This document shows, piece after piece, positions 1-64,000 of a stretch of DNA of 64,000 nt. The notes beneath the pieces were generated by a model. It was not told the DNA's origin, ran no database searches, and saw only the letters and a list, made by a program, of their open reading frames with translations. This stretch comes from Burkholderia sp. NRF60-BP8. Its GTDB lineage: Bacteria > Pseudomonadota > Gammaproteobacteria > Burkholderiales > Burkholderiaceae. Made by a program: the position numbers and the translations under genes. The stretch's first letter is position 1. Each line of letters starts with the position of its first letter. Where the stretch lies: the NCBI RefSeq assembly GCF_001522585.2, contig NZ_CP013374.1, positions 248,001 to 312,000 of the forward strand, read 5' to 3'.

Positions 1-50
1 TGTATTCCGCGTATCACGCACGCATTTTTCCTCTTGCAGCGAGGGACCTC

Positions 51-947
51 ATGCAAACAGCGATTGGCCGTAAAGGACTGATTCTGGCGGGCGGCTCGGG
101 CACCCGGCTCCATCCGCTCACGCATTCGGTGTCGAAGCAATTGATGCCGGTGTACGACAAACCGATGATCTATTACCCGCTCAGCACGATCATGCTGTCC
201 GGCATCCGCGACGTGCTGATCATCTCGACGCCGCGCGATCTCGACGCGTTCCGGCAACTGCTCGGCGACGGCGGCCAGTGGGGCATGAGCTTTTCGTATG
301 CGGTGCAGCCGAGCCCCGACGGTCTTGCGCAGGCGTTCGTGATCGGTGCGCCGTTCATCGGTCGCGACGCGGCGACGCTCGTGCTCGGCGACAACATCTA
401 TCACGGGCCCGCGCTGTCGTCGCTGCTGCAACAGGCCGCCGCGCGGACGACCGGCGCGACCGTGTTCGGCTATTACGTGCGCGATCCGGAGCGCTACGGC
501 GTCGTGTCGTTCGACGCGGATGGCCGCGCGATCGACCTCGAGGAGAAGCCGCGCGAGCCGAAGTCGAACTATGCGGTCACCGGCCTCTATTTCTACGACA
601 ACGACGTCGTCGAACTCGCGAAGGCCGTGCGACCGTCGGCGCGCGGCGAACTGGAAATCACCGACCTGAATCTCGCGTATCTCGCGCGCGGCGCGCTGAA
701 CGTCGAGATACTCGGGCGCGGCTACGCATGGCTCGACACCGGCACGCACGAATCGCTGCTCGACGCGGCCAATTTCATCCAGGTGATGCAGGCACGGCAG
801 GGCCTGCAGATCGCGTGTCCCGAGGAAATCGCGTACCGGCTCGGCTGGATCGATGCGGAGCAGCTCGAAACGCTCGCCCACAAGCTCGCGAAAAGCGGTT
901 ACGGCCGCTATCTGCTCGATCTGCTGAGCAAGGAGGTTGCGGCATGA
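51..947 (+). CDS. rmlA: Glucose-1-phosphate thymidylyltransferase RmlA
   Basis: Makes dTDP-glucose from glucose-1-phosphate and dTTP, the first step of dTDP-L-rhamnose synthesis in the cytoplasm. The 298-residue protein has the usual RmlA length. The nucleotidyltransferase signature [11 protein letters not shown] lies at residues 14-24 and is followed by the [18 protein letters not shown] block typical of the family; [20 protein letters not shown] is the conserved central segment. The start is the ATG preceded by GAGGGAC. The stop overlaps the rmlC start as ATGA, so this is the first gene seen in a translationally coupled operon. The promoter lies outside or in the first 50 bases. Confidence 0.97.
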
Positions 948-1525
948 CGCGCGTGATCGAAACGCCGTTGCCCGGCGTGCTGCTGATCGAGCCCGGCGTG
1001 TTCGGCGATGCACGCGGCTTTTTCGTCGAAAGCTTCCGGGCAAGCTGGCTGCGCGACGCAGGCGTCGACGCGACCTTCGTCCAGGACAACCAGTCGCGCT
1101 CGCGGCGCGGCGTGCTGCGCGGGCTGCACTACCAGCGGGTGAATCCGCAAGGCAAGCTGGTGCACGCGGCGCGCGGGGCGGTGTACGACGTCGCCGTCGA
1201 CATCCGGCGCGGCTCGCCGTTTTTCGGCTCCTGGTTCGGTGCGCGGCTCGACGACGTATCGCACCGGATGCTATGGATTCCGCCTGGCTTCGCACACGGC
1301 TTTTGCGTGTTGTCCGACGAGGCCGACTTCGCGTACAAGTGCACGCAGTACTACGATCCCGATTCGGATGCGGGCGTGCGCTGGGACGATCCGGAGATCG
1401 GCATCGACTGGCCGGATGCCGGCGCGCCGTATCAGCTGTCGGACAAGGATCGTCGGCAGCCTCCGCTCGCCGAGCTGGCCGCCGGCGCGCCGACGCTGCT
1501 GCCGGCATACGGGGAGGCGCGATGA
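944..1525 (+). CDS. rmlC: dTDP-4-dehydrorhamnose 3,5-epimerase RmlC
   Basis: Epimerises dTDP-4-keto-6-deoxyglucose at C3 and C5, the third step to dTDP-L-rhamnose. It has 193 residues, the normal size of this cupin-fold enzyme. The [20 protein letters not shown] stretch carries the conserved substrate-binding arginines and the catalytic histidine, and [13 protein letters not shown] is the second signature. The ATG at 944 overlaps the rmlA stop, and the stop overlaps the rmlD ATG at 1522. The reading frame stays open further upstream, but GAGG just before the ATG and the coupling favour this start. Confidence 0.96.
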
Positions 1526-2406
1526 CGATCGTCGTGACCGGCGCGCTCGGCCAGGTCGGCCGCGAACTGGTGCTGCGCGCGGGTCGGCAGCCGCTCGTCG
1601 GGCTGTCGCGCGCCGCGCTCGACATCGTCGATGCAGGCGCGGTGCGCCGCGCGCTCGACGAACACCGGGCCGAACTCGTGATCAATGCCGCCGGATGGAC
1701 CGCCGTCGATCGCGCGGAGGCCGAGCCCGATGCAGCCTGGCGCGCGAACCGCGACGGGCCGGCCGTGCTGGCCGACGCGTGCGCCGCACTCGGGATTCCG
1801 TTGATTCATCTGTCGACCGACTACGTGTTCGACGGCCGCACGCCCGGCCCGTATGCGGAAACCGACGCCGTCGCGCCGCTCGGTGCGTACGGCCGGAGCA
1901 AGCTCGCGGGCGAGGAAGCGGTGCGCGAGCGGCTGCCCGACCGTCATCTGATTCTGCGAGTCGCATGGGTGTTCGGCGCGCACGGCAGCAATTTCGTGCG
2001 CACGATGCTGCGCCTGGCGCGCGAGCGCGAGGTCGTCGGCGTGGTCGCCGATCAGTACGGCGGGCCGACGCATGCCGGTGCGATCGCCGACGCGCTGCTG
2101 ACGATCGCGGCGCGATACCGGGCCGGCGAAGCGCTGCGCTGGGGCACCTATCACCTGTGCGGCACGCCCGTGACCACGTGGCACGGCTTCGCCGAAGCGA
2201 TCTTCGCCGATGCGCGGCGCACCGGCCTCATCGATCGCGTGCCGTGGGTCCGACCGATCCGGACCGACGCCTATCCGTTGCCTGCGCCGAGACCGGCGAA
2301 CTCCGCGCTCGACTGCAGCCTCCTGCGAGAACACTTCGGGGTCGAATCGCCTTCGTGGATCGCGGGTCTCACCGAAGTGTTTGCCACCTGGAAGCAACCC
2401 ACATGA
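1522..2406 (+). CDS. rmlD: dTDP-4-dehydrorhamnose reductase RmlD
   Basis: NAD(P)H-dependent reductase that completes dTDP-L-rhamnose. The 294-residue extended SDR opens with [15 protein letters not shown] (Rossmann glycine motif) and carries STDYVFDG plus the catalytic YGRSK (YxxxK). The C-terminal PRPANSALDC segment is also typical of RmlD. Start and stop overlap rmlC and rmlB by four bases, so all four proteins are probably made in step. Confidence 0.96.
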   Translation: MTIVVTGALGQVGRELVLRAGRQPLVGLSRAALDIVDAGAVRRALDEHRAELVINAAGWTAVDRAEAEPDAAWRANRDGPAVLADACAALGIPLIHLSTDYVFDGRTPGPYAETDAVAPLGAYGRSKLAGEEAVRERLPDRHLILRVAWVFGAHGSNFVRTMLRLAREREVVGVVADQYGGPTHAGAIADALLTIAARYRAGEALRWGTYHLCGTPVTTWHGFAEAIFADARRTGLIDRVPWVRPIRTDAYPLPAPRPANSALDCSLLREHFGVESPSWIAGLTEVFATWKQPT

Positions 2407-3419
2407 GCTATCGACCGAAACATGTTCTCGTGACGGGCGGCGCCGGTTTCATCGGCGCCAATTTCGTGCGTCATCTGCTCGAAAGCGATCCGCAGATCAG
2501 CGTCACCACGCTGGATCTGCTGACCTATGCGGGCAGCCTCGACAATCTCGGCGACGACCTGCCGGGCGCCGATCGTCATCGGTTCGTCCTCGGCGACATC
2601 TGCGACCGACCGCTCGTCGAGTCGCTGCTGCGCGACCATGCGATCGACACCGTCGTCCACTTCGCGGCCGAAAGCCACGTCGACCGCTCGATCGACGGTC
2701 CCGGCGAATTCGTCCGCACGAACGTGCTCGGCACCTGGACGCTGCTCGATGCATGCCGCCAGCTGTGGCTGAACGATCAAAAGCTGGGCAAGGCCGACGC
2801 TCACGCGCGCCGCCGCTTTCACCATATCGGTACCGACGAGGTGTACGGCTCGCTGGGCCCCGACGACCCGCCGTTTTCCGAAACGACGCCGTATGCGCCG
2901 AATTCTCCGTACTCGGCCACCAAGGCAAGCTCGGACCATCTCGTGCGCGCCTATTTCCATACGTACGGACTGCCCGTTACCACGACGAACTGCTCGAACA
3001 ATTACGGGCCGCGCCAGCACGGCGAGAAGTTCATTCCGACCGTGATCCGTCATTGCATCGAAGGCACCGACATCCCCGTGTACGGCGACGGCGCGAACGT
3101 GCGCGACTGGCTGTACGTCGACGACCATTGCCGCGCGATCGACGCAGTCATCCGGCGCGGGACGGTCGGCGAGACGTACACCGTCGGCGGCTGCAACGAA
3201 TGGCGCAACGTCGACATCGTCGCGCTGATTTGTACGCTGCTCGACGCGCGACGGCCCGAACACGCGCCGCATGCGCGCCTCGTGCGATTCGTCACCGATC
3301 GCGCGGGTCACGACCGGCGCTATGCGATCGACGCGGGGAAGCTCGCCCGCGAACTGCAATGGCGGCCGGTGGAGAGCTTCGAAACGGGGATCGTGAAGAC
3401 GCTGGATTGGTATGTATAA
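2403..3419 (+). CDS. rmlB: dTDP-glucose 4,6-dehydratase RmlB
   Basis: Converts dTDP-glucose to dTDP-4-keto-6-deoxyglucose, the second pathway step, using bound NAD+. The 338-residue protein begins HVLVTGGAGFIGANFVRHLL (NAD-binding). It has the catalytic TDEVYGSL and YSATKASSDHL (YxxxK), and NNYGPRQHGEKFIP typical of RmlB. It is somewhat shorter than the roughly 350 residues common in the family. It is the last gene of the operon, whereas rmlB is usually first (rmlBADC or rmlBACD); this order suggests a separately assembled copy, perhaps for an exopolysaccharide or rhamnosylated product. Confidence 0.95.
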   Translation: MSYRPKHVLVTGGAGFIGANFVRHLLESDPQISVTTLDLLTYAGSLDNLGDDLPGADRHRFVLGDICDRPLVESLLRDHAIDTVVHFAAESHVDRSIDGPGEFVRTNVLGTWTLLDACRQLWLNDQKLGKADAHARRRFHHIGTDEVYGSLGPDDPPFSETTPYAPNSPYSATKASSDHLVRAYFHTYGLPVTTTNCSNNYGPRQHGEKFIPTVIRHCIEGTDIPVYGDGANVRDWLYVDDHCRAIDAVIRRGTVGETYTVGGCNEWRNVDIVALICTLLDARRPEHAPHARLVRFVTDRAGHDRRYAIDAGKLARELQWRPVESFETGIVKTLDWYV

Positions 3420-3429
3420 GGGCGGCGGC

Positions 3430-3456
3430 GCACGGCACGTCGATGTCGCGCCGTGC
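3430..3456 (+). terminator. Weak hairpin after the rml operon
   Basis: GCACGGC at 3430-3436 pairs with GCCGTGC at 3450-3456, about ten bases after the rmlB stop. The loop is 13 bases and only TTCT follows, so it is a poor intrinsic terminator by sequence but is placed correctly for one. Confidence 0.3.
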
Positions 3457-3608
3457 TTCTGAACGAGGCCGACAGGCAAGCCCCGGTGGCTGCGGCACCA
3501 GCGAATCTTTCGATTTGAAAGCTTCGTATGCGGCCCGCCGGCTACGACTCGGCGCCGTCCGTTCGACCGCTGAATGCGATCGACGGGGCGGTCGGAATGA
3601 CACCCTCC

Positions 3609-3641
3609 CCCCCTTGAAATTCACTCGACGTATCCTATTTT
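3609..3641 (+). promoter_or_regulatory. Sigma-32 (heat-shock) promoter for the hsp20 genes
   Basis: The -35 element CCCCCTTGAA (3609-3618) matches the heat-shock consensus CNCCCTTGAA at every fixed position. A 14-base spacer leads to TCCTATTTT (3633-3641), which matches CCCCATNTA at about six of nine positions. It lies upstream of two Hsp20 genes, where RpoH control is expected. The -10 to ATG distance is about 133 bases, giving a long leader. Confidence 0.75.
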
Positions 3642-3774
3642 AGGTATCGCTCAAGGCAGTCGCGGTTGACGCGCTGCGTGTTTCGATTTGTTAGTCAGCG
3701 AGCTTCTCGCGGATGGACGAACTGGAGCGCGTGGTCCGGTTCGTCCCTTCGCAGGGGCACAACAGGAGCCAGTC

Positions 3775-4218
3775 ATGAGCGATATCTTCTTCCCCACCGA
3801 CCTGCTGGCGGAATTCGACCGCCTGCAACGGCAGATGGCCAGCGTGTTCACGGGCTTTCCGGCCAGTCTGCGCGCGCCGCGTCCCGGTGCATTTCCCCCG
3901 GTCAATATCGGCAGCACCGACGACACGATCGAGATCGTCGCGTTCGCGCCGGGTCTCGACCCCGCGAAGATCGACATCTCCGTCGATCGCCGGCTGCTGA
4001 CGATCAGCGGCGAGCGTACGCCTCCGGACGACGGCACGACCGACGACGAACGACGCGTCTACGCGAACGAGCGGTTCATGGGCGCGTTCCGCCGCGTGGT
4101 CGAACTGCCGCAGCACGCGGACCCCGACAAGATCGAGGCACGCTATACGAACGGCTGCCTGACGATCAGCGTCGGCAAGTCGGAAGCATCGAAGCCGCGG
4201 GCCATTACCGTCCAGTAA
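3775..4218 (+). CDS. Hsp20/alpha-crystallin small heat-shock protein (first copy)
   Basis: ATP-independent holdase that binds unfolding proteins in the cytoplasm during heat stress. The 147-residue protein has an alpha-crystallin domain from about residue 40 (PPVNIGSTDDTIEIVAFAPG) to the conserved NGCLTISV strand near residue 133. The C-terminal ITV can serve as the I-x-I/V anchor for oligomers. The ATG at 3775 is chosen because AACAGGAGCC sits just before it; the frame extends upstream without a better site. It is followed after 36 bases by a second Hsp20 gene, so the two probably form a hetero-oligomeric pair under the sigma-32 promoter. Confidence 0.95.
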   Translation: MSDIFFPTDLLAEFDRLQRQMASVFTGFPASLRAPRPGAFPPVNIGSTDDTIEIVAFAPGLDPAKIDISVDRRLLTISGERTPPDDGTTDDERRVYANERFMGAFRRVVELPQHADPDKIEARYTNGCLTISVGKSEASKPRAITVQ

Positions 4219-4254
4219 ACAGCACGACGTCACGAACGCATGACGGAGGACATC

Positions 4255-4680
4255 ATGAGTGACACGAACACGACCGAACTGACCACCCGTCCGGCCGATA
4301 CGCGAACGGCCGTGACGAACCGCGAATCGGCTCAGCGCGACACGCCGCGCACGCGGATTGCGCCGGCCGTCGACATCGTCGAGGACGCGCACGGCATCAC
4401 GTTGTACGCGGACCTGCCGGGCGTGCCGCGCGACAAGCTCGACGTCCGCGTGCACGACGGCAACCTCGCCATCGACGCGGAGGCCGTCGTTCCGACGCCG
4501 GCGGGCTTGCGTCTGCAACACGGTGAAGTGCAGCATCCGCACTTCTCGCGCGCATTCACGCTGAGCCCGGATTTCGACGTGTCGCGGATCGACGCGCAAC
4601 TGCGCGACGGCGTGCTGAAATTGAGCATCCCGCGACGCGAGGAAGCGAAGCCGCGGCGGATCGCGGTGACCGCGGGGTAA
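4255..4680 (+). CDS. Hsp20/alpha-crystallin small heat-shock protein (second copy)
   Basis: Second small heat-shock chaperone, 141 residues. A flexible, threonine-rich N-terminus (about 38 residues) precedes the alpha-crystallin domain starting at RIAPAVDIVEDAHGITLYAD; the conserved A-x-x-x-n-G-V-L strand reads RDGVLKLSIP. The tail ends RRIAVTAG, with IAV as a likely I-x-V anchor. An in-frame ATG exists at 4240, but CGGAGGA at 4244-4250 fits only the ATG at 4255. It is divergent from its upstream partner, which fits a class A/class B sHsp pair. Confidence 0.95.
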   Translation: MSDTNTTELTTRPADTRTAVTNRESAQRDTPRTRIAPAVDIVEDAHGITLYADLPGVPRDKLDVRVHDGNLAIDAEAVVPTPAGLRLQHGEVQHPHFSRAFTLSPDFDVSRIDAQLRDGVLKLSIPRREEAKPRRIAVTAG

Positions 4681-4686
4681 GTGGAC

Positions 4687-4759
4687 GCGCGGGAGCATTT
4701 CGTCGACCCGCGGTCCGCGCGGCTTGCGCCGCGTCGGCCGTCGGGTGGACCTCCCGCGC
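4687..4759. terminator. Nested inverted repeats after the hsp20 pair
   Basis: GCGCGGGAG (4687-4695) is repeated inverted as CTCCCGCGC (4751-4759), enclosing a compact hairpin CGCGGC-TTGC-GCCGCG (4718-4733). There is no T tract, so it may be an RNA-stabilising or Rho-associated structure rather than a classical terminator. Confidence 0.35.
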
Positions 4760-4830
4760 TTGCGCTCGCGGCGTGACGTGCTGCGCCGGCGAGTCGTCGC
4801 CCATCTCGCATTTCCTGCAGGAGGCATCCG

Positions 4831-5127
4831 ATGCATACCCACACGACGATCGAACATGGCGGCTATGCGGTCCGGGCCGTGGTGACCGATACGGAGACGG
4901 GCCGCTATTCGGCGACGGCGATCCTCATGGATCGCGACGGCGAAACCCGGGCGCTCGGCGTCGATGGCGACTTCGCCGATACCCGCGAAGCATGCGACCA
5001 GGCGCTCGAACTCGCGCTCGCATGGATCCAGCGACGGTCGGTCGTGTCGGACCGTTATGTGAGACGAAATCGAGCCGCGCCGAGCCGCGCTTTGGACAAC
5101 GCACCGCGCGCACGCCGACACGCGTGA
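4831..5127 (+). CDS. Small protein of unknown function next to hsp20
   Basis: 98 residues preceded by a strong site, CAGGAGGCATCCG, which decides the start. Residues 1-75 are acidic and look folded (EHGGYAVRAVVTDTETGRYS, then a predicted helix around REACDQALELALAWIQRR). The last 23 residues are very basic and Arg/Ala-rich, and may be a disordered tail. No signal peptide or membrane segment is visible. I do not recognise a named family. It follows the second hsp20 gene by 150 bases on the same strand, so it may share the stress response. Confidence 0.75.
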   Translation: MHTHTTIEHGGYAVRAVVTDTETGRYSATAILMDRDGETRALGVDGDFADTREACDQALELALAWIQRRSVVSDRYVRRNRAAPSRALDNAPRARRHA

Positions 5128-5322
5128 CGCGGATTGCGGTTGCTATCGGCGACGGCCCGGTTGCCCGCGCACGCCGGCGCATCGGGTTGCCGTGCGCGGG
5201 CAGCCGGGTCGCTCGTCGGCGCTCGAACCGCCGCGCACTGGTCGGTATTTGACTGCCGGGCGCATCGCCGACCGGCGAGGTCTCGTTGCGCAGCGACACG
5301 CAGGTGTCGAACGACCGAACGC

Positions 5323-6321
5323 TCATCCGAGCCACGACCTGATATTCGCGCGCATCGCACCGGCCGAGATCCCGTAACGGTCGTGCAACGTCGGCAGCGC
5401 GCCCGCGGCGAGATACGCATCCGGCAGTGCGATCTGCCGGAACGGGACCGCGACGCCGGCGCCGAGCAACACGGTCGCGACCGCTTCGCCGAGCCCGCCG
5501 ACCACCGTATGGTTCTCCGCGACGACGACCATGCGCCCTTTGCGCGCGGCCTCGCGGACGATGGTCGCCGTGTCGAGTGGCTTGATCGTCGGTACGTGCA
5601 GCACGGCGACGTCGACGCGATCGGCCTCGAGCGCCTTCGCTACCTCGAGCGCGCGCATCGTCATGATCCCGGACGAGATCAGCAGCACGTCGTTGCCGTC
5701 GCGCAGCAGCTTGGCCTTGCCGAGTTCGAAACGGTAATCGTATTCGTCGAGCACGACCGGCACGTTGCCGCGCAGCAAACGCGCGTACACCGGCCCCTTG
5801 TGCGCGGCGATGACCGGCACCATCTGTTCGATGTCCAGCGCGTCGCATGGGTCGATCACGGTCATGTTCGGCATCGCGCGCATCAGCGCCAGATCCTCGG
5901 CGGCCTGATGGCTCGGCCCGTAGCCGGTCGTGAGCCCCGGCAATGCGCACACCAGCTTCACGTCGAGATTGTCCTCGGCGATCGCCTGATGAATGAAGTC
6001 GTACGCCCGGCGCGTGGCAAACACCGCATAGGTCGTGACGAACGGCTGGGCGCCTTCGTGCGCGAACCCGGCGGCGGCTCCCATCAGCAGTTGCTCGGCC
6101 ATGCCCATCTGGTAGTAGCGTTCGGGAAAGGCCTTCGCGAAGATGTGCAGGTCGGTGTACTTGCCGAGATCGGCCGTCATCCCGATCACGTCGCCGTTCG
6201 TGCGGGCAAGTTCGGTCAGTGCATGGCCGAACGGTGCGGAGCGGGTCGCCTGCCCTTCCGCCGCGATGGACGCGATCATCGCGGAAGTCTTCAGACGCGG
6301 CTTGTTGTCGACGGTGCTCAT
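5323..6321 (-). CDS. Split transketolase, C-terminal subunit
   Basis: Pyrimidine-binding and C-terminal half of a two-subunit transketolase, which moves two-carbon ketol units using thiamine diphosphate. The 332-residue chain carries the Pyr-domain start RSAPFGHALTELARTNGDVIGMTADLG and MGMAEQLLMGAAAGFA, with the conserved glutamate that activates the cofactor. The C-terminal domain includes DVLLISSGIMTMRALEVA and VVAENHTVVGGLG. Its ATG overlaps the stop of the N-terminal subunit (ATGA), so the halves are made together. It is the last gene of the SDR-MFS-transketolase operon. Confidence 0.92.
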   Translation of the reverse strand: MSTVDNKPRLKTSAMIASIAAEGQATRSAPFGHALTELARTNGDVIGMTADLGKYTDLHIFAKAFPERYYQMGMAEQLLMGAAAGFAHEGAQPFVTTYAVFATRRAYDFIHQAIAEDNLDVKLVCALPGLTTGYGPSHQAAEDLALMRAMPNMTVIDPCDALDIEQMVPVIAAHKGPVYARLLRGNVPVVLDEYDYRFELGKAKLLRDGNDVLLISSGIMTMRALEVAKALEADRVDVAVLHVPTIKPLDTATIVREAARKGRMVVVAENHTVVGGLGEAVATVLLGAGVAVPFRQIALPDAYLAAGALPTLHDRYGISAGAMRANIRSWLG

Positions 6322-7163
6322 GCATGCCTCCCTGCTTCGAGTGCGTCGAGCGCGAGTTGCCACTCGTGCGCATCGACCCGGATGAAATGGCTCTTCTCGC
6401 GTGCTTCGAGGAACGGCACGCCGCACCCCATCTTCGTGTCGCAGACGATGATGCGCGGCTGCGGTGCGCCATGCCGGCGCGCCTGGTCGAACGCACGCTT
6501 CACCGCGTCGATGTCGTTGCCGTCGATGCGTTGCACGTACCAGCCGAACGCCTCGAGCTTGTCGACCAGCGGCTCGAACGCCATGACCTGGGATGACGGG
6601 CCGTCGGCCTGCTGGTTGTTCACGTCGACGATCGCGATCAGGTTGTCGAGCTTCCAGTGCGCGGCCGACATCAGCCCTTCCCAGATCGCGCCTTCGTCGA
6701 GCTCGCCGTCCGAGAACAGCGTGTAGACGAACGCATCGGAGCCCTTGCGCTTCAGGCCGAGACAACGGCCGACCGCGATCGTCAGGCCCTGTCCGAGCGA
6801 GCCGCCGGACATTTCCATGCCGGGCGTGTAGCTCGCCATCCCGGACATCGGCAGGCGGCTATCGTCGCTGCCGTAGGTTTCGAGTTCCGCGGCCGGCAGG
6901 ATGCCGGCTTCGAACAGCGCCGCGTACAGCGCGATCGCATAGTGCCCGTTCGACAGCAGGAAGCGGTCGCGCCCTTCCCATTCGGGATCGTCGGCGCGAT
7001 AGCGCATCCCGCCGAAATACGCGACGGCCAGCACGTCGGCGATGTCGAGCGCCTGGCCGACATAGCCCTGCCCTTGCACTTCGCCCATCAGCACGGCGTT
7101 TCTACGGATGCGGTACGCGCGCTCGGCGAGCGTGACCGCTTCATGGATGGTTTCGGTATCCAT
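6318..7163 (-). CDS. Split transketolase, N-terminal subunit
   Basis: Diphosphate-binding half of the split transketolase, 281 residues. It shows SNGHYAIALYAALFEAG, SGGSLGQGLTIAVGRCLG and FSDGELDEGAIWEGLMSAAHW, the GDGE-type cofactor motif (here SDGE) that holds magnesium and ThDP diphosphate; DNLIAIVDVNNQQADG completes it. The ATG at 7163 follows ACAGGAGCTATCG; an in-frame upstream start has no such site. Split transketolases with a private transporter and dehydrogenase usually serve a particular sugar, but no sugar kinase is present here, so the physiological substrate is unclear. Confidence 0.92.
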   Translation of the reverse strand: MDTETIHEAVTLAERAYRIRRNAVLMGEVQGQGYVGQALDIADVLAVAYFGGMRYRADDPEWEGRDRFLLSNGHYAIALYAALFEAGILPAAELETYGSDDSRLPMSGMASYTPGMEMSGGSLGQGLTIAVGRCLGLKRKGSDAFVYTLFSDGELDEGAIWEGLMSAAHWKLDNLIAIVDVNNQQADGPSSQVMAFEPLVDKLEAFGWYVQRIDGNDIDAVKRAFDQARRHGAPQPRIIVCDTKMGCGVPFLEAREKSHFIRVDAHEWQLALDALEAGRHA

Positions 7164-7203
7164 CGATAGCTCCTGTATCGGGTCGGAAGGAATGCCAATC
7201 GAT

Positions 7204-8529
7204 TCATCGATTGACGGATCGCGGCACGAGGAACACCAGCAGCGCACCGGCCGCGATCGCGACGGAGATGAACACGAGCCCCGCGGTGGACTTGCCGGTC
7301 AGGTCGTTCAGCCAGCCGACGATCGCCGGCGAGAAGAAACCCGCGAGGTTCGCAAAGCAGTTGACCGCGGCAATGCCCGCTGCCGCCGACATCCCGCCCA
7401 GCAACGCGGTGGGCAGCGACCAGAACTGCGACGACGACGCGAGGATGCCGGCGGACGCGATGCTCAGGCATACGATCGACGCGCCGACGCTGCCGAGCAT
7501 CGGCAACGTGGCGAAACCCGCCGCCGCGACCAGCATCGGCACCGCGAGATGGAAGCGGCGCTCGCGGCGACGATCCGCGCTGCTGCCGATCAGCGGCAGC
7601 GCGACGATCGCGCAGGCGTACGGAATCGCGGTGAACAGGCCGACCCACAGCGGATCGGCGACGCCGGCCTTGCGAATGATCGTCGGCAGCCAGAACGTGA
7701 GGCCGTACTGGCCGAGCACCACGCAGAAGTAGATCGCTGCCATCAGCCACAGGCGGCGGTCCGCGACGAACGTACGAATCGACAGGTGGGCGGTGGTGTG
7801 TTCGGCATCGGCCGACACGTTGCGCGCCAGCAAGGCTTTTTCGGCATCGGTCAGCCATTTCGCGCCGGCGATGCCGTCGTCGAGATACAGCAGGATCGCG
7901 AAGCCGAGCACGAACGAAGGCAGCGCCTCGAGCAGGAACAGCCACTTCCAGCCCGCCATCGACATCGTGCCGTGCAGGGAATGCATGATCGCGCCCGACA
8001 GCGGCCCGCCGACGATCCCGGCGAGCGGAATCGCCATGAAGAACAGCGACAGCGCCTTCGCGCGCCGCGCCGACGGGAACCAGTACGTGAGGTACAGGAT
8101 CACGCCCGGCGCGAAGCCGGCTTCGGCGACGCCGAGCAGAAACCGCAGCACGTAGAACGCGGTGGGCGACTTGACGAACACGAAGCTCGCCGAGATCGCC
8201 GCCCAGGTCAGCATGATCCGCGCGAGCCAGCGGCGCGCGCCGACGCGATGCAGGATCAGGTTGCTCGGCACCTCGAACAGAAAATAGCCGAGGAAGAAGA
8301 TGCCTGCGCCCATCCCGTAGACCGTCTCGCTGAAGCGCAGGTCGTTGAGCATCTGCAGTTTCGCGAAGCCGACGTTGACACGGTCGAGATACGCGCCGAG
8401 ATAGCACAACATCAGGAACGGGATCAGCCGGCGGGCGACCTTCGCGTAGGTGGCCGCTTCGAACGTCTGCGCGTCGTCCCGTTGCAGCGGCTCGCCGTGG
8501 ACCGGCGGTGCGGGGTACTTTGCTCTCAT
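7204..8529 (-). CDS. MFS transporter, anion:cation symporter (ACS) type
   Basis: Inner-membrane uptake carrier of 441 residues with twelve likely membrane helices. The N-terminal half carries CYLGAYLDRVNVGFAKLQML and the family motif GYFLFEVPSNLILHRVGAR; YLTYWFPSARRAKALSLFF lies in the central loop region. ACS-family relatives import organic or sugar acids with protons. The ATG at 8529 follows AGGAGACAAAG. It lies 74 bases after the SDR gene and 40 before the transketolase, so it probably imports the substrate or a precursor used by those enzymes. It is paralogous to the MFS gene at 45410-46756. Confidence 0.9.
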   Translation of the reverse strand: MRAKYPAPPVHGEPLQRDDAQTFEAATYAKVARRLIPFLMLCYLGAYLDRVNVGFAKLQMLNDLRFSETVYGMGAGIFFLGYFLFEVPSNLILHRVGARRWLARIMLTWAAISASFVFVKSPTAFYVLRFLLGVAEAGFAPGVILYLTYWFPSARRAKALSLFFMAIPLAGIVGGPLSGAIMHSLHGTMSMAGWKWLFLLEALPSFVLGFAILLYLDDGIAGAKWLTDAEKALLARNVSADAEHTTAHLSIRTFVADRRLWLMAAIYFCVVLGQYGLTFWLPTIIRKAGVADPLWVGLFTAIPYACAIVALPLIGSSADRRRERRFHLAVPMLVAAAGFATLPMLGSVGASIVCLSIASAGILASSSQFWSLPTALLGGMSAAAGIAAVNCFANLAGFFSPAIVGWLNDLTGKSTAGLVFISVAIAAGALLVFLVPRSVNR

Positions 8530-8603
8530 CTTTGTCTCCTGCCATGGCCCCGGGTTGTCCCGGGTGCATGAGGGTCGGCGCCGCGCTTCGGGCGGCGCCG
8601 TTG

Positions 8604-9353
8604 TCAGTGAATCAGCATTCCGCCGTTGACGTCGAGCGTGACGCCCGTCAGATAGCTCGACAGGTCGCTCAGCAGGAACAGGCACGCATGGGCGACATCG
8701 GCGGCATCGCCGAGCCGGCCGAGCGGAATGCCCTTGACGATGTCCTCGCGCATGTCGGGCGTCAGCTTGTCGCCGGTGATGTCGGTCTGGATCAGGCCCG
8801 GCGTGATCGAATTGACGCGGATGCGGTCGGCGCCGAATTCGCGCGCCATCGCCTTCGCGAGGCCGAGCACGCCGGCTTTGGCGGCGCTGTAGTGCGGGCC
8901 GCCGAAAATGCCGCCGCCGCGTTGCGCGGACACCGACGACATGCAGACGATGCTGCCGCTGCGCTGCGCCTTCATCGTGGGCAACACCGCTTGCGACATG
9001 TAGAGCGTGCCGCGCAGGTTCACGTCGACGATCGCATCGAAGTCGCGCGCCGAGATATCCAGCGTGCGCACGGGCTGCGTGATGCCGGCATTGTTCACGA
9101 GGCCGTCGATGCGGCCGAAGTGCGCCAGCGCCGCGCGGGCCGCGGCCACGCACGCGTCGTGGTCGGTCACGTCGCACGCGAGGCCGAGATGATCCGGACC
9201 GAGCTCGGCGGCGGCGGCCTCCGCGTCTTCGCGGCGAAGGTCGAGGATCGCCACGCGTGCGCCGTGCGCGGCCAGCGCGCTGGCCGTGGCCTTGCCGATC
9301 CCGCGCGGCGATGCGGCGCCGGTCACGATGATGGTCCTGTTATCGAGCAACAT
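8604..9353 (-). CDS. SDR-family NAD(P)-dependent oxidoreductase
   Basis: Classical short-chain dehydrogenase of 249 residues. It has TGAASPRGIGKATASALA (Rossmann glycine motif with a small insertion), NNAGI, the catalytic serine in MSSVSAQRGGG, and YSAAK (YxxxK). The tail TGVTLDVNGGMLIH is typical of FabG-like and polyol-oxidising SDRs. The ATG at 9353 is placed by CAGGAGACATGCG; longer in-frame starts lack a site. It is the first gene of the operon leading to the MFS carrier and split transketolase and would plausibly oxidise a polyol to a ketose, but the substrate is not evident. Confidence 0.9.
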   Translation of the reverse strand: MLLDNRTIIVTGAASPRGIGKATASALAAHGARVAILDLRREDAEAAAAELGPDHLGLACDVTDHDACVAAARAALAHFGRIDGLVNNAGITQPVRTLDISARDFDAIVDVNLRGTLYMSQAVLPTMKAQRSGSIVCMSSVSAQRGGGIFGGPHYSAAKAGVLGLAKAMAREFGADRIRVNSITPGLIQTDITGDKLTPDMREDIVKGIPLGRLGDAADVAHACLFLLSDLSSYLTGVTLDVNGGMLIH

Positions 9354-9423
9354 CGCATGTCTCCTGTGTTGATGTGTTGCCCGGAGTGTCCCCTCACCGG
9401 ACACCCGCATCAACGCGGAAACG

Positions 9424-9449
9424 TTCAGCCATAGCTGAGAAAATTTCAG
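9424..9449. promoter_or_regulatory. Candidate LysR operator upstream of the SDR operon
   Basis: TCAGC-CATA-GCTGA (9425-9438) is a perfect inverted repeat. It overlaps CTGAGAAAATTTCAG (9435-9449), which contains a T-N11-A LysR box. It is 72-96 bases upstream of the SDR start and just beyond the stop of the LysR gene, the expected place for activator binding. Confidence 0.55.
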
Positions 9450-9489
9450 GTGACGGCGCGCGGCCCGTCGCCGATGCTGCGATGCAAAA

Positions 9490-10416
9490 TCACGGATGCG
9501 CCGGCGGCCGCGCTGCCTGGCTCGCCCCGTCGTGACCCGCGACCTCCCGTTCGATCCACGCCAGGAAGCGCTTCACGCGAGGCAGCTCCGCGTTCTGCCG
9601 CGGGTAAACGAGATGATGCGCGCCGACTTCGACCGCATGGGTCGCGTCGAAGACCGGCACCAGCAGCCCTTCGCGGATCTTCACCGACGCGAGCATCAGG
9701 CTTTCGAGCGCGATGCCGAGGCCGAGCGCGGCGGTTTCGAGCGACATGTACGAACGATCGAACGAAAAATCGAAGGTCTTCTGGGCCGCCAGCGGCACGC
9801 CGGCGCGGCCGAACCACTGCTTCCACTGGACCAGCGGGGTTTCGGAATAGATCAGCCGGTGCGCGAGCAGGTCTTCAGGCGCGTTCACCGGGTGCCGCTC
9901 GAGATAGCGCGGCGACGCGAGCGGCGCGATGAACTCGCCGCGCACGGTCCGGACCTCGAGGTTGTCCCAGTTGCCGTAGCCGTGCCGGACGTCGATATCG
10001 TAGAAGCCGTTCGAGAACGACACGTTTTCGTAGGAGCACGCGAGGTTCAGCTGGATGTCGCCGTTCGCCTCCTGAAACGACGACAGCCGCGGCAGCAGCC
10101 ACATCAGCCCGAAGCTCGGGCTCGAGTGCACGCGCAGGATGTCGACTTCGGTGCGGCTCGATGCGCGCTCGGTCGCGCGGCTCAGGTCGGCCAGCGAGCC
10201 GGTGACGTCGGCCAGGTAGCGTTCGCCGGTCGGCGTGAGAACGAGGCCGCGCCCCGAACGCTGAAACAGCGGCTGACCGATCTGCGATTCGAGGTTGCTG
10301 AGTTGATGGCTCACGGCGGACGCGGTCAGGCCGAGCTCTTCCGCCGCACGGTTGACGCTTTTGGTCCGGGCGACGCTTTCGAATGCGATGATGGCCTTGA
10401 GCGGCGGAATGCGCAT
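9490..10416 (-). CDS. LysR-type regulator, GcvA-like
   Basis: 308-residue transcription factor. The N-terminal winged helix-turn-helix reads PPLKAIIAFESVARTKSVNR and LTASAVSHQLSNLE, the wording typical of GcvA-type LysR proteins. A periplasmic-binding-like effector domain follows from about residue 90. It is encoded directly upstream of, and on the same strand as, the SDR-MFS-transketolase genes, with a palindromic T-N11-A site in between, so it likely controls that operon. The effector is unknown. Confidence 0.93.
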   Translation of the reverse strand: MRIPPLKAIIAFESVARTKSVNRAAEELGLTASAVSHQLSNLESQIGQPLFQRSGRGLVLTPTGERYLADVTGSLADLSRATERASSRTEVDILRVHSSPSFGLMWLLPRLSSFQEANGDIQLNLACSYENVSFSNGFYDIDVRHGYGNWDNLEVRTVRGEFIAPLASPRYLERHPVNAPEDLLAHRLIYSETPLVQWKQWFGRAGVPLAAQKTFDFSFDRSYMSLETAALGLGIALESLMLASVKIREGLLVPVFDATHAVEVGAHHLVYPRQNAELPRVKRFLAWIEREVAGHDGASQAARPPAHP

Positions 10417-10662
10417 GCTGGAATCCGTTGAAGAGAGCGACTCGCCTGACTGGCCGGCGCCAGCGCTGAATCGTTGTCGGGGCGAAAGCGATACGGTACA
10501 TCAGGATGCGGCGTCGGGACGATCGATTCGCGGCGCGGCCCGCGAGACGCCGGCCGGGCGCCACACAGCGCCGCGCCGACGCTGCCGCCCGGACGACGCG
10601 CCACGCATGGCGCGGACGGAATCATGCACAATGCTGCGCATCTGAGTGGTGGAGAGAGACCG

Positions 10663-11595
10663 GTGGGCATCAATTTCGATTTGACCGACTTGCAGGCGTT
10701 CCGTGCGGTCGTGGAAACGGGCAGTTTCCGCAAGGCCGCCGAAGCGGTCAGCCTCTCGCAGCCTGCGCTGAGCCGCCGGATCGACAAGCTCGAAGACGCG
10801 CTCGGCGTGCGGCTCTTCGAGCGCACCACGCGCCGCGTCGCGCTCACCACCGTCGGCCGCGTGTTCGCGCAGAGCGCCGAACAACTGCTCGACGATCTCG
10901 ACGCCGCACTGCTCGGCATCCGCGACGTGTCGTCGAGCCGCCTCGGCCATGTGACGATCGCATGCGTGCCGTCGGTCGCCTACTATTTCCTGCCGCCCAT
11001 CATCGCCCGCTATCATCGGCGCTTTCCGCGCATCCGGGTCAAGCTGCTCGACGCCGGCGCCAACGACGTGCTCGGCGCCGTGATCAGCGGCGAGGCGGAT
11101 TTCGGCGTGAGCTTCATCGGCAGCCAGGAGGCGGAGATCGAGTTCAAGGTCCTGCTCCAGGAACGGTTCGTCGCCGCCTGTCGCCGCGACCACCCGCTCG
11201 CGCGCAAGAAGCGCGCGACCTGGAACGAACTGTACGAACACGATTACGTCTCGGTGGACAAGACTTCCGGTAACCGCCTGCTGCTCGACCAGGCCTTGGC
11301 CGCCGTCGCGCCGCGCAAGCCGAGCGTGTGCGAGGCGCGCCACGTCACGACCCTGCTCGGGCTGATCGAGGCGGGCCTCGGCGTCGCCGCGGTGCCGTCA
11401 ATGGCGATGCCGGGGCATGACCACCCTGTCCTCACGAGCGTGCCGCTCGTCGAGCCGGCCGTGAAGCGGCGCGTGGGCATCGTCAAGCGGCGCGGGCGCT
11501 CGCTGACGCCGGCCGCCGAGGCGTTTTACCGGATGGTCGTCGATGCGAAGAACGCGAAGCGCGGCGACGCCGGCGGCGGCGGCGCATCGGCATGA
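10663..11595 (+). CDS. LysR-type regulator of the dicarboxylate block
   Basis: 310-residue LysR protein with the HTH in TDLQAFRAVVETGSFRKAAE and LSQPALSRRIDKLEDALGVR, followed by an effector domain beginning VTIACVPSVAYYFLPPIIAR. The start chosen is the GTG at 10663 because GGTGGAGAGAG lies seven bases before it; an ATG at 10624 in frame would add 13 residues without a site. It reads into the DctA-like gene after 34 bases and is divergent from the LysR at 9490-10416. It most likely senses a carboxylate and controls the neighbouring uptake genes. Confidence 0.92.
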   Translation: MGINFDLTDLQAFRAVVETGSFRKAAEAVSLSQPALSRRIDKLEDALGVRLFERTTRRVALTTVGRVFAQSAEQLLDDLDAALLGIRDVSSSRLGHVTIACVPSVAYYFLPPIIARYHRRFPRIRVKLLDAGANDVLGAVISGEADFGVSFIGSQEAEIEFKVLLQERFVAACRRDHPLARKKRATWNELYEHDYVSVDKTSGNRLLLDQALAAVAPRKPSVCEARHVTTLLGLIEAGLGVAAVPSMAMPGHDHPVLTSVPLVEPAVKRRVGIVKRRGRSLTPAAEAFYRMVVDAKNAKRGDAGGGGASA

Positions 11596-11629
11596 CGACG
11601 ACGGAACGCAAACGAAGGAAGACGGCATC

Positions 11630-12961
11630 GTGAGGTGGACCCGGCTGTTCAAATCGCTTTACGTGCAGGTCCTGCTTGCGATGATGCTCGGCATCGGCAT
11701 CGGTCACGTGTGGCCGGCGGCGGGCGCGATGCTCAAGCCGCTCAGCGACGCCTTCGTCGCGCTCGTGAAGATGACCATCGCGCCGATCGTCTTCTGCACG
11801 ATCGTGTCGGGCATCACGTCGTTGTCGAACGGGCGGGCCATCGGCCGCACGATCGTGCGGGCGCTCGCGCTCTTCTATCTCTTGACGGCCGCCGCGCTCG
11901 CGTTCGGGCTCGTCACCGCGTACGCGCTGCAACCGGGCGCCGGCATGCACATCGACGCCCGTCATCTGGATGCGAGCCTCCTCGCGCCCTATGCGAAGCA
12001 TGCGGAGCCGCGCAGCCTGGTGGCGTTCGCGCTCGGCGTGATTCCGGACACGATGCTCGGCGCATTCGCGACCGGCGAAGTGTTGCCGGTATTGCTGCTG
12101 TCGCTGTTGTTCGGCTTCTCGCTGAATGCGCATCCGCGCGCCGCGCGGCCCGTGCTCGCGCTGATCGACGGCATCGCCCAGGTCGTGTTTCGCGTGCTCG
12201 CGATGATCATGCGGCTCGCGCCGCTCGGCGCATGCGGCGCGATGGCGTTCACGGTGGGCCGCTTCGGCATCGGCTCGGTCGGCTCGCTCGCGAAGCTGAT
12301 GGTGTCGTTCTACGTGGCCTGCGTGCTGTTCGTCGCGCTGGTGCTCGCCCCGCTCGCGCGGCTGCACGGCTTCGCGCTGTGGCGGCTGCTGCGCTACCTG
12401 CGCGAAGAGTTGCTGATCGTGCTCGCGACGTCGTCCACGGAGCCGGTCCTGCCGCGCCTGATCGTCAAGCTGGAAGCGCTCGGCTGCGACAAAGGCGTCG
12501 TGGGGCTCGTGCTGCCGGCCGGCTATTCGTTCAATCTGGACGGCACCGCGATCTATCTGACGCTCGCGGCGTTGTTCATCGCGCAGGCTTGCGACGTCCC
12601 GCTTTCCGCGCCGCAGGTCGCGGCGATGCTCGCGATCATGCTGGTCACGTCCAAGGGGGCGGCCGGCGTGTCCGGCAGCGGGCTCGTCGCGCTGGTCGCG
12701 ACGCTCGCCGTGATGCCCGACCTGCCCGTCGCCGGGGTCGCGCTGCTGGTCGGCATCGATCGCTTCATGTCGGAGGCGCGCGCGCTGACCAGCGTGATCA
12801 GCAACGCGTGCGCGGTCATTTTCGTGTCGTCGTGGGAAGGGGCGTGCGACCGGTCGCGTCTCGTGCAGCGGCTCGCGGCGGCCGGGCCGTCCTTGCCGGA
12901 CGGGGCCGATGAAGACAGCGCCGCGGCAGACGGCGGCGGTCGCGACGGGAAGACGATCTGA
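11630..12961 (+). CDS. DctA-like dicarboxylate/cation symporter (DAACS family)
   Basis: Inner-membrane symporter of 443 residues that couples uptake of C4-dicarboxylates or similar anions to Na+ or H+. The diagnostic C-terminal reentrant elements are present: TSSTEPVLPRLI, PAGYSFNLDGTAIYLTLA and TSKGAAGVSGSGLVALVATL. The N-terminal LYVQVLLAMMLGIGIGHVWP is the usual first helix. The GTG at 11630 is preceded by GAAGGAAGAC and gives a family-normal length; upstream in-frame sequence is Ala/His-rich and unlike the family. It is co-oriented with the LysR gene and convergent with the ModA-like gene 24 bases away. Confidence 0.92.
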   Translation: MRWTRLFKSLYVQVLLAMMLGIGIGHVWPAAGAMLKPLSDAFVALVKMTIAPIVFCTIVSGITSLSNGRAIGRTIVRALALFYLLTAAALAFGLVTAYALQPGAGMHIDARHLDASLLAPYAKHAEPRSLVAFALGVIPDTMLGAFATGEVLPVLLLSLLFGFSLNAHPRAARPVLALIDGIAQVVFRVLAMIMRLAPLGACGAMAFTVGRFGIGSVGSLAKLMVSFYVACVLFVALVLAPLARLHGFALWRLLRYLREELLIVLATSSTEPVLPRLIVKLEALGCDKGVVGLVLPAGYSFNLDGTAIYLTLAALFIAQACDVPLSAPQVAAMLAIMLVTSKGAAGVSGSGLVALVATLAVMPDLPVAGVALLVGIDRFMSEARALTSVISNACAVIFVSSWEGACDRSRLVQRLAAAGPSLPDGADEDSAAADGGGRDGKTI

Positions 12962-12985
12962 TGCGCGCCTTCCCGTCGATCGGGC

Positions 12986-13768
12986 TCAATGCGCGGATAC
13001 GGAATCCAGGCCGGTCGATTTCACGTCGGCCTGCACGTCGGGCGACGCAAGATAGTCGAGCAGCGCCTTCGCTTCCTGCGGATGCTGCGCGCCGACCGGG
13101 ATGCCGGCGGCGAAGCGCGTGACGGACTGCAGCGATTCGGGAATCTTGCCGACGAAGGTCGCGCCCTTGACGGGCAGCAGCTCGCTGACCTGCTGGAAGC
13201 CGATTTCGTAGTCGCCGTTCGCGACGACCGACGCCACTGGAATCCGCGGAATCATCTTCGCTTTCGACTTCACCTGCTCTTCGATCCCGAGCTTCTTGAA
13301 CAGCTCGCGTTCGATATACACGCCGCTCGCGCTGTCCGAATAGGCGATCGATTTCGCGTGCAGCAGCACTTGCTTGAGGCCGTCGGCGGTGCTGATGTCG
13401 GGCTTGGCCGCGCCGTCGCGCACGACCATGCCGATGCGCGAGTCGGCCAGCTCGACGCGGGATTCGGGGATGACCTTGCCCTGCTTGATCAGATCGTCGA
13501 GCGCGTAGCCGACCATGATCACCGCGTCGGCGGGCTCGCCGCGCGCGAGCCGGTTCGGAATCGCTTCGGGCGACTTGCCCATCGACGGGCCGAGCGCGGT
13601 GGCCAGCGTATTGCCCGTCGTGGACGCGAACCGCGGGCCGAGCACCTTGTAGGCGGCGGTGAAGCCGCCCGAGCTCATCACGTGCAGTTCGGCGGCCTGG
13701 ACATTGGCCGCGACCGCCGCGGTGGCGACGAGCGCGGTCGCGCAGAATTTCAGGAGCAGGTTTCTCAT
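12986..13768 (-). CDS. Orphan ModA-like periplasmic substrate-binding protein
   Basis: 260 residues with a signal peptide (about residues 1-25, ending NVQAAE) and a ModA/molybdate-type binding fold starting ELHVMSSGGFTAAYKVLGP. LARGEPADAVIMVG and ELLPVKGATFVG are family-like. Molybdate ABC genes are absent; instead it follows an MHS-family symporter by 55 bases on the same strand. Such orphan ModA-like proteins often sit beside carboxylate carriers and may present organic anions to them or sense them. That role is inference. Confidence 0.87.
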   Translation of the reverse strand: MRNLLLKFCATALVATAAVAANVQAAELHVMSSGGFTAAYKVLGPRFASTTGNTLATALGPSMGKSPEAIPNRLARGEPADAVIMVGYALDDLIKQGKVIPESRVELADSRIGMVVRDGAAKPDISTADGLKQVLLHAKSIAYSDSASGVYIERELFKKLGIEEQVKSKAKMIPRIPVASVVANGDYEIGFQQVSELLPVKGATFVGKIPESLQSVTRFAAGIPVGAQHPQEAKALLDYLASPDVQADVKSTGLDSVSAH

Positions 13769-13823
13769 GGTCGTGGTCGTGCGGATGGGTGGGTGTGAGT
13801 GAGCGTTCCGGACGAGCTCGGCG

Positions 13824-15119
13824 TCAATGCGCGGGCGTCAACGTCGCCGTGCGATGACGATAGAGCGCGAACGTCGCGAGCAGCGCGCACACGGCGGCGA
13901 AGCTCATCCAGTAGCCGGGTGCGGCCTTGTCGCCCGTCGCGTGAATGAGCGCGGTCGAGATGGCCGGCGTGAAGCCGCCGAACACGGCCGTCGCGAGGCT
14001 GTACGCGAGCGAGAAGCCCGCGACGCGCACCTGCACCGGCATCACTTCGGTGAGCGCGACGACCATCGCGCCGTTATAGATACCGTACATGAACGACAGC
14101 CAGAGCAGCACGAGCAGCATGTTGGCGAACGACGGCGCGTGAGCGAGGAACGACAGCGCCGGGTAGGCGGTCACGACGGTGAGCATCGTCATGCCGACCA
14201 GCAGCGGCCGGCGGCCGATCCGGTCGGACAGCGCACCGCCGATCGGCAGCCACACGAAGTTCGACACGCCGACGCACAGCGTCACGAGCAGGCTGTCGGC
14301 GGTACTCAGATGCAGCACCGTCTTGCCGAAGGTCGGCGCGTAGACGGTGATCAGATAGAAGCTCGTGGTGGTCATCGCGACCAGCATCATGCCGGCGATC
14401 ACGACGCCCCAGTTCTGGACCAGCGTACCGAACACTTCCTTCATGCCCGGACGATGCTTGCGGGCCTTGAACTCCTGGGTTTCCTCCAGGTTGCGGCGCA
14501 GCAGGAAAATGAACGGCACGATCATGCAGCCGACGAAGAACGGCACGCGCCATCCCCACGCGGCGATCTGCGATGCGCTCAGCCACTGATTGAGCGCAAA
14601 GCCGAGGGCCGCCGCGATGACGATCGCCACCTGCTGGCTGGCCGATTGCCAGCTCGTGAAGAAGCCCTTGCGGCCCGGCGTCGCGAGCTCGGCGAGATAG
14701 ACCGACACGCCGCCCAGTTCGGCGCCCGCGGAGAAGCCCTGCAGCAGCCGGCCGATCAGCACGAGCACCGGCGCGAGCAGCCCGATCGTCGCGTAGCCCG
14801 GCACGAACGCGATCAGGATGGTGCCGCTCGCCATGATCGACAGCGTGACGATCAGGCCCTTGCGGCGGCCGACCTCGTCGATGTACGCGCCCAGCACGAT
14901 CGCGCCCAGCGGCCGCATCAGGAAGCCGGCGCCGAACACGGCGAAGGTCATCATCAGCGACGCGAACTCGCTTTGCGCGGGGAAGAAGACGTTGGCGATC
15001 TGCGTGGCGTAGAAGCCGAACAGGAAGAAGTCGAACTGCTCGAGAAAATTGCCGGCCGTGACGCGAAAGATCGCGGCGGCCTTCGAGCGTTCGGCCGGAA
15101 GGCGGGACGAGGGATGCAT
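13824..15119 (-). CDS. MHS-family MFS symporter (citrate/tricarballylate-like)
   Basis: 431-residue proton symporter of the metabolite:H+ symporter group. It has the hallmarks [19 protein letters not shown], a [12 protein letters not shown] loop (family D-x-x-GRR-x-G) and [20 protein letters not shown]. About twelve hydrophobic helices can be seen. The ATG at 15119 follows AGGAGACACCCCG. Relatives carry citrate, tricarballylate, alpha-ketoglutarate or shikimate; the first two are the closest by sequence impression. It leads a two-gene unit with the ModA-like protein. Catabolic tcuA/tcuB partners are absent from the window. Confidence 0.88.
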
Positions 15120-15444
15120 CGGGGTGTCTCCTGAAAATCCTGGAATACGCGGGAGGGACTGGTCGATTGTCGTTTTCCGGCATGTTGGCGCGGGATCGGT
15201 CAAACGATAAGTGCAATTTTTGGAACGATTGATGCAGCAGCGTTATCAATCCACGCGATCCGCGCGCGTCCGGGCCGCGCTCGGGCCGTATCGCCGCACG
15301 GCCGCACACGTTTGCGTCGCCGAACCGGGCCGGGATCGTCGACGGGCGGCCATGCCGGCCTCGATTTTTCGTTAACCGTGCCGTTAACCGGGATTGGACC
15401 CGCGCCGGCGCACGTGCAGCCGGCATCTCAAAACGAGCGCGAGC
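15120..15444. other. Divergent intergenic region with GTTAACC repeats
   Basis: 325 bases between the divergent MHS symporter and diguanylate cyclase genes. No gene is supported. It holds an AT-richer patch near 15209-15250 likely to contain the symporter promoter, and a pair of direct repeats at 15370-15390. Confidence 0.5.
15370..15390 (+). repeat. Paired CGTTAACCG direct repeats before the cyclase gene
   Basis: CGTTAACCG occurs at 15370-15378 and again at 15382-15390, a 12-base period, 55-75 bases before the start codon. It could be a regulator-binding pair; no factor is assigned. Confidence 0.45.
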
Positions 15445-16953
15445 ATGCCCGCATTCACTTCGATCGAGAAAATCGCCGACTGGGCCGGACGCCACCCGTT
15501 CGTCGTCGGCGCGTTGGGCACGCTGATGTCGCTCGCGACGCTCGCGATCAGCGCGGTGACGCTGTGGGTGGCGCGCAGCGAAGTCGTCGAGCATGCGCAC
15601 GAGACGTCGCGCAACGTCGCGGCCGTGCTCGCGAGCCAGATCGCGAGCACGGTCGAAACGTCGAACAACGCGCTGATCGCGCTGGCTGCCGATCTCGGCA
15701 AGCCGGACGTCCAGCGGATGGACGCCGGGCTGCGGCACGACCTGCTGTTCGAGCGAACCGCCGCGCAATTCGTGACCGGCATGGGCGTGACCGACAGTCG
15801 CGGCCGGCTGATCGACGGATGCTGCAGCACGGCCCACCGGTGGGACTTCGCCGATCGCGACTACTTCAAGGTCCATCGCGATGCGGACAACGTCGGGCTC
15901 TACGTCTCCCAGCCCTATCGCGCACGCTCGCGCGGCGGCAAGGAATCCATCGCGCTGTCGCGGCGCATCGAGCGGCCGGACCATACGTTCGACGGGATCG
16001 CGGTCGTCGCCGTCGATCTCGCTTACTTCGAGCAGTTGCTGTCCCGCCTCGACGTCGGGCCGAACGGGGTCAGCGCGATCGTGCGCGCGGACGGCACGAT
16101 CCTCGCGAGAAACCCGTCGTTGAACGACGGCCAGATGAACCTGCTGCGTCGCTCGACATCCTTCAAGCGGATGGTGAACAGCGAATCGGGCTTCTATCCG
16201 GCGCGCTCGAGCATCGACGGCATCGTGCGGCTGTATACCTATCAGCGGATACCGGGCACGCCGCTGATCGCGGTCGTCGCGCCGGCCGAGAGCGACGTGC
16301 TGGCCGGCGTCCGGCGCCTGTCGTGGACGGTCGGCGTGTCGGCATCCGTGATCGGCGCATCGTTCTGCGCGGCGGTCTGGCTGCTTGCCTTCGCATTGCG
16401 GGACAACTTCCGCAAGCAGACGCTGCTGACCGATCTCACGCGCACCGATCCGTTGACCGGACTGCGCAATCGTCGCGCGCTCGATACCGCGCTGGCCGAC
16501 GAATGGGCGCGGCTGCAGCGCGGCAGCGGCGGCAGTCTGTCGGTCTTGTTCATCGACGCCGATCACTTCAAGCAGTACAACGACCGGCACGGGCACGCGC
16601 TGGGCGACACCGCGCTGCGCTTTCTCGCCGAATGCATCCGCACGCATACGCGACGGCGCGGCGACCTCGCCGCGCGCTACGGCGGCGAGGAATTCGTCGC
16701 GGTGTTGCCCGATACGGACGAAAACGGCGCCGCGCAGGTGGCCGACGCGATTCGCCGCGAGGTGGAACGCAACCGGCTCGACGGGTTTGCGGAGACCGTT
16801 CCGCCATTCACCGTCAGCATCGGCTGTGCGACCGGCCGGCGCGCGCGACATGCGTCCGTGCACGCGCTGGCGCATCAGGCGGACATGGCGCTCTATCGCG
16901 CCAAGCGCGAAGGCAGGAACCGCGTGTGTTGCGCGCAGACGGAGCCGGCGTGA
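15445..16953 (+). CDS. Membrane diguanylate cyclase with Cache sensor domain
   Basis: Makes cyclic di-GMP from two GTP. The 502-residue protein has a membrane helix at about 19-42, a periplasmic Cache-type sensor (DFADRDYFKVHRDADN is the usual signature), a second helix at about 292-318 and a C-terminal GGDEF domain. The active site reads GGEEF at residues 413-417, a catalytically competent variant, and the inhibitory I-site RxxD is kept as RRGD at 404-407, so product inhibition is likely. The ATG at 15445 lacks a strong ribosome-binding site; an upstream in-frame start would add 17 residues. It neighbours carboxylate carriers, which may hint at the ligand. Confidence 0.93.
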   Translation: MPAFTSIEKIADWAGRHPFVVGALGTLMSLATLAISAVTLWVARSEVVEHAHETSRNVAAVLASQIASTVETSNNALIALAADLGKPDVQRMDAGLRHDLLFERTAAQFVTGMGVTDSRGRLIDGCCSTAHRWDFADRDYFKVHRDADNVGLYVSQPYRARSRGGKESIALSRRIERPDHTFDGIAVVAVDLAYFEQLLSRLDVGPNGVSAIVRADGTILARNPSLNDGQMNLLRRSTSFKRMVNSESGFYPARSSIDGIVRLYTYQRIPGTPLIAVVAPAESDVLAGVRRLSWTVGVSASVIGASFCAAVWLLAFALRDNFRKQTLLTDLTRTDPLTGLRNRRALDTALADEWARLQRGSGGSLSVLFIDADHFKQYNDRHGHALGDTALRFLAECIRTHTRRRGDLAARYGGEEFVAVLPDTDENGAAQVADAIRREVERNRLDGFAETVPPFTVSIGCATGRRARHASVHALAHQADMALYRAKREGRNRVCCAQTEPA

Positions 16954-17062
16954 ACGCCGCGGTTCGAATCGGACCGGTGGCGGCACGCGCGCTGCCGATC
17001 GCGACGGCATTCCGCTCGGGACACCGTGGCGATGCGCGTGCGCTGCCGCGCCCGCGGTCGTT

Positions 17063-17962
17063 TCACTGCCCGGGTTCGATATACGCCGCCAGTTCTTCCG
17101 GCTCGCCTGACGGAAACGCGTCCTTCAGGTGATCGAGAAACGCGGACACGCGCGCGCTCAATAATCGCCTGGACGGATACAACGCCCACAGGGCGATATC
17201 GGAGCCCGGCACGTCGCCCCAACTGACGAGCGCGCCGGCGGCGAGGTCGCGGCTCACGAGCGATATCGGCAGGCATGCCGCGCCCAAGCCGAGGCGGACC
17301 GTATCGCGCACCATGCTCAGCGACGACAGCCGCGCCACGGGCTCGACCGGTATGCGCTCCATCCCGGCCACGCCCGTGACCTCCCATGCGGCACGGGTGT
17401 CGTGCGCGCCGCGAACCACGGCCGGCGCGGGTGCGCCGCCGCTCGGCCGCGCCAGTTCGGGCGTCGCGACGACGACCAGCCGGTCGCGCAGGATCACGCG
17501 CCCGATCAGGCTCTCGTCCGGGTTCGGATTCACGCGGATCACGAGGTCGTACCCTTCTTCGATCATGTCGACGGGCCGGTCTTCGGTCGTCACCTCCAGC
17601 CGGACGTCCGGGTATCTCAGCGCGAACGTCGCCACCAGCTTCCCCATCGCGAACTGCGAAAACAGCATCGGCGCGCTGATCCGCAGGCGGCCGCGCGGCC
17701 GCTCGCTCCCCGCTGCGATCGCGGACGCGCTGTCGGCCAGCTCCGCGAGCAGCGCGCCCGTCCGCTCGTAGAGCGCGCGCCCTTCCTGCGTGAGCTTCAC
17801 GCCGCGCGCGCCGCGCTCGAGCAGGCGCAGCGACAGACTGTTCTCCAGTTCCGCGACCCGACGCGACAGCGTCGCCTTCGGGCGATCCGCGACGCGCGCG
17901 GCCTCGCCGAAGCTGCCATGGCGGGCGACGAGATTGAAATCGGCGAGAGCGAGCAGGTCCAT
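17063..17962 (-). CDS. LysR-type regulator divergent from the NmrA-like gene
   Basis: 299-residue LysR protein of the AaeR/DsdC-like group with short HTH spacing: DLLALADFNLVARHGSFGEAAR and RPKATLSRRVAELE. The effector domain begins near GRLRISAPMLFSQFAMGKLV. The ATG at 17962 gives the usual length; the upstream in-frame start adds 12 residues and is not needed. It is divergent from the NmrA-family gene with 110 bases between them, the classic arrangement for a LysR and its target. Confidence 0.92.
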   Translation of the reverse strand: MDLLALADFNLVARHGSFGEAARVADRPKATLSRRVAELENSLSLRLLERGARGVKLTQEGRALYERTGALLAELADSASAIAAGSERPRGRLRISAPMLFSQFAMGKLVATFALRYPDVRLEVTTEDRPVDMIEEGYDLVIRVNPNPDESLIGRVILRDRLVVVATPELARPSGGAPAPAVVRGAHDTRAAWEVTGVAGMERIPVEPVARLSSLSMVRDTVRLGLGAACLPISLVSRDLAAGALVSWGDVPGSDIALWALYPSRRLLSARVSAFLDHLKDAFPSGEPEELAAYIEPGQ

Positions 17963-18072
17963 GTGTTCCACCAGTGAGACGGCATGTCTATTTATCACAT
18001 CTTCCGGATCATGAGTGGATCACCTAATTTACGTGGGCAGTCCATCCCATCGTTACCTCAGGAGTGAACATC

Positions 18073-18936
18073 ATGACCATTCTCGTTACCGGCGCCACCG
18101 GCCGCGTGGGCCGCCAGGTCGTCCGTCAACTCGTCGATCGCGGCGCCGACGTGCGCGTGCTGGTGCGCGATCCGGCCAAGGCCGATTTTCCGGCGGCCGT
18201 GACCGTCGCGCAGGGCGACATGCTCGACGTCGATGCACTGCGGGCGGCCTTCTCCGGCGTGCGCACGCTGTTCCTGCTCAACGGCGTCGCGGGCGACGAA
18301 TTCACGCAGGCGCTGATTGCGCTGAACCTCGCCCGCGAAGCGGGCATCGAGCGCGCCGTCTATCTGTCGGTCCTCCATGCCGACCGCTTCGTGAACGTGC
18401 CGCACTTCGCGGTGAAATCCGGCGCGGAGCGGATGATCGAGCAGATGGGGTTCAGCGCGACGATCCTGCGACCCGCGTATTTCATGGACAACGAATCGAT
18501 GGTCAAGGACGTGATCGTCGGACACGGCGTGTACCCGATGCCGATCGGCGGCAAGGGCGTCGCGATGGTCGACGTGCGCGATATCGCCGAAGTCGCGGCG
18601 ATCGAGTTGATCCGCCGCAACGACGCGCCGGGCAAGCTGCCGGTCGAAACCCTCAACCTGGTCGGGCCCGACACGCTGACCGGCCCGCAACTGGCGTCGA
18701 TCTGGTCGGACACGCTCGGTCGGCCGGTTGCGTATGGCGGCGACGATCCCGCGCCGTTCGAACGCAATCTGGCGCAGTTCATGCCGAAATGGATGGCCTA
18801 CGAAATGCGGCTGATGGCCGAGCGCTACGTCAGCGACGGGATGGTGCCGGAGGCCGGCGACGTCGAGCGGCTGACCGCGATCCTCGGCCGCCCGCTGCGG
18901 ACGTATCGCGACTTCGCGGCTGCGCTCGCGCGTTGA
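18073..18936 (+). CDS. NmrA-like NAD(P)H-binding oxidoreductase
   Basis: 287 residues, atypical SDR/NmrA family: TILVTGATGRVGRQVVRQLV is the Rossmann motif, and VYLSVLHADRFVNVPHFAVK plus ATILRPAYFMDN match NmrA/QOR2-type proteins. These proteins act as quinone or carbonyl reductases or as redox sensors. The classical YxxxK is not seen, as usual for the NmrA branch. The start ATG at 18073 follows AGGAGTG. The gene is probably controlled by the divergent LysR. Confidence 0.88.
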   Translation: MTILVTGATGRVGRQVVRQLVDRGADVRVLVRDPAKADFPAAVTVAQGDMLDVDALRAAFSGVRTLFLLNGVAGDEFTQALIALNLAREAGIERAVYLSVLHADRFVNVPHFAVKSGAERMIEQMGFSATILRPAYFMDNESMVKDVIVGHGVYPMPIGGKGVAMVDVRDIAEVAAIELIRRNDAPGKLPVETLNLVGPDTLTGPQLASIWSDTLGRPVAYGGDDPAPFERNLAQFMPKWMAYEMRLMAERYVSDGMVPEAGDVERLTAILGRPLRTYRDFAAALAR

Positions 18937-19199
18937 GTGAGATGCCGAGCGTTCATGCGTCGGGCGGCGGCGCAGGCGATCGCCGGGCCGTCGAACCGGC
19001 CGCGCCCGGCCGGTTCGTCCATTTGGCCGCCATGCAGTCGCCAGCGACGCGGCCACGCGGTGGCGTCGCCGCGTGCGCGGCGTCCGCACGTCCAGCAGCG
19101 AAGCGGCGCCGTCAATATAATCGGCTGGTCCTGCCGATCGGCGCCCGGCAGTCCGCCGGTTTCGATTTCGACTGCGTACAACAGCCCACTGGAGAAGAG

Positions 19200-19598
19200 A
19201 TGACCTTGCCCGCCCTTCCGTTTGCCGAATCGTTCGACCTCGAAGCCGCTTTCGCCGACGTATCCGAATACTGGTCGCCGAAGGTCGTCGCGCAGGTCAA
19301 CGATCAGTACGTGAAAGTCGCGAAAGTACGCGGCCAGCTCGTGTGGCACGACCATGCGCACGAAGACGAGCTGTTCTTCGTCGTGCGCGGTCACCTCAGG
19401 ATCCAGTACGAAGGCGGTCGCGTCGCCGACGTGCCCGCCGGCTCGATGCACGTCGTGCCGCGCGGCACGCAGCACAATCCGATCGCCGACGACGAATGCT
19501 GGATCGTGCTGATCGAGCCCGTGCAGACCCGGCACACCGGCGACGTTCAGTCGCCGCTGACGCGCACGATCGACGAGCAACTGGGCCGCGCGCGCTGA
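19200..19598 (+). CDS. Small single-domain cupin protein
   Basis: 132 residues with one conserved cupin barrel. The metal-binding motif reads WHDHAHEDELFFVVRGHLRI with three histidines and a glutamate, and the second motif is PRGTQHNPIA. No fused domain. Start ATG at 19200 follows GGAGAAGAG. It sits between the NmrA-like gene and a convergent GNAT gene 28 bases away. Function is unknown; such proteins are often mannose-6-phosphate-isomerase-like or ligand-binding. Confidence 0.85.
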   Translation: MTLPALPFAESFDLEAAFADVSEYWSPKVVAQVNDQYVKVAKVRGQLVWHDHAHEDELFFVVRGHLRIQYEGGRVADVPAGSMHVVPRGTQHNPIADDECWIVLIEPVQTRHTGDVQSPLTRTIDEQLGRAR

Positions 19599-19601
19599 AT
19601 G

Positions 19602-19625
19602 CGTCGGGTGCGGCGGCGGCCGACG
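19602..19625. terminator. Hairpin in a 28-base convergent gap
   Basis: CGTCGG (19602-19607) pairs with CCGACG (19620-19625). It fills the space between the convergent cupin and GNAT genes and could serve both, but has no T tract. Confidence 0.3.
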
Positions 19626-19626
19626 G

Positions 19627-20529
19627 CTACAACATCGCCTGACTGACCAGCCCGTACAGTCCGACTGTCGGATCGGCCGCACCGCCGTGCGCGGCGGCCG
19701 GCGCATGGCGAACCATCTTCGAACAGGTATCCACCTGTTTCAGTCCCTGTTCGCTCAACCAGCCCGGCAAGCTGCTCCCGTCAGGCACATCGATACGCAC
19801 GAATTCGCCGTCGCGTTTCGTCAGCCAATAGCCGATCAGCGCTTTCGCGCGCGCATCGTCGCTCGAACGCGGCGCGACCACCGGCCCGATCACGTCACCG
19901 CGACCGAAGCGCCGCAGCACCGAAAAACCGACGACCTCGCCGTCGCGTTCGAGCACCACACTTTCTCCCCGCGTCTGCAACGCGGACAACAGCGCGTCGC
20001 GTTCGAGGCCGGACGCACGCGCGTCGAGTTCGACCAGGCGCGGCCAGTCGGCCGGCGAACCGGCACGCAACCGCTCGCCGTCGGGCACGGCAATCGCGGC
20101 GGGTCGATCCACGTTGCCCTGATATTGGCTCAGCGATCCGCACACGGTGAACCCCAGTTTCTCGTAGAGCGGCCGACCGGCCGGCGTCGCGTGCAGAAAC
20201 GTGATGCGCGGACCCAGTTCGTCCAGGAGCGTCTCCATCAGTTTGCGGCCGATGCCCCGGCCCTGATGCGCGTCGGAGACGATCACATGCCCGATCGCCG
20301 CGCGGTCCGCACCGTACTTCCAGCACATCGCCGTGCCGATGACCACGCCGTTTTCCTCGGCCGCGAACGCGGTCGACGTTTCAGCGGAAAACTGCCAGTC
20401 TTCCGCCCGGAACGGCCAGCGAAGCGCGCTGGAAAGCGCATGGGCGGCGGGGACGTCCGCCGCGGTGAATCTGCGGTAGCGAAGCGCCGACGTCGCGCCT
20501 TGCTCCTTCGCTTCAGGTTCCTGGTTCAT
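19627..20529 (-). CDS. Tandem-GNAT acetyltransferase (first paralogue)
   Basis: 300 residues. The N-terminal GNAT domain contains the acetyl-CoA motif HQGRGIGRKLMETLLDELG and FLHATPAGRPLYEKLGF; a second, degenerate GNAT-like half follows (VLRRFGRGDVIGPVVAP). The ATG at 20529 follows ACAGGACTACTTG. It is clearly paralogous to the protein at 36031-36891, sharing the FLHATPAG and FRRFGRG blocks and domain order. It lies next to the amine-catabolism region, so it may acetylate an amine or amino acid. Confidence 0.88.
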   Translation of the reverse strand: MNQEPEAKEQGATSALRYRRFTAADVPAAHALSSALRWPFRAEDWQFSAETSTAFAAEENGVVIGTAMCWKYGADRAAIGHVIVSDAHQGRGIGRKLMETLLDELGPRITFLHATPAGRPLYEKLGFTVCGSLSQYQGNVDRPAAIAVPDGERLRAGSPADWPRLVELDARASGLERDALLSALQTRGESVVLERDGEVVGFSVLRRFGRGDVIGPVVAPRSSDDARAKALIGYWLTKRDGEFVRIDVPDGSSLPGWLSEQGLKQVDTCSKMVRHAPAAAHGGAADPTVGLYGLVSQAML

Positions 20530-20725
20530 CAAGTAGTCCTGTCGAATAATGTAGTCGTGCAACACGGCACGTCGGAAAAAATACGCGGCGATCACATCGA
20601 AGCGACGATGGATTGCACGGTTCTCGCCGGCTGGCCTGGGCGCACGACGATCCGGAAGCACGCGTGCCCCGGACGCGGCACCCGATCGACCTGACGTCCA
20701 CCGGTTTCCACGCCGCCCCGACGCA

Positions 20726-21931
20726 TCACGGCGATCGCGCGAAGTAATGCTGCGCCAGCGCGACCCAATAGCGGACGCCGGCCGGAATGATGTCGTCGTT
20801 GAAGTCGTATTTCGGGTGGTGCAGCGCCGGAGCGGCCGCGCCGTCCCGCGCATTGCCGATCAGCACGTACGCGCCCGGCCGCTCCTCCAGCATGAAGCCG
20901 AAGTCTTCGGACGTCATGTTCGGCGGTACGTCGCGGTCGACGCACGCGTCGCCGAACGTGTCGCGAATCACCGCTTCGCACAGCGCCGTCTCGGCCGGCG
21001 TGTTGACCGTCGCCGGGTAGTACTGGAAAAACTCCACGTCGACCTGCGCGCCATAGGCCCCCGCGAGCCCCTCGCACGCGAGCCGCACGTCGCGCTGCAG
21101 CTTCTGCTGCAATGCCGACGACAGCGTGCGGATCGTGCCGCGCAGCTCGGCGGTGTCGGGAATCACGTTGTCCGTCGTGCCCGCATGGAACATGCAGACC
21201 GAAATGACCGCGGGATCCACCGGGTCCTTGTGCCGCGCGGCGATGGTCTGGCACTGCAGCACCATCGAGCACGCGAGCGGCACCGGATCGATGCCCAGAT
21301 GCGGCTGTGCCGCGTGCGCGCCCTTGCCCGTCACCGTGATCCTGAAGCGCGAACCCGCGGCCATGATCGGGCCGGTGCGCAACCCGAAATGCCCGGCCGG
21401 CAATCCGGGCCAGTTGTGCATGCCGAATACCGCTTCCGTCGGGTATTGCTCGAACAGCCCGTCATCGATCATCCTGCGCGCGCCCGCGCCGCCCTCTTCG
21501 CCCGGCTGAAACACGAAATGAACGGTGCCGGGCAACTGCGGCAGCGCCTTCAGCACGCGCGCGGCGCCGAGCAACATCACGGTATGGCCGTCATGGCCGC
21601 ACGCGTGCATGATCCCGTGCGTGCACGATGCATGCGCGAAGTCGTTGGCTTCGTGGATCGGCAACGCGTCGAGATCGGCGCGCAGCACGATGCCGCGGCG
21701 CGGATCCGCGCCGGGCAGGCTCGCGACGACGCCCGTGCCGCCGAGCCCGCGCGACACCGCATAGCCGAGCGCCTCGAGCTCGCGGGCGACGACGTCGGCC
21801 GTCCGGTGTTCTTCGAATCGCAACTCGGGATGCGCATGCAGGTCGCGGCGCAGTTTCGCCCAGTGCGCGTGATGCGCATGCAGCGACGAGTCGGGGATGA
21901 CGGGGTTGTCCAATTTCGGTACCTCAGGCAT
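20726..21931 (-). CDS. M20-family amidohydrolase (hippurate hydrolase-like)
   Basis: Zinc-dependent amidase of 401 residues that removes an acyl group from an N-acyl amino acid or similar amide. Metal ligands are seen in HACGHDGHTVMLLG and FQPGEEGGAGARRMID, with the catalytic Glu pair; GKGAHAAQPHLGIDP is the dimer-domain signature. The ATG at 21931 is used (TTGGAAG before it); the frame could extend five codons to a TTG. It follows the aldehyde dehydrogenase by 51 bases in one transcription unit, suggesting it frees an amine or amino acid for oxidation. Confidence 0.92.
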   Translation of the reverse strand: MPEVPKLDNPVIPDSSLHAHHAHWAKLRRDLHAHPELRFEEHRTADVVARELEALGYAVSRGLGGTGVVASLPGADPRRGIVLRADLDALPIHEANDFAHASCTHGIMHACGHDGHTVMLLGAARVLKALPQLPGTVHFVFQPGEEGGAGARRMIDDGLFEQYPTEAVFGMHNWPGLPAGHFGLRTGPIMAAGSRFRITVTGKGAHAAQPHLGIDPVPLACSMVLQCQTIAARHKDPVDPAVISVCMFHAGTTDNVIPDTAELRGTIRTLSSALQQKLQRDVRLACEGLAGAYGAQVDVEFFQYYPATVNTPAETALCEAVIRDTFGDACVDRDVPPNMTSEDFGFMLEERPGAYVLIGNARDGAAAPALHHPKYDFNDDIIPAGVRYWVALAQHYFARSP

Positions 21932-21982
21932 GTAGCGGGCTTCCAACTGTACTGCGTGCGCGGATCGCGCGCAGCGGCTGCG

Positions 21983-23440
21983 TCAGTCGTAAAAGCCGAC
22001 GATCGACTTGATCTCCATGTATTCCTCCATCCCTTCGATTCCGTACTCGCGGCCGTTGCCCGACTGCTTGTAGCCGCCGAACGGCGCCTGAGGGTCCCAT
22101 GCCGGGTAGTTCAGATGCACCTGCCCTGCGCGGATGCGGGCGGCCACCGCGCGTGCGCGTGCCTTGTCGGTGCCCTGCACGTGTGCGCCGAGCCCGTAGA
22201 CGGTGTCGTTCGCGATGGCGATCGCTTCGTCGACGGTGTCGTAAGGCAGGATCGCGAGGACCGGGCCGAAGATCTCCTGCTGCGCGATCGCCATGTCGGT
22301 GCGCACGTCGGAGAAAATCGTCGGCCGCGCATAAAAGCCGCGGTCGAGACCCGCGGGCCGGCCCGGGCCGCCGGCGATCAGCTTCGCGCGTTCGTCGATG
22401 CCCACGTCGATCATCTGCGCAACCCGCCCGAATTGCGCGCGATTGGCCAGCGGCCCGTGCGTCGTGGCCTCGTCGAACGGATCGCCGACCACGAGCGTTT
22501 GCATCGCCGCGACGGCCAGCGCCTCGACCGCGCCGAGCGCGTCGCGCGGCACGATCATGCGGGTCGGCGCGCTGCACGATTGCCCCATGTTGCGGAACGC
22601 GGCGGCCACGCCGGGCGGGATCGCACGCGACAGGTCCGCATCCGGCAACACGACGTTCGGCGACTTGCCGCCCAGTTCCTGCGCGACGCGCTTGACGGTC
22701 GGCGCGGCCGCCTGCGCGACGAGCACGCCGGCGCGCGTCGATCCGGTGATCGACACCATGTCGACCGCCGGGTGCGACGAAAGCGCGGCGCCCACCGTCT
22801 CGCCGCTGCCGCTCACGAGATTGAACACGCCGGCGGGCACGCCCGCATCGGCGAGCACTTCCGCGAACAGCAGCGCGCTGAGCGGCGACAGCTCGCTCGG
22901 CTTCAGCACTACCGTGCAGCCGGCCGCGAGCGCCGGGCCGACCTTCGCGGTGATCTGGTAGATCGGCCAGTTCCACGGCGTGATCAGCGCGCACACGCCG
23001 ATCGGCTCGCGCGCGATCGCGGTCGTCCCGCGCCGCTCGACGAACGGGTAGCGCGCGAGGTTGTCGCGTGCGACGCGGATATGTTCGGCCGCGAGCGGCA
23101 CGTGCGCGCCGCGGGCATAGCCGATCGGCGCGCCCATCTCCAGCGCGAGCGCGGTCGCGAACAGCTCGGCGCGCTCCAGCATCAGCGCATGCACGCGGTC
23201 GAGCAGCGCCGCGCGTTCCTGCGGTGAAGTCGCGGACCAGCGTTCGAACGCATGGCGCGCGGCCTGCACCGCGCGGTCGGCGTCGCGCGCGTTGCCGAGC
23301 GGGATCTCGCACAGCGTGTCTTCGGTGGACGGGCTGACGACCGCGAACCGGTCGCGGCCGTCCGGCAGCACCCAGTCGCCGTCGATGAAGAAACGATCCA
23401 GCCGGCCGGCTTGCATCAGGTGAACAACGGGGGAATTCAT
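21983..23440 (-). CDS. Aldehyde dehydrogenase
   Basis: NAD(P)-dependent aldehyde dehydrogenase of 485 residues, normal for the family. It shows ITPWNWPIYQITAKVGPALA (cofactor site), QELGGKSPNVVL with the general-base glutamate, and MGQSCSAPTRM with the nucleophilic cysteine. PFGGYKQSGNGREYG is near the C-terminus. Its ATG overlaps the stop of the FAD oxidase gene (ATGA), so it very likely oxidises the aldehyde that oxidase makes. The exact substrate cannot be read from sequence. Confidence 0.93.
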   Translation of the reverse strand: MNSPVVHLMQAGRLDRFFIDGDWVLPDGRDRFAVVSPSTEDTLCEIPLGNARDADRAVQAARHAFERWSATSPQERAALLDRVHALMLERAELFATALALEMGAPIGYARGAHVPLAAEHIRVARDNLARYPFVERRGTTAIAREPIGVCALITPWNWPIYQITAKVGPALAAGCTVVLKPSELSPLSALLFAEVLADAGVPAGVFNLVSGSGETVGAALSSHPAVDMVSITGSTRAGVLVAQAAAPTVKRVAQELGGKSPNVVLPDADLSRAIPPGVAAAFRNMGQSCSAPTRMIVPRDALGAVEALAVAAMQTLVVGDPFDEATTHGPLANRAQFGRVAQMIDVGIDERAKLIAGGPGRPAGLDRGFYARPTIFSDVRTDMAIAQQEIFGPVLAILPYDTVDEAIAIANDTVYGLGAHVQGTDKARARAVAARIRAGQVHLNYPAWDPQAPFGGYKQSGNGREYGIEGMEEYMEIKSIVGFYD

Positions 23441-24714
23441 TGCAGCGTGTCCTTGAGTCGATACCAGGCGCCGACGAACGGCAGGAACCAGGGTTTGCCG
23501 AAGTGGCCCGGAATCGCGGGCCAGTCGAAATCCTTCCACGGGTTGAGGTCGGCGCGTCCGTCCATGATCTCGGCCATCAACGTGCCCATCAGCGTGGCCA
23601 TGTGCGTGCCGTGGCCGCTATAGCCCATCGAGTAGTACACGCCGTCGCGCTCGCCCGCGCGCGGCAGCCGGTTGGCCGTCATGTCGACCATCCCGCCCCA
23701 GCAGTAGTCGATGCGTACGTCGGCCAGCTCGGGAAACACGGCGGCCATCTGCTGCCGCAGGATCGCCCCGCTCTTTTCGTCGGAACGCGGATTCGACGCG
23801 GCAAAACGCGCGCGCCCGCCGAACAGCATCCGGTTGTCGGGCGTGACGCGAAAGAAATTCACGAAGTTCTTCGTGTCGGTGACCATCCGGCGCGTCGGCA
23901 GCAAGCGGTCGAGCAGGTCGTTCGGCAACGGCTCGGTGACGATGATGAACGCGCCGACCGGCACGATCCTGCGGCGAACCCAGCCGAACGGTCCGACCTG
24001 CGAAATGCCGCTCGCGAGCAGCACCTGGCCCGCGCGGATCTCGCCGAGCGGCGTACGCACCGCGTAGGCGCCGCCCGCTTGCCGCTTCAGTCCGAGCACC
24101 GGCGCATGCTCGAGCACGTGCGCGCCGCGGGCTTGCGCGGCGCGCGCGAGGCCGCGCACATAACGGCCGACGTGCATCCCGGCGCTCTTGCCGAACAGCA
24201 GCCCGCCGTGATATCGGTTCGAGCCGATCTCGTCGCGCAGTTCGGCCTTCGTGATCAAGCGCGTGTCGGGGTCCACGCCCGCCGCGAGCAGCGCCTGGCT
24301 GCGCACGAGCTTGTCGTAGTGCTCGGGCTTCGCCGCGAGCTTGAGCTTGCCGCGGCGCACGAAATCGCAATCGATCGATTCCTCCCTGACCAGCCGCTCG
24401 ACCGTGTCGACGCCCGCGTCGAACGCGAGATACAGACGATTGGCCAGCTCCGTGCCGATGCGCTGCGACAGCGACGCGTAATCCTGCGCGAAGCCGTTGT
24501 TGCACATGCCGCCGTTGCGTCCCGATGCCGCCTGCCCGACGGTGCCCGCCTCGCAGACGATCACGCGCGCACCCTTCTTCGCCAGCGCCAGTGCGGCCGC
24601 CGAGCCCGTGATCCCGCCGCCCACCACCGCCACGTCGCAACTTCCGCCGGGCAACGCCGGCGAGCGGCTCGCGAACGGCTCCGACGTATCGAGCCAGTAG
24701 GAACTGAAACGCAT
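23437..24714 (-). CDS. PuuB-like FAD-dependent amine oxidase (copy A)
   Basis: 425-residue FAD oxidase of the DAO/gamma-glutamylputrescine oxidase group, which oxidises a C-N bond to an imine, then aldehyde plus ammonia. DVAVVGGGITGSAAALALAK is the FAD motif; SGRNGGMCNNGFAQDYASL and CWGGMVDMTANRLPRAG are strong PuuB-family blocks. No secretion signal. Its stop overlaps the aldehyde dehydrogenase start. It is strikingly similar to copy B at 27496-28773 (same length, same blocks), so this is a local duplication with probable substrate divergence. Confidence 0.92.
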   Translation of the reverse strand: MRFSSYWLDTSEPFASRSPALPGGSCDVAVVGGGITGSAAALALAKKGARVIVCEAGTVGQAASGRNGGMCNNGFAQDYASLSQRIGTELANRLYLAFDAGVDTVERLVREESIDCDFVRRGKLKLAAKPEHYDKLVRSQALLAAGVDPDTRLITKAELRDEIGSNRYHGGLLFGKSAGMHVGRYVRGLARAAQARGAHVLEHAPVLGLKRQAGGAYAVRTPLGEIRAGQVLLASGISQVGPFGWVRRRIVPVGAFIIVTEPLPNDLLDRLLPTRRMVTDTKNFVNFFRVTPDNRMLFGGRARFAASNPRSDEKSGAILRQQMAAVFPELADVRIDYCWGGMVDMTANRLPRAGERDGVYYSMGYSGHGTHMATLMGTLMAEIMDGRADLNPWKDFDWPAIPGHFGKPWFLPFVGAWYRLKDTLQ

Positions 24715-24851
24715 CAGAAACTCCCAAGCTGTCCATCGCACCGCGCTTCCACGCTGCCGAACGATCGCCGCGCCGATCCGGCCGCTCGCCCGCGATCCGG
24801 ATCGAAGCGCCGCGTCGGGAGGCGGCCCCGCATCGGTACGACGGCCTTGCA

Positions 24852-26177
24852 CTAGAAATCCGCGACCTTGCCCCATGCGGACTCGCTGAACCGGCCGGGC
24901 CGGTACGGCGTCGGGTCGACGAACGGTTGCGCACCGGACGCGAGATCGGCGATCAGGTGCCCGGCCCCCGGCCCGATCCCGAAGCCATGCCCGGAAAACC
25001 CCGCCGCGAGAATCAGCCCCGGCACGCCCGGCACTTCGCCGATGCCCGGCACGCCGTCCGGCGTGCTGTCGACGTACCCGGCCCATGCGTGCGTGATCTT
25101 CGCGTCGCGCAGTTCGGGCAACAGTTCGGCCGCGCGGCGATACGTTTCGGCGACGGTCGGCATGTCCGGCTTCGGATCGAGAATGCGTACCGCTTCCATC
25201 GGCGTCGGCGCATCGAGCCGCCAGCGCTTCAGCGTTTCATGGCCGCCGCGCACGCCTTCGAGGCCGCCCGGCAGCAGGTTGCGCCAGCGCTTCGCGAACA
25301 TCGGCACGAATTGCGGCGCGAAGCGCAGGAACTGCGGCGTCAGGTCCACGCGCGCGCGGCCGCTGATCGCCAATGCGTAGCGTCCGTCGCTGCGGCGCGT
25401 GATGGACACGCCGGACGTGTACATCGCATCCGGCAGTGGCGTTTCGACGGGCGACACGCTCAGGATCGACTGACGGATCGACGCCTGCGGAAACCGGATG
25501 CCGAGCTGGCGGCAGAACGACGACGCCCATGCGCCGCCGGCCATCACGACCGTTCGGGTCTTGATGACGCCGGCCTCGGTGACGACGCCGGCGACGCGGC
25601 CGCCTTCGAGCTCGATGCCGCGCGCCGCGCAGTGCTGATGGACACTGCCGCCCAGCTTGATCAGCGCGGCGGCCACGGCCGGCGCGGCCTTGCCTGGATC
25701 GGCCGTGCCGTCGGTCGGCGAGAACACGCCGCCCTTCCACTGTCGCCCGGTCGCGCGTCCGCGCTCGGCCGCCTGCTTGCTGTCGAGCATGTAGGTGGTC
25801 ACGCCCGCGGTCTTCGCGAATTCGCCCCAGCTCGCCCAGCGGGACAACTCGGCCTCGTCGTTGCTGAGATACAGCAGCCCGCAGCGATGAAAGCCGGTAT
25901 CTTCGCCGGATTCGGCGGCGAAGCGTTCCCACAGATCGATGCTCTTGCTCGCCATCGGCAACTCGCGCGCGTCGCGGTTCTGCTGCCGGCACCAGCCCCA
26001 GTTGCGGCTCGACTGTTCGGCGCCGATGCGCCCTTTCTCGACGAGCGCGACCGATATACCGCGGCGGGCCAGATAGTAGGCGGTGAAGACGCCGATGATG
26101 CCGCCGCCGATCACGACGACGTCGGCCGCGGCCGGCGGCGTGGACAAGGTTTCGATATGGCGCAGCGGAGGGGACAT
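24852..26177 (-). CDS. DAO-family FAD-dependent oxidoreductase
   Basis: 441 residues, a second type of FAD amine/amino-acid oxidase or dehydrogenase. ADVVVIGGGIIGVFTAYYLA is the FAD motif, followed by SSRNWGWCRQQNRDARELPM and a C-terminal AGFSGHGFGIGPGAGHLIAD. It is only distantly related to the two PuuB-like proteins. It follows the bicupin after two bases, so those two are co-translated. D-amino-acid, sarcosine and opine-type substrates are possible. Confidence 0.9.
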   Translation of the reverse strand: MSPPLRHIETLSTPPAAADVVVIGGGIIGVFTAYYLARRGISVALVEKGRIGAEQSSRNWGWCRQQNRDARELPMASKSIDLWERFAAESGEDTGFHRCGLLYLSNDEAELSRWASWGEFAKTAGVTTYMLDSKQAAERGRATGRQWKGGVFSPTDGTADPGKAAPAVAAALIKLGGSVHQHCAARGIELEGGRVAGVVTEAGVIKTRTVVMAGGAWASSFCRQLGIRFPQASIRQSILSVSPVETPLPDAMYTSGVSITRRSDGRYALAISGRARVDLTPQFLRFAPQFVPMFAKRWRNLLPGGLEGVRGGHETLKRWRLDAPTPMEAVRILDPKPDMPTVAETYRRAAELLPELRDAKITHAWAGYVDSTPDGVPGIGEVPGVPGLILAAGFSGHGFGIGPGAGHLIADLASGAQPFVDPTPYRPGRFSESAWGKVADF

Positions 26178-26179
26178 GC

Positions 26180-26914
26180 TCAGTCTCGTTCGGTGGAGGG
26201 TTTGACGTTCTGCATCACGTAGAACTTCGCCACGCGTTCGCTGCTTTCCCACCCGATCGCCGCGCCGCGCGGCACGAACAGCGCGTCGCCGGTACCGAGC
26301 GACGCCACGCTGCCGTCGGGCGCCGCGAACCGGACGCCGCCGTCCAGCAGGAACATGAACTCGTTCGCGCGATGCGGCCGGACGAACCGGTGATACGGCG
26401 TCGAATCCCATGTGCCCGCGCAGTACCCTGCGCCGTCGTCGGTGAACACGTTGTCGCTGCGGCATTGCGGCGCGGGGCCGAGCAATACCTCGGCCGGCAG
26501 CGTGGCGGACGGCTTGAAGTCCGCGTCGGCGCGCAGCGCAAAGACGCCGCGTTTCGTCGGTTGCGCGCACGCTGCCGCGCAGAACATCAGCAGCACCGGC
26601 GATTGCGCGGCGATGCGCAGCGCCGTGCCGCAGCCGATGACGGCGCCTTGTCCCGGGCCGACCACGAGCGGTGCGGCCCCGGCCGCTTCGAGCGTCAGTT
26701 CGCCCTGGACGACGACGACGGTTTCGATGTGCGGAAAATTCGCCACGTCCAGTTCGCCCGCGAAGCCGATGCGCCCCGCGGCCATCGCGTCGGGGCCTTC
26801 CCACGCGATCTCGCGATGCGACGCGAACGGATCGCTCGCGCCGAACGCCTGCCGGCGGAACGGGGTGGAAGAAGGTGCGCCGTCGGCCCGGTGCAACACG
26901 AAAACTGCGGTCAT
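26180..26914 (-). CDS. Bicupin protein
   Basis: 244 residues with two cupin repeats: the first around HIETVVVVQGELTLEAAGA, the second around HRANEFMFLLDGGVRFAAPD. Start ATG at 26914 follows CACAGGAGCAGAA. It is nearly fused to the FAD oxidoreductase gene, and such cupins often accompany amine oxidases, possibly as ligand binders or isomerases. Catalysis is not shown by the sequence. Confidence 0.85.
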   Translation of the reverse strand: MTAVFVLHRADGAPSSTPFRRQAFGASDPFASHREIAWEGPDAMAAGRIGFAGELDVANFPHIETVVVVQGELTLEAAGAAPLVVGPGQGAVIGCGTALRIAAQSPVLLMFCAAACAQPTKRGVFALRADADFKPSATLPAEVLLGPAPQCRSDNVFTDDGAGYCAGTWDSTPYHRFVRPHRANEFMFLLDGGVRFAAPDGSVASLGTGDALFVPRGAAIGWESSERVAKFYVMQNVKPSTERD

Positions 26915-27040
26915 TTCTGCTCCTGTGCAATGCGTGACGGATTCGTTCGGAAGCTGTCACGCGATATCGGAAATCGTCGTTGGCCGGCGCGCCTGCCGGA
27001 CCTCCTCAGCGGGGCACGTCGTCCATGTCCATGCCCGTGC

Positions 27041-27472
27041 TTACGCCGCGTGATACGACGCATCGCGGCGTTCGCTGCGCACGCGCGTCGACGGCGCTCG
27101 CACCGGCGCGCCGCCCGTGCGGGCGACCACGTAGTCGCGCGGCGTGATCCCGAGCACGCGCCGGAAATGCCGGCACAGATGGCTCTGATCGAAGAAGCCG
27201 ACGTCGGTCGCGACGACCGACGGCGCAAGACCGGCGCGCAACAGGTCCTGCGCCCGCCGTACCCGCACGAGACACAGATACCGGTGCGGCGACAGCCCGG
27301 TTTCGCTGCGAAAGCGCGCGGTGAAACGCGACACGCTCAGCCCGGCGACCGCCGCGAGCGTATCGAGGTTCAGCGGTTGCGCGAACGACGCGTCGATCGT
27401 GCGCAGCACGTCGCCGATCGCCGGCGAGACGGGCCGCGCGACACGCGGCGAGCCAACGAATTGCACTGTCAT
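27041..27472 (-). CDS. Short AraC-family regulator (DNA-binding domain only)
   Basis: 143 residues, roughly half the usual AraC length. Two HTH motifs are present: LDTLAAVAGLSVSRFTARFR and VATDVGFFDQSHLCRHFRRV. No effector domain; about 30 N-terminal residues only, and a basic tail. The ATG at 27472 is well supported by CCGGGAGAATTCGAC. The frame is open further upstream, but that stretch overlaps the oxidase gene and lacks AraC-domain features. It lies 23 bases after FAD oxidase copy B and is probably co-transcribed with it. Confidence 0.88.
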   Translation of the reverse strand: MTVQFVGSPRVARPVSPAIGDVLRTIDASFAQPLNLDTLAAVAGLSVSRFTARFRSETGLSPHRYLCLVRVRRAQDLLRAGLAPSVVATDVGFFDQSHLCRHFRRVLGITPRDYVVARTGGAPVRAPSTRVRSERRDASYHAA

Positions 27473-27495
27473 GTCGAATTCTCCCGGCGCTCGCT

Positions 27496-28773
27496 TCAAT
27501 GCAGGAAATCCTGCATCCGGTAATACGCGCCGACGAGCGGCAGGAACCACGCGTGCCCGAAATGGCCCGGTATCGCCGGCCATTCGAGCTCGCGCCACGG
27601 GTTCGACGCGGCCGCGCCATACAGCACGTCGGCCATCACGCGGCCCATGTGCACCGACATCTGCACGCCGTGGCCGCTGTAGCCCATCGAGTAATAGAGC
27701 CCGTCGTGCTGGCCCGCACGCGGCAGCCGGTCGGCGGTGATGTCGACGAGGCCGCCCCAGCAGTAGTCGAGCCGCACGCCGGCCAGTTCCGGGAAGTAAC
27801 CGGCCATGCCGGCGCGCAGGACGTCGCCGCTCTTCGCGTCGGAGCGCGGGCTCGACATCGCGAAACGCGCGCGGCCGCCGAACAGCAGCCGGTTGTCGGG
27901 CGTCACGCGGAAGTAGTTGCCGATCTGGCGCGACGTCACGTACGCGCGGCGATGCGGAAACAGCCGGTTCAACTGCGCGTCGGGCAGCGGCTCGGTCACC
28001 ACGATGAAGCTGCCGACCGGCGCGATGCGTCGCCGGAACCACGCGAACGGCCCGTGCTGCGACGCGCCGGTCGCGACCAGCACGCGATCGGCGACGAGCG
28101 TGCCGCGGGTGCACGTGACCCGGTGGCGCTCGCCGTCGAGCCGGTCGAGTTGCGTGACGGCCGCGTGCTCGTACACGCGTGCGCCGGCCCGCACGGCCGC
28201 TTGTGCGAGCCCGACGCCGAACTTGCCCATGTGCATCTGCGCGCCGTTGCGCTGCAGGAGCCCGCCGTAAAAACCGTCGGATGCGATTTCATCGCGGATC
28301 CGCGACGGCTCGATCAGTTCGATGTCCGGATCGACGTCGCGCCGCAACGCGTCGAAGGTCTTTTCGAGTCCCGCGAAATGTTGCGGCTTCGCGGCGAGCT
28401 TCAGCTTGCCGGCGCGCCGGAAATCGCAGTCGATCGCCTGTTCGGTCACGATCGCCTCGACGCTCTTCACCGCGCTTTCGTACGCGAGATAAAACTGCTT
28501 CGCCTGTGCGGCGCCGATGCGCGCGGCGAGCGACGCGTAGTCCTGCGCGACGCCCGTATTGCACTGGCCGCCGTTGCGGCCGGACGCTTCGCCCGCGACC
28601 TGCGCGGCTTCGAGCACGACCACCGAGACGCCGCGCTGCGCGAGCGCGAGCGCCGCCGACAAGCCGGTGAAGCCGCCGCCGATCACGACCACGTCGGCGC
28701 GCCCTTCGACGGGGCCGACGCTACCGGCGCGAAACGCGGGGCGAGTATCCAGCCAGTACGATTCCAGTTTCAT
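27496..28773 (-). CDS. PuuB-like FAD-dependent amine oxidase (copy B)
   Basis: 425-residue FAD oxidase with ADVVVIGGGFTGLSAALALA, SGRNGGQCNTGVAQDYASL and CWGGLVDITADRLPRAG, as in copy A. Relatives oxidise gamma-glutamylputrescine and similar amines. The ATG at 28773 follows AAAGGATCC; an in-frame upstream start adds eight residues. It is the first gene after a conserved bipartite promoter element (28821-28899) and precedes the AraC gene. The ABC importer begins on the other side of the same gap. Confidence 0.92.
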   Translation of the reverse strand: MKLESYWLDTRPAFRAGSVGPVEGRADVVVIGGGFTGLSAALALAQRGVSVVVLEAAQVAGEASGRNGGQCNTGVAQDYASLAARIGAAQAKQFYLAYESAVKSVEAIVTEQAIDCDFRRAGKLKLAAKPQHFAGLEKTFDALRRDVDPDIELIEPSRIRDEIASDGFYGGLLQRNGAQMHMGKFGVGLAQAAVRAGARVYEHAAVTQLDRLDGERHRVTCTRGTLVADRVLVATGASQHGPFAWFRRRIAPVGSFIVVTEPLPDAQLNRLFPHRRAYVTSRQIGNYFRVTPDNRLLFGGRARFAMSSPRSDAKSGDVLRAGMAGYFPELAGVRLDYCWGGLVDITADRLPRAGQHDGLYYSMGYSGHGVQMSVHMGRVMADVLYGAAASNPWRELEWPAIPGHFGHAWFLPLVGAYYRMQDFLH

Positions 28774-28820
28774 CGGATCCTTTGTGCATGCCGGCAACGA
28801 CGATCAGCAACCATTCAATG

Positions 28821-28899
28821 CGAATCATTTAACCACTGGCAAAAACCGCAGTTGCCGCGTAATCGCGCGCGGCACGCGTACAAATTGCCGTTTTGCGCG
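28821..28899 (-). promoter_or_regulatory. Bipartite operator/promoter element, site 1
   Basis: Upstream of FAD oxidase copy B. Contains TCATTTAA (28825-28832), CAAAA at 28840-28844 and an inverted CCGTTTTG at 28888-28895. CAAAA and TTTTG start exactly 51 bases apart, as at site 2 (34552-34630). Read on the minus strand the proximal part is TTTTTGCCAGTGGTTAAATG followed by ATTCGCAT. Confidence 0.65.
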
Positions 28900-28967
28900 A
28901 CCGCCGCGGCACACTATGCGGCGGGCCGTCCACCGCACCGCGCGATGAACGGTTCACGCGGTGCGCA

Positions 28968-30842
28968 CTACAGCTGCACCGGCGTGACGCCGGCGGAAAC
29001 CGGCTCCGCCTGGAAGCGCGCGAGATCTTCCTCGCTGCGATGGCACAGCACCTGCGCACCGTTGCCGAGCGTGCGCAGCGACGGGGCCGTCCGGTTGCAC
29101 ACGCCGTCCACGCGCATCGCGCAGCGCGACAGGAACGGACACAGCTCGGCTTCGTTCTCGCGCTCGCCGATCGGCACCAGCGGCCGGTGACAACGCTCGG
29201 CCGCATCGTCGAGCCAGCCCGCGCGCAACTCCGGCGCGGACGACACCAACAAGTGCGAATACGGGTGATAAGGCGGCGCGCACAGCGCGTCGCGGCTGCC
29301 CGTCTCCACGCGGCGGCCCGCATACAGCACGACGATGTCGTCGCTGATCGCGCGCACCTTCGCGATGTCGTGCGTGATGAACACGTACGACACGCCGAGC
29401 TTCGCCTGCAGGTCGCGCAACAGCTCGATGATCGCGGCGCCGACCACCGTGTCGAGCGCCGACGTGACCTCGTCGCACAGGATCAGGTCGGGCTCGGCCG
29501 CGAGCGCGCGCGCGAGGTTCACACGCTGCTTCTGCCCGCCCGACAGCTCGCCGGTACGCCGCGCGGCCACTGCCGGCGGCAGCCGCACGAGCTCGAGCAG
29601 CTCGGCGACGCGCTGGCGTGCCCGCGCGCCCTTGATCCCGTGGTAGAACGCGAGCGGCCGCGCGAGCGTACGCTCGACGGTATGCACCGGGTTCAACGCG
29701 GTATCGGCGTTCTGAAACACGATCTGCACGCGGCGGTGCTGTTCCTTCGTGCGTTTGCCGATATCGAGCGCGAGCGGCTCGCCGTCGAGCAGGATCTGCC
29801 CGGCCGTCGCGGGCACGAGGCCCGCGATCACCTTCGCGAGCGTCGTCTTGCCGGAGCCCGATTCGCCGATCACGCCGACCGTCTGCCCGCGCCCGATGCG
29901 CAGGTCGACTTCATGCAGGATCACCTTCGCGGGCCAGCCGTTCGCGGTGCGGCCGCCGTAGCCCGCGATCGCGCCGCGCACGTCGAGCAGCGGCGCCGGC
30001 GCGGCCGGCTCGGGTGCCCGCACCTGCGCACCGCGTTCGGCATCGTTCGGCGTGACCGCCGCGATCAGGCTCTGCGTGTACGGGTGCGTCGGCGCATGCA
30101 GGATCTGTTCGGTGTCGCCCGCCTCGCGGATCACGCCGTCGCTCAGCACGACGATCCGGTCGGCCATCTGCGCGACCACGGCCAGGTCGTGCGACACGTA
30201 CACCGCACTCATCCCGTAGCGCCGGATCACGCGCTTGAACGCCTGCAGCACGTCGATCTGCGTGGTCACGTCGAGCGCGGTGGTCGGCTCGTCGAGGATC
30301 ACCAGCTCCGGATCGGTGATCAGCGCCATCGCGGCCATCAGCCGCTGCAGCTGCCCGCCCGATACCTGGTGCGGATAGCGCTTGCCGATCGTCTCCGGCT
30401 CCGGCAGCGCGAGCGCGCGAAACAGCTCGATCGCCTTCGCCTGCGCGTCGCGCTTCGTCATCGTCTTGTGGATCAGCGCGCTCTCGATCACCTGGTCGAG
30501 AATCGTGCGCGACGGGTTGAACGCGGCAGCCGCGCTCTGCGCGATATACGCGACCTTACGGCCGCGCAGCGCGGTCAGCGCTTGCGCCGACAGCTTGCAC
30601 ACGTCGGTGCCGTCGACCTTCACCGAGCCGCCGGCGATCCGGCATCCGGCGCGCGCATGGCCCATCAGCGACAGCGCGATCGTCGTCTTGCCGGAGCCCG
30701 ATTCGCCGATCAGCGCGAGCACCTCGCCGCGCCCGATCTCGAAGTCGACGCCGTGGACGATCGTCGTTTCCTCGCCGCCCGGCCGGCCGCCGACCACGCG
30801 CAGCCCGCGCACCTCGACGAGCGGATTCGATTCGTGTCGCAT
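28968..30842 (-). CDS. Fused double ATP-binding subunit of a peptide/opine-type ABC importer
   Basis: 624 residues holding two complete ABC ATPases, equivalent to DppD plus DppF in one chain. The first has Walker A GESGSGKTT (46-54), signature VSGGQLQR and LVILDEPTTALD; the second has GESGSGKTT again, LSGGQKQR and LILCDEVTSALD. The oligopeptide-ABC C-terminal cysteine-containing region (CPFLSRCAMRVDGVCN) is also there. The start overlaps the permease stop as TGATG. It powers uptake of the amine, opine or peptide handled by the adjacent oxidases. Confidence 0.94.
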   Translation of the reverse strand: MRHESNPLVEVRGLRVVGGRPGGEETTIVHGVDFEIGRGEVLALIGESGSGKTTIALSLMGHARAGCRIAGGSVKVDGTDVCKLSAQALTALRGRKVAYIAQSAAAAFNPSRTILDQVIESALIHKTMTKRDAQAKAIELFRALALPEPETIGKRYPHQVSGGQLQRLMAAMALITDPELVILDEPTTALDVTTQIDVLQAFKRVIRRYGMSAVYVSHDLAVVAQMADRIVVLSDGVIREAGDTEQILHAPTHPYTQSLIAAVTPNDAERGAQVRAPEPAAPAPLLDVRGAIAGYGGRTANGWPAKVILHEVDLRIGRGQTVGVIGESGSGKTTLAKVIAGLVPATAGQILLDGEPLALDIGKRTKEQHRRVQIVFQNADTALNPVHTVERTLARPLAFYHGIKGARARQRVAELLELVRLPPAVAARRTGELSGGQKQRVNLARALAAEPDLILCDEVTSALDTVVGAAIIELLRDLQAKLGVSYVFITHDIAKVRAISDDIVVLYAGRRVETGSRDALCAPPYHPYSHLLVSSAPELRAGWLDDAAERCHRPLVPIGERENEAELCPFLSRCAMRVDGVCNRTAPSLRTLGNGAQVLCHRSEEDLARFQAEPVSAGVTPVQL

Positions 30843-31810
30843 CAGTGTCCTCCGGCGGCGCCGGCCGCGCCCTTGCGGCGGCCGCGATGCGGCAGACCGT
30901 CGATCATCAGGTTGACGCCCACCGTCAGGATCGCGATCGCGACCGCGGGCATGATCGCGACGGCCGAGCCGTCGCCGAGGCTCGCGATGTTCTCGCGCAC
31001 GAGCGAGCCGAGGTCCGCATACGGCGGCTGCACGCCGAGCCCGAGAAAGCTCAGGCCGCTCAGCAGCAGCACGACGAACGTGAAGCGCAGCCCGGTATCC
31101 GCCAGCATCGGATGGATCATGTTCGGCAGCATCTCGACGCACGCGATGTACAGCGCGCTTTCGCCGCGCGCCCTGGCCACCTGCACGAACTCGAGCGTGC
31201 TGATGTTGACGGCCAGTGCGCGCGCGATCCGGTACGAGCCGGGCATGTAGCTGACCGCGGCGGTGAGGACCAGCAGCGGCAGCGACGAGCCGAACGCGGC
31301 GACGAACATCAGCGCGAACATCTTCGACGGAATCGACGTGAGCGCGTCGAGCAGCCGGCTCATCGTCTCGTCGACCGCGCGGCCCGACACGGTCGCGAGC
31401 AGCCCGAGCGTCGTGCCGGTCACCGCGGCGAGCAGCACCGCAGCCAGCGCGAGCAGCACGGTCAGCCGCGTGCCGTACAGGATCCGGCTCAGCATGTCGC
31501 GGCCGAGGAAGTCGGAGCCGAACGGCAGCTTCGCGCTGAACGGCGCGAACACGTCCGGCGTGACGATCGCGCCGACGTCGTGCGGCGCGAGCAGCGGCGC
31601 GAACACCGCGACGAACAGCATCAGGCCGGCCATCGACAGGCCGACGCGGCCGCCGGCGGTCAGTCCGATGCGTGCGCCGCGGCGCTTGCGCGGCTGGTCG
31701 GGGGACGGCGCGGCGGGCGGCGTCGCGCCTCCCCACGGCGAGCGCGGCTCGCCTGACGGCGGCAGCGCGCTGCTGCGATGAACGGGGTCGGTCGGGTGCA
31801 TGGGCGGCAT
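30842..31810 (-). CDS. ABC importer permease, DppC type
   Basis: 322-residue inner-membrane permease with a proline-rich cytoplasmic N-terminus (about 45 residues) and roughly six helices. HPFGSD-type element FGSDFLGRDMLSRILYGTR and the EAA-like loop EFVQVARARGESALYIACVE are present. The start may be 31810 or the ATG at 31801; neither has a strong site. It is encoded 22 bases after the DppB-type permease and overlaps the ATPase gene by one base. Confidence 0.92.
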   Translation of the reverse strand: MPPMHPTDPVHRSSALPPSGEPRSPWGGATPPAAPSPDQPRKRRGARIGLTAGGRVGLSMAGLMLFVAVFAPLLAPHDVGAIVTPDVFAPFSAKLPFGSDFLGRDMLSRILYGTRLTVLLALAAVLLAAVTGTTLGLLATVSGRAVDETMSRLLDALTSIPSKMFALMFVAAFGSSLPLLVLTAAVSYMPGSYRIARALAVNISTLEFVQVARARGESALYIACVEMLPNMIHPMLADTGLRFTFVVLLLSGLSFLGLGVQPPYADLGSLVRENIASLGDGSAVAIMPAVAIAILTVGVNLMIDGLPHRGRRKGAAGAAGGH

Positions 31811-31832
31811 CTCGGAAGGTGGACGGGGGCGC

Positions 31833-32786
31833 TCAGGTCCGCAGTCGCGGGTTCGACACGATCGAGCACAGGTCGGCGAACAGCACGAGCGTCAGGTAAG
31901 CGACGCAGAAGATCAGCGTGCACGCCTGGACCAACGGGAAATCGCGATTGCTGACGGCGTCGACCATCAGGCTCGCGAGGCCCGGATAGTTGAAGATCGT
32001 CTCGACGACGATCACGCCACCGAGCAGATACGACAGGCTCAACGCGATCGCGTTGGCGATCGGGCCGATCGCGTTCGGCAACGCATGGCGCAGCACGACG
32101 CGCGCGGGACTCGCGCCCTTGAGCACGGCCATCTCGACGTACGACGCGCTCAACTGCTCGATCACCGCGGCGCGCGTCATGCGCGCCATCTGCGCGATCA
32201 CGACCGCGCACAGCGTCAGCACCGGCATCGCATACGCACGCAGGAAATCGTGCAGGCTGTCGATCGGGCCGCCGTACGACAGCGCAGACAGCCAGCGCAG
32301 CTTCACCGCGAACACGAGCACGGCGACCGTCGCGATCAGGAATTCCGGCGTCGCGACGAGCGACAGCGTGCCGAGGCTGATCACGCGGTCGATCGCCGAC
32401 TCGCGCCTGACCGCCGCGAGGATCCCGAGCAGCAGCGCGATCGGCACCGACACGGCGGTCGTGATCGCCGCGAGCGCGAGCGACTTCGGCAGGCGTCCGC
32501 CGATCAGCTCCGACACCGGCATGTCGCCGGACAGCGACCGGCCGAAATCGCCGTGCAACAGCCCGGCGAGCCAGTGCACGTAACGCACGTGCGCCGGCAT
32601 GTCGAGACCGAACTGCTGGCGCAGCGCGGCGACCGTCTCCGGCGTCGCCGACTGGCCGAGCGCGGCCTGCGCGGCGTCGCCCGGCAGCAGGTTCGTGATC
32701 GTGAAGATGATCGCGGACACGATCAGCAGCGTCAGCGCGGTGACCGCGATGCGCCGGCCGATCAGCCCGATGAGAATTCGGTTCAT
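31833..32786 (-). CDS. ABC importer permease, DppB type
   Basis: 317-residue permease with about six membrane helices. The first helix TALTLLIVSAIIFTITNLLPGD and HGDFGRSLSGDMPVSELI are family hallmarks; the EAA loop reads YVEMAVLKGASPARVVLRHA. It pairs with the DppC-type permease to form the channel and lies 79 bases after the binding-protein gene in one operon. Confidence 0.93.
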   Translation of the reverse strand: MNRILIGLIGRRIAVTALTLLIVSAIIFTITNLLPGDAAQAALGQSATPETVAALRQQFGLDMPAHVRYVHWLAGLLHGDFGRSLSGDMPVSELIGGRLPKSLALAAITTAVSVPIALLLGILAAVRRESAIDRVISLGTLSLVATPEFLIATVAVLVFAVKLRWLSALSYGGPIDSLHDFLRAYAMPVLTLCAVVIAQMARMTRAAVIEQLSASYVEMAVLKGASPARVVLRHALPNAIGPIANAIALSLSYLLGGVIVVETIFNYPGLASLMVDAVSNRDFPLVQACTLIFCVAYLTLVLFADLCSIVSNPRLRT

Positions 32787-32865
32787 GGAGCGTCACTCCC
32801 GAAAAAACCGCGCGTGGCCGGCGCGGTGATCCGCACCGGCCGCGCGACGGCGGCCAGCGACAACG

Positions 32866-34449
32866 TCATGCGTTCCACCACACGTTCTCGGCGAACATGA
32901 AGCCCATCATCCCGCCGGTCGGAATCGAACCGAGGCCAGCGAGCCGCTTGTCGTATCCGTCGAGGAAGCTGATGAACGCCGGAATGCCGACCCGGCCCTG
33001 CTGCGACACGATCACCTGCATGTCGCCGTACATCTGCTTGCGCTTCGCGTCGTCGGTTTCCGAGCGCGCGGCGAGCAGCAACTGGTCGAACTTCGCGTTC
33101 TTCCAGCCCGACTCGTTCCACGGCGCATCCGACTTGAAGAACTGCGTGAACAGCACGTCGGCGCTCGAGCGCGGGTTGATGTTGCCGAACGTGAGCGGAT
33201 GCTTCATCCAGTGATTCGACCAGTAGCCGTCGGGCGACGCGCGGTTGACCTGCAGGTTCAGCCCGATCTTCTGGCCGGCCTGCTGCAGCAGCACGGCCAT
33301 TTCGATCGACCCGTTCGCGTCGGAGGTCGCATAGATCGGCGGCAGCGTGGCGCCGAGCGCCCCCGCCTTCTGGAGCAGGAATTTCGCCTTGTCGGGATCG
33401 TGCGGCCGCTGCGGCAGCGATGCGTTGAAGTAGCGATGGCCCGGCGGAATCGGCTGGTCGTTGCCGATCACCGAGTAGCCGCGGAACACCGCCGAGCGGA
33501 TCTGCTCGCGATCGAACAGGTACTTCATCCCTTCGACGAAATCGGGATTCGCGACGATCGGGTTGTCGCTGCGCGCGATCAGGTCGGTATAGAGGCCCGA
33601 CTTGGTTTCCTTCAACGCGTAGCCCGGCGTCGACGAGACCCGCTGCGTTGAACGCGGATCGATCGCGTTGATCAGGTGCACGTCGCCCGACAGCAGCGCG
33701 TTCAGCCGCGCGGCGCTGTCGCTGATGCCGATCAGCTCGATCTCGTCGAGATACGGCCGGCCCGGCTTGAAGTAGCTGTCGTTGCGCACGCCGACGGTCG
33801 ATACGCCCGGCTTGAACGATTTCAGCTTGTACGGGCCGCAACCGATGCCGGTCGAGAAGTCGGTCGTGCCGTCCTTGACGATCACGAGCTGCGGCGTCGC
33901 GAGGATCACCGGCAGATCGGCGTTCGCGCTCGCGAGCGTCAGCGTGACTTCGTCGGGGCCGGTCGCCTTCGCGTCGGCGAACTGCTCGGCGAGCGGCTTG
34001 ACCTTCGACGCGGTGGCCGGGTTCTTGTGGCGCATCAGCGAATACACCACGTCGGCCGGGCCGACCGGCTTGCCGTCGTGGAACGTGACGCCCTTGCGCA
34101 GCTTGATGATCCAGGTCTTCGCATCGGTCGTCTGCAGCGACTCGGCGAGGTTCATCTGCGGCGTCAGGCTCGCATCGAGCTGCGTGAGGCCGCTGTAGAA
34201 CATGAAGAAGCGCGTGTAGTCCGCGCCCGTCGAGCCCTTGGCCGGGTCGAGCGTATCGGCCGTCGAGCCGGATTCGTTCGCGACCCGGATCTTGCCGCCG
34301 CGCTTCGGCGCTGGCGCGGCGAATGCCGCGTCGGGGGTCATCAGCAGTCCGCCGGCACCGGCAGCCATCATGCCGCCCGCCGCCATGACCTTCATCATGT
34401 CGCGGCGCGTGAAGCCGCCCTTGCCGTCATTGTCGATATCGTCGTTCAT
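32866..34449 (-). CDS. ABC importer periplasmic substrate-binding protein (Tat signal)
   Basis: 527-residue SBP of the family 5 (peptide/opine/nickel) type. A twin-arginine motif TRRDMMK at residues 14-20, a hydrophobic stretch and a likely AFA cleavage near residue 44 indicate Tat export, so it may fold or bind a cofactor before secretion. The core begins KRGGKIRVANESG with DTLDPAKGST and KTWIIKLRKGVTFHDGKPVG, typical of the family. First gene of the importer operon, behind bipartite promoter element site 2. Confidence 0.93.
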   Translation of the reverse strand: MNDDIDNDGKGGFTRRDMMKVMAAGGMMAAGAGGLLMTPDAAFAAPAPKRGGKIRVANESGSTADTLDPAKGSTGADYTRFFMFYSGLTQLDASLTPQMNLAESLQTTDAKTWIIKLRKGVTFHDGKPVGPADVVYSLMRHKNPATASKVKPLAEQFADAKATGPDEVTLTLASANADLPVILATPQLVIVKDGTTDFSTGIGCGPYKLKSFKPGVSTVGVRNDSYFKPGRPYLDEIELIGISDSAARLNALLSGDVHLINAIDPRSTQRVSSTPGYALKETKSGLYTDLIARSDNPIVANPDFVEGMKYLFDREQIRSAVFRGYSVIGNDQPIPPGHRYFNASLPQRPHDPDKAKFLLQKAGALGATLPPIYATSDANGSIEMAVLLQQAGQKIGLNLQVNRASPDGYWSNHWMKHPLTFGNINPRSSADVLFTQFFKSDAPWNESGWKNAKFDQLLLAARSETDDAKRKQMYGDMQVIVSQQGRVGIPAFISFLDGYDKRLAGLGSIPTGGMMGFMFAENVWWNA

Positions 34450-34878
34450 CCGAACTGCTCCTGACTGTGGGAAGTGGGTCCAAGGGTCCAGCGTGGTTGT
34501 TCAAGCGCGCCGCGCCCGCTTGCTGGTGGCGGGTACGACGTCGTTCACATGCAATTCATTTAAGCATCGCCAAAATGGCGGTTGTCCCGATTCGAGGCGC
34601 CCTCACGATACGAATCGACCGTTTTGGGTAGCCTGCGCAGCATGATTTGCTGCATGCGCCGGGGACCGCCGGCGTGTGCCGGCCGCATGCCGGCGCGCGT
34701 GAAAGTTCAGAGGATTGTTCGCCGGCATCGCCTCGCTCATCCCGAACGCGCGGCGCGAATGTGCGCAGGCTGGCGCGACGTGGCGACGCCGGCAGCCCGC
34801 CGCCTGCGCGGAATTTCCCCGGGAAAGCGACGGGCGGCGGCGTGGTGTCCGCGACACCGCACCGGGGAAACGCGTCGC
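34450..34878. other. Intergenic region upstream of the ABC importer
   Basis: 429 bases with no supported gene. It contains bipartite element site 2, a small hairpin GCAGCA-TGATT-TGCTGC (34637-34653) and GC-rich sequence up to the HAD gene end. The importer promoter should lie here. Confidence 0.5.
34552..34630 (-). promoter_or_regulatory. Bipartite operator/promoter element, site 2
   Basis: Upstream of the binding-protein gene. Contains TCATTTAA (34556-34563), CAAAA at 34571-34575 and inverted CCGTTTTG at 34619-34626. CAAAA and TTTTG start exactly 51 bases apart, as at site 1. On the minus strand the proximal part reads TTTTGGCGATGCTTAAATGA followed by ATTGCAT, closely matching site 1. Confidence 0.65.
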
Positions 34879-35547
34879 TTACAGCCCGAGCTGCGTCGCG
34901 AGCTGGCCGATGTCCGACACTTCGTAATAGTTGTAGAACGGCGTGCCCGGCTCGTGGCCGCGGTTCACGAACACCTTGTGCTTGATGCCGAGATCCTCGG
35001 CCGTCATCAGGTCGTAGCGCAGGCTCGACGACACGTGCAGCACGTCCTCCGGCTTGCAGCCCAGCTTGTCGAACATGTATTCGAAGCCCTGCATCCGCGG
35101 CTTGTACGATTGCGCCTGCTGCGCGGTGAACACGGCGTGGAACGGCGCGCCGAGCTTGTCGACGTTGCTCATGATCTGGTCGTCCATCGCGTTCGACAGG
35201 ATCACCAGCTTGTACTTCGATGCCAGCCGCGACAGCCCGGCCGGCACGTCCGGGTGCGGCCCCCAGGTCGGCACCGCATGATAGAAAAGCTCGGCCTCGG
35301 CTTCGTCGAACTTCACGCCGAGCCGCGCACAGGTGCGACGGACCGCGTTGACCACGACGTCGCGGTACGGCTTCCACGCGCCGAGCACCTCGTCGAGCCG
35401 ATAGGCGGCGAACGCGCGCACGAATGCCTCCATCGCGGCCGGCGACAGCCGGTCCGCATAGATTTCCCGCGCCGTCTCGGCCATCCGGAAATGGGTCAGC
35501 GTGCCGTAGCAGTCGAAGGTGATGTACTTCGGTTCAAACTGGATCAT
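34879..35547 (-). CDS. Haloacid dehalogenase type II family hydrolase
   Basis: 222 residues of the L-2-haloacid dehalogenase branch of the HAD superfamily. ITFDCYGTLTHF carries the nucleophilic aspartate, LVILSNAMD the motif II serine/asparagine, SYKPRMQGFEY the lysine, and HVSSSLRYDLMTAEDLGI motif III. The ATG at 35547 follows ACAGGACGTCACC; the upstream in-frame start would add 18 residues. The usual dehalogenase substrates are not expected here; in this context it may be a phosphatase or act on a catabolic intermediate. Confidence 0.88.
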   Translation of the reverse strand: MIQFEPKYITFDCYGTLTHFRMAETAREIYADRLSPAAMEAFVRAFAAYRLDEVLGAWKPYRDVVVNAVRRTCARLGVKFDEAEAELFYHAVPTWGPHPDVPAGLSRLASKYKLVILSNAMDDQIMSNVDKLGAPFHAVFTAQQAQSYKPRMQGFEYMFDKLGCKPEDVLHVSSSLRYDLMTAEDLGIKHKVFVNRGHEPGTPFYNYYEVSDIGQLATQLGL

Positions 35548-36030
35548 GGTGACGTCCTGTCGGTGTGAAGCCCCGGCAGGGCCGGGGATGGCTGGGTTCA
35601 ACGAAATTGAATCAGGGCAAAAAGTCGTTCGCGCATCGTTCCGCGCCGCTCAAAACGCAGAATCGCCGCGTGTTGCCCGCCACATGCAGCACGATCTGCG
35701 GCGCGATCGGGCGCGGCGGGGCCGGCCGAGGGGCGCCTCGCTACCGCAGCAGGCTCGCCTGCCGGTGCGGCGCTTCGGCAGGCGGCAGCTGCGGCTGTGG
35801 CTGTGGCTGTGGCTGTGGCGTGCTTCATCGTAGTGGCATTCCACAGCACATGTGACCGGATCGACGTGTCGCGCCGGCACGATCCACGCGTTCGTTCGCG
35901 CCGATCGCGCCGGTTTGCATCGATCTCGCGGGCGCGCCCGCCGCCGCCGGAAAACAGGCGAATCGTCCTATCCGTGCCGCCACCGCGCTGGCAGAGTGAA
36001 CGGATCGTTCCCACCCATCCGGAGTCCGGC
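35548..36030. other. Divergent intergenic region with a hexanucleotide repeat
   Basis: 483 bases between the divergent HAD and GNAT genes. No gene is supported. The HAD-proximal part has AAATTGAATCAGGGCAAAAA (35604-35623), a partial resemblance to the bipartite element. A (GGCTGT)4 tract lies at 35793-35816. Confidence 0.5.
35793..35816. repeat. Hexanucleotide tandem repeat (GGCTGT)4
   Basis: Four perfect GGCTGT copies followed by GGC, in noncoding DNA about 215 bases before the GNAT start. Copy number could vary by slippage and alter promoter spacing, though no promoter is identified. Confidence 0.85.
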
Positions 36031-36891
36031 GTGTCCGACCTCAATCCTTCCCGCACGCTCATCTATCGCCCGTTCGCCGAAGCCGACCTGCCCGCCGCCC
36101 ATCGCCTGTCGGAGGCGGTCAAGTGGCCGCACCGGCTCGACGACTGGCGCTTCGCGTTCCAGCTCGGCGGCGGCTTCGTCGCCGAAGACGAAACCGGCGT
36201 CGTCGGTACCGCGCTCGGCTGGCGCTTCGGCGAATCGCACGCGTCGCTCGGCATGGTCATCGTGTCGCCCGAACGCCAGGGCTGCGGCATCGGGCGCGAG
36301 CTGATGACCCGCGTGGTCGACAGCCTCGGCACGCGGACCATTTTTCTGCATGCGACGCCGGCGGGCGAGCCGCTGTACGCGAAATTCGGCTTCGACGCGA
36401 TCGATACGATCGATCAGCATCAGGGCGCGGCGTTCCAGCCTCCGCTGATCTCGCTGCCGCCCGGCGAACGCCTGCGCCCGCTCGGCACCAACGACGGGCC
36501 GCGCCTCGCCGCGCTCGCGTCGCGCGCGGCCGGCTACGAACGCGGCGCGGTGATCGACGCGCTGCTCGACGTCGCGAACGGGATCGCGCTCGATCGAGAC
36601 GGCGAACTGCTCGGCTTCGCGCTGTTCCGCCGGTTCGGCCGCGGCCACGTGATCGGCCCGGTGATCGCGCCGGATGCGCTGCGCGCGCAAGCGCTGATCA
36701 GCCACTGGCTCGCGCTGCACGAGGGCATGTTCGTGCGGCTCGACGTACCGGGCGACAGCGGGCTGTCCGACTGGCTGCAGGGGCTCGGGCTGCCGCGCGT
36801 CGACACCGTCGTCGCGATGGCGCGCGGCGCGACGCCCGAACGCGACCCGGCGCTGCGCGCGTTCGCGATCGTGAACCAGGCGCTCGGCTGA
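36031..36891 (+). CDS. Tandem-GNAT acetyltransferase (second paralogue)
   Basis: 286 residues with an N-terminal GNAT domain (RQGCGIGRELMT-like motif at ERQGCGIGRELMTRVVDSLG, FLHATPAGEPLYAKFGF) and a second degenerate GNAT-like half (FRRFGRGHVIGPVIAP). The GTG at 36031 is preceded by CCGGAGTCCGGC; no ATG fits. Same architecture as the protein at 19627-20529. It is followed 12 bases later by the GhrA-like gene, so the two are co-transcribed. Probably acetylates an amine or amino acid of this pathway. Confidence 0.87.
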   Translation: MSDLNPSRTLIYRPFAEADLPAAHRLSEAVKWPHRLDDWRFAFQLGGGFVAEDETGVVGTALGWRFGESHASLGMVIVSPERQGCGIGRELMTRVVDSLGTRTIFLHATPAGEPLYAKFGFDAIDTIDQHQGAAFQPPLISLPPGERLRPLGTNDGPRLAALASRAAGYERGAVIDALLDVANGIALDRDGELLGFALFRRFGRGHVIGPVIAPDALRAQALISHWLALHEGMFVRLDVPGDSGLSDWLQGLGLPRVDTVVAMARGATPERDPALRAFAIVNQALG

Positions 36892-36903
36892 GCGGAGCGC
36901 ACG

Positions 36904-37830
36904 ATGAGCTTTCTCTACAAGGCCGACCCGGTGCGCGGCGCGCAGTGGGCGGCGCGCTTCGCGCAACAGGCGCCGGATCTGCCGTTCCGGATCTGGCCGG
37001 ACCTCGGCGACGCCGAAGCCGTCCGCTATCTCGCCGCATGGCAGCCGCCGGACGATCCGGTCGCGCTGCTGCCGAATCTCGAAGTCGTGTTCTCGGTCGG
37101 CGCCGGCATCGACCAGTTCGACCTGTCGCGCGTGCCTGCGCACATCCCTGTCGTGCGGATGATCGAACCGGGCATCGTCGAAGGGATGGTCGAATACGTG
37201 ACGCAGGCCGTGCTGACGATCCATCGCGACCTGTTCGACTACGCGGCCCAGCAGCGCGACCAGGTGTGGCGCGAGCATCCGGTGCGCGCGGCCGCGTCGC
37301 GGCGCGTCGGCGTGCTCGGGCTCGGCACGCTCGGCCAGGCGGTGCTCGACACGCTGCGGCGCTTCGGTTTCCCGTGCGCCGGCTGGAGCCGCACGCCGCG
37401 CACGCTCGACGGCGTCGACTGTCATGCAGGCGATGCGGCGCTCGACGCGTTCCTCGCCCGCACCGACATCCTGATCTGCCTGCTGCCGCTCACCGACGGC
37501 ACGCGCGGGCTGCTCGGCGCGCGCGTGTTCGACGCGCTGCCGGCCGGCGCGTCGCTCGTGCAGGTCGGGCGCGGGCCGCAACTGGATTCGGCGGCGCTGC
37601 TCGCGGCGCTCGCGAGCGGCCGCCTCGACAGCGCGATCCTCGACGTGACGGATCCCGAACCGCTGCCGGCCGGCCATCCGTTCTGGACGCATCCGCGCAT
37701 TCGCATCACGCCGCACATCGCCAGCGCGACGCGGCCCGACACCGCGGTCGACGCCGTGCTCGCGAACCTCGCCCGCCATCGCGCGGGCCAGCCGATGATC
37801 GGCGTCGTCGATCGCGCGCGCGGCTACTGA
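36904..37830 (+). CDS. ghrA: Glyoxylate/hydroxypyruvate reductase A-like dehydrogenase
   Basis: 308-residue D-2-hydroxyacid dehydrogenase of the GhrA branch. VGVLGLGTLGQAVLDTL is the NAD(P) Rossmann motif; catalytic residues are seen in QVGRGPQLD (Arg) and in ITPHIASAT (His), with the glutamate in the DPEPLP region. GhrA reduces glyoxylate and hydroxypyruvate. Its position behind the GNAT gene and before the aminotransferase suggests it removes or recycles a 2-oxo acid made by the pathway. Confidence 0.9.
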   Translation: MSFLYKADPVRGAQWAARFAQQAPDLPFRIWPDLGDAEAVRYLAAWQPPDDPVALLPNLEVVFSVGAGIDQFDLSRVPAHIPVVRMIEPGIVEGMVEYVTQAVLTIHRDLFDYAAQQRDQVWREHPVRAAASRRVGVLGLGTLGQAVLDTLRRFGFPCAGWSRTPRTLDGVDCHAGDAALDAFLARTDILICLLPLTDGTRGLLGARVFDALPAGASLVQVGRGPQLDSAALLAALASGRLDSAILDVTDPEPLPAGHPFWTHPRIRITPHIASATRPDTAVDAVLANLARHRAGQPMIGVVDRARGY

Positions 37831-37990
37831 CGTGCACGCCCGGCCCGTCGGGCGCGCAGCAGAAAATGCCGAAGCGCCCCGCCCAAACGCCGCGCGCATA
37901 CGTTTCGGGCCGCAAATTGAAGACGCATGCGGATTTCTCGCCCGGTAGCATGAACTCACCGCTGACACCTGACGAGAGTCCCGCCTTCCC

Positions 37991-39391
37991 ATGAACCAAG
38001 CCGCGCTGATCGAAGCCGATCGTCAACACCTGATCCATCCCGTCGTCAACTACCGTGCGCACGAGGCGCGCGGCGTCACCGTGCTGGAATCCGCGGACGG
38101 CGTGTTCCTGCGCGACGCCGCGGGCCACACGCTGCTCGACGCGTTCTCGGGCCTGTGGTGCGTGAACGTCGGCTACGGCCGCGACAGCATCGTGAAAGCC
38201 GCCGCCGACCAGATGGCGAAGCTGCCCTACGCGACCGGTTATTTCCATTTCGGCTCGCAGCCGGCGATCGAGCTCGCCGAACGGCTCGCGGCGCTCGCGC
38301 CGCCGTCGCTGAACCGCGTGTACTTCACGCTCGGCGGCTCGGACGCGATCGACTCGGCGGTGCGTTTCATCACGCATTATTTCAACGCGACCGGCCGCCC
38401 GTCGAAAAAGCAGATGATCGCGCTGGAACGCGGCTATCACGGCTCGTCGTCGATCGGCGCCGGCCTCACCGCGCTGCCGGCGTTCCACCGTCACTTCGAC
38501 CTGCCGCGCGCGGACCAGCACCATATTCCGTCGCCGTACCCGTACCGCCATCCGCTCGGCGACGATCCGCAGGCGCTGATCGCCGCGTCGGTCGCCGCGC
38601 TCGAAGCGAAGGTCGCCGAGCTCGGCGCGGACAACGTCGCCGCATTCTTCTGCGAACCGGTGCAGGGTTCCGGCGGCGTGATCGTGCCGCCGGCCGGCTG
38701 GCTCAAGGCGATGCGCGACGCGTGCCGGCGCCTCGGCATCCTGTTCGTCGCCGACGAGGTGATCACCGGCTTCGGCCGCACGGGCCCGCTGTTCGCATGC
38801 GAGGCCGAACAGGTCGACCCGGACCTGATGACCGTCGCGAAGGGCCTGACCGCCGGCTATGCGCCGATGGGCGCGGTGCTGATGTCCGACGAAATCTACG
38901 AAGGAATCGCGGGCGAGCGCGCCGATACGCCCGTGGTCGGCCACGGCCATACGTATTCCGCGCATCCGGTCAGCGCGGCGATCGGCCTCGAGGTGCTGAA
39001 GCTCTATCACGAAGGCGGGCTGCTCGCGAACGGCCAGGCGATGGCGCCGCGCTTCGCCGCGGGGCTCGACGCGCTGCGCGCGCATCCGCTCGTCGGCGAC
39101 GCACGTTCGGTCGGCCTGCTCGGCGCACTCGAACTGGTGACCGACAAGGCCCGCAAGACGCGCTTCGACGCGGCGCTGAACGTGCCGGACAAGATCGCGG
39201 CCGCCGCGTACGCGAACGGCGTGGTGTTTCGCGCGTTCGGCGACGGCGTGCTCGGCTTCGCGCCGGCACTGAGTTTCACCGCGGGCGAGTTCGACCTGCT
39301 GTTCGAACGCGTGCGCAAGACGCTCGACGACGTGCTGGCCGACGCGGGCGTGCAGCGCGCGCTCGACGCCGCGCACGCGCTGCCGGCCTGA
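37991..39391 (+). CDS. Class III aminotransferase, SpuC-like
   Basis: 466-residue PLP enzyme that moves an amino group from an omega-amine (putrescine, beta-alanine, GABA-type) to pyruvate or 2-oxoglutarate. The PLP lysine is K284 in TVAKGLTAGYAPMG, preceded by FVADEVITGFGRTGP; GYFHFGSQPAIELAERLA and LERGYHGSSSIGAGLT are typical of the SpuC/omega-transaminase branch. It starts 160 bases after ghrA. With GabD downstream it would turn an omega-amine into a semialdehyde and then an acid. Confidence 0.93.
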   Translation: MNQAALIEADRQHLIHPVVNYRAHEARGVTVLESADGVFLRDAAGHTLLDAFSGLWCVNVGYGRDSIVKAAADQMAKLPYATGYFHFGSQPAIELAERLAALAPPSLNRVYFTLGGSDAIDSAVRFITHYFNATGRPSKKQMIALERGYHGSSSIGAGLTALPAFHRHFDLPRADQHHIPSPYPYRHPLGDDPQALIAASVAALEAKVAELGADNVAAFFCEPVQGSGGVIVPPAGWLKAMRDACRRLGILFVADEVITGFGRTGPLFACEAEQVDPDLMTVAKGLTAGYAPMGAVLMSDEIYEGIAGERADTPVVGHGHTYSAHPVSAAIGLEVLKLYHEGGLLANGQAMAPRFAAGLDALRAHPLVGDARSVGLLGALELVTDKARKTRFDAALNVPDKIAAAAYANGVVFRAFGDGVLGFAPALSFTAGEFDLLFERVRKTLDDVLADAGVQRALDAAHALPA

Positions 39392-39476
39392 CGCGCCAAG
39401 GGAAAGCCGGGCTTGTGGCCGCCATCGTTCGACTCTAAAGTAACCGGACATTCCATTTTTGCCCTTTCACGTGAAC

Positions 39477-39968
39477 ATGACGGACAGCAAGCTGGATCGC
39501 ATCGACCTGCGCATCCTCTCCCAGTTGCAGAAGCGCGGCCGCATGACCAACGTCGAGCTGGCCGATGCGGTCGGGCTGTCGCCCAGTCCATGCCTGATCC
39601 GCGTGAAGCGGCTCGAGAAGGCCGGCTACATCGGCGGCTACGGCGCGCACATCCAGCTCGAGAAACTCGGCGACGTGCAGGTCGTGTTTACCGAGGTCAC
39701 GCTGGCCGACCATCGGCGCGAGGATTTCGACCGCTTCGTCGCGGCGATCCGCAACGTCGACGAGATCGTCGAATGCCACCTCGCGAGCGGCGGCTACGAC
39801 TATCTGCTGAAGTTCATCACGCGCAGCGTGAGCCATTACCAGACGATCGTCGAAGGGCTGCTCGAGCAGAACATCGGCATCGAGAAGTATTTCAGTTACG
39901 TGATCATCAAGTCGCCGTTCGTCAAACGGCACTACCCGCTCGAATCGCTGTTCGGCGAACGTCACTGA
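39477..39968 (+). CDS. Lrp/AsnC-family regulator
   Basis: 163-residue feast/famine regulator: HTH in LDRIDLRILSQLQKRGRMTN and VGLSPSPCLIRVKRLEKAGY, then an RAM ligand-binding domain (VECHLASGGYDYLLKFIT). Start may be ATG 39477 or GTG 39471. No purine-rich ribosome-binding site precedes either, so translation may be weak or leaderless. It lies between the aminotransferase and GabD genes and is the best candidate for controlling the amine region, alongside the AraC protein. Confidence 0.92.
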   Translation: MTDSKLDRIDLRILSQLQKRGRMTNVELADAVGLSPSPCLIRVKRLEKAGYIGGYGAHIQLEKLGDVQVVFTEVTLADHRREDFDRFVAAIRNVDEIVECHLASGGYDYLLKFITRSVSHYQTIVEGLLEQNIGIEKYFSYVIIKSPFVKRHYPLESLFGERH

Positions 39969-40077
39969 CACCCGGCGTGCGTCGCCCCGTCACGCGGCAG
40001 TCGGCTGTCCGCGCGGGCGGAGTCGCGCCCGCCGCGCGCAGCCAGCGTCGCCGAACCGCTTCATTCAAGGAACTGTC

Positions 40078-41550
40078 ATGCCGCTTACGCTGTCCCGAAC
40101 CGAACTCGTTCGCACCGCCAACCTGATCGACGGCGCCTGGCGCGATGCGCTCGACGGCCGCCGCTTCGCCGTCACCGATCCGGCCACGCTGGAGACCGTT
40201 GCCCATGCACCCGACAGCGGCGCCGCCGACGCCCGCGCGGCGACCGACGCCGCGGCGCGCGCGCTGCCTGCGTGGCGCGCGACGCCCGCGCGCGAACGGG
40301 CCGCGATCCTGCGTGCCTGGCATGCGGCGATCGTCGCGCACACCGACGATCTCGCGAAGCTGATATCGCGCGAACAGGGCAAGCCGCTTGCCGAAGCGCG
40401 CGGCGAAGTCGCGTACGGCGCGTCGTACGTGCTGTGGTTCGCGGAGGAAGCGACGCGCACGTACGGCGACCTGATCCCGCAGCAGCAGCGCGGCAAGCGG
40501 CTCAGCGCGGTGAAGGAGCCGATCGGCGTCGTCGCCGCGATCACGCCGTGGAATTTCCCGCTCGCGATGATCGCGCGCAAGATCGCGCCCGCGCTCGCGG
40601 CCGGCTGCACGGTCGTCGCGAAGCCGGCGGAGGACACGCCGCTGACCGCGCTCGCGCTCGCGTTTCTCGCGCAGGAAGCCGGCGTGCCGCCCGGCGTGCT
40701 GAACCTGATCGCGGCGTCGCGCGAACGCGGCATCGACGCCGCGGCCGACTGGCTCGCCGACGCCCGCGTGCGCAAGATCACGTTCACCGGCTCGACGTCC
40801 GTCGGCAAGCTGCTCGCGCGCGAATCCGCGGCGACGTTGAAGAAGCTGTCGCTCGAACTCGGCGGCAATGCGCCGTTCATCGTGTTCGACGACGCCGAGC
40901 TCGATGCCGCGGTCGACGGGCTGATGGCCGCCAAGTTCCGCAACGGCGGGCAAACGTGCGTGTCGCCGAATCGCGTGTACGTGCAAGCCGGCGTCTACGA
41001 CGCGTTCGCCGCGAAACTCGCCGCGCGCGTCGCCGCGCTGAAGGTCGCGCCGGCGACCGATCCGGCCGCGCAGATCGGCCCGATGATCAACGCGCGTGCG
41101 GTCGACAAGATCGCGCGCCACGTCGGCGACGCCGTCGAGCGCGGCGCACGCGTGCTGACGGGCGGCCAGCGCCTGAGCGAGCTCGGCCCGAACTATTACA
41201 CGCCGACGGTGCTCGCCGACGCCACCGCCGACATGCAGCTGACCTGCGAGGAAACCTTCGGCCCGGTCGCCGCGCTGTTTCGCTTCGAGTCCGAGGACGA
41301 AGCCGTCGATGCCGCGAACGACACGCCGTTCGGGCTCGCCGCGTATTTCTACACGCAGGACGTGCGGCGCATCGCGCGCGTGTCGGCGCGGCTCGAGACG
41401 GGCATCGTCGGGATCAACGAAGGCGCGCTCGCGAGCGAGGCCGCGCCGTTCGGCGGCGTGAAGGAATCGGGCTATGGTCGCGAAGGCTCGCGTTATGGGC
41501 TCGACGATTATCTGTCGATCAAGTACCTGTGTCAGGGCGGGCTCGACTGA
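40078..41550 (+). CDS. gabD: Succinate-semialdehyde dehydrogenase, GabD-like
   Basis: 490-residue NAD(P)-dependent enzyme that oxidises succinate semialdehyde (or glutarate semialdehyde) to the acid. ITPWNFPLAMIARKIAPALA is the cofactor motif, the general base is E260 in LELGGNAPFIV, and the nucleophile is C294 in NGGQTCVSPNR. KLSLELGGNAP and PFGGVKESGYGREGSRYG are strong GabD signatures. It ends the amine-catabolism block, sending carbon into the TCA cycle. Confidence 0.93.
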   Translation: MPLTLSRTELVRTANLIDGAWRDALDGRRFAVTDPATLETVAHAPDSGAADARAATDAAARALPAWRATPARERAAILRAWHAAIVAHTDDLAKLISREQGKPLAEARGEVAYGASYVLWFAEEATRTYGDLIPQQQRGKRLSAVKEPIGVVAAITPWNFPLAMIARKIAPALAAGCTVVAKPAEDTPLTALALAFLAQEAGVPPGVLNLIAASRERGIDAAADWLADARVRKITFTGSTSVGKLLARESAATLKKLSLELGGNAPFIVFDDAELDAAVDGLMAAKFRNGGQTCVSPNRVYVQAGVYDAFAAKLAARVAALKVAPATDPAAQIGPMINARAVDKIARHVGDAVERGARVLTGGQRLSELGPNYYTPTVLADATADMQLTCEETFGPVAALFRFESEDEAVDAANDTPFGLAAYFYTQDVRRIARVSARLETGIVGINEGALASEAAPFGGVKESGYGREGSRYGLDDYLSIKYLCQGGLD

Positions 41551-41856
41551 ACCGGCGTCGCCGCGCGTCCGATTTCCCGTTGCGCTTTCCGCACCCGCCG
41601 GCCTGTCCTTGCGGGTGCGGGCGCCGCGAAGCGGTCGGCGCGGGCGTCATGCCGAATCATGCGTGCCCGACGCGCCGTCCCGTCGTCCGCGGCGGCCCCG
41701 CATTCGCTGCCCCGTGTAAAAACGCATTGCCAACCGGAATTTGTGTGCGCATCGTCGGCGGAAGCTTCGTCTATCGCCCCACTCGCCATGCATTCCGCTC
41801 CGCTGCCGAAGATGTCGCGCCACGGGTCGCCTTCGCCGTGCTTGCAGTCAAGATCA
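41551..41856. other. Convergent intergenic region after gabD
   Basis: 306 bases between the convergent gabD and DUF4396 genes. It holds a perfect ten-base inverted repeat and no supported gene. Confidence 0.5.
41589..41620. terminator. Ten-base-pair hairpin after gabD
   Basis: CCGCACCCGC (41589-41598) is perfectly inverted as GCGGGTGCGG (41611-41620) around a 12-base loop. It lies 38 bases after the gabD stop. No T tract follows, so termination is likely but not proven. Confidence 0.5.
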
Positions 41857-42570
41857 CTACATTTTTTCCTTCATACCCGAATTGATCAGCCACCAGTTGA
41901 CGGGATAGCTGGTGGCGAACCCTGCCAGCATCGCGAGCTGCATCGCGAACCAGAATTCGGGGCTCGCAACTTTCGCGATACCCCCATAAACCGGCTTGAA
42001 CCACAGGAACTGAATGATGGCCATCAAGCCGTACATGCCTACCTGCCAAGCAGTAATCGACGCGATATCGGCTCTGACGGCCGCAATCAAACCTGCGCCT
42101 ACCGAAAGCCCACGCATCGGTTTGATCGTGAAGTACTGGAAAACGATGCCGAACAGAAAGGCGGCGATGAAATCGGGGATCCAGACGGCAAACGTTTTTT
42201 CATTGAACACCGTGTGCCAACCGAACCAGACTGCCAAGGAGGGGAAGGCAAAAGCCGACCACTCGACGATGATGTCTCCGAGCGTACAGCCCGCGCCGCA
42301 GTGACTCGTGCCCTTCATCACCATCGCGACGAACGGCTGTTCGTCGGCGTCGTGTCCCGCGTCCGTGATATTCCGTCCCCACACGTAGTAGGCGGCAAAC
42401 CACAAGACCGTCCCGAACAACGCCGTCAGGGGCCAGACGACGTTCATGATCCACATCTTCTGAGGATGCCGAACTTCGTCAACGACGATTGCAACGGCAC
42501 AGACCGCACCCAAAATGATCCAGGTGACCGATAGCGTATGCAGCCAAGGTGGAAAGGTTCCGTAAATCAT
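41857..42570 (-). CDS. DUF4396 integral membrane protein
   Basis: 237 residues with about six hydrophobic segments. The DUF4396 signature is present: MKGTSHCGAGCTLGDIIVEW, with one histidine and two cysteines that could bind a metal, followed by FGWHTVFNEKTF and PVNWWLINSGMKEKM. The ATG at 42570 follows CAGGAATATCG. Function is unknown. The gene is visibly lower in G+C than its neighbours, with more A/T at third positions, suggesting horizontal gain. Confidence 0.85.
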   Translation of the reverse strand: MIYGTFPPWLHTLSVTWIILGAVCAVAIVVDEVRHPQKMWIMNVVWPLTALFGTVLWFAAYYVWGRNITDAGHDADEQPFVAMVMKGTSHCGAGCTLGDIIVEWSAFAFPSLAVWFGWHTVFNEKTFAVWIPDFIAAFLFGIVFQYFTIKPMRGLSVGAGLIAAVRADIASITAWQVGMYGLMAIIQFLWFKPVYGGIAKVASPEFWFAMQLAMLAGFATSYPVNWWLINSGMKEKM

Positions 42571-42958
42571 CGATATTCCTGCTGGCGAGTCAAATGCCGA
42601 ACAGCCAGCAAGGCACGTTCCGTTCCGAGGGGAAGTTTTCCGTCGTCAGGGCGGCCGATTCACTTGGCCGAGTGTCGTCTCTTGGCCGGCTGCAGTCGGA
42701 CGTGTTCGGCTGTTGCCGACCCAGAACGGCCCTTCAGATTTATCCAAAGCGGCCAATCGTTGTGACGTGCGGCGGGGTTTTATAGCCACGCTCGATGAGT
42801 ATCTTGGCCTCGGCGCGACTGCGAAATCATTCCCGATTAAATCGCTTCTCCCGCAGCGTGCCGTTGGAACCTTCAACGGAGTCGTTCTGCCAAGGGCGGC
42901 AAGAACGGACACAGCGTGTACGATCTGGTCTTCAAGAAAACCATCCAAGGAGAGAGGA
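42571..42958. other. Divergent, lower-GC intergenic region
   Basis: 388 bases between the DUF4396 gene and the small protein at 42959. I find no supported gene. Short open frames here have no recognisable domain or good start. The sequence is less GC-rich than the rest and could contain a decayed element, but nothing identifiable remains. Confidence 0.45.
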
Positions 42959-43192
42959 ATGAATCCGGAACAGGCCCGAGCCGAAGAAACCCAGGCGATG
43001 GAGCGCATGGTGGCCGCCACGCTGCGCGTGCAGAGTACGTTCGCCTCGATGCAGAAGCAATTTCCGCCGCAAGGCAGCGGCGAGCCTTCGCCGTTCGCGC
43101 TGCAAACCTTTGATGCCGCCCTGCAGGAACTTGAAGACGCACAGGCCGCGTTCGATGCGCTGCTGAACGATCTGATCGACGGTAACCGCTAA
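42959..43192 (+). CDS. Small helical protein of unknown function
   Basis: 77 residues, preceded by the strong site AAGGAGAGAGGA. The sequence is mostly alpha-helical with no cysteine (MNPEQARAEETQAMERMVAA and LQTFDAALQELEDAQAAFDA) and may form a short coiled coil. No signal peptide or known domain. It lies in the lower-GC patch next to DUF4396, and the longer upstream frame lacks coding character. Confidence 0.7.
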   Translation: MNPEQARAEETQAMERMVAATLRVQSTFASMQKQFPPQGSGEPSPFALQTFDAALQELEDAQAAFDALLNDLIDGNR

Positions 43193-43365
43193 AGGCTACG
43201 CCCGTATCCGCACCGATTGTCGACGATCTAAAAAGCTGTGTCGAACGGCCGTTCGTGGCCGCATGCCGCCCGACGCGTTTAGCTATAACCGTCCCGCAGA
43301 AGACGCGCGCCATTCCCGAAACCGGCTTTGAGACCGCTTGACGCTCCCGGGCGCGACCTGCCTCC

Positions 43366-44016
43366 CTACCGCCTGCACAACGCCTGAGCCAGCGCATCCC
43401 CCGCAGCCAGAATATGCGCGGACAGAGCCGCACACGCTGCGTCCACATCCCCATCACGTATTGCCCGAACGATATCCCGATGCTCGTCGTTCGAGCGATC
43501 CTGCCAGTCCAGTTGCTGCCACGTCGCATACAAATGCCGTGCGCTGGCCCGATGCATGTCGCCAATCGCGGCGATGAGCCGCGGCATCCCGCACCGCGCG
43601 GTCAATGCGCGATGAAACCTCAGATTCAGCGTACCCAGCACGGCTATGCCGTGCGCCGCCGCCTCCTGATCGAGGATCGCATCGAGTTCCTCCAGCGCAC
43701 GTGCGTCGAGAGCAGGCATCGCCTCGCGCAGCGCCAGCGCCTCGAAAGCGGCGCGCATCTTGGCCATTTCAAGCACGTCCGCCGGCTCGAGCGGCGCCGC
43801 CCGCACGCCTCGTCGCGGTTCCACCACGGCCAACCCCTGCGCTTCCAGCCGTCTGAACGCCTCGCGCACCGGCACATGGCTCGCGCCGAACTCCGCCGCG
43901 ATGTGGTCCTGACGCAGCCACTCCCCCGGCGCGATGACGCCCGAGATGATGCGGTCCGCCAATGCGGCAGCGATCCGATCGGCCAGCGAGCGATCGTCCT
44001 TGACTTCAACCTTCAT
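43366..44016 (-). CDS. GntR-family regulator, FCD (FadR C-terminal) type
   Basis: 216 residues: winged HTH (SLADRIAAALADRIISGVIA, FGASHVPVREAFRRLEAQGL) and an all-helical FCD ligand domain with the usual metal histidines in LRFHRALTARCG and SNDEHRDIVRAI. The start ATG at 44016 is preceded by GGTGG; an ATG at 44028 is possible. It is divergent from the aminotransferase gene with 53 bases between the starts and a palindrome in that gap, so it is probably the local repressor. Confidence 0.92.
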   Translation of the reverse strand: MKVEVKDDRSLADRIAAALADRIISGVIAPGEWLRQDHIAAEFGASHVPVREAFRRLEAQGLAVVEPRRGVRAAPLEPADVLEMAKMRAAFEALALREAMPALDARALEELDAILDQEAAAHGIAVLGTLNLRFHRALTARCGMPRLIAAIGDMHRASARHLYATWQQLDWQDRSNDEHRDIVRAIRDGDVDAACAALSAHILAAGDALAQALCRR

Positions 44017-44035
44017 GCCGACCACCATGCATATA

Positions 44036-44053
44036 TTATCTATTAAATAGTAA
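44036..44053. promoter_or_regulatory. Palindromic operator candidate for the GntR regulator
   Basis: CTATT-A-AATAG (44040-44050) is a perfect inverted repeat flanked by TTA and TAA, in a very A/T-rich patch between the divergent GntR and aminotransferase genes. Confidence 0.5.
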
Positions 44054-44069
44054 CAAGATCGGAGGCTCG

Positions 44070-45236
44070 ATGCGCCACCACCGTCCTGTGCGTCTGCAGC
44101 ACATTGCCGGCATCGGCGTCGATCGTATGGGTTCGATCGCCGATCGTGCCGACGTCGACCTCTTGCGACTCGAAAATCTCGATACCGACATCCCACCCAC
44201 TTCGGAAGCGCTCGCCTTCACCCGAGACGCAATCCAGCGAGACTCGGCCAATTCATATTTGCCCTTCGTCGGTCAGGATCGGCTACGCGCAAGCGCTGCC
44301 GCTCACGTATCGGCGCTTTCGGGGCAACGCTTCACGGCCGACCAGGTGGTGGTGTCGGCCGGCGGACTCTCCGGCATTCTGAATACGCTGCTCGCCACCG
44401 TCGAGACCGGCGACGAAGTCATCGTCACCGACCCGACGTACGCGGGTCTGCTGAACCGCGTCCGCCTTGCAGGCGGTGTGCCCCGGCAAGTCCCGTTCGC
44501 CTTCACGCCGGGCGGCGAATGGAAGCTGGACCGGGCCGCGCTGCGGGCAGCGATCGGTCCGAAAACGCGGGCCATGCTGCTGATGTCTCCGTCGATGCCG
44601 TCGGGGGGCGTCTTCGATGCGTCCGACTGGCAACTGATCGCGAGCCTATGTGTGCAGAACGATCTGCTGCTGATCCTCGATAGCGCGATGGAACGGCTGC
44701 TCTTCGATGGACGCACGGTCATCCATCCCGCCGGCCTGCCCGGCATGGCCGAGCGTACGGTCACGGTCGGCGCCGCGTCGAAAGAGCTGCGCATGATTGG
44801 CTGGCGGGTCGGCTGGATCGTCGCGCCGGAATGGCTGATTCCCGATCTGGTGGCCGTGTCGCTCGCCAATGTCGTGGTGCCGGTCGGCATCGCTCAGGAG
44901 GCCGCGGCGGTTGCGCTCGAGCATTCCGCATCCGATCTGCCTGGCTACGTGAGCGAGCTCGAGAGGCGGCGGGATACCGTCGCCGCCGAACTGTCGGGAC
45001 TCCCGTTCGGCATGCCGGCGGGCGGCTGGTCGATGCTGCTGCGCGTGTCCGATTTCGGTCTGACCGGATCGCAGATGTCGGAGCGATTGCTACGCCACGG
45101 CGTATGTGCAACGGCTATGACCGGATGGGGCGTCGCACACGGCGCGCAGTACGTGCGTTTCGTGTTCTCGAACGAACCGGTCGAGCGGTTACGCACGCTC
45201 GGGAGCAAGGTGCGCTTCGCACTGGAGGACGCATGA
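44070..45236 (+). CDS. Class I/II PLP-dependent aminotransferase
   Basis: 388-residue fold-type I aminotransferase. The PLP lysine is K238 in GAASKELRMIGWRVGWIVAP; VVVSAGGLSGILNTLLAT and DPTYAGLLNRVRLAGG are the cofactor and substrate-site blocks. The start ATG follows GGAGGCTCG. Substrate unknown; the FCD regulator suggests a small organic or amino acid. It has no close enzymatic neighbours, so the pair is a self-contained unit. Confidence 0.92.
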   Translation: MRHHRPVRLQHIAGIGVDRMGSIADRADVDLLRLENLDTDIPPTSEALAFTRDAIQRDSANSYLPFVGQDRLRASAAAHVSALSGQRFTADQVVVSAGGLSGILNTLLATVETGDEVIVTDPTYAGLLNRVRLAGGVPRQVPFAFTPGGEWKLDRAALRAAIGPKTRAMLLMSPSMPSGGVFDASDWQLIASLCVQNDLLLILDSAMERLLFDGRTVIHPAGLPGMAERTVTVGAASKELRMIGWRVGWIVAPEWLIPDLVAVSLANVVVPVGIAQEAAAVALEHSASDLPGYVSELERRRDTVAAELSGLPFGMPAGGWSMLLRVSDFGLTGSQMSERLLRHGVCATAMTGWGVAHGAQYVRFVFSNEPVERLRTLGSKVRFALEDA

Positions 45237-45359
45237 CGCCCGCCCACGAGAAAGCGGCGTAGCGCGCCGGGCGTCCCTGGCTGGAGGTAGCCGGAATTCC
45301 GCGTGCGACGATCGAGCGAACTCACACGTGATCAATCCACGTGGCGTGATGCCTCCGGC

Positions 45360-45388
45360 GCCGGGCCGGAGCGATGTCCCGGCCCGGC
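45360..45388. terminator. Ten-base-pair hairpin in a convergent gap
   Basis: GCCGGGCCGG (45360-45369) pairs perfectly with CCGGCCCGGC (45379-45388) around a nine-base loop, between the convergent aminotransferase and MFS genes. It could stop both; no T tract. Confidence 0.5.
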
Positions 45389-45409
45389 ATGTCATGTCGG
45401 GCGAACGCC

Positions 45410-46756
45410 CTACCGCCCCGCCGGCGGCCGCAGAATATCGCGCGGAATCGACGCGATCAGCACGCAACTGATCAGCAGACAAGCGCCCAGCGCATAGGTC
45501 CCGTTGTTGATGTCGCCGGTCATCTGCTTGGCGACGCCGGTGATCATCGAGCCCGTGAAGCCGGACAGGTTGCCCACCGAGTTGATCAGCGCGATGCCGG
45601 CGGCCGCGGCCGTGCCGGACAGGATCTGCCCCGGGAAGGTCCAGTAGATCGGCATCAGCGCGAGAATGCCGCACGTGGCGATGGTCAGGAATACGATCGA
45701 CAGCGCGACGTTCCGCGCAAACGCCGCGCTCAGGATCAGGAATACGCCGCCGATCAGCGCGGGAATCGCCGCATGCAGGCGGCGTTCGCCGGTCTTGCGC
45801 GAGTGCGACGCGTTCCACACCATCGCAAAGATCGCCGTCAGGTACGGAATGGCCGTCAGCACGCCGATGTGCAGCGGACTGTGCACGCCCGACGCGCGGA
45901 TGATCGACGGCAGCCAGAAGGCCAGCCCGTAGAAACCGGTATTGAACGTCAGCAGGATGAAGGTGAGCAGCCACACGCGCGGGCTGCGCAGCGCGGCGCC
46001 GATGCTGTGCGACTTGTGCGCGGCCTCGGATTCGAGGTTGCGCGACAGTACCGCCTTCTCGTCGGCGGACAGCCACTTCGCCGACTGCGGGCCGTCGCCG
46101 AGGCAGGCCAGCACGACGAACGCCACCACGATCGACGGCAGCCCTTCGAGCAGCAGCATCCATTGCCAGCCGCTCATGCCCGACAGGCCGTGCGTCTGCT
46201 CCATCAGCCAGCCGGACACCACGCTGCCTAGCGTCAGGCTCAGCGGGATCGCGACCAGGAAGCCCGACATCGCCACGCTCTGGCGGCGCGCCGGGAACCA
46301 GTAGTTCATATAAAGGATGACGCCCGGGAAAAAACCCGCTTCGCACAGCCCCAGCAGGAAGCGCAGCGTGTAGAACATCGTGGTCGTCTGCACGTGGAAG
46401 AACTGCGCGAGCGGCACGATGAACGCCATCGACGACGACACGATGCCCCACGTAATCATGATTCGCGCGATCCAGAAGCGTGCGCCGTAGCGGTGCAGCA
46501 GCAGGTTGCTGGGCATCTCGAACAGGAAATAGCCCCAGAAGAAGATGCTGGCGCCGAGCGCATAGACGCCGTCGCTCAGGTTCAGGTCGTCCAGCATCTG
46601 CAGCTTCGCGAAGCCCACGTTGACGCGGTCCAGGTAAGCCACGACGTAGCAGAGCAGGAGCAACGGCAGGATGCGCCGCATGACCTTGCGGTAAAGGGCG
46701 TCTTCGGACGAGTCGGCCGCGGCCGGTGCGGCAGCGGCCTGCGTAATGGATGGCAT
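45410..46756 (-). CDS. MFS transporter, ACS type, of the sugar-acid locus
   Basis: 448-residue proton symporter. CYVVAYLDRVNVGFAKLQML, GYFLFEMPSNLLLHRYGARF and YMNYWFPARRQSVAMSGFLV are ACS-family blocks; about twelve helices. The start ATG at 46756 is preceded by CAGGAGACAGACCG. It is divergent from the LacI gene with two LacI-type operators between them, so it is the likely importer of the aldonic acid used by the XylD/XylX pair. Confidence 0.9.
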   Translation of the reverse strand: MPSITQAAAAPAAADSSEDALYRKVMRRILPLLLLCYVVAYLDRVNVGFAKLQMLDDLNLSDGVYALGASIFFWGYFLFEMPSNLLLHRYGARFWIARIMITWGIVSSSMAFIVPLAQFFHVQTTTMFYTLRFLLGLCEAGFFPGVILYMNYWFPARRQSVAMSGFLVAIPLSLTLGSVVSGWLMEQTHGLSGMSGWQWMLLLEGLPSIVVAFVVLACLGDGPQSAKWLSADEKAVLSRNLESEAAHKSHSIGAALRSPRVWLLTFILLTFNTGFYGLAFWLPSIIRASGVHSPLHIGVLTAIPYLTAIFAMVWNASHSRKTGERRLHAAIPALIGGVFLILSAAFARNVALSIVFLTIATCGILALMPIYWTFPGQILSGTAAAAGIALINSVGNLSGFTGSMITGVAKQMTGDINNGTYALGACLLISCVLIASIPRDILRPPAGR

Positions 46757-46814
46757 CGGTCTGTCTCCTGTTCGTGTAGGTCTTCTTCGTACCGGCGAGT
46801 GCGCTTGACGCATC

Positions 46815-46832
46815 GATGTTACCGATAACATC
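46815..46832. promoter_or_regulatory. LacI-type operator 1 (MFS promoter)
   Basis: GATGTTACCGATAACATC is an 18-base near-perfect palindrome with one mismatch. It lies 59 bases upstream of the MFS start. Confidence 0.8.
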
Positions 46833-46876
46833 CGGTGGCAAAAAAAAGCCGACGAGGCGACGGGAGCGATCGGCAA

Positions 46877-46894
46877 GTTGATACCGGTAACAAA
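46877..46894. promoter_or_regulatory. LacI-type operator 2 (between MFS and lacI)
   Basis: GTTGATACCGGTAACAAA shares the TACCGGTAACA core with operators 1 and 3. Its centre is 62 bases from that of operator 1, about six helical turns, allowing cooperative binding or a small loop. Confidence 0.75.
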
Positions 46895-47053
46895 ACTGAA
46901 GGTAGCACGCTGCGATACGCGCGTACAAGTGCCGCCGAACGCGTGGTTTCCCTAGTACGGACCTCACCGCGACGAGCACGCCGCGGCCGGCCTGCACGGT
47001 ACGCCGCCCCGGTATGATGTAGCCTTTCCGGCTTTCTCCCGATCGCGATTCCG

Positions 47054-48091
47054 ATGCCCAGTCCCACCGCCGTCCGGCCCGCCGGGCCGCCCCGCATGTC
47101 CGACGTAGCGCGCCTCGCCGGCGTATCGAAGATGACGGTGTCGCGCGTGCTCGCCGGTCACAGCGTGGCCGCCGAGACGCGTGCACGGGTCTGCGAGGCC
47201 ATCGAGCAGCTCGGCTACGTGGCGGATGCCGCCGCCGGTGCGCTGTCGTCGGGGCGATCGGAATTCGTCGCGGTGCTGGTGCCGTCGCTGTCGAGTTCCA
47301 ACTTCTCGGACACCGTGCGCGGCCTGACCGATGCGCTCGAACCGCATGGCCTCCAGTTGCTGCTCGGCGACACCGACTACGACCTGGAACGCGAAGAACG
47401 GCTCGTCCGGTCGATGCTGCGACACCAGCCGCGCTGCATCGCGCTGACGGGGTCGCAGCACACCGATGCGACACGCAAGGTATTGGAGCGCTCGGCGATT
47501 CCGGTGGTCGAGATGTGGGACCTGCCCACGCGCCCGATCGACACCGCCGTCGGCTTCTCGAACGTGCGCGCCGCCCGCGCGATGGTGCGCCACCTGGCCG
47601 AGCGCGGCTATCGACGCATCGGCTTTCTGGTCGGCGCGAGCGAACTGGATCGCCGCGGCCTCGACCGGCTCAAGGGCTACCAGGCGGAGATCAAGGCGCT
47701 GGGCTTGGGCGAACCGCGCGTCGTGCGGCTCGGCGAATCGCCGATCACGATGAGCCACGGCGGCCCCGCAATGGCAGCGCTGCTGGCGCAATGGCCGGAT
47801 ACCGACGCGGTGATGTGCGTGAGCGACATGTCGGCATTCGGCGCGATCATGGAGTGCCACCGGCGCGGGCTCGCCGTGCCGGCCGACATCGCCATCGCCG
47901 GCTTCGGAAACTTCGAAGTCTCGACATGCTGCCACCCGACGATCACGACCGTATCGGTCGATGCGTACGGCATCGGGCTGCGCACCGGCGAAGCGTTGCT
48001 GGCGGCGCTCCAGGCGCGTGACGGCGGCGAGCGGACCGACGCAAAAAGCATCCGTATCGACTACACGATCATCCCGCGGGAAAGCGCCTGA
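47054..48091 (+). CDS. LacI-family repressor of the sugar-acid locus
   Basis: 345-residue LacI/GalR regulator: HTH MSDVARLAGVSKMTVSRVLA starts near residue 15, followed by the hinge helix and a periplasmic-binding-like sensor (FVAVLVPSLSSSNFSDTVRG; LVGASELDRRGLDRLKGY). The start ATG at 47054 leaves a short proline-rich N-terminus. Its sites are GTTACCGGTAAC-like at 46815, 46877 and 48221, covering its own, the MFS and the dehydratase promoters. Confidence 0.94.
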   Translation: MPSPTAVRPAGPPRMSDVARLAGVSKMTVSRVLAGHSVAAETRARVCEAIEQLGYVADAAAGALSSGRSEFVAVLVPSLSSSNFSDTVRGLTDALEPHGLQLLLGDTDYDLEREERLVRSMLRHQPRCIALTGSQHTDATRKVLERSAIPVVEMWDLPTRPIDTAVGFSNVRAARAMVRHLAERGYRRIGFLVGASELDRRGLDRLKGYQAEIKALGLGEPRVVRLGESPITMSHGGPAMAALLAQWPDTDAVMCVSDMSAFGAIMECHRRGLAVPADIAIAGFGNFEVSTCCHPTITTVSVDAYGIGLRTGEALLAALQARDGGERTDAKSIRIDYTIIPRESA

Positions 48092-48220
48092 CGAGCCGAC
48101 GGCCGCGCGCATCCCGACACGCGACGCGCGCGGCTTCGTACCGGCCCCCTGCCCCACCCCATCGCCACGCGCGCACGAAATCCCTTCCGCTACGCAAAAA
48201 ACCCGTGCTAACATCCAGGC

Positions 48221-48238
48221 GATGTTACCGGTATCATT
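48221..48238 (+). promoter_or_regulatory. LacI-type operator 3 (dehydratase promoter)
   Basis: GATGTTACCGGTATCATT matches operators 1 and 2. An extra inverted half-site, TAACATC at 48209-48215, lies five bases upstream. It is 44-61 bases before the dehydratase start, so it would block its promoter. Confidence 0.78.
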
Positions 48239-48281
48239 CGGCACGCAAAATGAGAAAGGCCCCCTCAGGAGACAGCCTGCC

Positions 48282-50063
48282 ATGTCACACACCCCTCGCC
48301 GTCTGCGCAGCCAGGAATGGTTCGACGATCCCGCGCACGCCGACATGACCGCGCTCTATGTCGAGCGCTTCATGAACTACGGATTGACGCGCGAGGAGCT
48401 GCAGTCGGGCCGCCCTGTGATCGGCATCGCGCAGACGGGCAGCGATCTCGCGCCGTGCAACCGCCACCACATCGAGCTGGCCGAGCGCACCAAGGCCGGC
48501 ATTCGCGATGCGGGCGGCATTCCGATGGAGTTCCCCGTGCATCCGCTGGCCGAGCAGAGCCGCCGGCCCACGGCCGCGCTCGATCGCAATCTCGCCTACC
48601 TCGGGCTGGTGGAAGTGCTGCACGGTTTTCCGCTGGACGGCGTGGTGCTGACGACCGGCTGCGACAAGACCACGCCGGCCTGCCTGATGGCGGCCGCGAC
48701 CGTCGACATGCCCGCGATCGTGCTGTCGGGCGGCCCGATGCTCGACGGCTGGCACGAGGGCAAGCGGGTCGGCTCCGGCACGGTGATCTGGCATGCGCGC
48801 AACCTGCTCGCCGCGGGCGAGATCGACTACGAAGGCTTCATGCAGCTGACCACGGCTTCGTCGCCGTCGATCGGCCACTGCAATACCATGGGCACCGCGC
48901 TGTCGATGAACAGCCTGGCCGAGGCGCTGGGCATGTCGCTGCCCGGTTGCGCGAGCATTCCCGCCGCCTATCGCGAGCGCGGCCAGATGGCTTACGCCAC
49001 CGGCAAGCGCGCGGTCGAACTCGTTCGCGAAGACCTGCGCCCGTCGGCGATCATGACGCGCGCGGCGTTCGAGAATGCGATCGTCGTCGCGTCGGCGCTC
49101 GGCGCCTCGACCAACTGTCCGCCGCATCTGATCGCCATCGCACGCCACATGGGCGTCGAGCTGAGCCTGGACGACTGGCAGCGTTTCGGTGAAGCCGTGC
49201 CGCTGCTCGTGAACTGCATGCCGGCCGGCGAATACCTCGGGGAGAGCTTCCACCGCGCCGGCGGCGTGCCGGCCGTGCTGCGGCAGCTCGATGCGGCCGG
49301 CCTGCTGCGGCGCGACTGCCTGACCGTATCGGGCCGCGCGATCGGCGAGATCGCCGACGCCGCGCAGGATGCCGACCGCGACGTGATCCGTACGCCCGAC
49401 GCGCCGCTCAAGCATGGCGCCGGCTTCATGGTGCTGTCGGGCAACTTCTTCGACAGCGCGATCATGAAGATGTCGGTGGTGGGCGACGCGTTCCGCCGGA
49501 CCTACCTTGCCGAACCGGGCGCGGAGAATACGTTCGAGGCGCGCGCGATCGTGTTCGACGGCCCCGAGGACTACCACGCGCGCATCGACGATCCCGCGCT
49601 GAACATCGACGAGCGCTGCATCCTCGTGATCCGCGGCTGCGGCACGGTCGGCTACCCGGGCAGTTCGGAAGTCGTGAACATGGCGCCGCCCGCCGAGCTG
49701 GTGAAGCGCGGCGTCACGTCGTTGCCGTGCATGGGCGACGGACGCCAGAGCGGCACGTCGGCCAGCCCGTCGATCCTGAACATGTCGCCGGAAGCCGCGG
49801 TGGGCGGCGGCCTCGCGCTGCTGCGCACGAACGACCGCGTGCGCGTGGACCTGAATCGCCGCAGCGTCGACGTGCTCGTCGACGAGGACGAACTCGCGCG
49901 CCGTCGCGAGACCGCCAGCTTCACCGTGCCGCAGGCGCAAACGCCGTGGCAGGAACTCTATCGCCGGTTCGTCGGCCAGTTGTCCACCGGCGGCTGCCTC
50001 GAACCGGCCACGCTGTACCTGAAGGTCATCGAGCAGCGCGGCAACCCGCGCCATTCGCACTGA
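48282..50063 (+). CDS. xylD: Aldonic acid dehydratase, XylD-like (IlvD/Edd family)
   Basis: 593-residue Fe-S dehydratase that makes 2-keto-3-deoxy acids from aldonates. The start FRS-type block RRLRSQEWFDDPAHADMTAL, GIAQTGSDLAPCNRHHIELA and TTGCDKTTPACLMAAATVD (cluster cysteine) match D-xylonate dehydratase of the Weimberg pathway closely; IGHCNTMGTALSMNSLAEAL holds another cluster cysteine. L-arabonate dehydratases are related, so that substrate is possible. The ATG follows TCAGGAGACAGC. It is followed 32 bases later by the XylX-like gene and lies under LacI operator 3. Confidence 0.88.
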   Translation: MSHTPRRLRSQEWFDDPAHADMTALYVERFMNYGLTREELQSGRPVIGIAQTGSDLAPCNRHHIELAERTKAGIRDAGGIPMEFPVHPLAEQSRRPTAALDRNLAYLGLVEVLHGFPLDGVVLTTGCDKTTPACLMAAATVDMPAIVLSGGPMLDGWHEGKRVGSGTVIWHARNLLAAGEIDYEGFMQLTTASSPSIGHCNTMGTALSMNSLAEALGMSLPGCASIPAAYRERGQMAYATGKRAVELVREDLRPSAIMTRAAFENAIVVASALGASTNCPPHLIAIARHMGVELSLDDWQRFGEAVPLLVNCMPAGEYLGESFHRAGGVPAVLRQLDAAGLLRRDCLTVSGRAIGEIADAAQDADRDVIRTPDAPLKHGAGFMVLSGNFFDSAIMKMSVVGDAFRRTYLAEPGAENTFEARAIVFDGPEDYHARIDDPALNIDERCILVIRGCGTVGYPGSSEVVNMAPPAELVKRGVTSLPCMGDGRQSGTSASPSILNMSPEAAVGGGLALLRTNDRVRVDLNRRSVDVLVDEDELARRRETASFTVPQAQTPWQELYRRFVGQLSTGGCLEPATLYLKVIEQRGNPRHSH

Positions 50064-50095
50064 CTCCACCGCCCCCGACTCTTGCCGAGCTGACC

Positions 50096-51274
50096 ATGCG
50101 TACTCCTACCGTTTCCGACTGCCTGCCGCACGACCTCGCCCACGCGCTGCTGATCGGCCGCGTCTGGCGGCACGACACCGCCCACGCGGGCCCGAGCGTC
50201 GTCGCCGTGCGCGGCGGCGAAGTGTTCGACATCACGCGCACCGTGCCGACCACCGCGGACCTGTTCGACCGCCGCGATGCGCTCGCCATCGCACGCACCG
50301 CGTCCGGCGAATCGCTCGGCCGCGTCGAGCCGCTGTTGCAGGCGGCGCTGGACGGCACACCCGGCGCCACGCACCTGCTCGCGCCGTGCGACGTGCAGGC
50401 CATCAAGGCGTGCGGCGTCACCTTTGCGGTCAGCCTGATCGAGCGCGTGATCGAGGAACAGGCCGGCGGCGATCCGGCCAAAGCGGCCGAGGTACGCGAC
50501 ACCATCGCCTCGACCATCGGCACCGATCTGTCGAAGATCGTGCCGGGCTCGGAAGCCGCGCTGCGCCTGAAGGCGGAACTCGAGCGCCGCGGCGCGTGGT
50601 CGCAATACATGGAAGTGGGCATCGGCCCGGATGCCGAGGTGTTCTCCAAGTCGCAGCCGATGTCCGCGGTCGGCTTCGGCGCGGACGTGGGGCTGCTGCC
50701 CGTGTCGGTGTGGAACAACCCGGAGCCGGAAATCGTGCTGGCGGTCGCCAGCGACGGCCGGCCGGTGGGCGCGACGCTCGGCAACGACGTGAACCTGCGC
50801 GACGTCGAAGGCCGTTCGGCGCTGCTGCTCGGCAAATGCAAGGACAACAACGGCTCGTGCGCGATCGGCCCGTTCGTGCGGCTGTTCGACGACGGCTTCA
50901 CGCTGGACAGCGTGCGGGAATGCAGCGTGTCGCTGCGCGTCGAAGGCGCGGACGACGGCTTCGTCCTCGACGGCATCAGCCACATGCGCGAAATCAGCCG
51001 CGACCCGGCGGACCTCGTCGCGCAGACCTGCGGCGCGCATCACCAGTATCCGGACGGCTTCATGCTGTTCCTCGGCACGATGTTCTCGCCGATCCAGGAT
51101 CGCGACGCGCCGGGCGGCGGATTCACGCATCACCTCGGCGATCGCGTCACCATCTCCACGCCCGCGCTCGGCGCACTCGTCAACACCGTGCGGCTTTGCA
51201 CGGAGATCGCGCCGTGGACCTTCGGCGTGCGCGCGCTGTATGCGAATCTGGCCGCGCGCGGGCTGCTTGCCTGA
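50096..51274 (+). CDS. xylX: 2-keto-3-deoxy-aldonate dehydratase, XylX-like (FAH superfamily)
   Basis: 392 residues with a C-terminal fumarylacetoacetate-hydrolase fold; the Glu pair for divalent metal is seen in NNPEPEIVLAVASDGRPVG, then GNDVNLRDVEGRSALLLGKC. Length and position after xylD match XylX, which dehydrates 2-keto-3-deoxy-xylonate to 2-oxoglutarate semialdehyde. The final oxidation to 2-oxoglutarate needs a dehydrogenase not encoded next to it. Start ATG at 50096 follows GCCGAGCTGACC; no ideal ribosome site, so coupling to xylD is likely. Confidence 0.82.
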   Translation: MRTPTVSDCLPHDLAHALLIGRVWRHDTAHAGPSVVAVRGGEVFDITRTVPTTADLFDRRDALAIARTASGESLGRVEPLLQAALDGTPGATHLLAPCDVQAIKACGVTFAVSLIERVIEEQAGGDPAKAAEVRDTIASTIGTDLSKIVPGSEAALRLKAELERRGAWSQYMEVGIGPDAEVFSKSQPMSAVGFGADVGLLPVSVWNNPEPEIVLAVASDGRPVGATLGNDVNLRDVEGRSALLLGKCKDNNGSCAIGPFVRLFDDGFTLDSVRECSVSLRVEGADDGFVLDGISHMREISRDPADLVAQTCGAHHQYPDGFMLFLGTMFSPIQDRDAPGGGFTHHLGDRVTISTPALGALVNTVRLCTEIAPWTFGVRALYANLAARGLLA

Positions 51275-51482
51275 ATGGAACGACAGCGATACCGGCCTGC
51301 CTGCGCGCAATCGAGCGTAGCCAGTCACGGCGTGAGCGACGCATCCGCCGATCGGCGCAGGATACGGGCGCGATCCCGCCCGTCGCCGGCGGGCATGCCG
51401 GCCGGACCGGCCGCACGGCGCCGCCATGTGCCTGCGGTGCGGCGCACGAAGCAGGCGCTCGCCGGCCCCGTCAACCGGACCG
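51275..51482. other. Convergent intergenic region
   Basis: 208 bases between the convergent xylX-like and chemoreceptor genes. GC-rich with several short GGCCGG palindromes (for instance CGGCCGG-A-CCGGCCG); no gene and no clear T-rich terminator. Confidence 0.4.
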
Positions 51483-53300
51483 TCACGCCGGCACGGTGCG
51501 CTCCGCGAGCTTGAACTCGTCGACCGTCTGCGCGAGCCGGGCCGCCTGCTCGCGCAGCGACGTCGCGGCAGCCGCCGATTGCTCGACGAGCGCTGCGTTC
51601 TGCTGCGTCGTATCGTCGAGCTGCGACACCGCCTGATTCACCTGCTCGAGCCCCGTGCTCTGCTCCTTCGCGGCGACGCTGATTTCGGCGATCACGCTCG
51701 TGATGTTGCGCACGCCGTCGACGATTTCGTCCATCGTCGCGCCGGCCGTCTGGACGAGCCCGGAGCCGCCCTCGATCTTCTCGACCGACGCGTGGATCAG
51801 TTGCTTGATTTCCCGCGCGGCCTGCGCGCTGCGCTGCGCGAGCGCACGCACCTCGCCGGCGACGACCGCGAAGCCGCGGCCATGCTCGTTCGCACGTGCC
51901 GCCTCGACGGCGGCGTTCAACGCGAGAATGTTGGTCTGGAACGCGATGCCGTCGATCACGCCGACGATGTTGGCGATCTCTCCCGACGCCTGCGTGATGT
52001 CGTTCATCGTCGAGACGACCTCGCGCACGACCGTGCCGCCGCGCAGCGCGACATCCGACGCCGATTCCGCCAGACGGTTCACCTGGCTCGCCGCATCGGC
52101 CGAATTGCGGGCCGTGCCCGCGATCTCCTCGAGCGCGGCGGCCGTTTCCTGCAAGCTCGACGCCGCGTGTTCGGTGCGGGCCGACAGATCCTGGTTGCCC
52201 TGGGCGATCTCGGCGCTTGCGAGGTTGACGGACGTGCTGAACTCGCGGATCTGCAGCAGAATCGCACTGATCTTCTCGGCGAAGGCGTTGAACGCTCGCG
52301 CGATCTGCGCGGCCTCGTCGGCGCCGTCGGCGGGCAGGCGCTTCGTCAGGTCGCCGCTGCCGCTCGATACGTCCGTGAGCGCATCGCGCACCATCAGGAT
52401 GCGCTTGAAGGCTGCGTTCGTCATCGCGCCGACGAGCGCGGCCGCGACGACGGCGACGATCACGATCGCCAGCAGCGTCGTCGTCGCGACGGCCCGCATG
52501 CCGGCCGTCACATCGCCCTTGTCGAGCGCGAGCACCAGCGACCAGTCGGTGCCGACGATCGGTTGCGCGCGCATCAGCTTGGCGGCGCCGTCGATGTCGA
52601 CCGCGACGGGCGCGGACGCCGTCTGCAGTGCGCCGAGGCGATCGGCATCGAGTTCCGGCGAGAGACCGGTGGCCGGCTTCATGATCAGGTCGGTCTTGGC
52701 CGACGCGATCACGCGCCCGCTCTTGTCGACCAGAAACGCGAAGCTCGCCGGGGTCGGGTGAACGGAAGTCACGATCGAGCTCACGTTCTCCATGAACAGG
52801 CTGGCTGCCAGCACGCCCTTCACCGCGCCGTCGCGCACCACGGGCACCGCGAACGCCACGGCCGGCTTGCCGCTCGTCGCATCGCGGTAGAGCGCCGTCA
52901 CGACCAGACGGCCCGCGCCGACGGCCTGCTTGTACCAGGGCCGCGCGGTCGGATCGTAGCCGGGTGCGAGCGGCACGTTCGAGAACGCCGTCTTGTCCGG
53001 CAGGCCGAGCGTCAGCACCGCGAAGCCGCCCGACTTGCCGAGCAGCTTCAACGCCGGCACCGGATCGCCCTCGCCGATCGCGATCGTGTCCGCGAGCGCC
53101 TGGGTTTCGCGCGCCCGGCTCGCCACCCATTCGTCGATCGCGAGCGCGTGGCCGGCGAGGATCGACTGGTGATTCTGGTCGATGGCCTCGTCGTTGTGGG
53201 TCTTGACGACGTAATAGACGAGCCCCCCGGTTACGGCCAGCGCCGTCACGACGATGGCGACACACGTCGCCAGTATCCGGGCGCGAATTGATGACAGCAT
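51483..53300 (-). CDS. Methyl-accepting chemotaxis protein with dCache sensor
   Basis: 605-residue transmembrane chemoreceptor. A membrane helix near residues 11-30 is followed by a large periplasmic dCache-like sensor ([19 protein letters not shown] is its characteristic ligand loop), a second helix ([19 protein letters not shown]), a HAMP domain and the conserved signalling tip [20 protein letters not shown]. There is no CheR/CheB pentapeptide at the C-terminus. Start ATG at 53300 gives a normal length. Such sensors usually bind amino acids or other small amines/acids. Divergent from the second receptor. Confidence 0.95.
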
Positions 53301-53486
53301 GATGACTTGGGTCTCCGTTACCGCGTAATTGAACTGGATCGGTGAACAGGCCGATCCTGATCCATTTAACGGCACCGGGGACGGGAAGTTGAGCGCTGTC
53401 GGAACGCCGGCGTGATGCGGGCGGCGCACGGGCCGAATTTTTTCGATGGCCGGTCACGCGCAAACGATTGCCGCGGACGGCGGTCC

Positions 53487-53513
53487 TAAATTGTTCATTC
53501 ACCATTCCGATAA
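53487..53513 (+). promoter_or_regulatory. Sigma-28 (FliA) flagellar promoter
   Basis: TAAATTGT (53487-53494), an 11-base spacer, then TCCGATAA (53506-53513). This matches TAAAGTTT-N11-GCCGATAA at six of eight and seven of eight positions with exact spacing. It lies 40 bases before the chemoreceptor start codon. Confidence 0.82.
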
Positions 53514-53552
53514 TAAGGAAAGCTATTTGATACTCACAACTGGAATTTCCCC

Positions 53553-55139
53553 ATGAACGATCGACGGTTAACGGTTCGCACGAAGCTGATCATCGCTTTC
53601 GGACTGCTGACGTGCACGGTTGTGCTCGTCTCCCTCCTCGGCATCGTGTCGCTCGGCAACGCGAACGCGGCATTCGAGCATTACGTCAACGGCACCAACG
53701 CCCGCGCAACGCTGGCGGACAAGGTTCGCGTCGCGGTCGACCGGCGCGCGATCGCCGCCCGCAACCAGGTCCTGGCGACCGGGCCGCGCGATGCGGACGT
53801 CGAGAAGGAAGCGGCACTGCAGGCCGACCGCGACGTCGGTGCGCTGCTGGGCGAGCTGACGAACGCGGTCCGCGAAGGAAGCGGCGCGTCCGACAAATCG
53901 CGCGAACTGGTTCGGCAAATCGCGGCGGTCGAGGCGCAGTACGGCCCCGTGGCGCGCGCCATCGTCGATGCGGCGGCCAACAACCGGCGCGATCAGGCGA
54001 TCACGATGATCAACGAACAGTGCCGCCCGCTGCTGGCCCAACTCGTCGCGGCCACCGACGCGTATGCGACGTACACGCGCTCGCGGGCCGCCCAACTGGT
54101 GACGGAATCGAACGACCGCTATACCTCGCGACGACTGATGTTGATCGCCATCTGCATTGCTGCTGCGGCGGCGGCGGCAATCTCGGGCGTCTTCATCACC
54201 CGCGGCTTGCTGCGCGCACTGGGTACGGAGCCTGCCGCGCTCAGCGAGATCGCCGGCCATATCGCCGCGGGCAACCTCGGCGCCGAATCCACGACCGGCG
54301 CCGCGCCGCCCGGCAGCGTCCTGGCTTCCATGCGCGACATGCAGGCGAACCTGATCCGCCTGATCTCGGAAGTCCGTACCGCATCGGGCAACGTCGCGAC
54401 AGGCGCTGGCGAAATCGCGTCCGGCAACCAGGACCTGTCCTCCCGCACCGAGCAGCAGGCCGCATCGTTGCAGGAAACCGCGTCGAGCATGGAGCAGCTG
54501 ACATCCACCGTGCGCCTGAACGCCGACAATGCGCAGCAGGCGAGCGGCCTGGCCAACAACGCATCGGAGGTCGCCCAGCGCGGCAGCGCGGCGGTCGGCC
54601 TGATGGTCGACACGATGACGGACATCAGCACGAGCTCCACCAGGATCGCCGAGATTACCGGCATCATCGAAGGCATCGCGTTCCAGACCAACATTCTCGC
54701 GCTCAACGCAGCCGTGGAAGCCGCCCGCGCCGGCGAGCAGGGTCGCGGCTTCGCGGTGGTGGCCAGCGAAGTCAGGAGTCTTGCGCAGCGTTCGTCGAGC
54801 GCCGCGAAGGAAATTCGCGAGCTGATCTCGCAATCGGTCCGGAAAATCCAGGACGGCTCGCATATCGCGAACAATGCGGGCGAGACGATGAGCGAGGTCA
54901 CGCATGCGATCTCGCGCGTGACCGACATCATGGGCGAGATCGCCGCGGCGTCGAGCGAGCAGAGCCGCGGCATCGAGCAGGTCAATCTGGCCATCACGCA
55001 AATGGACGAAGTCACGCAGCAGAATGCGGCGCTCGTCGAGCAGGCCGCCGCCGCATCGAAGTCGCTCGAGGAACAGGGCAGCCGGCTTGCCGAGGCCGTA
55101 TCGCTGTTCCGGCTCGACGCGCGTGCGGCCAACGCGTAG
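53553..55139 (+). CDS. Methyl-accepting chemotaxis protein with four-helix-bundle sensor
   Basis: 528-residue chemoreceptor of the Tar/Tsr layout: helix 1 ([20 protein letters not shown], residues about 12-32), periplasmic four-helix bundle, helix 2 ([20 protein letters not shown]), HAMP and the signalling domain with [20 protein letters not shown] and [16 protein letters not shown]. No pentapeptide tether. Expression should follow flagellar genes from the FliA promoter just upstream. It has no flagellar neighbours here. Ribosome site (GGAATTTCCCC) is weak. Confidence 0.95.
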
Positions 55140-55328
55140 GCCGGCGTCCGCCGCCCTGTATCGGTGACGGGTGCACGCGTTCGCGCCGCCGTCACGTTAA
55201 GCATCGGAAATTAACCAGATAGTGGGAATTTGGTGCGTATCGACGACGACGCGAAACAATTCCGTAACGGCCGCGTAACGATCGCTCCCCACAATCCTCC
55301 ATCTTCGACCATCAGGATGGAGTCTTGC

Positions 55329-57290
55329 ATGTTTGCGTCACGAAGCCGTTTCCCGCTGCACGTCGCGGCATTGTCGAGTGCGATCGTACTGGCTGCCTGC
55401 GGCGGCGGCGACGACGTCACGTCGACCGGCACGATCGCCGCGGCCGTGCCCGCGCCGCCCGCCGACCCCGGCTTCGTCGACAGCGCGCCGATCCCGAGCG
55501 CGCCCGCTTTCGTCGACAACGTCGCGACCAACCAGCGCGGCGATGCGCGCTATGCGACGCTGTCGACCAACGCAGCGGTGCGCGTGTTGAGCCGCTTCCT
55601 CGATCTCTGGCAACCGTCGACGATGCTGGTCGACGCGGGCGTGTCCGCGCCGGCGAACGGCGCGTTCCCGGCCGTCTCGCCGTCGACCTGTTCCGGTCTG
55701 CCGAACAGCGGCGTGCCGTGCGGCACGATCCTGAACGATGCGGTGCTGTCGGCCAACGTGCAGTACGTGATCGACGCGACGACCGCGCGCACGCCGCAAC
55801 AGGCCGATGCCGCGTACTACGACGACCGGCGCGGCAAGGGCTACAGCGTGACCGACGGCATGGGCCCGCTCACCGCCGCGTGGCGCACCGCGGCCCAGCA
55901 GACGACCAGCATCACCAGCGTGCCCGCCGATGCGACGACCGTGCTGTACAACGACGCCGGCAACAACGTCGGCGTCGGCAGCAGCGGCGGCAACGCCGGC
56001 TTCGGCAAGGTCGTCGACCTGCTCAACGAAATGGGCAACAACGCGTCGACCGAGCCTTCGAAGCGCTTCTTCAAATACGCGCGTCCGTACCGCTGGAGCA
56101 CGAGCGTGATCGTCGCGCCGACGCTCGTGCCGGCCGAAAGCACGACGCCCGCGACCGACGGCGGCTTCATCAGCGGCCACACGGCCGAGGCGGTGCGCGA
56201 TGCGACGACGATGGCGTGGCTCGTGCCGGAACGCTTCCAGGAAATGATCAGCCGCGGCCTCGAGCTCGGCGAGAACCGGATTCTGGCCGGCATGCATTCG
56301 CCGCTCGACGTGATCGGCGGCCGCATGCTCGCGCTGGCCGTCAGCGCGGCGAACCTGAGCGCGTACGCCGGCGACGCGCAGGCCGCCTACACGCAAGCCC
56401 ATCAGACGCTGCAGCAACTGACGGGAACGAACGCCACGACGTTCTCCGCATTCGCGCATTCCGGCACGCCGGCCACCGACCGGTTCGCCGACTACACGGC
56501 GAACCGCGCCGCGTTCCTGCGCCGCATGACGTTCGGCTTCGGCGCGCTCGAATCGACGAACGCACCGCCGGTCGTGCCGAAGGGCGCAGAGATTCTGCTG
56601 CAGACGCGCTTTCCGTACCTGAGCGCCGACCAGCGGCGCGTCGTGCTGAAAACGACCGAGCTGCCGTCCGGCTATCCGGTCATGGACGACGCGGAAGGCT
56701 GGGGTCGCCTGAACCTGTTCGCCGCGGCCGACGGCTACGGCGCGTTCAACGGCAACGTGATCGTGTCGATGGATGCGTCGCAGGGCGGCTTCAATGCAGC
56801 CGACCTGTGGCGCAACGACGTCGCGGGCGCCGGCAAGCTGACGCTGCAAGGCAGCGGCACGCTGACGCTGGCGGGCAACAACGGCTATACGGGCGGCACG
56901 CAGGTGAATGGCGGCACGCTGGCGGCCGCGTCGACGACGGCGTTCGGCAAAGGCGACGTGTACGTCGGCCCCGGCGGCAGCGTGCGCATCGCGGCCGCCG
57001 CGCCGGTGACGATCGCCGCCCGCTACACGCAGCTCGACAATACGACGCTCGAACTCGACATCGACGGCAACGGCGGCGGACGGCTGCGCGTGGGCGGCCC
57101 GCTCACCATCGCGGGCGGCACGCTGCACGTGAAATTCGTGAACGGCTACGCGCCGAAGGCCGGCGACACCATCGCGCTGATCGACGGCGCGGCGGCGGCC
57201 GCGAAGTTCTCGACGGTGACGGTCGACGGGTTCAAGGCCACGCCGGTCTACACCGCGACGGGCGTGTCGATCACGCTGTCGGCGGCGTAG
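55329..57290 (+). CDS. PAP2 acid phosphatase lipoprotein with autotransporter-type repeat
   Basis: 653 residues. A lipobox (VLAAC, Cys24) indicates a lipoprotein. The PAP2 (class A phosphatase) catalytic motif is complete: K245-x6-R252P253, S282GH284, and R317-x5-H323-x3-D327. C-terminal of the catalytic domain (about residues 500-650) is a beta-helical segment with GNNGYTGGTQVNGGTLAAAS, an autotransporter passenger repeat, but no outer-membrane barrel follows. The start ATG at 55329 follows GATGGAGTCTTGC. Likely a periplasmic or surface phosphomonoesterase. The fusion is unusual. Confidence 0.88.
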   Translation: MFASRSRFPLHVAALSSAIVLAACGGGDDVTSTGTIAAAVPAPPADPGFVDSAPIPSAPAFVDNVATNQRGDARYATLSTNAAVRVLSRFLDLWQPSTMLVDAGVSAPANGAFPAVSPSTCSGLPNSGVPCGTILNDAVLSANVQYVIDATTARTPQQADAAYYDDRRGKGYSVTDGMGPLTAAWRTAAQQTTSITSVPADATTVLYNDAGNNVGVGSSGGNAGFGKVVDLLNEMGNNASTEPSKRFFKYARPYRWSTSVIVAPTLVPAESTTPATDGGFISGHTAEAVRDATTMAWLVPERFQEMISRGLELGENRILAGMHSPLDVIGGRMLALAVSAANLSAYAGDAQAAYTQAHQTLQQLTGTNATTFSAFAHSGTPATDRFADYTANRAAFLRRMTFGFGALESTNAPPVVPKGAEILLQTRFPYLSADQRRVVLKTTELPSGYPVMDDAEGWGRLNLFAAADGYGAFNGNVIVSMDASQGGFNAADLWRNDVAGAGKLTLQGSGTLTLAGNNGYTGGTQVNGGTLAAASTTAFGKGDVYVGPGGSVRIAAAAPVTIAARYTQLDNTTLELDIDGNGGGRLRVGGPLTIAGGTLHVKFVNGYAPKAGDTIALIDGAAAAAKFSTVTVDGFKATPVYTATGVSITLSAA

Positions 57291-57567
57291 CCGACGGCGA
57301 AGATCGCGCCTGCAACGGCGCCGCCCACGGGCAAGACCGCGTACCGAAGCGCCGTTGCAGTTCGATGATCGTCGGCAGGTTGAAATCGTGAACATCCGGC
57401 GCGGCGGCGCCCTGCCGCCGGCTGACCTCGACACAGAGTTCCAGCGCCCGCGCACGCGTCTCGGCGAGCAGCCGCAGCGCCTCATCGAGCAATCCCTTCT
57501 CCAGTTCCGACGGCGAGCCGCCGTGGCCGGTTTCGCCGATCGCCGGCTCGCTCATGCGGGTTTCCAT
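57271..57567 (-). CDS. Small protein overlapping the phosphatase gene end
   Basis: 98 residues, preceded by a strong site (GAAGGAGAAGCCGCG), which argues for real translation. A helix-rich core (PSELEKGLLDEALRLLAETR) is followed by NLPTIIELQRRFG, and the last 20 codons overlap the opposite-strand PAP2 gene by 20 bases at the stop. No known domain. It is 55 bases downstream of, and co-directional with, uxaA, so it may be the last gene of that operon. Confidence 0.65.
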   Translation of the reverse strand: METRMSEPAIGETGHGGSPSELEKGLLDEALRLLAETRARALELCVEVSRRQGAAAPDVHDFNLPTIIELQRRFGTRSCPWAAPLQARSSPSATPPTA

Positions 57568-57622
57568 CGCGGCTTCTCCTTCGCTGTCCGATTGCGCACG
57601 CGCTCGCCCATCGCCTTTCGCG

Positions 57623-59146
57623 TCACATGACCGCGCCGCGCAGCCACGGCACGAACTCGCGTTCGCCGATGCCGTTGTCCTCGCTGCAAGAGCGTCGTCC
57701 GGACGCGACGTCGAGCATCAGCCGAAACAGCCGCGCGCCCGCTTCGTCGACCGTGAGCGAACCGGCGACGATCCCGCCGCTGTCGAAATCCATGTCCGAT
57801 CGCATCCGCTCGAACAGGCCGGTCGTCGTCGCGATCTTGATCGTCGGCACCGGCTTCGACCCGAACACCGAACCGCGGCCCGTCGTGAAGCACACGAGAT
57901 TCGCGCCGCCGGCGATCTGCCCGGTGGCCGACACCGGGTCGTAACCGGGCGTATCCATGAACACGAGCCCGGCTTGCCGCACCGGCTCCGCGTAATCGTA
58001 GACCGCGCGCAACGGCGAGCGCCCGCCCTTCGACACCGCGCCGAGCGACTTCTCGAGAATCGTCGTGATGCCGCCGGCGAGATTGCCGGGCGACGGGTTG
58101 TTGTTCATTTCGCCGCCGTGATCGGCGACGTAGCGCTCCCACCACTGCAACCTGCCGCGCAGACGCTCGGCTACGTCGCGCGAGGCCGCCCGCGCGATCA
58201 GCAGATGCTCGGCGCCGTAGATCTCGGGCGTCTCGGACAGAATCGCGGTGCCGCCGTTGCGGACCAGCAGATCGACTGCCGCGCCGAGCGCCGGGTTCGC
58301 CGTGATGCCCGAGTAGCCGTCGGACCCGCCGCATTGCAGGCCGACCGTCAGCCGCGCGGCCGGCACCGCGCTACGGCGCGCGCCGTCGGCCATCTCCAGC
58401 AATTCGCGCACGATCGACACGCCGCGGGCCACGGTATCGCGCACGCCGCCCTCGTCCTGAATGACCAGCGTGCGCACGGTGCCCGGCGCGGCCGCATCGA
58501 GCCGTTGCGCGAGCGCCCCAACCTGGTTGACCTCGCACCCGAGGCCGACGAGCAGCACGCCGGCGAAGTTCGGGTTCCGTGCATAGCCGACGAGCGTGCG
58601 TCGCAGCAGTTCGATGCCGTCCCCGGTTGCCGACATGCCGCAGCCGCTCTGATGGGTGATCGCGACGACGCCGTCGACGTGACCGAACGCATCGAGCGCG
58701 CCGTGCCGGTATGCATCGGCGATCGCATGACAGACGCTCGCCGAACAGTTGACGCTCGCGATCACGCCGACGTAGTTGCGGGTTCCGACGCTGCCGTCGG
58801 GCCGCACGAATCCGTCGAAGGTATCGGCGCGATCCGCCGGAACCTCGTGCACGTCGCCGGCACGTGCGTCGTCATGCGCATGCCGCTCGGGCATCCCGAC
58901 GTTGTGCACGTGCACGTGCTCGCCCACGGCGATGTCGCACAGCGCGATGCCGATCGGCTGGCCGCATTTGACGATCGCGTCGCCGCGCGCGATCGGCGTC
59001 GTGGCGACCTTGTGGCCGGCCGGCACCGCGGCCGCCGGCCGCAACGGCGCGCCGCGCACGTCGATCGGCACGTCCGGCGTCAGTGCGTCGAGTGCGACGG
59101 CGACGTTGTCGTCGCCGTGAAGGATCACGATTGCCGGTTGCTTCAC
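57623..59146 (-). CDS. uxaA: Altronate dehydratase UxaA
   Basis: Dehydrates D-altronate to 2-keto-3-deoxy-D-gluconate. The 507-residue chain has an N-terminal SAF domain (about residues 1-90) and the large galactarate/altronate dehydratase domain, with HQSGCGMSATGDGIELLRR, VLLVGLGCEVNQVGAL, CGGSDGYSGITANP and NPSPGNLAGGITTILEKSLG. The start is a GTG at 59146 that overlaps the preceding stop (GTGA) behind GGGAGACATGCATC. It is the terminal enzyme of the operon; KDG would then be handled by a kinase and aldolase encoded elsewhere. Confidence 0.93.
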   Translation of the reverse strand: MKQPAIVILHGDDNVAVALDALTPDVPIDVRGAPLRPAAAVPAGHKVATTPIARGDAIVKCGQPIGIALCDIAVGEHVHVHNVGMPERHAHDDARAGDVHEVPADRADTFDGFVRPDGSVGTRNYVGVIASVNCSASVCHAIADAYRHGALDAFGHVDGVVAITHQSGCGMSATGDGIELLRRTLVGYARNPNFAGVLLVGLGCEVNQVGALAQRLDAAAPGTVRTLVIQDEGGVRDTVARGVSIVRELLEMADGARRSAVPAARLTVGLQCGGSDGYSGITANPALGAAVDLLVRNGGTAILSETPEIYGAEHLLIARAASRDVAERLRGRLQWWERYVADHGGEMNNNPSPGNLAGGITTILEKSLGAVSKGGRSPLRAVYDYAEPVRQAGLVFMDTPGYDPVSATGQIAGGANLVCFTTGRGSVFGSKPVPTIKIATTTGLFERMRSDMDFDSGGIVAGSLTVDEAGARLFRLMLDVASGRRSCSEDNGIGEREFVPWLRGAVM

Positions 59147-60321
59147 GATGCATGTCTCCCTGTCGTTGCGCCGGCCGCCGGATCGCCGGCCGCCGGGTCA
59201 TGGCGGGCGACGAGTTGCCGCAACCGAGGTTGTTCGGCCGGCAGCGCCAGCGAATCCGCGAGCGCGAGCAACGGCTCGATCCGCCGCGCCACCTTCTCGC
59301 GATGGTTGACCGCGATATCGGCGATGCGATGCGCGAGAAACGGATTGAGAAAGCGCTCGCGCACGCTGTCGACGTACCGTTCCGCTGTATCGCGCAAGCC
59401 CAGCGCAACGAATACCGGCGCGACTTCATCGCGCCACACCGCCTCGAGGCCGTCGCGCAGCCGCGCATCGTTCATCGCGTCCAGTACCGTTTCCGATGCG
59501 TCGCGCCCCGCCGCGAGCCACTGCTCCGCGAGCCAGCTGTGCCCGAGATTGAGGAAGAACAGCTTCAGGCGCTCGTGGCTGCGCAAATCGTCGGTGACGA
59601 CGATCTGCGCGTGCCGGCACGGCAGCGCCATGCCGGCACGCCGTTCGATCGCCCACAGCGCATAGGGCTCCGCGATCGCGCCGACCGGATGCAGCGGCTC
59701 GGACACGATGCGGTCGACGAGCGAATTGACCCACACGCAGCGGTTGCACAGATAGTCGGCGAACGCGTCGGACAGCCGCCACCGGCGCGCGAGGTCCAGC
59801 ACGATGTCGCGCAGCGTGTCGCCGTTGTTCGTCACCAGTTCGCAAGGCAGGACGGAGATGCCGTCGTCGGGCCGCACCCGCCAGCGCGCATGCAGCAGCG
59901 CGAGCAGCTTCGCCGGAAAGCCGCTCGGGGTTTGCTCCGGCCGGTCGAGCAAGTCCGCGGCGTCGCGCGGATCGGCGCGATAGCCTGCATCGCCGGTGTT
60001 CGACACGATCGCGCGCACCGTCTCGATCGCGGCACGGCGGATCTCCGCCCAGTCGCGCTCGGCGTCCCACGCGCGCTGCACGGCGCGGCATTCGACGACT
60101 TCGTCGACGATGCCGCCGCGATCGCGCCCGCGAATCCGCACCGGATAACAACCGGTGGCGCGCAGCGCGTCGATGCGGGCGCGGCTCGCCGGATTGCCGG
60201 TCGTCTGCACGATGCCGATGCCGCCCATCGCGTTGCCGTCGTCCAGCGCCTGGGAGACGAACAGGTCGACGTGCGCCAGCAGGAAGCGGCTCGTGCCGAA
60301 CTGCAGGATCGGCGGCGTCAT
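59143..60321 (-). CDS. Mannitol dehydrogenase-family oxidoreductase, UxaB/UxuB-like
   Basis: 392-residue NAD-dependent enzyme of the polyol/fructuronate-tagaturonate reductase family. LQFGTSRFLLAHVDLFVSQA is the N-terminal cofactor segment and CNRCVWVNSLVDRIVSEPL is the conserved family block. UxaB is usually near 480 residues, so this is a short form. Because altronate dehydratase overlaps it, tagaturonate to altronate is the most likely reaction. It lies 31 bases after the zinc dehydrogenase. Confidence 0.88.
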   Translation of the reverse strand: MTPPILQFGTSRFLLAHVDLFVSQALDDGNAMGGIGIVQTTGNPASRARIDALRATGCYPVRIRGRDRGGIVDEVVECRAVQRAWDAERDWAEIRRAAIETVRAIVSNTGDAGYRADPRDAADLLDRPEQTPSGFPAKLLALLHARWRVRPDDGISVLPCELVTNNGDTLRDIVLDLARRWRLSDAFADYLCNRCVWVNSLVDRIVSEPLHPVGAIAEPYALWAIERRAGMALPCRHAQIVVTDDLRSHERLKLFFLNLGHSWLAEQWLAAGRDASETVLDAMNDARLRDGLEAVWRDEVAPVFVALGLRDTAERYVDSVRERFLNPFLAHRIADIAVNHREKVARRIEPLLALADSLALPAEQPRLRQLVARHDPAAGDPAAGATTGRHAS

Positions 60322-60352
60322 CGCGTGCGCTCCGCGTGCCGGATTCGGTCGC

Positions 60353-61363
60353 TCAGCATTCGACGAGCGCCTTCACGACGGTCTGCCCCGCTTCCAGCAG
60401 ACGCGGAAACGCGTCCGGCACCTCTTCGAGCCGCATTCGGTGCGTGTTCAGCGCGCGGTCCGGAATGCGTCCCGCGCGCATCGCGTCGAGCACCGTCGCG
60501 AAATCCTCGGCCGTCGCATTGCGGCTCGCGAGCAGCGTGGTTTCCCGCTTGTGGAATTCGGGATCCGAAAACGCGACGTGCCCGCGCACGATCGAGATCA
60601 ACGTGTATTTGCCGCCGTGCGCGACGAATTCGAAGCCGCGATTCATCGCATCGAGGTTGCCCGTCGCGTCGAACACCGCATCGAAATACTCGCCGTTCGT
60701 CAACGACGCGAGACGCGCCGCGTCGTCCGCCCCCACCTCCACCGCCGCATCGACCGCCAGGTGCTGGCGGCAAAACGCCAGCCGGTCGGCCCGCGTATCG
60801 AGACACGTGACGTCGGCGCCGCGCAGCTTCGCGAAAATCATCGCGGCCATGCCGATCGGCCCGGCGCCGACGACCAGCGCCCGCTGCCCGGCCCGGACGT
60901 CGGCCCGCCGCACCGCATGCGCGCCGATCGCGAGAAATTCCAGCATCGCTGCCTGGTCGAGCGAAATGCCGTCGGCCTTGTGGACGAACTGCGCGGGGAC
61001 GCTGAGGTATTCGGCGAGCGCGCCGTCGCGATGCACGCCGAGCACCTTGATGTTCACGCAGCAGTTCGTGTTGCCGTGACGGCATGCGACGCAGTGTCCG
61101 CACGACAGGTACGGCATCACGTACACCGCATCGCCGGCGCCGAGCCCCGACTCGGGTTCCGCCTCCACGACGACCGCGGAAAGCTCGTGCCCCATCACGC
61201 GCGGATAGTCGAGGTACGGCTGGTTGCCGGTGAAGATATGCAGATCGGTGCCGCAGATGCCGACGCGCTGCACGCGCAACAGCACTTCGCCGCTGCCGCG
61301 CACGGGCAGCTCGCGCTGCTGTACGCGCAGCACGCCGGGGGATTCGCAAATCACGCTGAGCAT
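60353..61363 (-). CDS. Zinc-dependent alcohol dehydrogenase, possible L-galactonate 5-dehydrogenase
   Basis: 336-residue MDR. Catalytic zinc ligands: C37 (GICGTD), H59E60 (GHE). The structural zinc cysteine cluster is CGHCVACRHGNTNC, and the cofactor motif is GAGPIGMAAMIFA. LgoD/RspB-type enzymes oxidise L-galactonate to D-tagaturonate. That assignment rests on context: downstream are the tagaturonate reductase-like and altronate dehydratase genes. Starts 22 bases after the lactonase gene. Confidence 0.87.
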   Translation of the reverse strand: MLSVICESPGVLRVQQRELPVRGSGEVLLRVQRVGICGTDLHIFTGNQPYLDYPRVMGHELSAVVVEAEPESGLGAGDAVYVMPYLSCGHCVACRHGNTNCCVNIKVLGVHRDGALAEYLSVPAQFVHKADGISLDQAAMLEFLAIGAHAVRRADVRAGQRALVVGAGPIGMAAMIFAKLRGADVTCLDTRADRLAFCRQHLAVDAAVEVGADDAARLASLTNGEYFDAVFDATGNLDAMNRGFEFVAHGGKYTLISIVRGHVAFSDPEFHKRETTLLASRNATAEDFATVLDAMRAGRIPDRALNTHRMRLEEVPDAFPRLLEAGQTVVKALVEC

Positions 61364-61385
61364 GTCGGGTTCCTTTCGTGATGGT

Positions 61386-62261
61386 TCATTCTTCGTGGCG
61401 TGCGGTGTCGATCCGGTAAAAGCGGCGTGCGTTGCCGCCGAAGAGGTCGGCCAGTGCGGCAGCGCCGAGCAACCGCGCGCAGTCGTCCTCGCACGCGGCC
61501 AGCCATTCGCCGTAGCCGCCGCACGCCGACGCCAGCCGCAACACCGGCCAGTCGCTGCCCCACATCAGGCGCGTCGGCCCGAACAGCTCGGCCAGCGCAT
61601 CGACGTACGGCCGCGTGCGCGCGCGCACGACATCCGGGCCGGCCGACGGCCCGGCCTCCGTCCACAGGCCGGACAGCTTGCAATGCAGGTTCGGCAGGCT
61701 CGCGAGCCTGCGCATCGCCGACAGCCACGGCTGCAGCACGCCGCGCTCGACGAACGGCTTCGCGCCGTGGTCGATCACGATCGGCAGATCCGGATGGCGC
61801 CGCGCGAATGCATGTAGCGCATCGAGATGGCGCGGCATCACCAGCGCATCGAAACCGAGCCGATGCTCGAGCATCGCGGCGACCGCGCGATCCAGTCGCG
61901 GATCGTCGATCCACGCGTCGTCGGGCAGATCCTGCAGCATCGGTCGCAAGCCGCGCGCCTTCGGCGCGGAGGCGAACGCCGCGATCCGCGCCGGCGCGTC
62001 GTCGGCCTTCATGTCGACCCAGCCGACCACGGCGCCGACGCTCGGCGTGGCGGCCGCCAGATCGAGCAGAAAGCGCGTGTCGGCTTCGCTCGGCAGCGAT
62101 TGCACGAGGACGGTGGTGTCGATGCGCGCGGCATCGAGCAGCGGCGCCAGATCGGCGGGATCGAAATCCCGGTGAATCGCGTCGAGTTCGGCCGGCGGCC
62201 AGCAGCCGGCCCGCGCGCCGATTCGCCAGTAGTGCTGATGAGCGTCGATGCGCGCGGTCAT
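61386..62261 (-). CDS. Amidohydrolase-superfamily sugar lactonase (cog3618 type)
   Basis: 291 residues. The N-terminal HxH metal motif is IDAHQHYW (H8, H10), followed by the VQSLPSEADTRFLLDLA region and, at the end, MWGSDWPVLRL with the catalytic Asp. This is the family of L-fucono-1,5-lactonase and L-rhamnono-lactonase, one of which was characterised in Burkholderia multivorans. Here the substrate is probably L-galactono-lactone. The ATG at 62261 overlaps the AKR stop (ATGA). Confidence 0.88.
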   Translation of the reverse strand: MTARIDAHQHYWRIGARAGCWPPAELDAIHRDFDPADLAPLLDAARIDTTVLVQSLPSEADTRFLLDLAAATPSVGAVVGWVDMKADDAPARIAAFASAPKARGLRPMLQDLPDDAWIDDPRLDRAVAAMLEHRLGFDALVMPRHLDALHAFARRHPDLPIVIDHGAKPFVERGVLQPWLSAMRRLASLPNLHCKLSGLWTEAGPSAGPDVVRARTRPYVDALAELFGPTRLMWGSDWPVLRLASACGGYGEWLAACEDDCARLLGAAALADLFGGNARRFYRIDTARHEE

Positions 62262-63274
62262 GCGCGTGCTCCCGGAACCGGCGCGTGCGCGTCGATCAGA
62301 CCTTCGTCGCGCAGTGCATCCCATAGTTCGGCCGGCGCAGGGCGCTCGAACCATTCGATGTTCTGCTTCAGCTGAGCGACGCTGCGCGCGCCGACCACGC
62401 ACGACACGACGGCCGGATGGCCGAACGGAAACTGCAGCGCAGCGGCGGGAAGCGGCACGTCGAAGCGGTTGCACAGCGCGCCGAGCCGCATGGCCTTGTC
62501 GATCACATCGGCGCTCGCGTCCGCATAGTTGAACTTGCCGTTGCCGGCGAGCAGGCCGGAGTTGAACACGCCGCCGATCACGATGCCCGTCCCTTCACGG
62601 GCGCACGCGTCGAGCAGCGGTTCGAGCGCCGTCTGTTCGAGCAGCGTGTAGCGGCCGGCCAGCAGCACGGCGTCGAGCGCCGCTTCGTTCAGCGCATCGG
62701 CCGCGACTTCCCATTCGTTCACGCCGAGACCGAACGCGCCGATCTCGCCGCCCGCGCGCAGCGCATCCAGCGCGCGAAACCCGCCGCCGCGAGTCAACTG
62801 CTCCCAATAGTGCGCGTGACGATCGCCGTGCGTCATCGCGCCGATGTCGTGCACGTACAGCATGTCGACGCGCGCGAGCCCGAGCCGTTGCCGGCTGTCG
62901 TCGTGCGAGCGCATGATCCCGTCGTAGCTGTAGTCGTAGACCGGCCGGAACGGCAAAGGCTCGGCCCAGCCGTCGTCGCCCGGCCGCACGCTCGCGTCGG
63001 CGCGCATCAGCCGCCCGACCTTCGTGCTGAGCGTGAAGGCGCCGCGCTCGCGCGAGGCGAGCGCCGCCCCCACGCGCCGCTCGGACAGCGTGTAGCCGTA
63101 ATACGGCGCGGTGTCGAAGTAGCGCAGGCCGGCCGCCCACGCGGCGTCGACGAGCGCGGCGGCATCGACGGCCGACATCGGACGATAAAGGCCGCCCAGT
63201 TGCGAGCAGCCGAGGCCGAGCGCCGACATCGTCATCCCGCTGCGCGGCAAGCTGCGCGTGTCGTTTGCGTTCAT
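62258..63274 (-). CDS. Aldo-keto reductase, D-threo-aldose/L-galactose 1-dehydrogenase type
   Basis: 338-residue AKR with the full tetrad D54, Y59, K85 and H142 (FDTAPYYG, LSTKVGR, YVHDIG). Close to D-threo-aldose 1-dehydrogenase and L-galactose/L-fucose dehydrogenases, which oxidise the sugar C1 to a lactone. The ATG at 63274 is used; a longer in-frame start adds ten residues. It overlaps the lactonase gene, supporting successive steps: aldose to lactone to aldonate. Confidence 0.89.
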   Translation of the reverse strand: MNANDTRSLPRSGMTMSALGLGCSQLGGLYRPMSAVDAAALVDAAWAAGLRYFDTAPYYGYTLSERRVGAALASRERGAFTLSTKVGRLMRADASVRPGDDGWAEPLPFRPVYDYSYDGIMRSHDDSRQRLGLARVDMLYVHDIGAMTHGDRHAHYWEQLTRGGGFRALDALRAGGEIGAFGLGVNEWEVAADALNEAALDAVLLAGRYTLLEQTALEPLLDACAREGTGIVIGGVFNSGLLAGNGKFNYADASADVIDKAMRLGALCNRFDVPLPAAALQFPFGHPAVVSCVVGARSVAQLKQNIEWFERPAPAELWDALRDEGLIDAHAPVPGARA

Positions 63275-63310
63275 GAGTCGTGACCCGATACGGGAAAGCG
63301 GCACGGCCGG

Positions 63311-64000
63311 TCAGTACAGGACATTCTTCGCCGCCTGCGAATCGAGGTTCTGCTTGTCGACCATCACGACGCCGGTATCGATCAGCTTCGGCGCGGGCTT
63401 GCGCGCGATGACGTCGAGCGCCGTGCGCACGCCCTGGTTCCCCATCTGCCACGAGCCCTGCACGGCGATCGCCTGCACGGTGCCGTCGCGCACGAAGCCC
63501 TGCAGGTCCTCGTTGCCGTCGAACCCGATCGCCACCACCTTGCCCGCCTTGCCCGACTGCTTCAGCGCGCGGCCCATCCCGACCGCGGTCGGCTCGTTCG
63601 CGCCGAAGATGCCCTTCAGGTCCGGATTCGCCGACAGCACGTCGGTCGTCTGGTTCAGCGCGGTCGCCATTTGCGATTGCGAGTAGTACGGACCGACGAT
63701 CTGCAGCTTCGAATGGCTCTCGATATATTTGCGGAACCCGCCGACGCGGCTGACCTCGGAGCCCGCACCCGGCACGTACGACATGATCGCGATCTTGCCG
63801 GATTGCCCGACGCGATCGATCAGCGCTTTCGCGCACAGCGCGCCCGCCTTCTCGTTGTCGGTCGACAGGAACGCCTGGTAATACGGCTTGCCGGCGTCCG
63901 CGATGGCCGAGTCGATCAGCACGACGGGAATGTGCGCTTCCCACGCCTTCTTGATCGCGGGGACGAGTGCATCGGGGTCGGACGGCGCGAGCACGATGCC
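63311..64000 (-). CDS. Sugar ABC transporter periplasmic binding protein (RbsB type), 5' end cut by the window
   Basis: 230 C-terminal residues of a ribose/xylose-type sugar binding protein. YYQAFLSTDNEKAGALCAKA, GIFGANEPTAVGMGRAL and VAIGFDGNEDLQGFVRDGTV are typical of the periplasmic-binding family 4. The gene continues past the window edge, so signal peptide and start are not seen. It lies 36 bases upstream of the AKR gene in the same direction; the importer likely supplies the sugar for the operon. Confidence 0.92.
   Translation of the reverse strand, partial: GIVLAPSDPDALVPAIKKAWEAHIPVVLIDSAIADAGKPYYQAFLSTDNEKAGALCAKALIDRVGQSGKIAIMSYVPGAGSEVSRVGGFRKYIESHSKLQIVGPYYSQSQMATALNQTTDVLSANPDLKGIFGANEPTAVGMGRALKQSGKAGKVVAIGFDGNEDLQGFVRDGTVQAIAVQGSWQMGNQGVRTALDVIARKPAPKLIDTGVVMVDKQNLDSQAAKNVLY

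Follow-up and report, generated by a model that had tools for sequence, protein, structure and literature searches.

Which sugar does the operon at 57623-64000 of the window serve, the window being the whole stretch of 64,000 nucleotides of Burkholderia sp. NRF60-BP8 DNA that was analysed? L-galactose is the likeliest single substrate, and we consider it probable that the locus is an inducible L-galactose operon covering the steps from import to KDG under GntR control. Every substrate and reaction in this scheme is what we infer from gene order, homology, co-occurrence and a shared operator-like site.

In the proposed pathway, a CUT2 ABC importer would take up L-galactose, which the aldo-keto reductase (AKR) would oxidize at C1 to L-galactono-1,5-lactone, and the cog3618 lactonase would convert the lactone to L-galactonate. 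The LgoD-like zinc dehydrogenase (ZnDH) would then oxidize C5, giving D-tagaturonate, and the short UxaB-like enzyme would turn this into D-altronate, for a net C5 epimerization. Dehydration of D-altronate by the UxaA/GarD-family enzyme would yield KDG, to be processed further by a kinase and an aldolase encoded elsewhere. The operon would be inducible, with the divergent GntR-family regulator acting at TTGGTCAAGCCAA. It ends at KDG, with no KDG kinase or aldolase gene inside it. Two PfkB kinases of the genome have a KDG/KDGal-kinase as best model (175 and 194 bits, cut-off 400); one of them, as judged by eye, sits among genes of a 2-ketogluconate-like cluster.

Gene layout of the operon

All six reading frames of the minus strand are open where they had been placed (Table 1), and the order of sugar-binding protein (SBP), AKR, lactonase, ZnDH, UxaB-like and UxaA within one operon, first read from the letters alone, was confirmed for all families and frames. 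The HMM families are, in gene order, Peripla_BP_4; Aldo_ket_red; Amidohydro_2; ADH_N and ADH_zinc_N; Mannitol_dh; and SAF with both GD_AH domains. The junctions, described earlier as overlapping or shorter than 40 bases, measure from -4 to 36 bases: 36 nt between SBP and AKR, a 4-nt ATGA overlap between AKR and lactonase (provided that the lactonase starts at ATG 62261), 22 nt between lactonase and ZnDH, 31 nt between ZnDH and UxaB-like, and again a 4-nt overlap between UxaB-like and UxaA. The window edge cuts the operon inside the SBP gene, and its continuation on contig 3 of the genome (G000, 851,421 bases) adds the importer permease and ATPase to the six frames in the window, making a run of eight genes.

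Table 1. Positions of the operon genes and the divergent regulator (window positions, except those prefixed L006, which are positions in the locus of that label)
Feature	Position	Strand	Remarks
SBP of CUT2 ABC importer	63311..64000	(-)	C-terminal 229/315 residues within window; whole gene L006:2312-3259
Importer permease	L006:3302-4333		outside window
Importer ATPase	L006:4326-5870		outside window
GntR-family regulator	L006:6047-6805		divergent from operon, outside window
AKR, probable L-galactose (L-galacto-aldose) 1-dehydrogenase	62258..63274	(-)	PF00248
cog3618 amidohydrolase, probable L-galactono-1,5-lactonase	61386..62261	(-)	PF04909; start codon at 62261
ZnDH, probable L-galactonate 5-dehydrogenase, LgoD-like	60353..61363	(-)	LgoD similarity, tree
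Short UxaB-like reductase, probable D-tagaturonate reductase	59143..60321	(-)	UxaB similarity, K-x4-N-x2-H motif
UxaA/GarD-family dehydratase with SAF domain, probable D-altronate dehydratase	57623..59146	(-)	PF20629, PF04295, PF08666, tree

Eight other Burkholderia loci (L007-L014) carry the identical nine genes in identical order, and because this order is constant the operon is no chance assembly. None of the five enzymes passes the curated cut-off of its best NCBIfam model (0/5).

Proposed steps from L-galactonate to KDG

Among the E. coli zinc dehydrogenases compared, LgoD is nearest to ZnDH by a wide margin: the two share 43% identity and score 268 bits, compared with 152 for RspB, 140 for YdjJ, 119 for Tdh, 95 for GatD, 94 for IdnD and 56 for Ahr. 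These pairwise scores are safer evidence than the ZnDH tree, where the E. coli branches are very long. The best NCBIfam model is PRK10083, Zn oxidoreductase (187 bits, cut-off 376). The UxaB-like protein scores 131 bits against E. coli UxaB and 65 against UxuB, contains the motif listed in Table 1 and has tagaturonate reductase NF002969 as its best NCBIfam model (204.5 bits, below the cut-off of 359). It lacks the C-terminal part of UxaB, being about 90 residues shorter, and its relatives are equally short (370-393 aa in 46 rows).

With four or five candidates per genome fully scored and relatedness ignored in the co-occurrence counts, ZnDH and UxaB-like were both found in 125 of 398 genomes drawn from the family, each without the other in a single genome, and neither in 271. 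ZnDH is thus present in 126/398, about a third. Of the 127 genomes with at least one of the two genes, 125 have both, and in 36 of the 125 they are unlinked. In an order-wide draw UxaB-like was detected in 3/150 genomes, our own included, which makes the distribution beyond the family a patchy one.

The uronate isomerase UxaC was found in 0/18 genomes, control genomes being positive in 7/14 cases. A D-galacturonate route via UxaC was thus rejected, and D-tagaturonate must have another origin. A route from L-gulonate via fructuronate seems unlikely, since it would need a mannonate dehydratase and the reductase scores higher with UxaB than with UxuB. The combination of ZnDH and UxaB-like is sensible only for an acid bearing a C6 hydroxyl, and comparison gives good support to the predicted order of L-galactonate, D-tagaturonate, D-altronate and KDG. 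This half of the L-galactose-to-KDG chain proposed earlier stood; the front half proved not to be substrate-specific by sequence, as discussed below.

The final dehydratase is 35% identical to E. coli UxaA, whose branch in the tree is very long, and 38% to GarD; its best NCBIfam model is galactarate dehydratase TIGR03248 (380 bits, below the cut-off of 731). In the UxaA tree, which left out rows below 250 bits or 85% coverage, the partners of ZnDH and UxaB-like are spread over separate groups of the family. Moreover, five Azospirillum clusters carry UxaA relatives (61-63% identity) with an SDR, and in 3/5 with an FAH gene, but without ZnDH or UxaB-like. Because of these clusters, the substrate is not fixed by UxaA alone. 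On the evidence of their gene neighbourhood, some UxaA/GarD-family proteins were given the role of L-fuconate dehydratase (PMC6336799).

That UxaA is kept without ZnDH or UxaB-like in the five Azospirillum clusters also fits the idea that it turns L-galactonate directly into 2-keto-3-deoxy-L-galactonate, ZnDH and UxaB-like forming a side branch. A family member of Acidovorax avenae, ACAV_RS08155, is named from unpublished data as the enzyme that dehydrates L-galactonate in an L-galactose route yet to be identified (PMC6336799). We regard such direct dehydration as very unlikely, however, as it leaves no reason for a pair kept in 125/127 genomes, and in both E. coli and Luteolibacter the acid passes through D-tagaturonate and D-altronate. 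Which of the two acids, D-altronate or L-galactonate, UxaA/GarD-family members use in L-galactose operons is a question that the regulon opens to test.

Importer, AKR and lactonase, and the L-fucose question

For the importer, AKR and lactonase, the substrate is not fixed by sequence. The best NCBIfam model of AKR is YdjG methylglyoxal reductase (56 bits, cut-off 550), and close homologues are named D-threo-aldose 1-dehydrogenase, pyridoxal 4-dehydrogenase or L-fuco-beta-pyranose dehydrogenase in their sources. Its five best PDB matches are L-galactose dehydrogenases, with a top score of 98 bits. The AKR tree, from which duplicates and rows below 200 bits or 85% coverage were left out, holds no characterized enzyme, whether for L-fucose, D-arabinose or any other sugar, and separates contexts, not activities. 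It contains a Burkholderiaceae clade of 30 rows; ZnDH is nearby in 28/30, the two others being our own locus (cut) and a short contig. Lactonase is absent near 12 of the 30, one of which is the short contig with a partial match. The best model for the lactonase is L-fucono-1,5-lactonase NF052480 (217 bits, below the cut-off of 400), and its best solved relative is 4dlf, at 150 bits; the lactonase of the L-fucose operon in the same genome reaches 577 bits against 4dlf. For the importer ligand we considered PDB 4wut, a protein of Agrobacterium vitis that presumably has fucose bound, likely the D-form. If this ligand is D-fucose, the specificity of the importer may extend beyond L-galacto sugars, a point against the L-galactose reading.

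Clustering of AKR with L-fucose enzymes had been named beforehand as evidence against L-galactose, and it was found in part: relatives of AKR, like those of the lactonase and importer, lie in L-fucose clusters of Janthinobacterium, Azospirillum and Elstera. Such orthologous sets beside L-fucose genes suggest a front end shared by L-fucose, D-arabinose and L-galactose, with only ZnDH, UxaB-like and UxaA being specific for L-galactonate. Characterized relatives are indeed promiscuous (PMC6336799; PMC6946681), and one AKR from Paraburkholderia, belonging to the same broad family, takes D-arabinose, L-fucose and L-galactose as substrates (PMC6336799). Nevertheless, we find a shared front end somewhat doubtful. 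The genome has a separate L-fucose operon (L065) on contig 1, another chromosome, with its own importer, dehydrogenase and lactonase, the latter two close to solved proteins. The FAH and SDR pair of L-fucose genes was near none of the 30 Burkholderiaceae AKR rows, and the L-galactose dehydrogenase LguA is inactive on L-fucose and D-arabinose (PMC12632266). Given this second operon, we take L-galactose as the likeliest substrate and reject L-fucose as main substrate in this genome, keeping it as a possible side activity.

The non-phosphorylative L-fucose clusters (L065, L046 of Azospirillum and L031 of Janthinobacterium) resemble the operon in their cog3618 lactonase, CUT2 importer, GntR regulator and, except in L065, a related AKR. 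The operon differs in having neither an SDR keto-deoxy-acid (keto-deoxyfuconate) dehydrogenase nor an FAH hydrolase nor an ENO fuconate dehydratase, all of which are encoded on contig 1. L-fucose had previously been argued against for want of a fuconate dehydratase, a weak argument since contig 1, and only contig 1, encodes one, beside FAH and SDR genes; a second FAH relative is on contig 1 as well. The argument is further weakened by the context-based assignment of UxaA/GarD-family L-fuconate dehydratases (PMC6336799) and by the front-half relatives in L-fucose clusters. In favour of L-galactose, it is a different AKR (52-57%) that lies <=4 kb from an L-fucose-type FAH gene in six Paraburkholderia/Trinickia genomes (G005-G008, G010, G011).

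D-arabinose was also considered, with AKR, lactonase and UxaA leading to 2-keto-3-deoxy-D-pentonate as in Paraburkholderia mimosarum cluster 4, which is D-arabinose-induced and in which a COG0667 AKR is paired with a D-arabinonate dehydratase of the UxaA/GarD family (PMC6336799). The window does contain an IlvD-family dehydratase (frame 47961-50063) and then an FAH-like frame, about 6 kb away. A D-arabinose operon is nonetheless highly improbable: a pentonate leaves ZnDH and UxaB-like no task, and the queries used found no keto-deoxypentonate gene in the operon or in eight orthologous Burkholderia loci. In cluster 4 a keto-deoxypentonate dehydratase comes next, and the available part of its description mentions neither ZnDH nor UxaB-like (PMC6336799).

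Proposed regulon and relation to known systems

The putative operator TTGGTCAAGCCAA lies upstream of AKR operons, of AKR-less sister operons and of stand-alone ZnDH genes, and its recurrence in these settings further supports the steps from L-galactonate to KDG. It occurs in 43/43 regions, a partly circular count because TTGGTCAAGCCAA was read from the intergenic region of the operon and its relatives and then counted on those regions, several of which share one genome; single-base shuffles (n=200) gave a mean of 0.19 and at most 2/43. The 43 regions came from 81 loci and were those in which a GntR match >180 bits had the start of a divergent ATPase, ZnDH or UxaB gene no more than 900 bases away. 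Three stand-alone ZnDH loci that are independent of the operator derivation, L104, L116 and L120, have 0, 2 and 1 mismatches, respectively. Most likely the divergent GntR-family regulator represses, and one of the pathway acids lifts the repression; both sense and ligand are what we infer.

The sister operons L073, L111, L114 and L118 comprise ZnDH, UxaB-like, UxaA and an MFS protein without AKR; gene calls in relatives are crude, some on the wrong strand, and presence is based on tblastn matches. Their MFS protein is nearest to E. coli LgoT (31-34%), which implies acid use by relatives and raises the possibility that not the free sugar but L-galactono-lactone or L-galactonate, supplied for example by the ascorbate metabolism of plants, is used in nature. 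L-galactose, a rare plant sugar, is indeed a precursor on the main plant ascorbate route (PMC10069634), and it is present in the pectin domain RG-II (PMC6353982). For the operon studied here, an acid or lactone substrate is quite improbable, as its genes include those for an aldose dehydrogenase and for a sugar importer of the CUT2 type, and a rhaM-family mutarotase gene near AKR in several relatives fits a free aldose.

More broadly, we tentatively propose a dedicated, modular L-galactose/L-galactonate regulon in plant- and soil-associated Burkholderiaceae, assembled from components unlike those of known systems and with one GntR operator even across scattered genes. It would consist of a sugar module (ABC importer, AKR and lactonase) and a C5-epimerizing module (ZnDH, UxaB-like and UxaA), the latter also found with an LgoT-like acid importer, and some Azospirillum UxaA-type enzymes would have been rewired to direct dehydration of L-fuconate after loss of the ZnDH and UxaB-like pair.

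In E. coli, the L-galactonate route uses LgoT, LgoD, UxaB and UxaA. The 43% identity of ZnDH is to LgoD of this route, UxaB-like and UxaA are homologous, and an LgoT-like protein is present in the sister operons. However, in E. coli K-12 lgoD-lgoT-lgoR lie apart from uxaB and uxaA, whereas the genes studied here form a single operon that starts from the sugar; its reductase is also shorter, and its UxaA is equally close to GarD and UxaA. The P. vulgatus route belongs to another phylum and was compared by description; it reportedly includes a cog3618 lactonase.

The novelty first claimed for the assembled route was too strong, as the route was already reported for Phocaeicola (Bacteroides) vulgatus and Luteolibacter LG18 (PMC12632266). 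In P. vulgatus, Bvu0219/0220/0222 provide L-galactose dehydrogenase and L-galactonate dehydrogenase, reaching D-tagaturonate (Hobbs 2014, as cited in PMC12632266). The lgu cluster of Luteolibacter sp. LG18 serves dual L-glucose/L-galactose use, and its chain to KDG was shown by enzymes and knock-outs (PMC12632266). As proposed for our operon, genes for an AKR, L-galactonate dehydrogenase, D-tagaturonate reductase and D-altronate dehydratase are clustered and yield KDG. The account of lgu names no lactonase or importer in the cluster, and describes a KDPG aldolase inside it, a regulator annotated as Btr-like and, for L-glucose, a C4 epimerase elsewhere; the Burkholderia operon, compared by description, has a lactonase, a CUT2 importer and a GntR regulator. 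The operon unites all four families of aldose dehydrogenase, L-galactonate dehydrogenase, tagaturonate reductase and altronate dehydratase. It looks like a betaproteobacterial variant of the known L-galactose route with its own regulon, and its gene set and switch look new.

A regulon present in about a third of the family genomes would tell us the substrates of AKR, lactonase, short UxaB-like and UxaA/GarD-family proteins that so far bear only family names. Full lgu orthologue sets were reported only in Luteolibacter, and the authors of that work report having found none that has the lgu genes apart from lguG and would live on L-galactose but not L-glucose (PMC12632266). The Burkholderiaceae regulon is a candidate for such an L-galactose-only system.

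Organization and conservation of the operon

The six-gene operon claimed at 57623-64000 was confirmed on the minus strand, with every gene at its expected place. Its junctions had been described as overlapping or shorter than 40 bases, and indeed all five measure at most 36 bases, two of them being 4-base overlaps. Beyond the window edge of the source genome (7.08 Mb, three contigs), permease and ATPase genes extend the operon, and a GntR-family regulator gene is divergent from the ATPase gene.

Genes of the operon inside the window
Gene	Position	Strand	Remark
CUT2-type sugar-binding protein, most of the gene	up to the 64000 edge	minus	first gene of the operon part inside the window
Aldo-keto reductase (AKR)	62258-63274	minus	
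cog3618 amidohydrolase (lactonase)	61386-62261	minus	
Zinc dehydrogenase (ZnDH)	60353-61363	minus	
Short UxaB-like reductase	59143-60321	minus	
UxaA/GarD-family dehydratase with SAF domain	57623-59146	minus	

A search for close relatives returned 42 loci, the nearest named relatives being members of the Burkholderia cepacia complex. The order regulator, importer, AKR, lactonase, ZnDH, UxaB-like and UxaA is unchanged in eight further Burkholderia loci (L007-L014). In Paraburkholderia, Trinickia and Caballeronia the lactonase or UxaA gene is often absent at that spot, and several of these loci have a rhaM-family mutarotase gene close by. Displaced genes were looked for in seven genomes that have no UxaB-like or no UxaA gene in the AKR operon (G005, G006, G009, G011, G351, G379 and G404), similar gaps at, for example, L022, L023, L026 and L048 lying outside this count, and in all seven a copy of the absent gene was found elsewhere; the UxaA copy of G005 is 58% identical and has a different context.

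Elsewhere in the window (47961-51274, plus strand), a frame that reads like an FAH-family protein follows a gene for an IlvD-family dehydratase, which scores 1093 bits against NF009560, over the cut-off. This pair fits a pentonate route.

The back half of the route and its substrate

The route from L-galactose to KDG proposed by the sequence-only reading is likely to be right in outline, its back half (ZnDH, UxaB-like, UxaA) being surer than its front half (importer, AKR, lactonase). It is not a new pathway; the operon is a variant on a known route. PMC12632266 cites Hobbs 2014 for the conversion of L-galactose to D-tagaturonate in Phocaeicola vulgatus and establishes the chain onward to KDG and further for Luteolibacter LG18 by enzymes and knock-outs; it reports orthologue sets in Luteolibacter only, none for L-galactose alone. 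No description of the Burkholderiaceae operon was found among open-licence papers.

In the comparison with L-galactonate enzymes suggested beforehand, ZnDH was nearest to E. coli LgoD (268 bits, 43% identity), as against at most 152 bits each for E. coli RspB, YdjJ, Tdh, GatD, IdnD and Ahr. The UxaB-like protein scores 131 bits against UxaB and 65 against UxuB, and retains K-x4-N-x2-H, a catalytic motif in its family. Compared with E. coli UxaB it lacks some 90 residues at the C-terminus, and its relatives are consistently short too, 46 rows having estimated lengths of 370-393 aa. For UxaA, identity is 35% with the E. coli enzyme of that name and 38% with GarD. Among 398 genomes of the family, with presence set at E <=1e-110 for ZnDH and <=1e-80 for UxaB-like, 125 have both genes, each gene occurs alone in one genome, and 271 have neither; in 36 of the 125 the two are not within 3 kb of one another. 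The Fisher p of 1e-102 is too extreme because the genomes are related, but nine of 25 genera are involved.

L-galactonate, L-fuconate, D-arabinonate and D-altronate share their configuration from C2 to C4, and L-galactonate differs from D-altronate solely at C5. A C5 dehydrogenase with a C5 reductase amounts to C5 epimerisation, and the KDG formed at the end can be taken up by a kinase that phosphorylates C6. L-fuconate lacks the C6 hydroxyl and D-arabinonate lacks C6 altogether, so L-galactonate is the acid to which the ZnDH-UxaB pair points. The likeness of the three other acids to D-arabinonate at C2-C4 is stated in part in PMC6336799.

D-galacturonate arriving by the E. coli route was considered as another feed for UxaB-like and UxaA. 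Of 18 genomes with the operon or relatives of it, none gave a uronate isomerase (PF02614), as opposed to 7 of 14 control genomes, which rules out this supply.

The front half and L-fucose

Among solved structures the strongest matches of the AKR are L-galactose dehydrogenases (98 bits), yet its close homologues carry other names in the sources. In Janthinobacterium, Azospirillum and Elstera, relatives of the AKR (59-64%), lactonase (53-61%) and importer (65-81%) sit with L-fucose genes, namely SDR, FAH hydrolase and rhaM mutarotase, with an ENO-type fuconate dehydratase in L044, L046 and L047; the Massilia locus L043 additionally has a FucP gene. L-fucose had been argued against on the ground that no fuconate dehydratase is present. 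That ground is weak, as contig 1 of the same genome encodes one; the better argument is that the L-fucose genes form a separate locus there (L065: GntR, lactonase, importer, SDR, fuconate dehydratase, FAH hydrolase and second SDR). The first SDR of L065 scores 488 bits against PDB 4gkb, presumably the Burkholderia protein treated in PMC6946681. Its lactonase scores 577 bits against PDB 4dlf, an L-fuconolactonase. In six Paraburkholderia and Trinickia genomes an FAH gene has a second AKR (52-57% identical) no more than 4 kb away, and the window-type AKR sits with ZnDH.

Five Azospirillum loci (L037, L039, L041, L042 and L045) combine AKR, lactonase and importer with a 61-63% identical UxaA and SDR, and three of them also with FAH. 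Their genomes gave no ZnDH (E 1e-60), no ENO fuconate dehydratase (E 1e-30) and no UxaB-like protein of more than 38% identity, and their UxaA is probably a dehydratase acting directly on L-fuconate or a related acid. In the UxaA tree this group is sister to UxaAs still paired with ZnDH and UxaB-like (support 98/99). As UxaA occurs without these partners, it does not fix the substrate and by itself cannot assign that of the operon.

A candidate operator and sister operons

Outside the window, the GntR-ATPase intergenic region of the source genome (L006:5949) contains a candidate operator, TTGGTCAAGCCAA. When up to two mismatches are allowed, it is present in 43/43 such regions, from which it had itself been read, shuffled regions averaging 0.19; these regions precede importer operons and also ZnDH or UxaB-like operons. 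In these loci, 56 of 71 matches fall inside 10,925 intergenic bases out of 803,615 in total. Outside the derivation, the site lies 65-75 nt upstream of ZnDH in three fetched loci where ZnDH is apart from any GntR relative (L104, L116 and L120). No copy was found in the 64-kb window or in L065. This common operator-like site places AKR operons together with ZnDH-UxaB-UxaA operons in a single predicted regulon.

Past the divergent regulator (L006:6873-15158) lie a GH3 glycosidase gene, whose best model is beta-xylosidase/alpha-L-arabinosidase (776 bits, under the cut-off), a second sugar ABC importer and a LacI-like gene, none with a copy of the site nearby. In Massilia sp. Root418 (L043:15222-16950) an exact copy stands about 90 nt before a gene in the cluster holding L-fucose genes and FucP; its 545-residue product matches pectinesterase weakly (30 bits) and may belong to the regulon as an enzyme of cell-wall degradation.

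Several genomes of the family have another operon, at L073, L111, L114 and L118, which consists of ZnDH, UxaB-like, an MFS protein and a UxaA-family gene, AKR and lactonase being absent; L074, L105 and L121 are alike but without ZnDH. The MFS protein is closest within the query set to E. coli LgoT (31-34% identity), and with ZnDH these sister operons amount to the E. coli L-galactonate gene set gathered into a single operon. In two Burkholderia genomes (G379 and G420; L106 and L109) one operon joins ZnDH and UxaB-like to two dehydratases, UxaA and an ENO-type enzyme that shares 58-59% identity with the Azospirillum fuconate dehydratase, and has several putative operator copies. In Azospirillum L046 (11190-14607) and L087, the importer preceding the ZnDH-UxaB-UxaA genes has a solute-binding protein of family 3 and may carry a sugar acid; two exact operator copies lie before it in L046 and one, farther upstream, in L087.
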